Below, piece after piece: positions 1 through 49,295 of a stretch of DNA of 49,295 bases (positions within the stretch are counted from its first letter, which is position 1; every line of letters begins with the position of its first letter). The position numbers and the translations under genes are program-made. The DNA comes from Erysipelotrichaceae bacterium. Its GTDB lineage: Bacteria > Bacillota_I > Bacilli_A > RFN20 > CAG-826. The notes beneath the pieces were generated by a model. It had not been told where the DNA came from and did no database searches. It saw only the letters and a list, made by a program, of their open reading frames with translations. Location of the stretch: NCBI GenBank assembly GCA_012837435.1, contig DURD01000011.1, positions 68,024 through 117,318 of the forward strand. The letters run 5' to 3'.

Positions 1-575
1 GCATCGAAGTTTCAGGGGGATTTTTAGATGTTACGGTTTCCACTGGAGACACTGATGGCATTGATTCTAACGGCACCTTTACTCAAACAGGAGGTTTAGT
101 GATTTCCAGAGGTTCACATGGAAGATCTCACTTTATGTCTACTGGACTTGATGTGGATGGAAGATGTCAAATTGAGGGTGGAACATTTATTTCTTTTAAT
201 GGCGTAGAAAAAACCCCGACGGCAGCAAGCGGGGTGCTCTACGCCTATTATGGCTCGACTTCCGCTCCTAACGGCCCAGGTGGCCCTGGTGGTCCTGGAG
301 GCCCTGGAGGTCCCGGTGGTGGAGGGCCTAGGAATTTTTTGGGCGAACAAAATTTAGGAACCCCTGATTCAAGCAACATTTTTGGAGCGGGAACCTATAC
401 CCTAACTGGCGGGGACTTGAACAAAACATTCGTCAATAAATATATCTACAGCGCTTTTCTCATCTATTCGTCAGAGCTTTCGCTAAATACCACTTACACG
501 CTTTCTAATGATGGCGAACAAATCATAAGTTGGACTCAAAGTAGTAATTCGACCGCCATCGGTCAAGCTGGATAA
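1..575 (+). CDS. 3' part of a carbohydrate-binding beta-helix-like protein (DUF4353/Cthe_2159-like), 5' end outside window
   Basis: Frame of ORF 99..575 stays open to the window edge (IEVSGGFLDVTVSTGDTDGIDSNGTFTQTGG...); SGG..DVTVSTGDTDGIDSNG resembles DUF4353 repeats; contains (GGP)n low-complexity insert. Confidence 0.7.
   Translation, partial: IEVSGGFLDVTVSTGDTDGIDSNGTFTQTGGLVISRGSHGRSHFMSTGLDVDGRCQIEGGTFISFNGVEKTPTAASGVLYAYYGSTSAPNGPGGPGGPGGPGGPGGGGPRNFLGEQNLGTPDSSNIFGAGTYTLTGGDLNKTFVNKYIYSAFLIYSSELSLNTTYTLSNDGEQIISWTQSSNSTAIGQAG
273..329 (+). repeat. Collagen-like Gly-Pro-Gly tandem 9-bp repeat (GPGGPGGPGGPGGPGGGGP)
   Basis: Degenerate 9-bp units ggccCAggt/ggcccTggt/ggtcctgga... read directly. 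Confidence 0.85.
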
Positions 576-706
576 TTACAAGGACAGTTTTGTCCATCGT
601 AAACGCGATAGAAAATATTAAAAAAGTGACACTAAAAATCACTCGTTATTGAGAAGGCATATTTCAATTAAATATTTGAGATGTCCAGATAAAATATTCT
701 AAACGA

Positions 707-1456
707 TTAAAGCTCATCACTATAGTCGAAGAATTGTAGTTGTTTAAGATATTCTTGTCTAAATTTTGAAATCTTTTTGCGGTTGATGGGAACAAAGGAA
801 GAGTCGGACATGATAACTCCATCTTTCACGATGGCTTTTACTTTGCTTAAATTTATAATGTAACTTTTATGAACTCGTTTGAACCCGTATTTTTTCGTGA
901 CGAAATCAATGTTAGCCATAGTGTCACGCGCCGTTAATTTTTCATCTTCGAGATGAAAGGTTTGTTCGTGTCCATAGCTTTCTATAAAAATAATTTTTTC
1001 CATCTGGACGAAAAATTGCTGGCCGTCTGTTTGAATGATAAGTTTTGGTCTTTTCTCTTCTTCCTTTTTTTCCATTTCGAGAATGTAATGATTAATGATT
1101 TTTGTAATGTCGGTAAGAAAATGAGTTTTTCTAACAAACCCGTAAGGACGAACTTCAAATGTTTCAAACACTCGATCTTCACGATTTGAAACGAAAATAA
1201 TTGTGGTAGAACTATCCTTTTCAATGATTTTTTGCGCTAATTGGATGCCATCGATGCACGGCATATCAATGTCTAGAAAGACGATGTCAAAAGAGGCGTC
1301 TTTTTCTTTCTTGAGAAATTCATTACCATCACTATATTTTTCGCAATGGCAAGTGATAGCGTGCGATTTGAATAAATTCTCAACGCTTGACGCGATGATG
1401 TTGAGAATATCTGGCTCGTCATCGATGATGATAATTTTCAGATTAGTGAGTTTCAT
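707..1456 (-). CDS. LytTR-family response regulator (REC + LytTR, AgrA-like)
   Basis: N-term IIIDDEPDILNII, phospho-acceptor FLDIDMP; C-term LytTR-like FIESYGHEQTFHLEDEKLTARDTM...FKRVHKSYIINLSKV. Confidence 0.93.
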   Translation of the reverse strand: MKLTNLKIIIIDDEPDILNIIASSVENLFKSHAITCHCEKYSDGNEFLKKEKDASFDIVFLDIDMPCIDGIQLAQKIIEKDSSTTIIFVSNREDRVFETFEVRPYGFVRKTHFLTDITKIINHYILEMEKKEEEKRPKLIIQTDGQQFFVQMEKIIFIESYGHEQTFHLEDEKLTARDTMANIDFVTKKYGFKRVHKSYIINLSKVKAIVKDGVIMSDSSFVPINRKKISKFRQEYLKQLQFFDYSDEL

Positions 1457-2864
1457 TTTCGGCCTCCTTTCTCAAGTTTTTTTCATCTTCTAAAGCGAGC
1501 ATTACTTTGACCTCGTAGATACCATTTTCCACGGAGGTATCGATAGCACCTTCGTACATATCGACAATTCTTTTGATGATCTTTTTCCCATATCCGTGTG
1601 AAATTTTATTTTTTTTCAAAGTTACTTGTTTTTCGATTGATTCTAGACTCAATCTAGGATCGACTGTATTGCGGACACTGATGAATAGATAATTTCCTGA
1701 AGTATGGATTCTTGCAAAAACCTTCTTTTTCTGGATTTTGCTTCTGGCACTGCCCTCAATAGCGTTATCCAAAATATTTATCAGCAGTGAAAAAAGATTT
1801 TGATCGGAGAATCTTGTTTCTTTTGGGCACGAACAGAGATACTCAAATTCGACACCATATTCCTTGGCTTTGGCAATAATCATATTGAGAGTAATGTCGA
1901 GTACTCTATTTTCTGTAGAAGCAAAGTTCAAAACTTCATTCGCGGAAACCGCCATTTCTGTAAAAAACTTTTTAGCTTCTTCGTCTTTTCCTTGTTGATA
2001 GAGAATCGAGATATAGGCATACTGATTTTTCATATCGTGCTTAAGAGCGGCGATATTCTCATAGTTGCTTTCCATAAAAGTTAATAGTTTTATATCTTGT
2101 CTTAATTTCTGATTTTCTAATTCGTGATTTTTATTTTCACTATAACTTCTTACAAAAAAGAAAAAGAAAATATAGACAAATATTTCAGTAATCCAAATTA
2201 ATAGAGAGATAAAGTTCAGTGTTTTAATATCAAGAATTTGAAACTCAAAATTGAGGTGTGTGATGATTAAAATGGCTATTTCAATAATGATAAAGGATTC
2301 AAAAATAAGAAGTTGCCAAATACTCAAGGTCGGATATTTGTTCAAGTTTAAATAATGAATAATTAATCTGAGAATAATTAGAATTATGGGACGAGGCAAC
2401 GTCCATATGATAGAAATATTTGAATTAAATAGATCGGATAAGTAAAAAGATATTGCAGGAAGGGTAGTCCAACTGGTCAAAAGCAGCGATGAGAAAACAA
2501 TCCTGACAGAAGGATTGAAATCTTTAATGAATATACAAGCAAGAGCACTCACTAGAAGCGGTGTGAGAAAATAAGAAAGAAAAGCGGTGATTCCATCGAC
2601 TCTTGTAAAGATATTGTCCGGAAAAAGACTAGCGATACCCCGGATGCTTACGTCTATACCTGTATAAACTAGAACAGCAATCAAGCAACGTATTACGACA
2701 GCAAGTATTGTTTTTTTGTCCCACTTCAAATCACTAATAAAAATCACAGCCATAACGCCGTAAGTTATGATATTAAGCCAACCTGAAAAAGTCGTAGCTA
2801 TTATGGGAATACTTAAGTAAATATCCATTTTACGCAAGAGAACACACACCTCATTATAAAGCAT
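1443..2864 (-). CDS. Multi-TM sensor histidine kinase with GHKL ATPase domain (AgrC-like); true start possibly 2828
   Basis: Polytopic N-term, ALKHDMKNQYAYI dimerisation box, NILDNAIEGS N-box, GYGKKIIKRIVDMYEG; overlaps RR start by 14 nt. Confidence 0.9.
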   Translation of the reverse strand: MLYNEVCVLLRKMDIYLSIPIIATTFSGWLNIITYGVMAVIFISDLKWDKKTILAVVIRCLIAVLVYTGIDVSIRGIASLFPDNIFTRVDGITAFLSYFLTPLLVSALACIFIKDFNPSVRIVFSSLLLTSWTTLPAISFYLSDLFNSNISIIWTLPRPIILIILRLIIHYLNLNKYPTLSIWQLLIFESFIIIEIAILIITHLNFEFQILDIKTLNFISLLIWITEIFVYIFFFFFVRSYSENKNHELENQKLRQDIKLLTFMESNYENIAALKHDMKNQYAYISILYQQGKDEEAKKFFTEMAVSANEVLNFASTENRVLDITLNMIIAKAKEYGVEFEYLCSCPKETRFSDQNLFSLLINILDNAIEGSARSKIQKKKVFARIHTSGNYLFISVRNTVDPRLSLESIEKQVTLKKNKISHGYGKKIIKRIVDMYEGAIDTSVENGIYEVKVMLALEDEKNLRKEAENETH

Positions 2865-2880
2865 TTTTTGCGAAGGTAGT

Positions 2881-2914
2881 ATGGCATCATGTGGCTGAAA
2901 AATGGCATTTTGTG
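2881..2914. promoter_or_regulatory. Direct repeat ATGGCATNNTGTG x2 with 21-bp period: candidate LytTR binding site for the TCS promoter
   Basis: atggcatcatgtg (2881-2893) and atggcattttgtg (2902-2914); minus-strand TATAAT at 2858-2853. Confidence 0.55.
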
Positions 2915-3076
2915 ATTTTTGTTAGCGTATCTTACGCAACCAGCAAGTTTTCTTGTGTCAATGCGGTTGTACGCTTTAATAATTAAATTATTATATTCTT
3001 GTTGAAAAATGCTTGGCAACATATTCGACAAAAAATATTTGAACGAACTTTTTATAATGTTCAGAAAGGAAATTTT

Positions 3077-4195
3077 ATGAAAGTGTTGAAAAGACAATAC
3101 TTAGTGGCCTTTTTTGTATGTTTAGCAATGCTGACCGTTACGGGTTGTAACACAGGCGGTGGTAAAAAAGAAGCGTCGACAGCTTTTTTATATTCCGCAT
3201 CAACCTTCTATGAAGGAACAACCTACAAACTTAATTTAAAAGGTTTGGACGACAACACTTGCACGCTAACTTGTCTGCAGGCCGAAACACCCATTGACCT
3301 AGAAGGAACCTGGGCTTTCAGTCAAACAAATGGCTATTCGTTTGATTTTGGAAACAAAGCGAAAGTTCTTTCGGGGTACAATTCTTACACCAAGGTGCAT
3401 TACTCCAATTACACCATTAATTTAACAGCCACGGAGAAGATAAGATTAATGATGACTTATTCTGATGACACGTTTGTCGTGACCGACTCTTACGTCGATC
3501 CCTATGACGTTGTTCAAGGTGTATGCGTATACGAAGGTAACGCTAAAACTACTAAGGAACTCATTAAACTTCGTGATTTTGGCGATGGAACATTTGATGT
3601 CATATCTTATGGTTCTCAAAACATCTTCGATTATGGCACTTACGTCGATGCAGACGGCGTAAGAACTTACACCAACAAAGAGGGAACAACATTTGTAAGA
3701 GATGTTGGCGAAGGCACCGGAAACTATCGAATTGTGTACATCACCTCCGTCAAAATGATGTTTGGTAGCACTAATTATGAGAATAAGCTCTACCATCTCT
3801 CTGGTGATTTAGATTTAGATGCAGCGTTTCCAGATCCTAGAGGCGATAAGATTTATATCTTCAAAGGAACAAATACTAATGAGTTCAAAGAACGCATGGA
3901 CACCTACGCCGCTGGATCGGTAGAAGCAGATCTCATATTGTTTAGAAATGCCGATTCACAACAATACGAATTGAACATCCAGGTCGGTACTTCAGATTGG
4001 TTCAATCAAAAAGGCAATTGGATTGAAGAAGGGGGTGTAATTACCTTCACGTCCAACGATCGCAACCCAGTTACTTGGACTGGTTCAGCCACTGGAAACT
4101 TCGATTACGTTGTTCAAAAGAGCCAACCAGGTCCTCCGGGAATGGGTGGTGGCACTATTGAGGTTACTTTCCATTTCACCTTAGTGCAACAATAA
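3077..4195 (+). CDS. Lipoprotein of unknown function
   Basis: Start MKVLKRQYLVAFFVCLAMLTVTGCNTGG with lipobox; SD agaaagga upstream of 3077. Confidence 0.85.
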   Translation: MKVLKRQYLVAFFVCLAMLTVTGCNTGGGKKEASTAFLYSASTFYEGTTYKLNLKGLDDNTCTLTCLQAETPIDLEGTWAFSQTNGYSFDFGNKAKVLSGYNSYTKVHYSNYTINLTATEKIRLMMTYSDDTFVVTDSYVDPYDVVQGVCVYEGNAKTTKELIKLRDFGDGTFDVISYGSQNIFDYGTYVDADGVRTYTNKEGTTFVRDVGEGTGNYRIVYITSVKMMFGSTNYENKLYHLSGDLDLDAAFPDPRGDKIYIFKGTNTNEFKERMDTYAAGSVEADLILFRNADSQQYELNIQVGTSDWFNQKGNWIEEGGVITFTSNDRNPVTWTGSATGNFDYVVQKSQPGPPGMGGGTIEVTFHFTLVQQ

Positions 4196-4213
4196 AGATT
4201 GCGAGGTACAATA

Positions 4214-4813
4214 ATGGACTTTAAGAAACTTAACACCAAGGAAAATGCAAAAAGAATCCGTATAATCTCTATGATTCTATCTCTCATAGCAATAGTGGTT
4301 ATCGGGTTATCTTCCATTGCACCAATCATCAGAGCTTACATTCCAGGAAGTATGGATCCAGAGTTCGATTGGGGAGTATACCCAGGCCAAGAATTTCTTG
4401 GCTGGCAAGTGACCTTCGTCCATTGGGGTACGAACATCCCAATTGCTGATCGACGTGCCTTCACGACGAATCCACTAATGGTAATGGCAATGGTTGGTAC
4501 ATGTTTAGTTCTTCTTATCACGATGTTGATGATGAGAAGAGGCAAAAGATTAAAGAAAGGCATTTTGGAATTAGTAGCAGCGGCATTCTTGATTTTCACC
4601 GCTATTGTCTATTTCTCAGCCTGTCCTATTATCTTAACAACCGCTGGCAATTTAACGCTTGACGCTTTGACAGCCGCTAATAATTTGGGCAACTATCATC
4701 TCTGTTGGTATGCCATATTTGTGGGGGTTGTCTCCCTAGTTATTGCAATCGCTAAATTAGTTTCCGCGGCATTCTTCATCGGTTTCAGAAAAACTGATGA
4801 TATAAAGAAATAA
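4214..4813 (+). CDS. Integral membrane protein (about 4 TM), unknown function
   Basis: MDFKKLNTKENAKRIRIISMILSLIAIVVIGLSS... hydrophobic segments; SD gcgagg. Confidence 0.8.
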   Translation: MDFKKLNTKENAKRIRIISMILSLIAIVVIGLSSIAPIIRAYIPGSMDPEFDWGVYPGQEFLGWQVTFVHWGTNIPIADRRAFTTNPLMVMAMVGTCLVLLITMLMMRRGKRLKKGILELVAAAFLIFTAIVYFSACPIILTTAGNLTLDALTAANNLGNYHLCWYAIFVGVVSLVIAIAKLVSAAFFIGFRKTDDIKK

Positions 4814-4833
4814 TTAAGAAAGGAAAAAAATTT

Positions 4834-7800
4834 ATGAAACGTAAATACGTAGTATTAGCCACCTCAGTAGGTGTCGCTGTAGTATTAGGCGCTCTCGTCT
4901 TTACTGCTGGTGGTTTAATGAACGCCTACTCAAGAATCATGGATGGTTATCTTGGTGCTGGTGATATGATTGTCAACAAGCACGCAGATTCTGAAGACTG
5001 GGAAGGCAATTACATTGAGTTCGAATGCAAAAATGTTGATGAATCGTTTGAATATGCTACAAGAACGAACAAAAGAATCGCAGCAGAAGGCATTACTCTA
5101 CTCAAAAACGAAAAGCTAGCGAATGGAAAAAATCTTCTTCCATTAGCGGCCGGTAGCAAACTTACACTGTTAGGTAGAAACTGTGGTCACCACGTTACCG
5201 CTCCAACCGATGACGTTGCTACTAGAGATGGTGGCGTCCAAATGGGCGTCGCACTACAAGAAGCTGGTTTTGACCTTAATATGTCTGCTTGGAATTACTA
5301 CAAAGGCATGTCTCAAGTTAATAATGGCTCGGGCGAAATAAATCCTGCGGACGAAGGGTACCAAACAAACGTTGCTGCCACCTATGACACATACGGCTCA
5401 GGAACAGCGTTAATTCTTCTCCGTCGTTCATATTCTGAAGGTAGTGACCCTGCCATCGATATGGGTGATGCCGAGAACAACAGAACGGCCTTATCTCTTT
5501 CCGCAAATGAATTAGATTTAATTAAAGAAGCCTGTGCACATTTCCAAAATGTTGTGATGGCAATTTCTTCTCCAAATGCGATGGAATTAGGTTTCTTGCT
5601 TGATGGAGCCAATTACACAGATCCTTTTACAAATCAAACCTATGACTTTTCTAAAGTTAAAGGTGCTTACTGGATTGGTGGTATTGGTATTACCGGTGCT
5701 GAGAGTTTTGCTAAAATTCTCAAAGGTGAAATCAACCCATCAGGTCATCTTGTCGATACCTATGTAAGAGATAATCTTAATGACATTCCAACCTCCATCA
5801 ACTTTGGAGAATTCAAATACACCAATGTTCAAGATGCCCCAGGTGATTTCTATCACAGAAATAACTACACTGTCGAATATGAAGAAGGCATCTATGTTGG
5901 TTATCGATATTTTGAAACTGCCGCATATGAAGCTAGTAAAGGCAATTACGCTGGTTTCGACTATGACGGAACAGTTGTCTATCCATTCGGTTATGGTTTA
6001 AGCTATACGGATTTCAAATATGAATATGTCGGCAATCCTAGTTATGATCGCGGCACCGAAACCTATACTTTCAAAGTTAAAGTCACAAATACTGGTGCAG
6101 CAGCAGGCAAGACTCCTGTTCAAATCTATGTGAGCGCACCTTATACAAAAGGTGGCATCGAAAAATCTCACGTCGTTTTAGGAGGCTTTACCAAAACTGA
6201 TATCATCGCTCCAGGTGCATCAAGCACTGTTGAAGTTGAAGTTCAAAAAGATTACATTGCTTCCTACGACTACAAAGTCAACAAATGCTATGTCATTGAA
6301 GCAGGTGATTATTTATTCTACTTATCAGATAATGCTCACTCATGGGCCGAAATTAGAGCAGATGACACCAGCAGAATCCACAAGATTCACATGGGAGAAA
6401 CAATCTATAAAGGCGATAAGAAGAGAGCCTCTGATAAAGTCGCAGCAGAAAATCTTTTTGATAGAGATTTAAACTGGAAGTTTAAAGAATACAACGAAAA
6501 CACTGTGGGTAGTGGCTATTGCACCAACCTCACACGTGCTAATTTCAAAGCTTCTTATCCAACCGCTCCAGTCGATGGCGACTTAGTGGCAAATGACTAT
6601 TTGCTAGAATGTTTCAAAGTTTACGAACCAAGCGCTGACTATTCAGCTAATACAATATCCCCATATCACGATATTGAGTTATTCGAAGAAGAACAACTCG
6701 TTGAGCAAAATCGTGGAACTCTACAACTCGCTGATATGAGAGGGGTTGATTTCTATGACGAATCATGGAAAACATTCATTGACCAACTATCACTAGAAGA
6801 ACTACAAACCGCTTTCTTAGTCGGTGGTTGGGGTGATCGTGCAATCGAATCTGTGGGTGTTCCAGCCACATCTGGCGGAGACTCCCCATCGGGCATTATC
6901 TCCTTCCGTTTGAAAAATACAAGAACACACTATCCATACTGTGCGGAAGTCTTATTAACCGCGACATGGAACGTTGAACTTGCTCGTGCTTATGGCGACG
7001 CTATGGCGGAAGAAGCTCAAGCCCAAAGAGGCAGAACTGGTGGTCAAGCTTTCAACTACTTATTTGGTCCTGGTGCAAATACACACAGAACACCATTTGG
7101 TGGTAGAAACCACGAATACTATTCAGAAGACTCGTTAATCGCTGGTAAAATGCTCGCTGCAGAAGCCAGTGGTGCAGGCGAAAAAGGTTTAATCATGCTA
7201 CCTAAACACTGCGCGCTAAACGAACAAGAAACCGTGCGTCAAGGTAGAAATGATAGCAACCACACAACATACACCTCATTCGTTACCGAACAAGGCTTAA
7301 GAGAAATCTATATGAGACCATGGGAAATCTATGCTAAAGAAGCCAAGAGAAATGTCAGATACTACAATGATAATGGTGAATTTGAAACCGTAGAAATGAC
7401 CGCTGCTTCAGCGCTGATGCTTTCCTATAACAGAATCGGTGGCGTCTGGTCTGGTGGATCACCAATTATCTACGGCATTTTGAGAGAAGAATGTGGATTT
7501 ATTGGTACATGTTTCACTGATGCTGGTGGAACCAAGAACGAATACTCAAATACTGACTTTGGTCTAATGACCGGCGGTGTAACGTCTTGCTTAATGGATA
7601 GCCCTAGCGGATTCAAAGATGGAACATCAAATACCGCTATCTACCGTTTGAAAGAAGCTGCACATTATAAGTTATATAATGTCGCAAACGGCAACGCCTT
7701 ACTAGGTATTACTCCTGGATCATATATCACTTATACCATGTCACCATGGCAAATTGGCTTAGCAGTCTCTTACAGTGTCTATGGTCTGATAGTGGCTGCT

Positions 7801-7878
7801 CTCGCGGCATTGACAGTCTTCTTATTCGTTAACAAAGCTGGCGATTATGAAAAAGTCAGAGTCGTCGACGAAGAATAA
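4834..7878 (+). CDS. GH3 family beta-glycosidase with permuted domain order (GH3-C, Fn3-like, then GH3-N TIM barrel) and TM helix at each end
   Basis: GH3-C/Fn3 motifs (GEINPSGHLVDTY, YPFGYGLSYTDFKYEY) precede TIM-barrel motifs (GDSPSG, LPKHCALNEQETVRQG, EECGFIGTCFTDAGG); TM at about aa 7-30 and near C-terminus. Confidence 0.92.
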   Translation: MKRKYVVLATSVGVAVVLGALVFTAGGLMNAYSRIMDGYLGAGDMIVNKHADSEDWEGNYIEFECKNVDESFEYATRTNKRIAAEGITLLKNEKLANGKNLLPLAAGSKLTLLGRNCGHHVTAPTDDVATRDGGVQMGVALQEAGFDLNMSAWNYYKGMSQVNNGSGEINPADEGYQTNVAATYDTYGSGTALILLRRSYSEGSDPAIDMGDAENNRTALSLSANELDLIKEACAHFQNVVMAISSPNAMELGFLLDGANYTDPFTNQTYDFSKVKGAYWIGGIGITGAESFAKILKGEINPSGHLVDTYVRDNLNDIPTSINFGEFKYTNVQDAPGDFYHRNNYTVEYEEGIYVGYRYFETAAYEASKGNYAGFDYDGTVVYPFGYGLSYTDFKYEYVGNPSYDRGTETYTFKVKVTNTGAAAGKTPVQIYVSAPYTKGGIEKSHVVLGGFTKTDIIAPGASSTVEVEVQKDYIASYDYKVNKCYVIEAGDYLFYLSDNAHSWAEIRADDTSRIHKIHMGETIYKGDKKRASDKVAAENLFDRDLNWKFKEYNENTVGSGYCTNLTRANFKASYPTAPVDGDLVANDYLLECFKVYEPSADYSANTISPYHDIELFEEEQLVEQNRGTLQLADMRGVDFYDESWKTFIDQLSLEELQTAFLVGGWGDRAIESVGVPATSGGDSPSGIISFRLKNTRTHYPYCAEVLLTATWNVELARAYGDAMAEEAQAQRGRTGGQAFNYLFGPGANTHRTPFGGRNHEYYSEDSLIAGKMLAAEASGAGEKGLIMLPKHCALNEQETVRQGRNDSNHTTYTSFVTEQGLREIYMRPWEIYAKEAKRNVRYYNDNGEFETVEMTAASALMLSYNRIGGVWSGGSPIIYGILREECGFIGTCFTDAGGTKNEYSNTDFGLMTGGVTSCLMDSPSGFKDGTSNTAIYRLKEAAHYKLYNVANGNALLGITPGSYITYTMSPWQIGLAVSYSVYGLIVAALAALTVFLFVNKAGDYEKVRVVDEE

Positions 7879-7905
7879 CAGACAGCACACATTAAAAAAT
7901 TCGTT

Positions 7906-8113
7906 TAGTTGATGGAAAATTACCCATCAATTAGACGCACACATTTCATTATTTCTCTTTCAATCCCCTGGCTTATAGGGACCTACGAACCTATAAGCCC
8001 TCGGGATGAAGGGAAAGAGTACAAACAAACAATTTCATTTAGACCGCTCCTGCGGTTAGATATGAAACTAACTTGGATGCTTCACTAAAATTAAAAGAGG
8101 CATCCATTTTTTT
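7906..8113 (+). ncRNA. Candidate structured RNA / structured 3' UTR: four consecutive hairpins ending in an intrinsic terminator
   Basis: Stems 7906-7915/7924-7933; 7955-7961+7963-7967+7970-7979 / 7990-7999+8003-8007+8013-8019; 8033-8038+8043-8047/8052-8056+8062-8067; 8074-8083/8097-8106 followed by TTTTTTTG. Confidence 0.45.
8074..8113 (+). terminator. Rho-independent terminator (downstream of GH3 gene)
   Basis: tggatgcttc-N13-gaggcatcca then ttttttt. Confidence 0.75.
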
Positions 8114-8336
8114 GTTTTGAATTTTTAACTCGTTTTCTAAAGCAACAAAGATATGAATAAAAACGCCATTAAAAGTGTTAAAAGAATAAGATTGAAAACC
8201 TCGACTATTACATTTGTGGTGAAGCGTGATAAAAGCGTCACGCATTATCTTGTTTAGATGTGAGATGAACAGAAACTTAATAACATATTTGATATTTAAT
8301 AAAAAATAATTAATTTCACATAAGTCACATAAGTTA

Positions 8337-8407
8337 TGCTAACGTTTGCATTTTTCTTAACATTTTTAAAAAGTGTGCTAAAATGTAGTCAAGTGCTAAC
8401 GTTTGCA
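8337..8407 (+). promoter_or_regulatory. Sigma-A-type promoter flanked by two identical LacI-family operators
   Basis: TGCTAACGTTTGCA at 8337-8350 and 8394-8407; -35 TTAACA 8357-8362, 16-bp spacer, -10 TAAAAT 8379-8384. Confidence 0.75.
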
Positions 8408-8422
8408 CAAACGTATTCATAA

Positions 8423-10777
8423 ATGAAAAATAAAAAAATTCCTTCGTTTTTGGTTCTTTTTCTAACATTAGTTAGTCTTTTTGGTTGCCATCAAAAAGAA
8501 AATAATGTAGACGGGATGACGAAATTTAATAACGATCCAAATAAAGCTTCTTTAAGAGCTCTTTTAACTTTTGATGATGACAAAGATAACTTATATAAAG
8601 TGAAAAACGTCGCACAAAAAGGGGTTTTTTACGATGTTGAAAATATGCGAAATGATGTTTCCGCTAATCAATTTTATGAAAATCCTTCTCCTGCTTATCG
8701 CTTTGATAGTACCGTATCGGGAAAAGCTCTGAGTTTTGATGGCTATTCTAACTTTATAGACATGGAAAATTTCTTTTCTCAAACTACCGATTTCACTATC
8801 GATATGTGGGTGGGATTAAGAAGTTACGATTTAAATGATGTGACGCGTAACATCACACCATTCGTGGAATGTTATTCGACGTTTGATGACAGTGGTTTTA
8901 TATTTGGTTTTAAGAAATTCGGTACTTGGGGAGTGCGCATTAAGACTACTGCTGGTTGGCAAGAAGTGTGGTGCGACGAAACCCTCAAGCTCTATACATG
9001 GAACGCCGTCTCTTTTTCTTTTAACGCTGGTACGGTTAATCTATACCGCAATGGTATTTTGGAAAAGAGTCAATTTGTCGGTGATATTTCTTTAAGTGGC
9101 TCTGAAACAATGTACATCGGCCGCAACACCTTCAATCAACAAGCTCCTTCGGTATTTCCTTATAACTATTTAAGTGGAGCAATCGACGAAGTAAGAATTT
9201 ACGATAAAGCTCTCGATGCGGCAGCGATTAAATCTCTAGCAGACTTATATATTAAAGACGGCGAGATCCCCGCTTTATCGTTTAGAGCTATGAATTATCC
9301 CAGCAACTATTTAAACGATAATGTCTATAGAACATTGTGGCACGGCTTACCCTCTATCAACTGGGTTAGTGACACTAATGGAGGATTTTATTATAAGGGC
9401 AACTACCATCTCTTTTTCACTAAGTCAGATTTAGGTCCAGACTTAGGAGGGCAAACTTGGGGGCATCTTGTTTCCCCTGATATGATTAGTTGGCACGAAG
9501 TCCAGCCCGCTATTCACTGTGGAGACAATGATTACGATAATCGTTGGGTTTTCGCGGGCAGTGGAGCGGTAATCAACGATGTTCCTTACCTGTTCTATAC
9601 CGGCTTTATTCTTGATGATTTTTCGAAAATATTTTCTTGTACAATTTCAATGTGCAAACCTAAAGACTTAAACGACCCGGATTTAGAACAATGGGAAAAG
9701 ATGCCCGAAGTAAAGCTCAAATTACCGCCTGGTTTTAAGTCTGATGAATTTAGAGATCCGCAGGTGCACATTGAGCACGATACCGCTTTTTTATTCATTG
9801 TTTCGCGTCGTGCAACTGGCGGTAATCCAGTTATTTTAGGTTTCAGTGCTCCTCTCAATGATATTACCAATTGGTCCTATCGAGGAGTGGTCTTTGAAGT
9901 TGATTATTCTCGACACAAACACCTGGGATATATGTGGGAAGTACCAATTTTCTTAAGATTAACTAGCCCCTCTGGAAACAAAGTTAAATACTTGCTCGCT
10001 ATCGCTCCAATGAATGAAGTGGGTTTAAGCAATGACTCCATTTATCTTTTGGGGGATTTTGATTGGGAAACATGTCGTTATACAGCCGACAATCTCAATG
10101 CTCAACGATATGATTTTGGCAGTGATTATTTTGCTTGCTCTGGTGGACAAGTGTATGATCCAATGCTAGACCATATCATTTTATTTGAAACACTTCAATG
10201 TGGTTGGAATTTAAGCGGTCATAACCGTTACCATTCTAGCTACAGTGCAGGGTTTACGATGGGGAGATATTATTCTTTAGATGAAGAAGGTAACGCGGTA
10301 GTGAACCATATCGACTATTCTTCCATCTACGGAAAAACCCTTTTAACACTTAATGATGTTGCTGCCAGTAGTTTAGAAGATTACTACAAAGTAGGAAGAA
10401 GTTACCGCTTAGCTTATAAGATGCGTTTAGGTTCTGAAAGTCATAAAGCAGGCTTTGAAATTTTATCCAACAAGACTGGTAGTGAAGCCTTCTCATTTTA
10501 TTACGATGTCAACAAACAGACTTTTACTATTGACGAGATGAAAACTAGTAATCCAATTATGAAACAAATTAGTTTCATGGATTATGTTTTTGATTCAAAT
10601 AGAGAAATGGAAATAGAAGTATTTGTCGATCAATCATGTGTTGAGATTTATATCGATAATTGCCGAGCGATGAGTGGTAGAGCTTTCAACAACTTGGACT
10701 GCGAATATATTAAAGTTCTCGGTAGCGATTGGACAATTAATGATTTGGTAGTTAATGAAATGAAAAGGGTTTATTAA
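8423..10777 (+). CDS. Lipoprotein with LamG/ConA-like domain + GH32-like (clan GH-J) glycosidase domain
   Basis: Lipobox LFGCHQK; LamG-like KALSFDGYSNFIDM..DFTIDMWV..AIDEVRIYDKAL; GH32-type INWVSDTNGGFYYKGNYHLFF, EFRDPQV, MWEVPIF. Confidence 0.88.
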   Translation: MKNKKIPSFLVLFLTLVSLFGCHQKENNVDGMTKFNNDPNKASLRALLTFDDDKDNLYKVKNVAQKGVFYDVENMRNDVSANQFYENPSPAYRFDSTVSGKALSFDGYSNFIDMENFFSQTTDFTIDMWVGLRSYDLNDVTRNITPFVECYSTFDDSGFIFGFKKFGTWGVRIKTTAGWQEVWCDETLKLYTWNAVSFSFNAGTVNLYRNGILEKSQFVGDISLSGSETMYIGRNTFNQQAPSVFPYNYLSGAIDEVRIYDKALDAAAIKSLADLYIKDGEIPALSFRAMNYPSNYLNDNVYRTLWHGLPSINWVSDTNGGFYYKGNYHLFFTKSDLGPDLGGQTWGHLVSPDMISWHEVQPAIHCGDNDYDNRWVFAGSGAVINDVPYLFYTGFILDDFSKIFSCTISMCKPKDLNDPDLEQWEKMPEVKLKLPPGFKSDEFRDPQVHIEHDTAFLFIVSRRATGGNPVILGFSAPLNDITNWSYRGVVFEVDYSRHKHLGYMWEVPIFLRLTSPSGNKVKYLLAIAPMNEVGLSNDSIYLLGDFDWETCRYTADNLNAQRYDFGSDYFACSGGQVYDPMLDHIILFETLQCGWNLSGHNRYHSSYSAGFTMGRYYSLDEEGNAVVNHIDYSSIYGKTLLTLNDVAASSLEDYYKVGRSYRLAYKMRLGSESHKAGFEILSNKTGSEAFSFYYDVNKQTFTIDEMKTSNPIMKQISFMDYVFDSNREMEIEVFVDQSCVEIYIDNCRAMSGRAFNNLDCEYIKVLGSDWTINDLVVNEMKRVY

Positions 10778-10778
10778 T

Positions 10779-11330
10779 ATGAAAAAAGGTATCATCGTAG
10801 TTGTAACATTATTAACCCTTGCCCTCGGTGGGTCATTAATCCAAAAAAATAATCGACAAATGCTTCTTGCTGAAGAAGAAATGAATTATCTTTTTGAGGA
10901 AGACTTTTCTTCACCAAAGCCAGAATATTCAGACGTCTTTATCATTGAAGAAGGACTAGCTTATCCTATCGCCGACAGTTCTCGTCAAAAAGCGTGGACT
11001 AAGAATTTCTTACCAGAAGAAAAGGTTTCTTCTAACAATTATTCCGTTTCATTTGACATGAAATTACTGACAACGGAAAACGTTGGACTTCTCAAAGTAA
11101 ATTGTATCATCGATGGAGTAACTTCTCCTTTTGCTTACGTCAATGTCAAAGTGCGTGAAGTAAGTAGCAGCGAACCACAGCAAAGCAGCGATACAAGTCA
11201 TCCAACAAGCGAAAAAGAAGGGAAAGGATCTGGCTGCAGTGGCAGTGTAACCACGATGGCTAGCATTACTTCTTTAAGCGCAATTTTAGGTATCTACTTC
11301 TTGCTTTTTAAGAAGAAAGAAGAGAAATAA
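10779..11330 (+). CDS. Small surface protein with signal peptide, truncated 'EDFS' beta-sandwich module and Cys-containing C-terminal sorting-type tail
   Basis: N-term MKKGIIVVVTLLTLALGG; LFEEDFSSP; C-term KGSGCSGSVTTMASITSLSAILGIYFLLFKKKEEK. Confidence 0.75.
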   Translation: MKKGIIVVVTLLTLALGGSLIQKNNRQMLLAEEEMNYLFEEDFSSPKPEYSDVFIIEEGLAYPIADSSRQKAWTKNFLPEEKVSSNNYSVSFDMKLLTTENVGLLKVNCIIDGVTSPFAYVNVKVREVSSSEPQQSSDTSHPTSEKEGKGSGCSGSVTTMASITSLSAILGIYFLLFKKKEEK

Positions 11331-11354
11331 AAATAATAGAAAAGGAGATTTTTT

Positions 11355-13574
11355 ATGAAGAAAAGTATTCTATTCACATCGATTGTCCTTTGTTTATCTT
11401 TGGTAGGATGTGGCCTGAAGCCTACCGATCAAAGTAGCAAAGTAGGGGTTTCTTCACAGTCAAGTTTACCACCGACGAGCTCAGTGGTGGATACTGCTAG
11501 TAAAACCTCATCACAATCATCGAAGCCAGTTGAATCTTCGAAGCTAGTTGAATCTTCGAAGCTAGTTGAATCTTCGAGTGTGCATGAGCATGTTGCAGGT
11601 GAAGAGTGGTACAGCAATGAGGAGCAACACTGGCGTGAATGCATCGCGGGCGACGGCTACAAGATGGATGTTGCGGATCACACATTTGAAACCCAAGAAT
11701 TGGTTCCCGCCAATCACACAGTGGCAGGTTTGCAAAAGAAAACATGCTTTTGCGGTTATTCATTTACCGAAATAATCGCGGCTCCCAATGGTTCTTTTGC
11801 AGATGCTGATTATGTCACAAAAGGTACAGTCCCTGGACAGTATCGTTTTGCGATGACCGAGGAAAAAGGTGCTCGTATCGAAATCCCAATGTTTGTGGGT
11901 AACGTTGATAATTTTGCTCTCTCTGGTTCTAAGAAAACCGCACCAGAATCATATTTGAAATTGAACGCTAATGGAGACAAAGCTACTTTTACATTTCATT
12001 ATGATAAAGATGTATCAGGCAAAATTTATCTCGATGCCGTGATGGACACATGGCCAGATAATGGTCCAAAGACATTATTCTCTGGCGAGGGTGGTGAAAA
12101 AGAAGTAACCAACTTTACCTTGAAAGTGAATGATGAATTAGTCGAAGTTTCGGCCGCAAAGAAGACTATTACTTACGAACAAATGTTTTTAGGCGAACAA
12201 CTCAACAACACTTATTCTGCTCCTGCAGTCATTGAAATCGGTTCGGCAAATTTAACCTATGGAACTAATACGATTGAATTTGAAAGAGTCGATAGTTACA
12301 ACGTTCTTGTTAAGAAAATAGTCTTCATTCATGATTACGCTGTGCATGTATGTCACAACGTTTGTGAATTCTGTGGAGGCTGTAAAGATCCGGATTGTAC
12401 AGACCCAGCTTGTGCAGTCAAATGCCCAGGGTACCCTCACACTTTATATGAGGAAGACTTCTCTGGTGAACATGAATTTGGCAACAATGTGACGGTTAAT
12501 AACGGCGTGGCAACGTTGATAGCCGACACTTTCTTTGAGCTTCCCACTTTCCCATTATTAGATGAAAATAGCTATGATATTAGTTTTGATGTCAATCTTG
12601 ATAAAGATGGCGCTAATGAGGGCTTTACATCATTAGCTGTGCACTTGCCTGGTTTCAATAGTAGTGCTACTGAAAACATGTATTTAGCAATCCAAAAAGA
12701 TGGCTACACATGTATCAACGTTTGGAAAGACGGTGTATGGCACTACATCTATCCATTCCAAGAAAATTTAGGTGGTTTTGAATCTGTTTCGCCATATGTT
12801 GTTTGGAACGCTTATGGCAGTGGTTTGTTGCACAACTACCGAATCATCATGGATAAAGGCTACATCGAACTATATGTTAATGGTGTTAAGCATATTGCCC
12901 AACACTTGACTAACTTTGGTGGTTACACAAATAATGCTGGAGTTGCTGGTTCTGTTTCGATAACAGAAGGGACATTCAATGGAATATGGTTCCATACTCC
13001 ACCGGCAGTTCGTGTTGAATTTGATAACTTAGTTATCAAACAGGTTCCAGTTGTTCAAAAAACATTTACCATTCAAGGGGCCGCTGATTATACATTTAAT
13101 GATGGTTATCGTGCTGCTGATTTAGCGCATCAAGATTTCAAAGTTGAAGCCATATTTGATGTTAACGGTACACCACCTGCAGGTTCTAATATCCAACTTA
13201 ACATTCGTGGTATTAACGGACAACTTAATGTCATCGAATCCGGTAACAAATCACTCAACGTACAACTCAATTTTGACTTTGGTGATATGAGAGCCTTCCC
13301 ATGCTTGTTCTACGCTAATAATAGAGATGCTACTTCTTGGGGATACAAGGTTGGTGAAATAATCGACTTGGCGGGAGCTACCACGATCAAGGTTGGTTTC
13401 CAATCCGTGGGTAATCGAATTAAAATGTTTGTGAATGATGCGGGGGTCAACGTATTAACATATGAAGAACTCGGTATGACACGAGGACAAATCTTTGGCT
13501 TAGGTGCAGTAAATGCTGGCGAAAATATTGTCTTTAGGTCACTCACATATACTGCTCTTGAGATGCCAGAATAA
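11355..13574 (+). CDS. Large surface lipoprotein with Ser-rich linker, HW..C/CG-type repeat, Cys-rich motif and LamG/ConA-like module
   Basis: Lipobox LVGCGLK; EEWYSNEEQHWRECIAGDGYKMDVADHTFE..TCFCGYSFTEII; CHNVCEFCGGCKDPDCTDPACAVKC; LYEEDFSGE. Confidence 0.8.
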   Translation: MKKSILFTSIVLCLSLVGCGLKPTDQSSKVGVSSQSSLPPTSSVVDTASKTSSQSSKPVESSKLVESSKLVESSSVHEHVAGEEWYSNEEQHWRECIAGDGYKMDVADHTFETQELVPANHTVAGLQKKTCFCGYSFTEIIAAPNGSFADADYVTKGTVPGQYRFAMTEEKGARIEIPMFVGNVDNFALSGSKKTAPESYLKLNANGDKATFTFHYDKDVSGKIYLDAVMDTWPDNGPKTLFSGEGGEKEVTNFTLKVNDELVEVSAAKKTITYEQMFLGEQLNNTYSAPAVIEIGSANLTYGTNTIEFERVDSYNVLVKKIVFIHDYAVHVCHNVCEFCGGCKDPDCTDPACAVKCPGYPHTLYEEDFSGEHEFGNNVTVNNGVATLIADTFFELPTFPLLDENSYDISFDVNLDKDGANEGFTSLAVHLPGFNSSATENMYLAIQKDGYTCINVWKDGVWHYIYPFQENLGGFESVSPYVVWNAYGSGLLHNYRIIMDKGYIELYVNGVKHIAQHLTNFGGYTNNAGVAGSVSITEGTFNGIWFHTPPAVRVEFDNLVIKQVPVVQKTFTIQGAADYTFNDGYRAADLAHQDFKVEAIFDVNGTPPAGSNIQLNIRGINGQLNVIESGNKSLNVQLNFDFGDMRAFPCLFYANNRDATSWGYKVGEIIDLAGATTIKVGFQSVGNRIKMFVNDAGVNVLTYEELGMTRGQIFGLGAVNAGENIVFRSLTYTALEMPE
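11520..11573 (+). repeat. 18-bp in-frame tandem repeat x3 (encodes SKPVES/SKLVES/SKLVES)
   Basis: tcgaagccagttgaatct, tcgaagctagttgaatct, tcgaagctagttgaatct. Confidence 0.95.
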
Positions 13575-13596
13575 TTAACAACATTATAATTTTAAA

Positions 13597-13626
13597 GGGA
13601 TGGGTTGGCGACCCATCTCTTTTTTG
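13597..13626 (+). terminator. Rho-independent terminator after surface lipoprotein gene
   Basis: gggatgggt-tggcg-acccatctc + tttttt. Confidence 0.85.
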
Positions 13627-13630
13627 CATT

Positions 13631-13658
13631 AAAAAACCACTTCTTTTAAGTGGTCTTT
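13631..13658 (-). terminator. Rho-independent terminator for the minus-strand lacI-type gene
   Basis: Minus strand: aagaccactt-aaaag-aagtggtttttt. Confidence 0.8.
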
Positions 13659-13669
13659 CTAAATTATTT

Positions 13670-14653
13670 TTACTTAATTTTTTTCACTGAATCACGACTG
13701 ATTAAGAATGGTTTTAGACAAACATGCTGTGGTTTCATCTTAGGATCGTTTATCCTATTTTTAATTATTTCATTAGCGACAAAAGCAATATCTCTAAAAG
13801 GGTGAGAAATAACCGTTAAACCTAAATACTCAGCCATATTGACATCATCATAACCAACAATTGAAATATCTTCTTTAACCCTTAGATTTAGATTGTTTAA
13901 GCAACGATACAGAGAATGAATCATTATCGCGCCAACAGGAATGATAGCAGTATGCTCTTTATTCCTTAACACCTCCATCATCGTGTCATCGATATTGTCA
14001 TTAAATCTTAGTCTAATGATATTTCTTTTTTTATAAGGTAAATTTGCTTCCTTAAAAGCCCGTATATAACCTTCATCTCTATGGGTAGGAACCGCTAAAT
14101 CATAATCAATTAAAGCGATATCGCGATGCCCATTGTCAATAAGCTCTTTTGTAGCTAGATACGCCCCGTATGCATCGTCGATGGCTAAAAAATCAAGTCC
14201 ATCAAATTTGTGACGGTATAGCTGTAGACCAGGTACTTCATTAGCGACTAGCATTGGTTCGATTTTGGCATCAGATTCCCCGGTGGGAGTGAATAAAATC
14301 GCTCGTACTTTAGAAGACAATAAAGAGATGATATTGGAGTATTCTAAACTAGCATCTTCTTCTGAAAACATAATGAGCATTTTCATATCGCGATTATCTG
14401 GTAGAGCATTAAATCTGGTAATAACTTTTAGGTAAAATGGGTTATTTGAATCGGAAATAATAACCCCATAGGTGTTTCTTTTGTTGAGTTTAAGATTGCG
14501 TGCTCTAGTGTCGGGAATGTAATGTAATTCTTCGGCTACGGCCAGAACTTTTTTCCTAACCTTTTCGCTGATGGATTCGTGATTAGAAAAAACGCGTGAT
14601 ACTGTGGATACTGAAACCCCAGCTTTTATAGCAACATCTTTACTGGTAATCAT
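13670..14653 (-). CDS. LacI-family transcriptional regulator
   Basis: HTH MITSKDVAIKAGVSVSTVSRVFSNHESISEKVRKKVLAVAEELHYIPDTRARNLK; periplasmic-binding-like C-domain. Confidence 0.97.
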   Translation of the reverse strand: MITSKDVAIKAGVSVSTVSRVFSNHESISEKVRKKVLAVAEELHYIPDTRARNLKLNKRNTYGVIISDSNNPFYLKVITRFNALPDNRDMKMLIMFSEEDASLEYSNIISLLSSKVRAILFTPTGESDAKIEPMLVANEVPGLQLYRHKFDGLDFLAIDDAYGAYLATKELIDNGHRDIALIDYDLAVPTHRDEGYIRAFKEANLPYKKRNIIRLRFNDNIDDTMMEVLRNKEHTAIIPVGAIMIHSLYRCLNNLNLRVKEDISIVGYDDVNMAEYLGLTVISHPFRDIAFVANEIIKNRINDPKMKPQHVCLKPFLISRDSVKKIK

Positions 14654-14702
14654 AATCTTTATTATAGACTATTTTTCCTTAGTATTTGCAATATATTGTT
14701 TT

Positions 14703-14739
14703 CGCAAACGTTTGACAGAAGTGGAAAATGGACTAATAT
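14703..14739 (+). promoter_or_regulatory. LacI-type operator overlapping -35 of a promoter; divergent lacI promoter at 14661-14691 (-)
   Basis: GCAAACGTTTGA 14704-14715; TTGACA 14712-14717, 16-bp spacer, TAATAT 14734-14739. Confidence 0.7.
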
Positions 14740-14745
14740 GAAAGT

Positions 14746-16335
14746 GTGAAAACTTTGTCTAAGTTGGGGTTGATAATTATGGTGTCTTTTTCTTCTTTTG
14801 CCTGCTCAAGCGGCAGTTCTAGTGAGCAATTTGATTATGTCTCACCTAATCGTGACGATAATCTAGATATATCGCAAGAAGTTGATAATTCTTTAATCGA
14901 ACTAGTGACAGAAGTTACGCCTTTAACTAATCAGGAAAAAGATCAATTAGTGGCATCTGAAACACTGGTTATCAATGACTATTTCAAAAATTGTGTGTTA
15001 CAAAGAAATACCTGCAATTTAGTTTTTGGCACGACAAGTAAAACTACTAGTCGAGTAATAGTGGAAATAAACAAAAAAGCTTACTCTGGAGAAGCTTATG
15101 GTGAATCTTGGCAAGTGTATTTACCCCCTTTACCAGCCGGCGGTCCATTTCTGATGGAAGTGTTTACAGATACAGAGAGAACAAGTACACAGGTGTATAT
15201 CGGTGATGTCTTCATTCTAAGTGGACAATCCAATATGGAGTGGACAATGAGACAATGCAGAGGGGCTTCCACAACCGCGAGAGCTATTCAAGAAGCTGAA
15301 GACGATCCTCAGCTGCGTCTATTAAATTTAGAATTAAATGGGAGTAGCGTTCCTTTAAAAAATATTAAAGGCAATGTCAATTGGACTAGCAGTAATCGAC
15401 AGACTATATTTAATTTTTCTTGCACAGGATATCAATTTGGCAAATATTTAAGAGAAAAATTACAGATTCCCATCGGTTTAGTGGCTAACGCTGTAGGAGG
15501 CGCGACCATCGGTTTTTGGATGAGTTCAGAAAGTATAACAAAACTAAGAAATAGCGGTGTGCAATTTTATGAAAGCAACGCTAATAGACACTGGAAAAGA
15601 ACGAACGTATTAATTTCCAAAGCTTCTGATGGATATAACGCTTTAATCGAACCATTGTTGAAACACCGTTACCGTGGTGTTCTTTGGTATCAAGGGGCCT
15701 CTGATACTGGATATGCTTCTTTTTATCAAGCGATGTTAGAAGAAATGATTGCTCAATATCGCGAGGCTTTTAAAAATCCACATTTATTATTTGTTTTATA
15801 TGAACTTTGCCGTTTTGGTGGTGATTTCTCTGCAAGAGGTATCATCAATGGGGCGTTTAATGATGTAGCTTTAAAAGATCCGTATTCTTGTGTTGTGCCT
15901 AATCACGATTTAGGCGATTACAACGATATCCATCCTCAAGATAAACAAGAATTAAGTTTCCGTGCCGCAGAAGAAACCGCTTATTATTTCTACAAGAAAG
16001 ATAGAGAAAAGAACTATCTTGAGTTAGATAAAATCAAACGGACCGACGAAGGTATTATGCTTTATTTTAGAAATGAAAAAGACGGCATTGTTTTAAAAAA
16101 TGAGTTATGTGGTTTAGAAATATCAAACGATGGCGAGTGGTTTGAAGACGTTAAAAATTATGAGCTAGGTACAAATACCATTTTTATAAAAACCACGATG
16201 AATGTTAAGCATATCCGATATGGATTTGGGACAACTCTCATCACTCAACAGATGATAGATGACGTGTCTTTGCACGCCAGTATTTATAATTCTGATTTGA
16301 GGCCACTGAGGATGTTTGACATCGAACTAAATTAA
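14746..16335 (+). CDS. SASA/sialate O-acetylesterase-type carbohydrate esterase, lipoprotein (GTG start)
   Basis: FILSGQSNMEWTM (Ser block), GVLWYQGASDTG, DLGDYNDIHPQDK; Cys after SSFA. Confidence 0.9.
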   Translation: MKTLSKLGLIIMVSFSSFACSSGSSSEQFDYVSPNRDDNLDISQEVDNSLIELVTEVTPLTNQEKDQLVASETLVINDYFKNCVLQRNTCNLVFGTTSKTTSRVIVEINKKAYSGEAYGESWQVYLPPLPAGGPFLMEVFTDTERTSTQVYIGDVFILSGQSNMEWTMRQCRGASTTARAIQEAEDDPQLRLLNLELNGSSVPLKNIKGNVNWTSSNRQTIFNFSCTGYQFGKYLREKLQIPIGLVANAVGGATIGFWMSSESITKLRNSGVQFYESNANRHWKRTNVLISKASDGYNALIEPLLKHRYRGVLWYQGASDTGYASFYQAMLEEMIAQYREAFKNPHLLFVLYELCRFGGDFSARGIINGAFNDVALKDPYSCVVPNHDLGDYNDIHPQDKQELSFRAAEETAYYFYKKDREKNYLELDKIKRTDEGIMLYFRNEKDGIVLKNELCGLEISNDGEWFEDVKNYELGTNTIFIKTTMNVKHIRYGFGTTLITQQMIDDVSLHASIYNSDLRPLRMFDIELN

Positions 16336-16476
16336 TGCACACCTTTGCATTTTCTCTTTGACAATCAATTTTCTTTGTTTAATACTATAGGTGAAGTCAG
16401 TTGTTTTATTACCGCAAAGGGTTGTAAGTATTTTGTTTACAACAATTTATTCTCAACATTTATGCAAACGTTTGCA
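16336..16476 (+). promoter_or_regulatory. Two LacI-type operators (TGCACACCTTTGCA 16336-16349; perfect TGCAAACGTTTGCA 16463-16476) with promoter-like TTGACA at 16358-16363
   Basis: Palindromes read directly; perfect 14-bp palindrome at 16463. Confidence 0.75.
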
Positions 16477-16521
16477 CAATTACAACTGCTTAATATTTGG
16501 TAATATTTTAAGGAGATTTTT

Positions 16522-17946
16522 ATGAGAAAAGTTTACTACCGCTCGCCAGGTAAATCTGTCTGTGCTGATGTCATTCCTTTTTTCGAAAATGGTGAATTTA
16601 AATTGTTTTATCTTCGCGATTATCGTGACATCGAAAATGAGGGCGAAGGATGCCCGTGGTGCTTATTGACCACTAAAGATTTAGTCAATTATGTCGATTA
16701 CGGCCCTGTTCTATTAAGAGGCGCTAAAGACGAACAAGATTTATACGTCTTTACTGGCTCTATTATTAAAAATGGTGACGAATATGTCATTTTCTACACC
16801 GGACACAATCCCCATTTAAGAAGGCAAGGCTTTCCCGAACAAAAGATTTTACGTGCTACGAGCAAAGATTTGATAAATTGGAAAAAAGACAAAGGCTTTG
16901 TTTTTGAGGCTCCGGATCATTTAGAAATGCATGACTTCAGAGATCCGTTTGTCTATTTTGATAAAGATAAAAAACAATACTCTATGCTCATCACGGCTAG
17001 AGATAAAAATAGTAATCCCACAAATACTAAGGCTCTAACTCATATAGCGCATTCGACCGATTTAATTAATTGGAAATTAGCGGAAAAACCTTTCTATTAT
17101 CCGCATTCATATTTTGCTCATGAATGTCCAGATTTCTTTAAAATGGGCGATTGGTATTATTTATTGTTCAGCGAATTTACTGAAAAAATATCTACAACAT
17201 ATCGCATGAGCAAGACTCCTTATGGTCCATGGATTTCCCCGATGGTCAATACTTTTGATGGCCATGCCTTCTATGCGGCTAAGAGTTATGCTGATGATAA
17301 GGGTAGAAGAATAATATTTGGTTGGAATCCCATTAAAAACCACGAAGTTGATTTTGATTGGTGGCAGTGGGGAGGCAACATTATTCCTCATGAAATAAAA
17401 CAAAAAGAAAATGGCGAATTGGTGGTTTCTTGTCCGAAAGAAATACGTGAAGCTTTTGTCGATGATGTAAAACTAGAAACATCATCTAAGTTAGGAAAAG
17501 TTAAGCACAGCGATAACAAGTACATCATTGGTGAAGATGGATTAAGTTATCAAATGTTCAAAATGATTCCTAACACCTGCAAAATCGAAGCAAAATTCAC
17601 CGCACACGATTTAAAAGGTAGTTTCGGTTTCGTTCTTCGTTCCGTAGATAACGGCGACCGTTATTACAAAGTTAAATTCGAATTAAAACACAATCGTTTA
17701 GCTATGGATTCTTGGCCAAGAAAAGATGTTCATTTGCACTCTCAATTAGATACGGAAAGATATGTGAATATTTTGCCAGGCAAGGAAAACAAAATTCTTA
17801 TTATCATGCAAGAATCGGTATTAGAAGTCTATGTCAATGACGAAGTGGCGATGTCAGCGAGAATGTTTGACATCAAAGATGGTGAATTTGGCATTTACTC
17901 ACTAAATACCGCAACGACATTTACAGACATCGAAGTTAAAAAATAA
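16522..17946 (+). CDS. Cytoplasmic GH32-like glycosidase (beta-fructosidase-like)
   Basis: CADVIPFFENGEFKLFYLRDYRD, DFRDPFVYF, AHECPDFF motifs; no signal peptide; SD aaggag. Confidence 0.85.
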   Translation: MRKVYYRSPGKSVCADVIPFFENGEFKLFYLRDYRDIENEGEGCPWCLLTTKDLVNYVDYGPVLLRGAKDEQDLYVFTGSIIKNGDEYVIFYTGHNPHLRRQGFPEQKILRATSKDLINWKKDKGFVFEAPDHLEMHDFRDPFVYFDKDKKQYSMLITARDKNSNPTNTKALTHIAHSTDLINWKLAEKPFYYPHSYFAHECPDFFKMGDWYYLLFSEFTEKISTTYRMSKTPYGPWISPMVNTFDGHAFYAAKSYADDKGRRIIFGWNPIKNHEVDFDWWQWGGNIIPHEIKQKENGELVVSCPKEIREAFVDDVKLETSSKLGKVKHSDNKYIIGEDGLSYQMFKMIPNTCKIEAKFTAHDLKGSFGFVLRSVDNGDRYYKVKFELKHNRLAMDSWPRKDVHLHSQLDTERYVNILPGKENKILIIMQESVLEVYVNDEVAMSARMFDIKDGEFGIYSLNTATTFTDIEVKK

Positions 17947-17957
17947 TAATCAGAATT

Positions 17958-18143
17958 ATGGATATGGATTTTAAGGATGTCAGTTTATTAGCTAAATTAG
18001 CACTTTTTCTATTAATCGCTTCTTTAGTGATGATATTTTTTGTGACACCCTTTTCCGCCGAATTCTACATCGCTATCATCTCTGCCATATTGATGCTAGT
18101 GGTGGTAATAGTCAGTGCAATTAAATTTAGAAAGGAAAAATGA
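17958..18143 (+). CDS. Small two-TM membrane protein (61 aa) inside operon
   Basis: MDMDFKDVSLLAKLALFLLIASLVMIFFVTPFSAEFYIAIISAILMLVVVIVSAIKFRKEK; sits tightly between two operon genes. Confidence 0.65.
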   Translation: MDMDFKDVSLLAKLALFLLIASLVMIFFVTPFSAEFYIAIISAILMLVVVIVSAIKFRKEK

Positions 18144-18144
18144 C

Positions 18145-20154
18145 ATGGATTATAGAAAATGTTTTATAGCAACTATATTATTTTCCCTTTTAGCCATCTC
18201 TTGTAATGGGCATGGTAGTTCGCCTACTACTTTTGATAGTAGCAGCAATGGTGGAGGTTCTAGTGAGGAAACAGTTGTGAACAAAGATATTACGTATGAT
18301 GATATTTATCATTTCGAACTAACAAAAGTTGCACCCAAAAAAGGCAGTGTCTTGTATCGTGCATCCGATGGCTACGTAGATAATCAAGTACAGGGCTACA
18401 ATAATTTTTATTATTTAGCTAGAACTGACGATGAATATAATTTGCTACTGTACGAAGGAGATTGTTTTAAGCTAAACGGAGTAGTTATTGATAACGAAAG
18501 GATGACCTCAACGTCGTCTGCTTTCGCGACTCGCTCCTTCATTTCGCCTGTCACCGCTTCCGCTTGCATCAGTGGTTCAGCCTTTTTAAAAGAAGGCGAA
18601 CAAGCTTTATTGCTCGTTTATAAAAACGAACAACTTATCACTCAAAAAATGGTAACTAGAGAAGGGGTTTATCACGAAAACATCGTGTCACTAAATAAGG
18701 ATGATAACGTTTATTTCGTTTTAGAAGGGGCGGCTACAATTACGTACAATCCCGTCATTGATTTTGTAATGGATGACGAAGTTACTTTGCACCATAGTGC
18801 TGACGGATATTATGGCGATGTTCACCCGTACTACGACTTAGAAAGCAAAAAAATGTATATGTTTTATCTTTCAACCGGCAATCAATCGGGTAGAAAACAC
18901 CAAACTTTTGAATCGTTATTAACTACTTCAACTGATTTTATCCGTTATCAAGATGAGAACATACAGATGGACAATCGTGCTAGGCCAACACAAGATTTAT
19001 ATTACGTTTTGAATGTCTTCAAGGACAAAGAAGGCCTGTATCGTTCTTCGATGGGAATGGGTAACCATACCACTACCTCAAAAAGTAGTGATTTACTAAC
19101 TTGGAAGAACGGCACTGATCCATTTATCGATTCTGAAACCGACATGCTTATCTACAGGTATGCTTCCTATTATTCCAGCGATGTTTACTCGGGCAGGGAC
19201 CCAGATATGTGTTATATTTCAGAAGATGATACCTATTATTCAGTGGTTTTGAATTACATGTCTGTTGCTGGAGCGCACGGCGATAAATATTTAACGCTTT
19301 ATACTGGTAATGGAGAAGGCATTTTCTCAACAGATGGTGTTAAATTAATCAATTTTAAAAACCGTGGTGACCCAGAATGTCCACAGATTAAGAAAATTGG
19401 TAATCGTTGGTATTTGCTCTATTCGGTATACGGAACGGGTACAAAAGGTAATGTCGGTAAAATTACCTACCGTATTGGTGACGCTAACACTAAACCACAA
19501 GACGTCAATTGGAGCAATAAAGAAGAATTCTGTCTCGATGGAGAAGATTTACACGCGGCTCAAATTAATGAAGTTGGCAATAAGTACTATCTCTTTGGTT
19601 GGCTGAATTGCCGCTATAACACCAGTGTTTGGGGCGGACGATTAAATCTCCCACACGAAGTTTATCAAGAAAGTGACGGTCGTCTCCGTTCTCGTTTAGA
19701 TGCCCGTCTATTATCTTTGCTTAACAAGGGTTTAATTTATAGAGACGACGAATCTTATTTAATAAACCAAGATATCAATGTGCAATTAACGAGAAATTTG
19801 TTAACAGCGGACATCGATTTATCAAACAATAATCAAGCAGGATTACAGATAGTCCATGGTAGCGATACCTATTTTATAGGTATTGTTTCAAAAAATAATA
19901 AAAAATATCTCACTATTCATAACAGCTTTGATGACTATCGCTGTGAAGTGGAAGCAAAAGATGTTAGTAAGTACCATCTAACCATTTCTCTAGATGGTGA
20001 TTATCTGGACATCAACGTTAACAATGATACCACTTTGAGTGCGATGACGAATTTAACAGATTCGAATAAGTTATTAAGCGTTATTAGCAATGGCAACAAA
20101 ATCAGCAATTTACGCATCAGTAAACTAGCTGACTACAACAATATTTATTATTAA
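18145..20154 (+). CDS. Lipoprotein GH32-like glycosidase with N-terminal 'QGxNxWxY' beta-sandwich domain
   Basis: Lipobox LAISCNG; VQGYNNFYYL; GDVHPYY, GRDPDM, DPECPQI. Confidence 0.82.
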   Translation: MDYRKCFIATILFSLLAISCNGHGSSPTTFDSSSNGGGSSEETVVNKDITYDDIYHFELTKVAPKKGSVLYRASDGYVDNQVQGYNNFYYLARTDDEYNLLLYEGDCFKLNGVVIDNERMTSTSSAFATRSFISPVTASACISGSAFLKEGEQALLLVYKNEQLITQKMVTREGVYHENIVSLNKDDNVYFVLEGAATITYNPVIDFVMDDEVTLHHSADGYYGDVHPYYDLESKKMYMFYLSTGNQSGRKHQTFESLLTTSTDFIRYQDENIQMDNRARPTQDLYYVLNVFKDKEGLYRSSMGMGNHTTTSKSSDLLTWKNGTDPFIDSETDMLIYRYASYYSSDVYSGRDPDMCYISEDDTYYSVVLNYMSVAGAHGDKYLTLYTGNGEGIFSTDGVKLINFKNRGDPECPQIKKIGNRWYLLYSVYGTGTKGNVGKITYRIGDANTKPQDVNWSNKEEFCLDGEDLHAAQINEVGNKYYLFGWLNCRYNTSVWGGRLNLPHEVYQESDGRLRSRLDARLLSLLNKGLIYRDDESYLINQDINVQLTRNLLTADIDLSNNNQAGLQIVHGSDTYFIGIVSKNNKKYLTIHNSFDDYRCEVEAKDVSKYHLTISLDGDYLDINVNNDTTLSAMTNLTDSNKLLSVISNGNKISNLRISKLADYNNIYY

Positions 20155-20167
20155 AGGAGGAAGATTT

Positions 20168-22162
20168 ATGAAATCTCATCGTAGTAGATTGTTTGTTACA
20201 ATCTTATCATTGGTTGGTCTAGTTACCGCTTGTGGTGGAGGTGGAAATTCATCGAAAGAGGGCAATTATACTAAAGGTAAAAATACTGATAATTCTTTTG
20301 CTATGATTACCAGTTGGACACCGAGCGGTTTGGTCAACCATTATAACAGCAATACGTATTGTGACGCGTTCAACTGTTTTGTAGTGGAAGGCTTATATCG
20401 TTATGTTCGTTCGACGGACGAAATTTATTGCCAACTAGCTGAAGCAATGCCTACCCACAGCCGTAAAAACATCGACGATTACCGTGTGGATATGGGCGTT
20501 GATGCCTATAATTACTATAAAGGTTTAGGCCAAAATGATGTCGCTGTCACAGAAGTAAAAATTAAAGATAATGCCAAATGGGCCAACGGAGAAGATTTTG
20601 TCGCGAGCGATGCGTGGGCATACTACTACATGATTCACCCGACATCATCCAATTACATGGCCGCGGTAAAGACCGTTGATGATAAGACATTAGAGTTTGT
20701 CTGGAATCCTGTTAAAGAACCAGCCGATACTGTTAAAGAACTTTTATTAGCGCAAGATAAATCAGGAACAGTCAAATACGATTTATTCGCTTCTTATGTC
20801 GATCCAATTTACGAAATAGTGATGAATTCTCCGCTTAACACAAATCAGGCTTTGTGGGGAGCGTTTAACCGTTTCTCTACCGATGAACAAATCGTTAGAA
20901 TGAATGTCATCAGAAACAATTTCTATAGTTTTTCACCCACTTGGTATGTGGCCACGGGGCCATTCAGATTAGAAGTTTTCTCCGCGACACAAATTCTCTT
21001 GGTGAAGAATAATTACTATTGGAACGCAGAAGAAATCAATTTTGATAAAGTCAAATTATATTCTTCCAACGATTTAAACCAAACGTATTCTTTAATCACC
21101 AATGGTTATATTACTTATCACGATGGATTCATCCAACAAGATACTCTAGAAAGTATGCTTTTAACCAATCCTGATTTAATCAATTTAAAAATGTATGATC
21201 CAGGATCTATCGGCGTTACTTTCAATCTTAAAAAACCAATTTTCACTGACAAAGTGAGAGAAGCCTTTCAATATATCTTCAATAGGGAAGAAATTAAACT
21301 ATCCGCTAATCCGTATGGCGAAACAAGCTATTATCCGCTGATTGGCATGGCGGCAAGTGAAGCAGAAAGATATATGTCAGAAGCGCATTATGATGCTCTC
21401 CCAAAATATAGTCACGACGAACAAAGAGCCGCGGAACTGCTAGTGGAAGCTGGCTGGGTTAAAGAGGGTGGCAAATGGACATTAAATGGTCGTGAGGTAA
21501 CAATTACTTTAGGCGCACCATCAAGCCACGATATTTCTTCGACGGCCTCAGAAGCTGTCGCTGCCCAACTTGAAAGATTTGGGATTGATTGTCAACTATT
21601 AAAATCCACAGCATTCTATGGCAATGCAGTAGCCGATAATTGTATCTACGATTTAATTTTGGAATGGACCGATTTAAATATGTCCTTCTCTTATCCAACA
21701 GGTTCTTACAATCAATTCGCCGCTATATATAGCAAGTGGTGTCATGTGGAAAGATATCCGGCTAATTACAAAGATACGCAAAAAGCTGGTGCTCCTAAAC
21801 TCTTTTTCAATGGTTTAGATGGCGATGAAAAAACATATGAATTCGCTGATTATATCAACTCATTCTATTCGGTTGACGCTGATGATTTAACTTATTTAGT
21901 TGATGTCTTTAACACTGGTCTAGCCAAAATGAATCTAGGCATTCAATTTTTCCAAAATGTCACAGCTTCAACCATTAATACCGCCCACATTAAAGGCGTA
22001 CCTTTCCAAGACAGATGGACTGTTGATTCTAATGTTGCGTACGTTCCCGCTGTCGGAAGCGAGGATTTCTTTGTGGTCGCAAGAACTAATTTGCTATTTG
22101 CCGGTAATTACAACATTATTTTTGGTGTCTATCAACCAAATAAAGCCGAAAGTGCTAAATAA
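20168..22162 (+). CDS. Family-5 extracellular solute-binding lipoprotein (OppA/DppA-like)
   Basis: Lipobox VTACGGG; EGLYRYVRSTDEIYCQLAEAMP, KWANGEDFVASDAWAYY, REAFQYIFNREEI, AAELLVEAGWVKEGGKWTLNG. Confidence 0.92.
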   Translation: MKSHRSRLFVTILSLVGLVTACGGGGNSSKEGNYTKGKNTDNSFAMITSWTPSGLVNHYNSNTYCDAFNCFVVEGLYRYVRSTDEIYCQLAEAMPTHSRKNIDDYRVDMGVDAYNYYKGLGQNDVAVTEVKIKDNAKWANGEDFVASDAWAYYYMIHPTSSNYMAAVKTVDDKTLEFVWNPVKEPADTVKELLLAQDKSGTVKYDLFASYVDPIYEIVMNSPLNTNQALWGAFNRFSTDEQIVRMNVIRNNFYSFSPTWYVATGPFRLEVFSATQILLVKNNYYWNAEEINFDKVKLYSSNDLNQTYSLITNGYITYHDGFIQQDTLESMLLTNPDLINLKMYDPGSIGVTFNLKKPIFTDKVREAFQYIFNREEIKLSANPYGETSYYPLIGMAASEAERYMSEAHYDALPKYSHDEQRAAELLVEAGWVKEGGKWTLNGREVTITLGAPSSHDISSTASEAVAAQLERFGIDCQLLKSTAFYGNAVADNCIYDLILEWTDLNMSFSYPTGSYNQFAAIYSKWCHVERYPANYKDTQKAGAPKLFFNGLDGDEKTYEFADYINSFYSVDADDLTYLVDVFNTGLAKMNLGIQFFQNVTASTINTAHIKGVPFQDRWTVDSNVAYVPAVGSEDFFVVARTNLLFAGNYNIIFGVYQPNKAESAK

Positions 22163-22171
22163 TTAAAAAAC

Positions 22172-23245
22172 ATGGAACAAGAGCAATTGATTGAGAAAAA
22201 AGAAAAAAAGAATAACCGATTCTGGTCAGCGATTGTCGCTTTTCTCGTGAAGTATCGCTATTTCTTTGCCAAGGTTGGTATTTCTTTATTGACCCTTGTT
22301 TTATCAACAATTCTCTTGTTCTTCATCTTGAGACAAGTTCCAGGGGACATTCTCGAGCTGTATGCACTAAGACTTCAGCAGTCCCAAGGTATTACCTACG
22401 ACCGTGCTTACGAACTCGCGAGACAGTTATTAAATTACGATCCCAATGAAAATGTCTTTTCGGCCTTTATCCGTTATATTGGAGGTTTGTTAAAAGGAGA
22501 ACTTGGAAGATCGTATTTAGAAACAGGTGTGAGTGCGAATTCATTAATCGCTACTCGCCTTCCTTGGACTTTGTTCATCTCATCGGTAGCTCTCTTTCTG
22601 TCTTTCTTCGTGGGCACGAAAATTGGTGCTTACATATCCACGAAAAGAAATAGTGCCGCTAACAAAATAGCTTCTGGCTATATTGCTATCAGTGGTTCGA
22701 TTCCCGATTATTTAATTGCTCTACTACTGGTCATTATTTTTGGTTATACATTGAAGTGGTTTCCTACTCAAAATAATTACGATGCTTTTAGTGTCACGCC
22801 AGGATTTAATTTCCCATTTATTATCAATGTTTTGTATTATGCATTCTTACCAATTCTTTCCTATTCTATCGTACAGACCGGTACATGGATTCTCCATATG
22901 CGTGGCAGTTGTATCGGTGTATTAGGGGAGGACTACATCCTAGCGGCTCGTGCTAGAGGGTTGACCGAAAGAACGGTTAGAAAGAGATACGTCAATAAGA
23001 ACGCTTTACTACCCCTGATAACTATGCTAGGTATTTCTTTTGGCTCGCTATTTGGCGGGGCCACACTCATGGAATCAATTTTCAATTATCCCGGCATTGG
23101 TTTAGAGATATCTAATCGCATTATCAGCAAAGATTATATCGTCGTGCAAGGATTGATATTTTTCTCCGCTGCAATGGTTATTTTAGTCAATTTAGTGGTT
23201 GATTTAATTTATCCGTTAATCGATCCGAGGGTGAGGGAGAAATAA
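22172..23245 (+). CDS. Opp/Dpp-type ABC transporter permease (OppB-like)
   Basis: FFILRQVPGDILELYALR; EDYILAARARGLTERTVRKRYVNKNALLPLITMLGISFGSLFGGATLMESIFNYPGIG. Confidence 0.95.
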   Translation: MEQEQLIEKKEKKNNRFWSAIVAFLVKYRYFFAKVGISLLTLVLSTILLFFILRQVPGDILELYALRLQQSQGITYDRAYELARQLLNYDPNENVFSAFIRYIGGLLKGELGRSYLETGVSANSLIATRLPWTLFISSVALFLSFFVGTKIGAYISTKRNSAANKIASGYIAISGSIPDYLIALLLVIIFGYTLKWFPTQNNYDAFSVTPGFNFPFIINVLYYAFLPILSYSIVQTGTWILHMRGSCIGVLGEDYILAARARGLTERTVRKRYVNKNALLPLITMLGISFGSLFGGATLMESIFNYPGIGLEISNRIISKDYIVVQGLIFFSAAMVILVNLVVDLIYPLIDPRVREK

Positions 23246-23246
23246 A

Positions 23247-24152
23247 ATGAAAAATAAATTCAAAAATTTTCTCACTTCATCAGGTGTTTTCTTTAAAGAT
23301 TTAGGCCTAGCCTTTGTCAATTTGTTAAAGAGGATTTTCTCTAGCAAAAAAACGATTATTGGTTTTGCCATCATCATGTTTTTTGTCTTGCTAGGCATAT
23401 TCGGCCCAATGCTTTTCCCATATGATCAAAACACAGATATTGTTAATAAATATTTATCTTCTTCTTGGGAACATCCTTTTGGTACAGACTGGCTGGGAAG
23501 AGATGTCTTCAGACAAGTCATCAAAGGAACGTCATCAGTGCTAGAAATTGCCTTCTTGTCAGCGATATTCACAGTCACCATGGGAACAGTACTAGGAATA
23601 TTAAGCGGATACGTTGGTGGTTGGGTTGATAAAGTCATCATGTCTATCACTAATATCTTTTTGTCGATTCCAGCTTTTCCAGTTTATTTGTTACTAGCTG
23701 CTTTATTGACATTAGATTCTTCCCTGTCTCTAGCGTTAGTTATCTCTGCGTGGTCTTGGGCGGGACTATGCCGCTCTATTAGGGTGCAGGTTCTCTCCAT
23801 CAAAGAGAGAGATTACATCCAAATATGTAAAGTCATGGATATGTCTAGAGCCCATATTATTTTTAAAGAATTATTGCCAAATGTTTTCTCGTATATCGCT
23901 GTCAACTTTGTTTTGGCGATGAGAAACGCCATTATGGCTAGCGTAGGCATTATGCTCGTCGGTTTAGCGGCTTATGATCCCACTAACTGGGGGGCCATTA
24001 TCAATGCCGCGAGAACTAAGGGGTTAGTCAATCCTAAAAACATCGTCATTATGCTCTATCCTTTGGCGTTTATTGTGGTTTTTCAGATTGGCACACTCAT
24101 ACTTTCCAATGGTTTAGATGAAACGCTCAATCCGCGTTTGAAGGTGATGTAA
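23247..24152 (+). CDS. Opp/Dpp-type ABC transporter permease (OppC-like)
   Basis: HPFGTDWLGRDVFRQVIKGTSSVLEIAF...; ISAWSWAGLCRSIRVQVLSIKERDYIQICKVMDMSRAHIIFKELLPN. Confidence 0.95.
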   Translation: MKNKFKNFLTSSGVFFKDLGLAFVNLLKRIFSSKKTIIGFAIIMFFVLLGIFGPMLFPYDQNTDIVNKYLSSSWEHPFGTDWLGRDVFRQVIKGTSSVLEIAFLSAIFTVTMGTVLGILSGYVGGWVDKVIMSITNIFLSIPAFPVYLLLAALLTLDSSLSLALVISAWSWAGLCRSIRVQVLSIKERDYIQICKVMDMSRAHIIFKELLPNVFSYIAVNFVLAMRNAIMASVGIMLVGLAAYDPTNWGAIINAARTKGLVNPKNIVIMLYPLAFIVVFQIGTLILSNGLDETLNPRLKVM

Positions 24153-24162
24153 GGAGGTTACT

Positions 24163-25155
24163 ATGAACGATTTTGTTTTAGAGTTTAAAAACGTTTGTAT
24201 CGATTATCCTTTGAAGAAATACACCCTTCGCGCGGTCAATAATGTCTCACTAAACGTTAGAAGAGGAAAGATTACTGCTCTAGTGGGCGAATCAGGAAGT
24301 GGTAAAACCACCCTATCTTCTTCGATAATTAAATGTATTTCTGAGCCAGGCATTATCGCACAAGGAGAAGTGATTTTTCATGGTAAAGACGATGCGGAGT
24401 ATCACATTGAAAAAATGAATGATAAAGAACTAAGAAATTTCCGTTGGAATAAGGTTAGTATGGTTTTTCAAGCCGCACAAAGTGCCCTTAATCCCGTTCT
24501 GACTGTTAGACAACATTTCTATGAAACTCTAGATGAACACAACATCAAATTAACTAAACAAGAAAAAGAAGAAAGATGTCTTAAATTACTAGATTATGTC
24601 AAACTCGATGCCGAACGAGTTTTAAAGTGCTATCCTCACGAATTAAGTGGGGGGATGAAGCAAAGAGTAATGATTGCTCTTTCGCTTCTTCTGGATCCAG
24701 AATTAATCATTTTAGATGAACCCACGACAGCGTTAGATGTTATCACGCAGAGCTACATCTTTAATCTTTTAAAAGAAATCAATGAAACGATGGGTATAAC
24801 CATGCTACTTATGACTCACGATATATCAGTCGTCGCTTCCTTTGCCGACTATATCGCCGTCATGTACGGTGGAACAATTATGGAATACGGTCGTGTCATT
24901 GATGTCTTCAAAAACAAAAAACATCCCTATACAAAAGGCTTAATTAACGCCACTCCATCGATTGTTGGCGATATGACGGAAGTTAAACCGATTGAAGGTA
25001 GCCCTCCCAATATGCTCGCCTTACCCACTGGTTGTGTGTTCCATAACCGTTGTGAAAAATGTATGAAAAAGTGCACCGAAAAAGCTCCAGAAGTGACTAC
25101 TTATAAAGACGGTAGTTTTGTCAAATGTTATCTATATAGTAAGGAGGAAAAATGA
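24163..25155 (+). CDS. Opp/Dpp-type ABC transporter ATPase (OppD-like)
   Basis: Walker A VGESGSGKTT, signature LSGGMKQRVMIA, Walker B LIILDEPTTALD; C-term oligopeptide-type Cys motif. Confidence 0.96.
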   Translation: MNDFVLEFKNVCIDYPLKKYTLRAVNNVSLNVRRGKITALVGESGSGKTTLSSSIIKCISEPGIIAQGEVIFHGKDDAEYHIEKMNDKELRNFRWNKVSMVFQAAQSALNPVLTVRQHFYETLDEHNIKLTKQEKEERCLKLLDYVKLDAERVLKCYPHELSGGMKQRVMIALSLLLDPELIILDEPTTALDVITQSYIFNLLKEINETMGITMLLMTHDISVVASFADYIAVMYGGTIMEYGRVIDVFKNKKHPYTKGLINATPSIVGDMTEVKPIEGSPPNMLALPTGCVFHNRCEKCMKKCTEKAPEVTTYKDGSFVKCYLYSKEEK

Positions 25156-26156
25156 TGGAAAACAAAACCCCTTTACTAAGATTAGAAAAAGTTAATATGG
25201 TTTTCAAAAAGCCAGGCATACTACTCAAAGATAAATATATCCATGTCTTGCGCGATATATCTTTGGACATCTATGAAGGCGAGATTATCGCTTTAGTGGG
25301 TGAATCTGGCTGTGGCAAAACCACCCTCGGTCGGATTATTACTGGCTTATATAGACCCACATCGGGAAATGTTTATTTCGAAGGCGAAAAGGTCAGTGGT
25401 ATTTTCTCTAAAAATGTTACTTCTTATAACGCCATTCAATTTATTCAACAGGATAGCTATGCCGCGCTTAATCCAGTGAGAACCATTTATCAAAGTTTAT
25501 ACGCGCCCATTAAAAACAAACATCGTCGTTGGAGCCGTAAACAAGTGGATGAAAAGATCGAAGAATTAATGGAATTAATCGGTCTATCGCCAAGCGAACA
25601 ATACTTAAATAAATACCCCCATCAACTCTCTGGCGGTCAAAGACAACGCATTCTAATGGCAAGAGCCATTTCTCTTGAACCAAAACTAATCGTTGCCGAC
25701 GAACCCGTCAGCATGATTGACGTCTCCTTGCGTTTATCATTATTAAATTTAATGAAAGATTTAAATGAAAAACTCAACATGTCTTTCGTTTACATCTCTC
25801 ATGATTTATCAACATCAAGATACTTTGCTTCTAACGGCAGAGTAGCAGTCATGTATCTAGGTGAAATAGTGGAATTAGGCAATATTAGCGATGTTATATC
25901 ACATCCTTATCATCCTTATACCAGGGCTCTGGTGCAAGCGGTACCAGTACCAGATCCGACCTATAAGAAAGATAAGAATTTGCCGCTAACATCAATGCAG
26001 TTAGGGTCGCTGGAAAATAGAGGAGAAGGATGTAGTTTTTATAATCGCTGTCCTTATTGCTGCCCCTGTTGTTTGGAGAAACAAGAATACCATCATTTAA
26101 AATCATCAAAGGTGCTCTGCTGTAATTTGAGCACAGTTCTTAACAAAAAAAAGTAA
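25152..26156 (+). CDS. Opp/Dpp-type ABC transporter ATPase (OppF-like)
   Basis: Walker A VGESGCGKTT, LSGGQRQRILMA, LIVADEPVSMIDV; C-term FYNRCPYCCPCC. Confidence 0.96.
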   Translation: MMENKTPLLRLEKVNMVFKKPGILLKDKYIHVLRDISLDIYEGEIIALVGESGCGKTTLGRIITGLYRPTSGNVYFEGEKVSGIFSKNVTSYNAIQFIQQDSYAALNPVRTIYQSLYAPIKNKHRRWSRKQVDEKIEELMELIGLSPSEQYLNKYPHQLSGGQRQRILMARAISLEPKLIVADEPVSMIDVSLRLSLLNLMKDLNEKLNMSFVYISHDLSTSRYFASNGRVAVMYLGEIVELGNISDVISHPYHPYTRALVQAVPVPDPTYKKDKNLPLTSMQLGSLENRGEGCSFYNRCPYCCPCCLEKQEYHHLKSSKVLCCNLSTVLNKKK

Positions 26157-26169
26157 AAGGAGGATAATT

Positions 26170-29100
26170 ATGAAACACAAAGGATTATTTTTACTTTATT
26201 ACTTGGTGTTACCGCGACGCTTTCTTTTGGAGCGTTAGCAAACATCAAAAGTCAAAACAAGCCCATCATTCCTGTTTTAGCAGAGAATGAACAAACTGAC
26301 GTTTTATATTCTGAAGATTTCTCTGGCGACACAATTCCTGAAGGTTGGGGAGCAACGTTCAATTTAGAAAATGGTAAAGCGGTTTACAATGCATCCGTGG
26401 ATGGCTTTACAGTGCCAATTCCAGAAACGGCATTTGTGGAGAGCAACAACTATGAATTCTCATTTGATTTGCACTATAATTCCACAAACGAAACCTATTT
26501 CCACCTCGTTCAATTAGATGGTAGTGCTCCTGGCAAAAACATCTTTCTCGCTCTCGTAGCGGGTGGTACCTACTGGCGGTTAGCTAACTTTGAAACTGCC
26601 GATATCTACGATAACTCTGGCGATGATCAAGGATGTAACTGCGTTCTTCCAGAAATTCTCTCTAAAATGAGAGAATCGAGTATCAATGTAAAATTTGTCA
26701 TTTTAGGCGATATCATTGAAATTTACGCTGAGGGAAGAAGATTGATTTCTGTCCCGTTTTCCGCTTTTGGCAATAACAGATATTCGTCTAGAAGAAGTAT
26801 TCCCAAAGGCACCCTCACTGGATTCTTCATCCACTGTACCGCTGGCGCTAATGAAATGAGCATCGATAACTTCGTGATGAAAGAAGCAAAATATGGCGAA
26901 ACCTATTACAGTAACGCCGCTACCGGTCAGACCGGTCAATACTTCTTGCCACTCACCTATGCGAACTTATATTGCGATAACTTTACAGTGAGCGCGGATT
27001 ATACCGTTTCAAGAGCACTCGTCGAAAATGGTGAAATCCATGCTTATCCACGTATTGGCCTATTGATGAACCAAATCATGGCCGACGCACCAGTGCCCAA
27101 TGATCCCAGCAACTTTGTCAACGCACAAATTTACTTGGATAGAGAATTTGCTACTCCGTGGATTGGGGCTGTTAGTCATGTTAGCAAAACATGGAATGGT
27201 GTAGGTGGTGAATACGTCCAAGCTAATTTCGATAACGTTGTCTTCAAACAAACCGTTGCTGTTTCTGGTAACAACGTAGCTTTTACAGTGGACACTGGCT
27301 TAGAAGGCGACCACCGCAAAACTACAATTAATACCACATTCGCCGACATCGGTATACCAAAAGGTAAATTATTAGGCATGTTAATCGGCAACGATCGTAC
27401 TACTTCTGGAAATGTTGAATTTTTTGGCTACGAAGCCGCTACCGGTATTCGTATTACAGCCGTAAAAACTCGAGTCTTAAAAGGACAAGAAGTGGTTCTT
27501 AATGCCAAGATTTATGGCGAAGCGTTAGCTAATGGAGTATGGTATGTTGATGGCCAAGCCACCGACATTAGCAACCTTCACTATTCATCCAGCACATTAG
27601 CGAAAGGTAGACATACGTTTGCCTATGGTACCGCTACAATCAAATCACAAACTATCGAAGTGGAAATCTTTGAAAACATGATTAGTATTGTTCAAGATAA
27701 GACCACGATGTATCCAACGGAAACGGCGACATTTACCGCTACTGCCGAAGGGGATTTCGAAGGTAAAACACTAACTTGGAAAGTCAATAATCAGCTATTA
27801 GAAGGCAAAACTGGCGACACTCTAGAATTGAGTGGTTTAGAGCCAGGTGTCTACAAGGTTAAATGCGTTTGTGAAGACGTTGTTTCTAACGAATTGAGTT
27901 TAACAGTCAAAGAACCAAAAATAACCATTTCGACTACCAAAGGTTCATTTGATAAGACAGAAACGGCGACCATTACCGCTGAATCTCTCGGTGTAGCTGA
28001 TGCTGACGTTATTGAATGGTATGTTAATGATCAAAAAGCTTCCACGACTGGGAAGACATTTGAATTAGCATTAACCCCATATGCAGAGGTGGGTTTTGTG
28101 GAAGTTAAAGCCATGACAGTAAGCGGCATTGCTTCTAACAAGCTTACTATTTATGTGACTTATGACCTTTATGGAGCTATTTCTAGCGATGAAAATTGGA
28201 AACAAATTTATAAGCAAGAAGTAACTGAACAATTCGGTCCTTACGAAGTCGTCGAAGATGAGGCCGGTAACTACTACCATCCAACAAACGCTGGTGGTGG
28301 CAACGATGCCTCTTTCCCCGCTGTTTCCATCGAAACACAAAAATGGTCAATGGAATATGACTTACTCGTCCCTGAATCTGTCAAAGATTATGAGGGTGAG
28401 TACTATGTCTATCCACAAGCCCAAGGCATGGATAGCAAAAATCCTACTGACGCCATCGAATTAGCAGTGGCCGTTGGTCCCGAAGGATTGAGGACATATG
28501 TGAAGACACACATCTCTGCTACTTTATATGAATATTCCGATTACAATACCGGTAAAGATCTATCTTATGATGGTGAAATCGCCAAGATTGGTTGGAACCG
28601 CATCGTTTATGCGATGGAAGGCAATAACGCTACGTTCTATGTTAATGGCGAATTAGTCTTCTTTACACAAATTCCTTATTCTACCATTCCAAGCGGTTTT
28701 ATCATGAGTATGTATCCGGGTAGTGGTGGTGAAATTCCATTAGGATTTAAGAACTTCACAATCAAAGGTGTGGTCGAACCTCCACCAGCGGTTACGGGTG
28801 TAACAGTCACGGCAAACAAAGTGGCAATCACAGTTGGCGAAAGCGTTACATTAAGCGCAACTGTCCGACCATACAATGCGGAAACAGAAACCATCGAATG
28901 GTATGTCAATAACGCGAAAGTTGAAGGACAATCAGCGTTGACATTTGTTTTCACACCAGCAGAAGTTGGCTCTTATAACGTCGTTTGTAAGATTAATGGC
29001 ATTGCAAGCGCTGCGAAGACCATTACTGTGACTACGGCGGCAGGACAAGATTCCTCTAGTCCAGCAACTTCTAGTGGTGGCGGTGGAACACCCAAGAGAG

Positions 29101-29198
29101 GTTGTGGTGGCTCTATCGTAGCCACAAGCGCTTTCCTTTCTCTGGCTGCCCTATTTGGTGTAGCTTTAATCTTTGTTAAAAAAAGAGAAGAAAATTAA
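26170..29198 (+). CDS. Large surface protein (ConA-like + Ig-like domains, Cys-containing C-terminal sorting-type tail); 5' frameshift in signal peptide (uninterrupted ORF only from 26397)
   Basis: SD aggagg + ATG 26170 reads MKHKGLFLLYY..stop; adjacent frame encodes RIIFTLLLGVTATLSFGALANIKSQ...LYSEDFSGD; C-term KRGCGGSIVATSAFLSLAALFGVALIFVKKREEN. Confidence 0.75.
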
Positions 29199-29208
29199 CT
29201 AAAGTAAG

Positions 29209-29234
29209 TTGGGGGGCGATTTTTCGCCCCTCAA
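29209..29234 (+). other. Intercistronic GC-rich hairpin (UUUU loop)
   Basis: ttggggggcga-tttt-tcgcccctcaa; no following T-run. Confidence 0.7.
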
Positions 29235-29260
29235 TCTGCTAGAATCGAGGTGATTTAAGC

Positions 29261-31156
29261 ATGGAATTTAAAAGAAAAAGTATATATTTATTAATGATTG
29301 GACTGCTGGCTATGACTTCATGTAATACAAAAAATGGCGAGACTAAAAAAGAAGATTTTTCATATGACAATTTATATCAAACTATCTATGAAAAGCCTTT
29401 TGAAGAAAAAGAAAGAAAGACTACCAAGGCGCGTTACGGGTATATCCTAAACGATAAACAAGGCCACAACTCTTGGTATTACCTTTACCAAGACAAAAAT
29501 GGTCAAAACTTTGAGATGAATTATAAAAACGATCGTTTTAATGGTAGAGAATCGTATTTAGATCAAGATAAAATGCATTCTACTAGTAAAGAAAAAGCGA
29601 TAAGACAATATCTTTCTTCTTTCGATGAAGAAGTCGTTATCTATGGCAATTTCAAAATGCTAGAAAATAGCCGTTCTGGCGCTACTTTAAAAATAATGGT
29701 GAACAACACCTCTATTTATGAAAAAAGTCTTCCTCGTGATGATTTAATCGGCAAATATTTTGAAATTAGTCACTCGTTACACATTGCCGATAGAGTTTGT
29801 TTCATCGTGGAAGGTGAAGATTGTTTAGTAAGTTTAGACCCTTCCATTACCAGCGAAGATAATCAAAACGTTTCTTTGTATCACTTGAATGATTTTGGTA
29901 AACAATACGGGGATGTTTACCCTTGGTACTCAGAAGAAGAACATACATTATATAACTGGTACTTATGGAGCGATGATTGTATGGCGAGTGCACAGCCGTA
30001 TTCTTGGTGTATTGATGTATCCACTAATTTGATTAAGACGAAGACTTACGAAGAAGCTAATAATTACGATTTGTTCTATAAACATGCTCAAAATTATCAT
30101 ATGACGCGAATTTATGATGTTGGTCGCTTTATTGATAACACGATCTACACATATGGTTTGCGTGACAACATGCTCTATTTTGATAAAGAACTTAACCGTT
30201 ATGTTTTAATCGGTGGGTGCTATCGGGCATTTTCCGCTTATTGGGATAGCGATTTGATGATTTATGTCAGCGATGATGAACTAGGTTTATCGTGGAGTAG
30301 ACCAGGTAATCCAGTATTTAAAAACTATGTGGCCCATCTTCCAGAATGTCCGTCTTTACTGAAGATTGGTAAAAGATGGTACAGCTTTGTTTCTGTCAGC
30401 CATATTACCAAACATCAAATTGGTCCTTTGCAGTATTGGGTGGGTGACGAAGATGTTGATTGTATGGATGTTGATTGGCTCAGTAAAGATTTCAAATTTT
30501 TAGATGGAGAAGACCTATGCGCCGCGCGACCAACGTATGTAGGCGATAAAGTTTACATGTGGGGGTGGATTACCGCTTCACACAATGCTGTTCCTCTAGC
30601 TCCTTGGGCGGGATATTTAAATCTACCGAGAGAAGTCGTAGCGCGCGACGATGGTTCTTTAGGGGGCAGGATGGATCCAGGATTAGCGAGATATATCAAT
30701 TTCGGTAATATCGCTAAAACGGAGCAAGTCGATGTCAGCGATGATATGGTTTTATTAAGAACTGACAATCAAAGAAATTTCGTAACTTTTGATGTCGATT
30801 TATCTAATGCTACTGAAGCGAGTTATTCCATTGTGCAAAACCGCAAATTATACAAATGCTCTTTAGTTAAGGAAAATCAAAAAACATATATGCGCATTAG
30901 TTCGCCTGACGATTCTAGCCATCCTGTGAACAGCCAAATCGAAATATATCAACCTAGCATTGACGATAAATACAAAATAAAAATTGTCATCGATGGCAGG
31001 TTTATCGAATTCTTCGCTAATGAGGATAACGCTTTAACGGGTTCCACCAATATGGATAATTCCGCCAGCTATGATGCTTATGTATCCGCGACTGGGACGG
31101 CTTCATTTAGCAATATTATGATTAATAGGTTAAGAAGCTACGGAGATTGTGATTGA
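29261..31156 (+). CDS. Lipoprotein GH32-like glycosidase with N-terminal 'QGxNxWxY' domain
   Basis: Lipobox MTSCNTK; KQGHNSWYYLY; GDVYPWY, LPECPSL; SD gaggtgat. Confidence 0.78.
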   Translation: MEFKRKSIYLLMIGLLAMTSCNTKNGETKKEDFSYDNLYQTIYEKPFEEKERKTTKARYGYILNDKQGHNSWYYLYQDKNGQNFEMNYKNDRFNGRESYLDQDKMHSTSKEKAIRQYLSSFDEEVVIYGNFKMLENSRSGATLKIMVNNTSIYEKSLPRDDLIGKYFEISHSLHIADRVCFIVEGEDCLVSLDPSITSEDNQNVSLYHLNDFGKQYGDVYPWYSEEEHTLYNWYLWSDDCMASAQPYSWCIDVSTNLIKTKTYEEANNYDLFYKHAQNYHMTRIYDVGRFIDNTIYTYGLRDNMLYFDKELNRYVLIGGCYRAFSAYWDSDLMIYVSDDELGLSWSRPGNPVFKNYVAHLPECPSLLKIGKRWYSFVSVSHITKHQIGPLQYWVGDEDVDCMDVDWLSKDFKFLDGEDLCAARPTYVGDKVYMWGWITASHNAVPLAPWAGYLNLPREVVARDDGSLGGRMDPGLARYINFGNIAKTEQVDVSDDMVLLRTDNQRNFVTFDVDLSNATEASYSIVQNRKLYKCSLVKENQKTYMRISSPDDSSHPVNSQIEIYQPSIDDKYKIKIVIDGRFIEFFANEDNALTGSTNMDNSASYDAYVSATGTASFSNIMINRLRSYGDCD

Positions 31157-33045
31157 TGAAAAATAAATTATTAAAAGTGTTATTAGTCGGTGGAGTATTA
31201 CTAGTTATGGGATGCGGTAAAACCGATAGTTCAGAAAAGAGCGATCAGCCTAATCTTTGTTCTTATGAAGAAATATACGATGGCGAAAGCAAAGAAAAAT
31301 TCGATGTCGTCAGTAAATTAACTGATTTTAATCGTGCTAATTATGGCTATCGGTTCAACGATACACAAGGTTATAATAACTGGCGGTATGTTAAAAAAGT
31401 CGATAACGATTACGCCGACTTAATTTATGATAACGGTCAATGGGTTGACGAAGAAGGTTCTTTTAAAAATGGCGTTTTTAACACCAAAGGAAATGCCCAA
31501 TTAGGTTATGTATATGACGTTGCTAAAGAAGGCAATTACGCAATTGGAGGCACACTAAAAACTAGTGAATCACAAATCGCTAAACTAGAGATTTATCAAA
31601 ACGATAATTTAATTCATGAGTTATCCTCTAATAACGAAGATGAAGCCGGGCACTATTTTGAAATAAAAAAACTATTTGGAAACAATGACCGAATTGCTTT
31701 TTTAGTTAGTGGTAAAAATGTCTATTTTAATCCGACCATCGTCAATGGCGATTCTTTAAAAGATTCACTCTACGATCCCCGGACTGACTGGGGATATTAT
31801 GGGGATATTCATTGTTACTATTATAATGACAACTTATATATGTACCACTTATTAGATAATCCTACTTGGCAGTGGTATTGCAAGAAAACAAAGGATTTAT
31901 TCCGGTATGAAAATTGTACTCTGGATATGTCTTTTATTAGAAATCACTACATGGCCTATGAATCAGCGCCAGACGTCATAGACTACAACCAATATAGTAG
32001 CGCTAGAGACTGTACATACTTTTTCGATAAAGATGTCAACCGTTACCGTTGCATTGGCTTGGGCTATCGAAAAGATGGTGCGGTCGGTCAAATATCTTGT
32101 GACTTATTTTTAAGAACTAGTGATGACGAAATCGGTTTTGAATGGAATTCGCCCGCTGTTGCGTTGAGGAGTTTTCCTTTGACTAGCGACGGGGAACCAG
32201 AATGTTCGCAAATAATCAAAATAGGCAGCCGCTGGTACCTAACCGCGGGTATATCTGGCCAAACATTTCATGGTGTCGGTACATGTTCGTACTGGATGGG
32301 AGGAGAAAATAAAACAATTGATGAAGTAGATTGGAAAAATCTTCCCACTCATAAATTAGACGGAGAAGATATTGCGGTTCCTCAAATTGAAAAAGTGAAA
32401 GACCGCTATTATTTCTTCGGTTGGATGAGAAGGACACACAATAGCAATGCTTGGGGAGGATGCAAAAATTTAGCACGGGAGGTCTATGTTTTAGCCGACG
32501 GAACGCTAGCTACGAGAATCGATGAAAGAGCTACCGAACTATTAAACAAAGGCAAACTTTTTGATTTCGATAGTAATGTCGTTGCCAGTATTAGTTCCGC
32601 TTCAGTCAGCAAAGCCGCTATTAATTTTATGAGTGCTGGAGAAGTGAGAATATCAAAATTAACCAACAGTGCTTTTGTTAAATACCATGTGAAGATGAAC
32701 GGAGCTAATAAGGTTAGTTATCGTATTTTTCCCATTAATACATCCCAATCTGCCGCGAGCATTAGTATCGTTAAAAAACTTGATGGTACTTATTTAGAGG
32801 CAGTGCAAGACAATGGTTTCGAAAGCTCTTCCGTCTATCTAGGTAACAATCTAACCGATGAATTCGAAGTTAAGTTAGTTAGCGAAAATAACATCGTTGA
32901 ATTTTGCGTCAACGATCAGATGGTATTAAGCGCTATTATCGCAAGTAGAGGCGATTATTATCCTGGTTTTAGCAGTGATGGAGGTGCCTCCATTACCAAC
33001 ATCAGCTTTAATCGTCTAGCGCAATATTACGACATTTTTGATTAA
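31156..33045 (+). CDS. Lipoprotein GH32-like (divergent) with N-terminal 'QGxNxWxY' domain; start overlaps previous stop (TGATG)
   Basis: Lipobox VMGCGKT; TQGYNNWRYV; GDIHCYY, ARDCTYF, EPECSQI. Confidence 0.75.
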   Translation: MKNKLLKVLLVGGVLLVMGCGKTDSSEKSDQPNLCSYEEIYDGESKEKFDVVSKLTDFNRANYGYRFNDTQGYNNWRYVKKVDNDYADLIYDNGQWVDEEGSFKNGVFNTKGNAQLGYVYDVAKEGNYAIGGTLKTSESQIAKLEIYQNDNLIHELSSNNEDEAGHYFEIKKLFGNNDRIAFLVSGKNVYFNPTIVNGDSLKDSLYDPRTDWGYYGDIHCYYYNDNLYMYHLLDNPTWQWYCKKTKDLFRYENCTLDMSFIRNHYMAYESAPDVIDYNQYSSARDCTYFFDKDVNRYRCIGLGYRKDGAVGQISCDLFLRTSDDEIGFEWNSPAVALRSFPLTSDGEPECSQIIKIGSRWYLTAGISGQTFHGVGTCSYWMGGENKTIDEVDWKNLPTHKLDGEDIAVPQIEKVKDRYYFFGWMRRTHNSNAWGGCKNLAREVYVLADGTLATRIDERATELLNKGKLFDFDSNVVASISSASVSKAAINFMSAGEVRISKLTNSAFVKYHVKMNGANKVSYRIFPINTSQSAASISIVKKLDGTYLEAVQDNGFESSSVYLGNNLTDEFEVKLVSENNIVEFCVNDQMVLSAIIASRGDYYPGFSSDGGASITNISFNRLAQYYDIFD

Positions 33046-33066
33046 TGTAGACTTCATTTATTATAT

Positions 33067-33090
33067 AAAAGGACCTATAAGGTCCTTTTT
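33067..33090 (+). terminator. Rho-independent terminator at end of carbohydrate operon
   Basis: aaaaggacc-tataa-ggtccttttt. Confidence 0.9.
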
Positions 33091-33225
33091 CATCTATTGG
33101 AAATAGTGCTTCTTTATTAACTCTCCTCTTGAAGATAATCGGAGAAGCAATTGTTGGCTCACGTGGAGTTTAACGACGGAGACATTTTCGCCAAGAGCTA
33201 ATTTTATTGATTAAAGGTATTAAAG

Positions 33226-33260
33226 TTAAGCAAGATATTAAGTAAGATTTAAGCAAGATA
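33226..33260 (+). repeat. Short iterated direct repeat TTAAG[CT]AAGATA x3 upstream of Fic gene
   Basis: 33226-33237, 33238-33248, 33249-33260; followed by TATAAT 33287-33292. Confidence 0.8.
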
Positions 33261-33312
33261 ATATTTTAAACGTTCAGTCTTCTTGGTATAATATCTTTGA
33301 AGTTAAATAAAT

Positions 33313-34296
33313 ATGTACAAACCACCTTTTTCCATTACAAACGAGATGCTTACTAGATCGATCTCTATCACTGAAAAAATAGGGCAAATTTCTTCATACC
33401 TGTCACTAAAGAGAATGCCTATTTTAAGAAGAAGCAACAGGATTAAATCCATCCATTCTTCTTTAGCAATTGAAGCTAATTCCTTATCGTTAAATCAAGT
33501 TAGAGATGTGATTGATGGGAAAGTAGTGATAGGATCACAAAAAGAGATTCAAGAAGTAAAGAATGCTTACAAAACATATGAAATGTTGGGAGAATTTGAT
33601 GGTTACAAAGAAAAAGATCTTCTGAGAGCTCACGGTATCATAACTTATCTTATCAATGCTGAATCCGGTAGATATAGAAGCCATGCTGAAGGAGTGATGG
33701 ACGAACGTGGAAATGTTATCCATGTAGCGCCTTCTGAAAAGATGGTGGCTTCATTAATGAGCGATTTGTTCGATTGGCTAAAAAACGATGAGAAAACGCC
33801 ATTACTGATAAAATCGTGTATTTTTCACTACGAATTGATATTTATTCATCCATTTGGAGATGGAAACGGAAGAACAGCTAGATTATGGCAAAATGTTTTG
33901 CTAACGAAATGGAATCCACTGTTTGAATATGTGCCAATCGAATCTCAAATCTATAAATATCAACAGGATTATTATGCGGCGATTAAGAAATCCAACACCA
34001 GAGGAGAGTCTAATTACTTTATTGAGTTTATGCTTAAGATGATTGATGAAACATTAGATGAAGTACTCATTAGCGTTAATAAAGAATCTAAAAACATTTC
34101 TGAAAAGGTTAATAGACTGCTTGAAATCATGGAAAAAGATATCCCTTTATCCGCGAATGAGATTATGAATAGACTGGGTATTAAATCGAAAGAAACACTG
34201 AGAAATACTTACCTCAATCCCGCGTTAGAAAATAGTTTAGTTAAGATGACACTTCCTACCAAACCAAACAGCAAGAATCAAAAGTATTATAGGTAG
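33313..34296 (+). CDS. Fic-domain protein (class II autoinhibited architecture) with C-terminal HTH-like region
   Basis: IFIHPFGDGNGRTARLW; N-terminal SSLAIEANS (S-x3-E-[AG]-N-like inhibitory helix). Confidence 0.95.
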   Translation: MYKPPFSITNEMLTRSISITEKIGQISSYLSLKRMPILRRSNRIKSIHSSLAIEANSLSLNQVRDVIDGKVVIGSQKEIQEVKNAYKTYEMLGEFDGYKEKDLLRAHGIITYLINAESGRYRSHAEGVMDERGNVIHVAPSEKMVASLMSDLFDWLKNDEKTPLLIKSCIFHYELIFIHPFGDGNGRTARLWQNVLLTKWNPLFEYVPIESQIYKYQQDYYAAIKKSNTRGESNYFIEFMLKMIDETLDEVLISVNKESKNISEKVNRLLEIMEKDIPLSANEIMNRLGIKSKETLRNTYLNPALENSLVKMTLPTKPNSKNQKYYR

Positions 34297-34416
34297 GAAA
34301 GTATTGGAAGAGTCTTATCAATGTCTATAATACGATTTAAAGAAACAATGTTTTTAAAATCGAGTAAATTTTACAAAGAACTCTAGTAACATTTTCTACC
34401 TTAGCACATTGAAATA

Positions 34417-34445
34417 CTGCATATAAAATGATAAAATATATGCAG
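34417..34445. promoter_or_regulatory. Interrupted palindrome upstream of second Fic gene
   Basis: CTGCATAT-N13-ATATGCAG. Confidence 0.5.
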
Positions 34446-34458
34446 AAAAATCTATAAT

Positions 34459-35511
34459 ATGCACAAATTTACCTACGACTTTCTCAAAAACAAAACAATT
34501 ACATTAGATTTGTTTTCTTTGTCTAATGTCATTGTTGATTTAAAAAATAAGACTGAAAATAAAAAGAATTTCAATAAATCTTTATTTGCAAAACTAGAAT
34601 CAATAGCGATTAAAGAATCTGTTGAAGGCAGCAACGCTATTGAAGGGATATACACGACTAAAGAGAGAATTAAAGAAATTGTTGAGGATAATAGTGAGCC
34701 ACTAACACGGAGCGAGAAAAAAATCGCTGGGTATCACGACGCTATTAAATTTATTAAGGACAATTATGAACACCTTTCATTTAGTGAAGAAATAGTTAAA
34801 AGAATTCACGCCATGTTGTTTGCTAGAGACATAGGACACGATAGAGGCGGCAAATATAAAACTGATGATAACGTCATCGTGGAAAAGCGTTCTGACGGAA
34901 CAATTAAAAGGATTATCTTCACGCCGACAAGTGCTAAAGACGTAAACCAAGCAATGAAGGATCTCTACTTAGCCTATCGAGTTGCTAGAGACGATTATGA
35001 AATTCCTGCTTTACTATTAATTCCTTGCGTTATAGTGGACTTCCTATCTATCCACCCCTTTAGTGATGGCAATGGTCGTGTATCAAGGCTTCTTACGCTT
35101 CTTCTTTTGTATAAAGAGGGATACGATATTGGGCAATACATTTCTTTTGAAAATCAAATTAATAAATACAAAGAGACTTATTATGACGCTTTAGAAAAAA
35201 GCCAAAAGAATTGGCACGAATCTAAAAATACCTACTATCCATTCATACAATTTGCATTTCAAATCCTTTATCAATGTTATAAAGAAATTAACAAGAGATT
35301 TATCGTTACCAAAGATGGTAAAGAAAAGAAAAGCGAAAGAATTGAAGTGGTTGTTTTAGATAGCATCGTTCCTATTTCTAAACGAGAGATTCAAGAACTT
35401 CTTCCTGATGTTTCTATAACCACGATTGAATTGGTATTAGCCAAACTCATCAAGAGCAATAAAATTTATAAAATAGGCACATACAAAGATGCAAAATACT
35501 TGAAGAAATAA
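34459..35511 (+). CDS. Fic-domain protein (second paralogue)
   Basis: FLSIHPFSDGNGRVSRLL; N-terminal EGSNAIEGI inhibitory-type motif. Confidence 0.95.
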   Translation: MHKFTYDFLKNKTITLDLFSLSNVIVDLKNKTENKKNFNKSLFAKLESIAIKESVEGSNAIEGIYTTKERIKEIVEDNSEPLTRSEKKIAGYHDAIKFIKDNYEHLSFSEEIVKRIHAMLFARDIGHDRGGKYKTDDNVIVEKRSDGTIKRIIFTPTSAKDVNQAMKDLYLAYRVARDDYEIPALLLIPCVIVDFLSIHPFSDGNGRVSRLLTLLLLYKEGYDIGQYISFENQINKYKETYYDALEKSQKNWHESKNTYYPFIQFAFQILYQCYKEINKRFIVTKDGKEKKSERIEVVVLDSIVPISKREIQELLPDVSITTIELVLAKLIKSNKIYKIGTYKDAKYLKK

Positions 35512-35518
35512 GCTAGCA

Positions 35519-35545
35519 GGCACGATGGTTATATTGGTGCTTTTT
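35519..35545 (+). terminator. Probable Rho-independent terminator between convergent Fic and GH2 genes
   Basis: gcac...gtgc stem then ttttt. Confidence 0.45.
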
Positions 35546-35567
35546 ACTAACTTTATCTTTTTTTATT

Positions 35568-37937
35568 TTATTCTTTTACGTTGACACTGATTTCAGTTTC
35601 ACCAAATTCTGATTCTAAAATTAGCTTAATGGGATTATTTGAAATCGGCTTAACAATCGCTAAAGCTCTACCATAATATGTTTCAGTTTCTTTTACTTTA
35701 TAGCCTTCTTTACAGTACGGAATACCTGAACCTAAACCTAATAGTTCACCGTTTATAACATCTTTAACTTTTACTTTTTTCTCATTGATTGGATCTATGA
35801 TATTGTTTTCATCCAAAGATAAAATGTGGATATAAGCGAATTCATCTAATGTAATACTTGGTTTCTCACAAGTAAGAGCGATGTGATTTGATTCTTTTCC
35901 AGATTTTAAACTAGTTTCATCGATAACGTTTCCTTCTACATCGTAGGAAACCAGCCTTAATATTCCTGGATAATATTTTGTTACACATTTTAAATGGGTA
36001 TTACTAGGGACTAACTTTTTTAAGATCAAGGAGTCGTTTTGGAACAGCTCCACTCGATGGGCATTTGAATATATTTGAACTTCACATTTTTTATCTATGT
36101 ATCCTGGAAAATTCCAAGAAGCAATGGCATTAGTAAATCGCCAAGCAGATGGCGAATGTTTCTTTCTATATTCCTGTGGAGAAACCACTGCGATAGCGCT
36201 TATTTTATTTCTAAAACCCACCATAACGGCGTCTAGTTGAGGAGAGGGATTGCCCAAAATATCGATAGCGCCAGTCGACGCGGTAAGCCAACCTGATTTA
36301 TCGAGGCGATAGTCTTTCTTTTCCACTGAGAGCATCGCGCCGATACCCACTTCGCCCATATAGTCCATCCCCGCCCAAATGAAGTCGCCGATAAGACGAG
36401 GATTATCTTTCCATATGTTATAAAATTTACCTGCATCAGAAATGAATGTTTCTGTTCCACAGATAAAACGATCAGGATATTTCCTTAAATCCCCTTTATA
36501 GCGGTATAAACCATAGTTATATCCAGCGACATCGAGCTTTGAAAAGGCTTCTCTGGTATTTTTATCGACGATTGGAAGCATGGCGCCGATTTTCATAAAT
36601 TCACTGCCGAAGATCCCCGCGAGATTATTAAAAAACGCTGAAGAACCACCTTCTTTAATTTTTTTAGGTTTGGAATCTTTTACTTCCTTTGCCGCCTTTT
36701 TATCTGAGTATTGTGAAAATGGTGTTTTAGCAATACCGTTAAAAAATACATTGATACCGCATGTTACAATTGCTGGTTTATCTAGTTCTTTAATTCGCTT
36801 TGTAAACATCTCAGTCCATTCAATACCCTTCTTAAAAGCGGTTTCACCGACTTCGTTACCGATAGAATATAGAGCAACACAAGGATGGGTCCTATCTCTA
36901 AGCACCATATCGGTAATATCTTTATCCCAGTCTTCTTCACAATAATTGGCGTAGTCATATTGGGTTTTACGGATAAACCAAGAGTCTGCGAACTCATCCA
37001 TGACTATTAAACCTAATTCATCGCAGGCGTTTAAAAATCCTTCGCTTATTGGATTATGAGCGCTTCTCACCGCATTAAAACCCGCTTGTTTTAATATTTC
37101 TGCTTTTCTTCTTTCTACGAAGGGATGAGATATCGCTCCTAAAATACCCGCTTCAGAATGGACACAACATCCTCTTAAAAGGATTCTTTTTCCGTTTAGA
37201 AGAAAGCCTTTTTCTTTATCTAGTTCAAATTGTCTAATTCCAAAATTATAGGTATAATCTTCGCCATCAACCGTAATGGTTAGTTGATATAAATTAGGGG
37301 TTTCATCACTCCATAGTTTTGGATTATCGATGAAGAAAGTATCTTTGATATGTTTTTTGTTGTTGCTTTTACTTACAACGACTTTATTTTTATATCTAAT
37401 GGAAATGGTGGAGGGCGCTCTATTGCTTAGTTGATATCTAATAAGAACTTTACCTTCTCGATAATCAAGGGTATTGATAATAACTGAGCGAGGCACTAAA
37501 TGATTATTCTTTAAGATAATTAAATGGACGGGGCGAATGATTCCAGAACCGGTATACCATCTAGAGTTCGGTTGTTCACCATTTCTAACAAAGACTCGAA
37601 TGATATTATTGCCTTCTTTAACGTAGTCTGTGACATCGATATAAAAATCAGCGTAGCCATAATGTCTTTCATAAACTTTAACGTCGTTAACAAAGTATTG
37701 GGCGTTGTGATAAACCCCTTCAAATCTAAAAAGAACTCTTCCGCCTTCTTCTACAACCGGAAGCGTGAAATCTTTTTCATAATAGTAATCCCCACCTTTA
37801 AAGTAGGCACCAGAAATAGAAGAAGGGTTATTGATATCCCTTTCTTCTTCAAGCATGGCATCATGTGGCAAGTCCACGGTAACTACATTTTCTTCCTCAT
37901 TTGCTTTGTAGAACCGCCATTGTTTGTTAAAATTCAT
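35568..37937 (-). CDS. GH2 family glycosidase (beta-galactosidase-like)
   Basis: NKQWRFYKANEE..VDLPHDAML; GCCVHSEAGILGA; NAVRSAHNPIS; LYSIGNEVGE (acid/base); ICGTETF (nucleophile region); no signal peptide. Confidence 0.94.
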   Translation of the reverse strand: MNFNKQWRFYKANEEENVVTVDLPHDAMLEEERDINNPSSISGAYFKGGDYYYEKDFTLPVVEEGGRVLFRFEGVYHNAQYFVNDVKVYERHYGYADFYIDVTDYVKEGNNIIRVFVRNGEQPNSRWYTGSGIIRPVHLIILKNNHLVPRSVIINTLDYREGKVLIRYQLSNRAPSTISIRYKNKVVVSKSNNKKHIKDTFFIDNPKLWSDETPNLYQLTITVDGEDYTYNFGIRQFELDKEKGFLLNGKRILLRGCCVHSEAGILGAISHPFVERRKAEILKQAGFNAVRSAHNPISEGFLNACDELGLIVMDEFADSWFIRKTQYDYANYCEEDWDKDITDMVLRDRTHPCVALYSIGNEVGETAFKKGIEWTEMFTKRIKELDKPAIVTCGINVFFNGIAKTPFSQYSDKKAAKEVKDSKPKKIKEGGSSAFFNNLAGIFGSEFMKIGAMLPIVDKNTREAFSKLDVAGYNYGLYRYKGDLRKYPDRFICGTETFISDAGKFYNIWKDNPRLIGDFIWAGMDYMGEVGIGAMLSVEKKDYRLDKSGWLTASTGAIDILGNPSPQLDAVMVGFRNKISAIAVVSPQEYRKKHSPSAWRFTNAIASWNFPGYIDKKCEVQIYSNAHRVELFQNDSLILKKLVPSNTHLKCVTKYYPGILRLVSYDVEGNVIDETSLKSGKESNHIALTCEKPSITLDEFAYIHILSLDENNIIDPINEKKVKVKDVINGELLGLGSGIPYCKEGYKVKETETYYGRALAIVKPISNNPIKLILESEFGETEISVNVKE

Positions 37938-38135
37938 AAAACTCTCTTTATATTAAGATACAACTATTGTAATTTTAAAGGCAATTAATTAATTATTTAT
38001 GGTTTAGGGAAATAAATTGCTTAAACGATTTTAAGCCTAAAGAAAATTACAACAAATAAACATATTTTTGATGACCATACATGGTAAAACAATAAGTTGT
38101 TATTTTGGAACAAAAATACTTAGATTCACAACTGA

Positions 38136-38147
38136 TCAACCGGTTGA
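38136..38147. promoter_or_regulatory. Perfect 12-bp palindrome TCAACCGGTTGA (candidate operator) between GH2 and dpnM-like gene
   Basis: Read directly: gaTCAACCGGTTGAca. Confidence 0.4.
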
Positions 38148-38351
38148 CAAAAAGTAATTAAAGAATTGTCTTCTAAGGTAAATCGTTTTGGACTTATTAA
38201 GTATACTTACAAGATAAAATACGAAATGGTTCGCCATAAAATTTAAAAGTTTAAGTATTCAAAAACATTTGTTTGATAATGGGGGATAGAGTTTTTACAA
38301 TGTTTGTGATATTGTTCTTTTAAGATCAATAGTTCTTAAAAAGGAGTTTCT

Positions 38352-39185
38352 ATGTATAAAGTTTCACCCTTCGTGAAGTGGGCTGGGGGCAAGCGCCAGG
38401 TCATGAATCATCTCTTAGAATTAAAACCTAAAAAATTCAAGCGTTATTACGAACCATTCGTGGGTGGTGGTGCACTTCTTTTAGAATTAACTCCTATTCA
38501 GGCGACCATCAACGACTCTAACAAAGAACTAATGTATGTTTATAGATGTTTAAGAAACAAAAAACTTTTTAAAAAATTCTACGACACATGCAAAGAACAC
38601 GAAGCTAAACATTCTGAAAAATACTACTATGAAATTCGTAGCATGGACAAAAAGAAAAACGTTTATGCTAAACTTCCTACCTACATAAAGGCGGCAAGAT
38701 GTGTTTATCTTAACAAAGCATGCTTTAATGGCCTTTATAGAGTTAATAAAAAAGGACAATTCAACGTTCCTTCTGGGAAATACGAAAAAATTCGTTGCTT
38801 CGATGAAGACAACATTAACGCTTTACATGAATATTTTAATAAAAACAAACCTATTATATTAAATAAGGATTTTGCACAGGCTGTAAAAGCCGCTAGAGCA
38901 GGAGACTTCGTATATATTGACCCACCATATGACGTAACTGGTCAACAATCGTTTACTTCCTATACAACTGGGGGATTTGATAGGAAAGAACAAGAAAGAC
39001 TTAGAAATGTTATCAAAGAACTAACAGAAAAAGGTGTCCTTGTTATGGCCAATAATGCAAATACAAATTTCATTCAAGAATTATACAAAGACTTTAATAT
39101 TCATGTAATTGAAGCTAGAAGAAGCATAAACTCTAAGGCTGATGGACGAGGAAAAGTTGAAGAAGTAATCATTACTAACTATTGA
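38352..39185 (+). CDS. dpnM: DNA adenine methyltransferase, Dam/M.DpnII (DpnM) type
   Basis: PFVKWAGGKRQ, YYEPFVGGGALL, DFVYIDPPYDVTGQ. Confidence 0.95.
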   Translation: MYKVSPFVKWAGGKRQVMNHLLELKPKKFKRYYEPFVGGGALLLELTPIQATINDSNKELMYVYRCLRNKKLFKKFYDTCKEHEAKHSEKYYYEIRSMDKKKNVYAKLPTYIKAARCVYLNKACFNGLYRVNKKGQFNVPSGKYEKIRCFDEDNINALHEYFNKNKPIILNKDFAQAVKAARAGDFVYIDPPYDVTGQQSFTSYTTGGFDRKEQERLRNVIKELTEKGVLVMANNANTNFIQELYKDFNIHVIEARRSINSKADGRGKVEEVIITNY

Positions 39186-39186
39186 T

Positions 39187-40005
39187 ATGACTTTAAAAAG
39201 AAATACTTACTATAAAGATGATAAATTTACCCTACTAAAAGGAAGTTCTTTTTGTATACTGAAGAAGATTGAACCTAAGTCAGTCGATTTAATTTTTGCT
39301 GACCCACCATATTTTTTATCTAGTGGAGGCATTAGTTGCCAAAGCGGAAAACAAGTTTCTGTAAATAAAGGAGAATGGGATTATTCCAAAACGATTAAGG
39401 ATAAAATCAAATACCATAGAAAGTGGATTGCTTTATGCCGTGATGTTTTGAAAGATGACGGAACAATAATGATTTCATCTACTCTTCATAGCGTTTATGC
39501 CATTGGAGTGGCGTTAGAATTAGAAGGTTATTCTATTATTAATAATATAATTTGGAAAAAAACAAATCCTGCACCAAACCTTGCGTGCAGATGTTTTACT
39601 CACTCAACTGAAACTATCATTTGGGCGAGAAAACAATTAACTATTAAAAAGAAAGGCAAACATTATTTCAACTACGAGGCTATGAAAGAAGCAAATGGCG
39701 GAAAGCAAATGAAAGATGTATGGGAATTTGAAAATGAACCAGAAATAGTGGAAGTTGCTACCGCTTCTAGAAGTGAAAAGAAATATGGTAAACATCCGAC
39801 ACAAAAACCTGTTAAACTATTGGAAAGATTAATTACCGCTGCTACGAAAGAAGGAGATTTAATTTTGGATCCTTTTAATGGTTCTGGAACTACTGGAATA
39901 GTAGCAACAAAGATGAACAGAAGATATATTGGTATCGAAATAAATAAAGATTATTTAGAACTTACTAAAAAAAGATATCTAGGAGGCAAAGACAATGGCA
40001 AATAG
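39187..40005 (+). CDS. dpnA: Second adenine methyltransferase, DpnA type
   Basis: VDLIFADPPYFLSSGG; LILDPFNGSGTTGIVA; HPTQKPVKLLERLI; gene order. Confidence 0.93.
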   Translation: MTLKRNTYYKDDKFTLLKGSSFCILKKIEPKSVDLIFADPPYFLSSGGISCQSGKQVSVNKGEWDYSKTIKDKIKYHRKWIALCRDVLKDDGTIMISSTLHSVYAIGVALELEGYSIINNIIWKKTNPAPNLACRCFTHSTETIIWARKQLTIKKKGKHYFNYEAMKEANGGKQMKDVWEFENEPEIVEVATASRSEKKYGKHPTQKPVKLLERLITAATKEGDLILDPFNGSGTTGIVATKMNRRYIGIEINKDYLELTKKRYLGGKDNGK

Positions 40006-40891
40006 AGATTTCAATGCCTGGTTATCAACGATGAAGGATAGCGTTGCGACATGGACATACTATACAGATTTTCAAAAAGTATATGAGAATGTTCAAAAGA
40101 TTAAAATTGAATTAAATATTCTCAATTCACTTATTGGTTCTAAAAATATAGAAGAAGAATTTAAAACCATTGTGGAACAATATCCTAATGTTTTAGCCGT
40201 AGTGCCAATTCTTTTGGCTAAACGCGAGACTGAAATTAAAGTTCTAGACGCCGAAGGAAATTATACATTCAACTTTGTTAAAATGAACTATTCTATTGAT
40301 CAATACATTCTATTTATGAGAAACAGTGGGCTTTTTGATTTGCTTGAAAATCATATAATTAACAATCTCGTCGATTATGTTTTGGGTGTTGAGGTTGGGA
40401 TGGACACAAACGGTCGTAAAAATAGAACAGGTCATGTGATGGAAGACTTAGTTGAATCTTTTCTTGTTAAAGCCGGGCTAATAAAAGATCAGACATATTT
40501 TAAAGAGATGTATGTCTCAGAAGTTGAAAAAAGATTTAATCTAGACTTATCTAGGCTAAGCAATGAAGGCAAAACAGAAAAAAGGTTTGATTTTGTGTTT
40601 ATCGGAGCCTTTGGAACGGTTTATATTTGTGAATGCAATTTCTATGGTAGTGGTGGCTCCAAACTTAATGAAACCGCTAGAAGTTATAAAACATTAGCGT
40701 TAGAAGCAAAAGGCATAAAAGGATTGCAATTTGTCTGGTTTACAGATGGAATTGGATGGAATTCTGCTAAAAATAATTTAGAAGAAACGTTCGGTGTTCT
40801 TGATAACTTATATAATTTGAACGATTTAGAAAATGGAGCAATTGATAGTTTGATTAATGGAAATGAATATTTGGAATTGATATTGAATTAA
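39995..40891 (+). CDS. dpnB: Type II restriction endonuclease, R.DpnII type (GATC)
   Basis: Recognisable DpnII sequence: NFxxWLSTMxDxVAxWTYYTDFxKVY, NSLIGSKNI, NLVDYVxGVEVGMDTNGRKNRTG, KLNETARSYK, WFTDGIGW. Confidence 0.95.
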   Translation: MANRDFNAWLSTMKDSVATWTYYTDFQKVYENVQKIKIELNILNSLIGSKNIEEEFKTIVEQYPNVLAVVPILLAKRETEIKVLDAEGNYTFNFVKMNYSIDQYILFMRNSGLFDLLENHIINNLVDYVLGVEVGMDTNGRKNRTGHVMEDLVESFLVKAGLIKDQTYFKEMYVSEVEKRFNLDLSRLSNEGKTEKRFDFVFIGAFGTVYICECNFYGSGGSKLNETARSYKTLALEAKGIKGLQFVWFTDGIGWNSAKNNLEETFGVLDNLYNLNDLENGAIDSLINGNEYLELILN

Positions 40892-40959
40892 CAGAACAAA
40901 AAAGAAGAGAACAAGGCATTGTTCTTTTAATTGCTAAAAATGGAAGGCGTTGAATAACT

Positions 40960-41334
40960 ATGAAGAAAAAAATAATTATTTCTATTAATCCAGAACATGT
41001 TAAGAACATTATAAGCGGCACCAAAAAATATGAATACAGAACCAAAGCAGCGAAACACGATATCAATAAGATAATAATTTACGAAACAAAACCAGTTAGA
41101 AAAATTGTTGCTGAAGCTGAAGTTATTGATGTTTTAATGATGGCGCCAGAGGATTTGTGGAAAGAAACTAAAAGTGAATCAGGCATATCAAAAAAGCATT
41201 TCGATAATTATTTTAAAAGTAGAGAGTTCGGTTATGCTTACAAGTTAGGCAAAATCAAAGTTTATGAAAAGCCAAAAAGTTTAAATGAATTTGGTCTTAA
41301 GTTTGCACCACAATCATTTGTATATGTGAATTAA
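40960..41334 (+). CDS. ASCH/PUA-like domain protein
   Basis: IIISINPEHVKNIISGTKKYEYRTKAAKHDINKIIIYETKPVRKIVAEAEV. Confidence 0.75.
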   Translation: MKKKIIISINPEHVKNIISGTKKYEYRTKAAKHDINKIIIYETKPVRKIVAEAEVIDVLMMAPEDLWKETKSESGISKKHFDNYFKSREFGYAYKLGKIKVYEKPKSLNEFGLKFAPQSFVYVN

Positions 41335-41349
41335 TGAAGGGAAAACAAA

Positions 41350-41868
41350 ATGATTGTTGAAGCAATTGAAATGGACATTACAAAAATCGGCGAGAAAGCT
41401 GATGCTATTGTTAATGCCGCTAATGAAACTTTGTTGGGAGGCGGTGGAGTTGATGGTGCAATCCACAGAGCAGCGGGACCGGAACTATTAGAAGAATGTC
41501 GCAAACTTAGTGGATGTAAACCAGGAGAAGCCAAGGCTACCAAAGCATATAGATTAAACAACAAATACATTATTCACACAGTTGGCCCGAGATATAGACT
41601 AGACCCTACTCCAGCAGAAACACTATCAAGATGTTACTTAAATTGCTTAAAATTAGCGGATGAATTAGGACTTGAATCCATCGCATTTCCATCAATTTCT
41701 ACCGGAGCATTTGGCTACCCAATTGAAGAAGCGGCGGAGGTCTGCGCGAAAGCTGTTTGTGGTTATAAACCTAAAAATCTCAAACGTTTTTACATGTGCA
41801 TTTTTAATGATGATAAAGCCAAAAAGATTTATAATTCCGCCTTTAAAAGACATGAGAAAAAGACCTAA
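41350..41868 (+). CDS. Macro domain protein (predicted ADP-ribose/O-acetyl-ADP-ribose hydrolase type)
   Basis: MDITKIGEKADAIVNAANETLLGGGGVDGAIHRAAGPELLEEC...SIAFPSISTGAFGYPIEEAAEV. Confidence 0.95.
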   Translation: MIVEAIEMDITKIGEKADAIVNAANETLLGGGGVDGAIHRAAGPELLEECRKLSGCKPGEAKATKAYRLNNKYIIHTVGPRYRLDPTPAETLSRCYLNCLKLADELGLESIAFPSISTGAFGYPIEEAAEVCAKAVCGYKPKNLKRFYMCIFNDDKAKKIYNSAFKRHEKKT

Positions 41869-41928
41869 TTGACACAGTTATTTATTAAAAATACATGTTT
41901 TAAATAGAAAATAATTAAAAGTAATTAC

Positions 41929-41952
41929 TATTAAATTATTAATAATTTAATA
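41929..41952. repeat. 24-bp perfect A/T-only palindrome
   Basis: tattaaattatt|aataatttaata. Confidence 0.8.
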
Positions 41953-42102
41953 AATTAATCAAAATAGTAAAATAATAGTTAATTAATAGTGAATATATAG
42001 TGATTTTATTGTAGTTAATTAAGCTGTTTTCATCGTTTTCTGCGACACTAATAAACTGATGTGATTCTTGAGTTTTAAAAAAATTAGCGACATACTAATT
42101 GC

Positions 42103-42609
42103 ATGGAATTAATTAGACCTAACAATAGATATTTGGATTCGTATATAGAAGCAAGTAATGAATACGATCTTTATTCTTTAAACGTCGAAGTATTGTTTGA
42201 TAGTCCAGAAACGGTAATTCAAAAATCGATAGATTATGAGAATGGAGTTAATATGAAACCGGGCTATGTTAGAGCCACTACATTTTGGCTTATTGATAAT
42301 CATGAGTTCATTGGTGAAATAAATATTCGTCACGAATTAAACGATAATCTTTTAAGGTATGGAGGTCATATCGGCTACGGAATTAGATCTAGCATGCGCA
42401 ATAAAGGATATGGTACAAAGATGCTGCAAATGGCTTTGGTGTACTGTAAAGAAACTTTGAAAATTAATAGAGTTTTGGTTACTTGTGATGAAAACAATAT
42501 CTGTTCTAGAAGAGTTATTGAAAAGAACAGCGGCATTCTCGAAAACATAATTATCAATTACACCGAACGCGGAATAGTTAAAACAAGACGATATTGGATT
42601 GATCTATAA
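42103..42609 (+). CDS. GNAT family N-acetyltransferase
   Basis: HEFIGEINIRHELNDNLLRYGGHIGYGIRSSMRNKGYGTKMLQMAL. Confidence 0.9.
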   Translation: MELIRPNNRYLDSYIEASNEYDLYSLNVEVLFDSPETVIQKSIDYENGVNMKPGYVRATTFWLIDNHEFIGEINIRHELNDNLLRYGGHIGYGIRSSMRNKGYGTKMLQMALVYCKETLKINRVLVTCDENNICSRRVIEKNSGILENIIINYTERGIVKTRRYWIDL

Positions 42610-42871
42610 AAATGTAAATTATAAACCATTTTGAATTATTTTTGATGCGTTCTAAAAAGCATTCTATTGTTCGATAAACTAAGATAAAAACAGATTAAGA
42701 ATATTAAATCTTTTTATCATGCTTGATAAAACAAAATGATATAATTAGACGTAAGCATATTTCCTCGAAAAACATCGTGGCTTCTACTGTGTAAAAGTTA
42801 GCATGAGAGATAAAATGAAGTTCAGATGTTGCTTCGATGGTTAATCATAAATAAAGGAGAAAAGCATCATT

Positions 42872-43864
42872 ATGGAAAAAGTTTATTTAATTACAGGTGC
42901 CGCGGGTCACCTCGGTAACACAATCACGCGCCGACTAGCGGAATCAGGAAGTCATATTCGCGCTTTGTTGTTGCCCAATGAAAAGCATATTCCTGAAAAT
43001 ACAGAAGTTTTCTACGGGGATGTTTGTGATAAGGAAAGTATCAGACCATTTTTTGAAAATCTAGAGGGAAAAGATATAGTGGTCATCCACTGCGCGGGAA
43101 TCGTTTCTATTGCTACTAAGTTCGATCAAGCTGTCTATGATGTCAATGTTACAGGAACTAAAAACGTCGTAGATTTATGTAAAGAATATAAAGTATCAAA
43201 ACTCATTTATGTAAGTACTGTTCACGCTATTCCTGAAAAACCAAAAGGAGAAGTAATGACAGAAGTTTCTAGATTTGATCCTGAAGTTGCCGTGGGCTTA
43301 TATGCTAAAACAAAAGCGGAAGCCACTAACTATGTACTCGATGCTGCTAAAGAGGGATTAAACGCCACGGTTGTTCATCCATCTGGAATTGTCGGGCCGT
43401 TCGATTATGGAAACGGACATCTTACGGCCTTAATAATTGATTTTTACAAAAAACGTTTAACCGCGGGGGTCAAGGGAGGATACGACTTTGTCGATGTCCG
43501 CGATGTTGCTAAGGGTATAATTGCCGCCGTGGAAAAAGGCAAACCAGGCGAATGCTATATTCTTTCAAATCGTTATTTTAAAATTAGAGAAATTCTTGAC
43601 ATGCTCCACGAGATAACCGGTGTTAAAAAAGTGAGAACTTTCTTACCTATTTGGTTTACAAAAATTACCGCTACTCTTTCTGAAATATATTATAAAATAG
43701 TGAAACGGCCACCTTTATTCACTGCCTATTCAATATATACTCTCGATTCGAACGCTTTATTTTCTCACGAAAAAGCTGATAGAGAATTAGGCTATACGAA
43801 TAGAGATATGAAAGAGACCTTGAAGAATACTGTTGATTGGTTGAAAGAACAGGGTAGGATTTAA
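42872..43864 (+). CDS. NAD-dependent epimerase/dehydratase (extended SDR)
   Basis: YLITGAAGHLGNTITRRL; YVSTVHA; YAKTKAEA; PSGIVGP. Confidence 0.92.
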   Translation: MEKVYLITGAAGHLGNTITRRLAESGSHIRALLLPNEKHIPENTEVFYGDVCDKESIRPFFENLEGKDIVVIHCAGIVSIATKFDQAVYDVNVTGTKNVVDLCKEYKVSKLIYVSTVHAIPEKPKGEVMTEVSRFDPEVAVGLYAKTKAEATNYVLDAAKEGLNATVVHPSGIVGPFDYGNGHLTALIIDFYKKRLTAGVKGGYDFVDVRDVAKGIIAAVEKGKPGECYILSNRYFKIREILDMLHEITGVKKVRTFLPIWFTKITATLSEIYYKIVKRPPLFTAYSIYTLDSNALFSHEKADRELGYTNRDMKETLKNTVDWLKEQGRI

Positions 43865-44090
43865 ATCTCTTAGTAATAATTGCACTGGATAGATGTGTAT
43901 TTTAGTTTTTTTGAAATAAGAGACAATTCAATAACTGAATGAGTATGATAAAAAATCTAAGAGTTTGTTAAAATCGATTTTTTGATAATAAAAACAAACG
44001 AATAAGCACCCTTTCATGTACTAAGGTCGGGTTGAAATATACTAATTCAAATGATGTGAGACTAAACTAAAGAGGAGGAACACTGGTTTT

Positions 44091-44201
44091 TTGGGAACAT
44101 ATACACAACTCATGATTGGCAAGATTTTACAGTTAGAATTTTTATATTTGAGTATAAAACCTATTATTTTTCTAATGGCCAAAGAGGAGTTTCTTCCCTA
44201 A
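44091..44201 (+). CDS. Candidate small hydrophobic ORF upstream of ABC operon (36 aa from TTG; 29 aa from ATG 44112)
   Basis: AGGAGG at 44073-44078; (M)GTYTQLMIGKILQLEFLYLSIKPIIFLMAKEEFLP; downstream permease lacks SD. Confidence 0.25.
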   Translation: MGTYTQLMIGKILQLEFLYLSIKPIIFLMAKEEFLP

Positions 44202-44221
44202 GACCTTATTAAATTTTTAAA

Positions 44222-45229
44222 ATGAAAAGATTAGTTAGTGCGCTCTTGTGGTATAAGACATTCTGTTTACCATTAATGGTTTTGTGTTTGTTATCAACTT
44301 TAGTTTTGCCTTCTATCTCTAATTACATCAATTCTTATACATTAAACAGATTGGATAAATATGTCTTTTTGAGTGATAATTTTGTTTACAGAGACGATTC
44401 AATCAGAGATTATCATGAAAATATAAATCATTTTGATGAAGACGGTTCGTGTATCTATTACAGCGAACTTTCTTGTTCAGATGATAAAAATTTTCTTCTA
44501 ATTATTTGTAATGGAAACCCTACTATTTTTGGAATTCCTTATTTTGATACTTATATTAATTTTGATTACGATGGTGCTGTCACCAACAATTGTTACTACA
44601 CTAATATTGAAGGGTTTCTAAAACCGTTGATGTATAAAGAACACGCTTTTTATTATGGAGATTTTGTGAATTTTGCCTTTCCAACTATGAATCCTTTTTT
44701 AGATCTGACTTTGGAAGAAAATGTGGTTGTTTGTTTTACTAATTTCAATATTTTAGATGAAGATACTACTATACAAGCAACGTATGATTTAAATAAACTT
44801 AACGATATACAGTTTGAATATGACGCTGATGAAATTGGTAAAAATATCAAGGAAAACTATTTAATGGAAAATAGAGCTCTAGTCTCTTTTTCTTCAAGGC
44901 TGATGTTGCTCCCCTGCATTTTATTTTTTTTATTAATTCAATTTGGTAGTTTTTTATTATCGAACAGACTAAAAAAAGAAATGCATATCAAGAAAATTTA
45001 TTTTCAAAAACCTCGACTTTATATGTTTATCGATTTAGTTAAAATATGGACTGCGATAATCGTCTTGCCACTATTAGGAGGGTATGCTCTATCTGTGATC
45101 GTTAGAATCGCTTTAGATATTATGCTTTTGACAATAATGGATTATTTTATATTCTTTTCTATTTTAATCATTCCGCTTATAGCTATTTTATATCAAATGT
45201 TTTTTCAGCGAGGTGAATATGAGTACTAA
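44222..45229 (+). CDS. ABC transporter permease-like membrane protein (FtsX/MacB-like topology)
   Basis: One N-terminal TM, about 180-aa extracytoplasmic segment, three C-terminal TM; overlaps ATPase gene. Confidence 0.65.
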   Translation: MKRLVSALLWYKTFCLPLMVLCLLSTLVLPSISNYINSYTLNRLDKYVFLSDNFVYRDDSIRDYHENINHFDEDGSCIYYSELSCSDDKNFLLIICNGNPTIFGIPYFDTYINFDYDGAVTNNCYYTNIEGFLKPLMYKEHAFYYGDFVNFAFPTMNPFLDLTLEENVVVCFTNFNILDEDTTIQATYDLNKLNDIQFEYDADEIGKNIKENYLMENRALVSFSSRLMLLPCILFFLLIQFGSFLLSNRLKKEMHIKKIYFQKPRLYMFIDLVKIWTAIIVLPLLGGYALSVIVRIALDIMLLTIMDYFIFFSILIIPLIAILYQMFFQRGEYEY

Positions 45230-45881
45230 ATTTGAATCTTTAGTTTTGGAAATAAAGAATAAACAATTTAAAAACAAAGTTCTTTATACCAATTCGAAAA
45301 TCTCCCTCAAAAATGGAGATAAAATCATGATTGTGGGCGAATCGGGATCAGGAAAAACCACCCTTTTGAAATTGATGATGGGAATAGATAAATGTTTTGA
45401 CGGAAAATGGCTTCTTAACGATAAAGAAGTTCCTGTTTCCAAACGTTGGGAAACAATAAAATCTTTTTCATCTTTCATCTTTCAAGATGTTTATCTAATT
45501 GATTATTTGACCGCGAGAGAAAACATCCTCTTGCCTTTTAATTTTTCAAAAAAGAAAGTAGACGAACAATATTTAAAAGAAATTATTGAGGTACTAGATA
45601 TAGACGATTTGTTAGATACAAAGGTAAATGTTTTATCAGGGGGAGAGAAGCAACGTATCGTTCTAGCTAGAGCTCTTATTACAAAGCCAGAGATTATTTT
45701 TGCCGACGAACCCACAGCATCACTGGATGATAAAAACGTTTTTATATTCATGGATTTTATAAACCTAATTAATCGCAAATATCACATTTCTATCGTCATG
45801 GTCACTCATAGAGAATCGTTGTCTAATAGGTTTGATACGGTTTATAGAATAGAAGATGGAGCAATACGTGAAAGAAGCTAG
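45219..45881 (+). CDS. ABC transporter ATP-binding protein (MacB/LolD type)
   Basis: VGESGSGKTTLLKLMMG; LSGGEKQRIVLARAL; IIFADEPTASLD. Confidence 0.95.
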   Translation: MSTKFESLVLEIKNKQFKNKVLYTNSKISLKNGDKIMIVGESGSGKTTLLKLMMGIDKCFDGKWLLNDKEVPVSKRWETIKSFSSFIFQDVYLIDYLTARENILLPFNFSKKKVDEQYLKEIIEVLDIDDLLDTKVNVLSGGEKQRIVLARALITKPEIIFADEPTASLDDKNVFIFMDFINLINRKYHISIVMVTHRESLSNRFDTVYRIEDGAIRERS

Positions 45882-46989
45882 ATTAATTTCAAAATTTGTT
45901 TTTAAACCCACTAAACTATCAGTGTTTGGAATTTTAATTTGTTTTGCTCTGCAATTTTTTGGGTGTACGGGTTTCTTTTTTGTTGAATGTTTAAAAGAGA
46001 ATGCTAGATATGCTAATTCTTACTTAAATAAAAATTCAGTATATGTTAGAGAATACTATCCCGAAAGCAAAGTTTTTAATGACCCTCTTTTTTTAGGTAA
46101 TGAATTAAATAATGTTCAAATATCAACTGGCAAAAAATTTTTGTTTGATTTAGCTGGCAATAAAGGAAGTGGTAATTACTCTGTTTTTCAATATGACGAT
46201 TATGAATTAACAAAAGTCATTGGAAACAAAAAGATAATTTATGGCGATACTTCTTCTTTAATTATTTTTGATAAAATGTGCGACACTTTGTTTGGGATAA
46301 CGGATAAAGATTATTCAAGTGCCGTAGGTAAAACTGTTAGTATCTATTACAGAAATGAATATGTTATGGAAATGAGAGTAAGCGGTGTTTTTGTTGAAAA
46401 AAGCACAGCAGGATTGCTATCACCTGTATATTCTGGAAACGTTTTATCCTCGTATGTTTTTTGTTCAAAAAGTGTGAGTGAACAACTTACGCCTTTCCAA
46501 GCCGTAAATTGTTATTCGATGATCTCCACAAAAGAATATGATAAAAAAGTTGAGGATAATGTGGTTTCTGTGTGCACAAAACATGGAGCAGATTATGTTA
46601 GTTTTCATACAAGATATAATTCAATAATCAGTAGATATCACTCCTTATTTACTATGCTTAATACATTTTCTATAGTGGCGATTTTATTTTCTTTAATTGT
46701 TCAAATATCCATTCATCTCGCTTTGTTGAGCAAAAAAGAGGAAGAGATTAGGATAATAAGTATATACACACTAAGAGAAAATGTTTCTTTGTTGCTGCGA
46801 TTTTGTTTTGTCCTTGCTTTTATAATTATCCCTATCGCTTTCAATGTAATTTTACTGAATCTAATAAAATTTATGCTGGCAAATTTTATCGGTTTTTCAT
46901 TCATCAGCGGTCCTCTTTTTATTGTTTCTATATCATTTATTGCCATTTTGCCTTTCTCGTTAGGATTAAGTAAAAATTCTTTTAAATAG
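45856..46989 (+). CDS. ABC transporter permease-like membrane protein (FtsX/MacB-like topology)
   Basis: N-terminal TM, long extracytoplasmic part, three C-terminal TM; overlaps ATPase gene by 26 nt. Confidence 0.7.
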   Translation: MEQYVKEARLISKFVFKPTKLSVFGILICFALQFFGCTGFFFVECLKENARYANSYLNKNSVYVREYYPESKVFNDPLFLGNELNNVQISTGKKFLFDLAGNKGSGNYSVFQYDDYELTKVIGNKKIIYGDTSSLIIFDKMCDTLFGITDKDYSSAVGKTVSIYYRNEYVMEMRVSGVFVEKSTAGLLSPVYSGNVLSSYVFCSKSVSEQLTPFQAVNCYSMISTKEYDKKVEDNVVSVCTKHGADYVSFHTRYNSIISRYHSLFTMLNTFSIVAILFSLIVQISIHLALLSKKEEEIRIISIYTLRENVSLLLRFCFVLAFIIIPIAFNVILLNLIKFMLANFIGFSFISGPLFIVSISFIAILPFSLGLSKNSFK

Positions 46990-47227
46990 GCATCTGCTTT
47001 CATTAACTAAAAATAAGTTTGTATATCAAAAAATATTTTTCACCGTTTCTCATGTACATGCCTAAGAATATTTAAGTAGAATATAGATAGCGAATAACTC
47101 TTTCAACCAAAACAGATCTAAAGAAACGTTATTCCATCACTTCTTTTAAATGCTCTAACGATGAATCGTTAAACCAAACGAATATATAAAAACGAATAAA
47201 AAATATTTACGAATAAGGAGGTAAACT

Positions 47228-48244
47228 ATGAAAATATTTATGATTGGTGGAACTGGCTTACTAGGAAGTCAAGCCGCGGATGAACTAATTAGAAGAGGAC
47301 ACGAGGTCACAACCTTATCGCTTCCACCTCTACCAAAAGGCGCTAAGCTGAATCCTAAAATGAAAGTGGAACTCGGTAACTATTTAGAAATGACCGATAG
47401 AGAAATCCTAAATAGAATGAAAGGTTGTGAAGGATTTGTTTTCGCGGCAGGCATCGATGAAAGAGTAGAAGGCGAACCACCGATTTATGATTTATATAAG
47501 AAATACAACATAGATTCGATACAGCGTTTACTTAAGTTAGGCAAAAGAAGTGGCGTCAAACACGCTGTTATCTGCGGTTCTTATTTTTCTCATTTTGCCA
47601 AAAAACATCCGGAATGGAATTTAGAGAAATATCACCCATACATTCGTTCACGCATCGATCAAGAAAAAGTGGCGTTATCATTCGCAGAAGATGGAAAGAT
47701 GAACGTCGCTATTCTCGAATTACCTTATATCTTTGGAGTTCAAAAGGGAAGAAAACCTGTCTGGGTCTTTCTCGCAGAGATGATTCTAAAAGCTAAAAAT
47801 TCTATTTTCTACACTAAAGGTGGCACAACTATGGTTACCGTTAAACAGGTTGGTGAAGCTATCGCTGGAGCGATTGAAATAAATAGAGGGGGCAATTGCT
47901 ACCCCATCGGTTACTTCAATATGACTTGGAACGAACTCCTCCCATTGTTTGCAAAAGGATTAGGAAAAGACAATCTTAAGGTCATAAATATCCCTTCGTT
48001 CTTATACACTCTCGGTGGCATGAACATCATGAGAAAATACAAAAAAAGAGGCATAGAACCTGGTTTAAATATGGTGAAGTTTAAAACACTGCAATGCTCT
48101 AACTTGTTCATTGAAAAGGAACAAGGCTGTGAGGTCTTAGGTGTTAAAAACGATAACATCATTAAAGCTATTACCGATTCCGCTATGTTGAGCAAAGAAG
48201 TCGCCTTAAATGAAGTTAAAGTTATCGACATGAAGAGCGAATAG
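47228..48244 (+). CDS. NAD-dependent epimerase/dehydratase
   Basis: MKIFMIGGTGLLGSQAADELIRRGHEVTTLSL; ILELPYIFGVQKG; SD aaggagg. Confidence 0.9.
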   Translation: MKIFMIGGTGLLGSQAADELIRRGHEVTTLSLPPLPKGAKLNPKMKVELGNYLEMTDREILNRMKGCEGFVFAAGIDERVEGEPPIYDLYKKYNIDSIQRLLKLGKRSGVKHAVICGSYFSHFAKKHPEWNLEKYHPYIRSRIDQEKVALSFAEDGKMNVAILELPYIFGVQKGRKPVWVFLAEMILKAKNSIFYTKGGTTMVTVKQVGEAIAGAIEINRGGNCYPIGYFNMTWNELLPLFAKGLGKDNLKVINIPSFLYTLGGMNIMRKYKKRGIEPGLNMVKFKTLQCSNLFIEKEQGCEVLGVKNDNIIKAITDSAMLSKEVALNEVKVIDMKSE

Positions 48245-48392
48245 AATTCATACAAAAATATAATTGGTAGATTAAAATGCCTGGCCTTTTTTCAATTTAA
48301 AATAAAAAATAAAACAATTTAAATAGTTATCATTATTTTGTTGATTTTCCACAAAAATATTACAAAGTAAGATTAAAGGTGGCAAATCGACA

Positions 48393-48989
48393 ATGATTTA
48401 TGATATGCAGGCACTTAAAACAAAATATAAAAATTATTCGAATATCAATCAAAAAATAAGTATTGAAACAAAGAAGAACAATTTGATTCGGATAAAACGA
48501 GGACTATACACTGATGATTTAAAAGTAGATGGTCCAGTGATAGCGAACGTGTGTTACGGACCATCATACTTATCTTTTGAATATGCACTTAGTTACTATG
48601 GTTTGATTCCAGAATATGTTTCAGTTTACACTTCGGCGTGCTTTGGTAAAAAGAACAATAAACGTTATCAACTTAAAAATGCTACTTTTGAATATCGGAG
48701 TGTGCCAGATAAAGTATTTTCATACGGCATAACATATCTCACTAATGAAAAAGGTGTTAGATATAAGATAGCTCGAAAAGAAAAAGCACTGTGCGACACT
48801 CTATACTCGAAGTATCCAGTTAGATCAATCAAAGATTTAAAGATAATGCTATTTGATGATTTGCGCATTGATGAAGATGAATTCATGGAACTTGATTTTG
48901 ATTTTATTATCTTGATAGCGCCTCTATATAGGTCAAACACCTTATCAGTTTTAAGAAAATATGTTTTACGCATAAAACGACAAAAATAA
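48393..48989 (+). CDS. AbiEi-like (type IV TA antitoxin family) protein
   Basis: NNLIRIKRGLYTDD..; GPSYLSFEYALSYYGLIPE; KEKALCDTLY. Confidence 0.75.
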   Translation: MIYDMQALKTKYKNYSNINQKISIETKKNNLIRIKRGLYTDDLKVDGPVIANVCYGPSYLSFEYALSYYGLIPEYVSVYTSACFGKKNNKRYQLKNATFEYRSVPDKVFSYGITYLTNEKGVRYKIARKEKALCDTLYSKYPVRSIKDLKIMLFDDLRIDEDEFMELDFDFIILIAPLYRSNTLSVLRKYVLRIKRQK

Positions 48990-49090
48990 TTGCAAAAACA
49001 ACCAATAAAAGATGATAGGATTAACTAGATTAAAACACTCAGTACTTTTTTCGAAAAATTACCATCTCGTGTCAATCTTTTTGAATTAAT

Positions 49091-49140
49091 TTGGAAACAC
49101 GTTGGTATTTTTGAAAAATTTGCAAAACAAGTGTTTCCAA
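49091..49140. repeat. 10-bp inverted repeat TTGGAAACAC-N30-GTGTTTCCAA
   Basis: Read directly. Confidence 0.7.
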
Positions 49141-49295
49141 TTCATTTAGTGCTGCCATAACTTAATCGTTTGAGTTCCCCCTTTTTGCAAAAAAATTGAG
49201 CTAATTTTTGGCTTATTTTTTTATAATCTTTTAATATATTTAATTAATCTTTTTGTTAAACAAAATCTATGATTTTGAATAAAGATAATTGCCTA

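Follow-up and report, generated by a model that had tools for sequence, protein, structure and literature searches.

Long structured 3′ UTRs and 3′UTR-derived sRNAs of bacteria are usually poorly conserved between species, and IS transposition is one process that diversifies 3′ UTRs between close species (PMC7821165). Hairpins that derive from mobile elements and could terminate transcription have also been described, as in SPRITE and other MITE-type terminator-like elements (PMC10969869). The DNA analysed here (the window, a stretch of 49,295 nt) carries four tandem hairpins, H1 to H4, between a GH3 gene and a GH32 gene, and these can be set beside both kinds of system as well as beside the intrinsic (Rho-independent) terminators of Bacillota operons and the antisense orfB hairpin of IS3-family elements of the IS150 group.

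With the Bacillota terminators the locus shares its placement behind the final gene of a unit and a GC-enriched 10-bp stem that leads into U7, but it differs in the 13-nt loop of H4 and in the three further strong hairpins in front. With the antisense hairpin of IS150-group elements it shares the H4 stem, the G-U position, the spacing, the flanks, and the orientation opposite to orfB, whereas the window has neither a transposase frame nor a recognisable end repeat, its loop has decayed, and its U tract is longer. Like long structured 3′ UTRs and 3′UTR-derived sRNAs (PMC7821165), the locus has an extended stretch, from stop codon to terminator, that is predicted to fold. As in SPRITE and other MITE-type elements (PMC10969869), the hairpin probably derives from a mobile element and could terminate transcription; unlike them, the window's copy is single in its genome and has neither terminal inverted repeats nor a copy family. 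We regard 7902-8113 as likely to be a long, strongly folded 3′ UTR of the GH3 (operon) transcript that ends in an IS-derived intrinsic terminator.

Gene setting and predicted folds

The locus comprises the following features.

4834-7878, + strand: GH3 gene whose domain order is permuted; 23 nt separate its end from H1 (ORF and Pfam)
7902-7937, + strand: H1, a 14-bp hairpin with an 8-nt loop and two G-U pairs (-18.1 kcal/mol, z -8.3)
7952-8019, + strand: H2, a long arm built of three stacked helices, the apical one a 10-bp stem, GGCUUAUAGG/CCUAUAAGCC (z -4.5 for 7950-8020)
8033-8067, + strand: H3, the hairpin TTTCAT+ACCGC/GCGGT+ATGAAA (arms 8033-8047/8052-8067; z -5.0)
8049-8150, - strand (orfB direction): probable remnant of an IS3-family element (IS150 group), from its 3′ end, which encodes the orfB C-terminus (DNA similarity)
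8074-8106, + strand: H4, a predicted 10-bp terminator stem, TGGATGCTTC/GAGGCATCCA, with a 13-nt loop (arms 8074-8083/8097-8106; z -4.6)
8107-8113, + strand: U7 tract of the predicted terminator, TTTTTTT (sequence)
8337-8350, + strand: putative LacI-type operator copy 1, TGCTAACGTTTGCA (sequence)
8357-8384, + strand: promoter-like site for GH32, TTAACA-16-TAAAAT with TG (consensus match only)
8394-8407, + strand: putative LacI-type operator copy 2, TGCTAACGTTTGCA, identical to copy 1 (sequence)
8423-10777, + strand: GH32 gene (fructan/sucrose hydrolase type), the next transcription unit (ORF and Pfam)

The Pfam domains of the GH3 protein follow the order Glyco_hydro_3_C (87-357), Fn3-like (429-499), and Glyco_hydro_3 (674-901). 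Two ORFs ahead of the gene, 2999-4195 and 4199-4813, have no Pfam or NCBIfam match, and a search of 15 other genomes of the genus at E<=1e-10 found nothing for the first of them. A LytTR response regulator and a GHKL sensor kinase are encoded as a pair on the - strand at 707-2864, just upstream of the GH3 unit. On the other side, GH32 comes with its own promoter-like site and pair of operators, and the natural reading would be that the hairpin stretch closes one unit and sets it apart from the separately controlled GH32 unit. Judged by their sequences, the LacI-type operators and a LacI-family gene likely make up a fructan/sucrose regulon. The gene for the LacI-family regulator (13670-14653) is located between operator sites, and ahead of a second GH32-type gene, at 16463-16476, the operator recurs in perfect form, TGCAAACGTTTGCA.

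A preliminary description of this DNA had reported four tandem hairpins in non-coding DNA, the last one with U7; a check of the sequence found all quoted arms where they had been placed, and no ORF of at least 100 aa runs across 7906-8113. The arms given for H1 (7906-7915/7924-7933) are right, but the extent and the count of one G-U pair fell short, as the full arms, CGTTTAGTTGATGG/CCATCAATTAGACG, span 7902-7937 and form 14 bp with two G-U pairs. Likewise, the three stacked helices of H2 are in place (7955-7961/8013-8019, 7963-7967/8003-8007, and 7970-7979/7990-7999), but the outer helix has a competing register, approximately 7952-7960 with 8008-8016, and H2 and H3 as originally drawn fall short of the most stable fold by 3.8 kcal/mol (-40.2 vs. 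-44.0). On the + strand, both non-Watson-Crick pairs of H1 form wobbles; with H4 counted as well, all three such pairs are G-U on that strand. By sequence, H4 has the make-up of an intrinsic terminator, namely a GC-enriched stem with a U tract directly 3′ of it; its 13-nt loop exceeds the loop limit of the terminator scan used.

The preliminary description had also proposed a comparison with dinucleotide-shuffled controls, and this placed the 208 nt far below the shuffles, with a minimum free energy of -70.1 kcal/mol against -37.1 ± 3.9 (z -8.4) and none of 200 shuffles as stable. Taken singly on the + strand, each of the four hairpins was more stable than every one of its 500 shuffles (z-scores in the list above), and H1-H3 without H4 reached a z of -8.3 on the same strand. 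When the strands were compared over the whole stretch, the + strand was favoured (-70.1, z -9.1, vs. -65.5, z -4.7, for the - strand). The GH3-GH32 gap has the lowest + strand z among the 21 intergenic gaps of the window, and it holds the sole cluster of at least two strong hairpins in approximately 295 kb sampled from the same genome (the window and further stretches, with 25.5 kb non-coding). On these grounds, the hairpin cluster is confirmed as real and as a genuine outlier for its own genome. Elsewhere in the window, the 62-nt gap at 29199-29260 between two large ORFs folds into a very strong hairpin on either strand (z -5.5 and -6.2).

Similarity of H4 to IS3-family ends

DNA searches of 196 family genomes, 279 order genomes (H1-H3 only), and 395 class genomes gave convincing matches only in the H4 zone. 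Nearly all strong matches to H4 come from IS3-family elements, where they fall at the end of orfB, which is read on the opposite strand; the matched elements carry rve, rve_2, rve_3, and HTH_21 domains. The IS-like zone consists of H4 and its flanks, approximately 8049-8122 and more weakly to approximately 8190, and it aligns to the region that holds, on the opposite strand of intact elements, the final codons of orfB, the transposase gene. In those elements, the aligned region forms a terminator-like hairpin that faces inward, against orfB. The window aligns with intact elements at 71-79% over 71-102 nt, the 71-nt alignments standing at 77-79%, and at 71.6% over 141 nt with L009, a copy in genome G106 that has lost its transposase yet still resembles an IS end; the BLAST E-values of these window-to-IS alignments refer to a tiny database.

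Since palindromic sequence and flanks rich in U can produce misleading matches, the flanks were tested with the hairpin left out. Flank similarity held against L009 (right p=0.0005, left p=0.025) and against L015 (right p=0.003, left p=0.017), and was weaker against L011 and L012, for which not all comparisons were significant. The hairpin itself has the same stem as the IS ends, with the G-U pair in the same position and nearly the same spacing (a span of 31 or 32 nt). The window retains all ten stem pairs, this G-U included, alongside a diverged loop and a U tract lengthened to U7; this pattern suggests that the H4 hairpin may have been retained for use as a terminator.

H4 and its flanks are probably the remnant of an IS3-family (IS150-group) insertion sequence. 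What is present is at most a truncated remnant and not an element, because the - strand codon series falls out of frame within the hairpin (through alignment gaps) and the IS tip is unrecognisable: upstream of 8049, the window shows no similarity to the tip GGGTACCCAGTTTCCTAGACA, and neither a terminal inverted repeat nor a target-site duplication was found. Furthermore, 8049-8422 contains no transposase ORF. H3 straddles the apparent junction, as the IS-like stretch takes in its 3′ arm but not its 5′ arm. Two IS3 copies from the genus, L086 and L087 (50-55% orfB identity), were considered as the source of H4 and rejected, since their antisense hairpin has another stem.

It is a lesser possibility that H4 is a plain intrinsic terminator without any mobile-element history, its likeness to IS ends having arisen by convergence. 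An unrelated terminator in genome G112 (L076) has the same stem, GGATGCTTC/GAGGCATCC, with dissimilar flanks, so the stem alone may be a product of convergence. In addition, similarity is inflated by flanks rich in U, and some of the IS flank comparisons are non-significant. However, convergence on the stem would leave unaccounted for the conserved G-U position and matching span, as well as the similarity that continues beyond the hairpin into the flanks, which is best to L009. The H4 motif is also rare, occurring in 9 of 116 family genomes, and most of those places are IS ends.

Descent from an IS end remains the reading we prefer. A decayed IS3-family (IS150-group) element, with its transposase on the opposite strand, would most likely have supplied H4; RNA polymerase arriving from GH3 would copy H1-H3 and then stop at H4 with its U7, and by this stop the GH3 unit would be kept from reading through into the GH32 unit controlled by LacI operators. 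H1-H3, if active at all, may act as stable folds that guard the 3′ end from exonucleases and lower read-through. U7 comes right behind the final gene of the upstream unit and ahead of the promoter-like site and the two operators, a position that argues for termination at H4. Weighing against the preferred reading are the 13-nt loop, which is long for a strong terminator, the unrecognisable IS tip and inverted repeat, and the L076 stem shared without flanks, together with the result that no such transposase was found in the window's own genome, in a search run without a positive control.

Relatives and possible roles of H1-H3

The preliminary description had recognised no known family in the stretch, and the Rfam run agrees with it: across all families, the whole window gave no match at gathering score, and with a permissive local scan included the best sub-threshold hit was MAT2A_A, at 23.2 bits against 40. 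DNA searches found no sequence relatives of H1-H3 in 279 order genomes or approximately 395 class genomes, and a single-sequence covariance model of H2 and H3 matched only itself among 116 family genomes. Because bacterial 3′ UTRs diverge fast (PMC7821165), missing relatives of H1-H3 do not amount to missing function. A REP- or MITE-type repeat within the genome was rejected, the stretch being single copy, and phage and plasmid DNA gave no match to it. Viral contigs yielded five matches to the degenerate palindrome at the core of H2, and these were taken as chance.

The neighbouring genes have few counterparts as well. The best GH3 matches in the genus are only 46% identical, a search of genome contigs found one distant GH3 relative, and GH32, tried as a synteny anchor, had no match at E<=1e-60 in 15 relatives from the genus. 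Three members of the genus have a nested double hairpin directly 3′ of a related GH3 gene that is 46% identical (L020:4474-4560, L021:4474-4560, and L022:4483-4570); it was not accepted as homologous to the hairpins of the window, as local alignment to the window stayed at shuffle level.

The homologues found keep only H4, an outcome which the preliminary description had named as counting against its proposal of a structured RNA, and these homologues are IS3-family ends and not orthologous 3′ UTRs. The part of that proposal that concerned a structured 3′ UTR fits the fold beyond chance, the + strand bias, and the lack of an Rfam match; the part that concerned a stand-alone or 3′UTR-derived sRNA found no support, as there is no promoter-like site close upstream of H1, the nearest listed site on the + strand being at 7122-7151.

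It is unlikely that H1-H3 with H4 as terminator form a functional RNA, either derived from the GH3 3′ UTR or a stand-alone sRNA, that acts in trans on other mRNAs. The stability of H1-H3 by themselves on the + strand, the uniqueness of the cluster in the sampled genome, the + strand wobbles of H1 and H4, and a terminator whose U7 would suit the 3′ end of an sRNA are all consistent with such an RNA, but it would have neither relatives, by DNA or by covariance model, nor an Rfam match nor a nearby promoter-like site. Quite unlikely, too, is a combined form in which H1-H3 would be a structured RNA specific to this lineage, either self-standing or processed out of the GH3 mRNA, that owes its 3′ end and stability to a terminator captured from an IS150-group transposase gene on the antisense side.

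H1, and perhaps H2, might instead be sites in DNA, either protein-binding dyads or small palindromic insertions. H1 is a near-perfect 36-bp dyad flanked by an exact 9-bp direct repeat, GCACACATT, at 7885-7893 and 7937-7945; however, its mismatches are + strand wobbles, the fold favours the + strand, no second copy occurs in the genome, and a 9-bp repeat at such spacing can be chance, which makes this origin improbable. The repeat around H1 could also be a duplication or the target-site duplication of a small hairpin insertion. Least credible is a riboswitch- or attenuator-like 5′ leader of GH32 in which H1-H3 would sense and H4 would switch: the + strand upstream of GH32 does carry a structured stretch with a terminator, but the H4 arms have a mutual pairing probability near 1 and no competing antiterminator, the GH32 promoter-like site and operators come after H4, and none of the promoter-like sites lies close before H1. 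For H1-H3, the analysis arrives at no explanation beyond 3′ UTR structure.

Antisense hairpins in IS150-group elements

The likeness of H4 to IS ends touches on a feature that may be wider. In a number of IS3-family elements, a terminator-like antisense hairpin with a U tract occupies the same place in the last orfB codons, with different stem sequences. Its carriers include IS150 (in an E. coli K-12 plasmid record), ISKpn8, and elements of Lactococcus, Lactiplantibacillus, Flavonifractor, and related MAGs; the orfB 3′ ends concerned are L011, L012, L015, L086, L087, L096, L097, L098, L101, L102, and L105. A search of the available literature found no published account of antisense terminators in IS150, which is no proof of novelty. 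A hairpin against orfB is possibly a general feature of the IS150 group. It would shield the transposase from antisense transcription that enters from outside, and it could provide ready-made terminators once an element decays. In this respect, the window offers a worked case in which an insertion sequence apparently supplied its inward-facing antisense terminator to the end of a host transcript.

When the antisense fold was compared with synonymous-codon nulls, it exceeded them at p<0.05 in 10 of the 11 carriers (Flavonifractor, p=0.11), a figure that describes a set picked by its fold, with three close relatives among the carriers, and is no unbiased survey. The same test was positive in 0 of 5 other IS3 elements and in 0 of 16 upstream control stretches.
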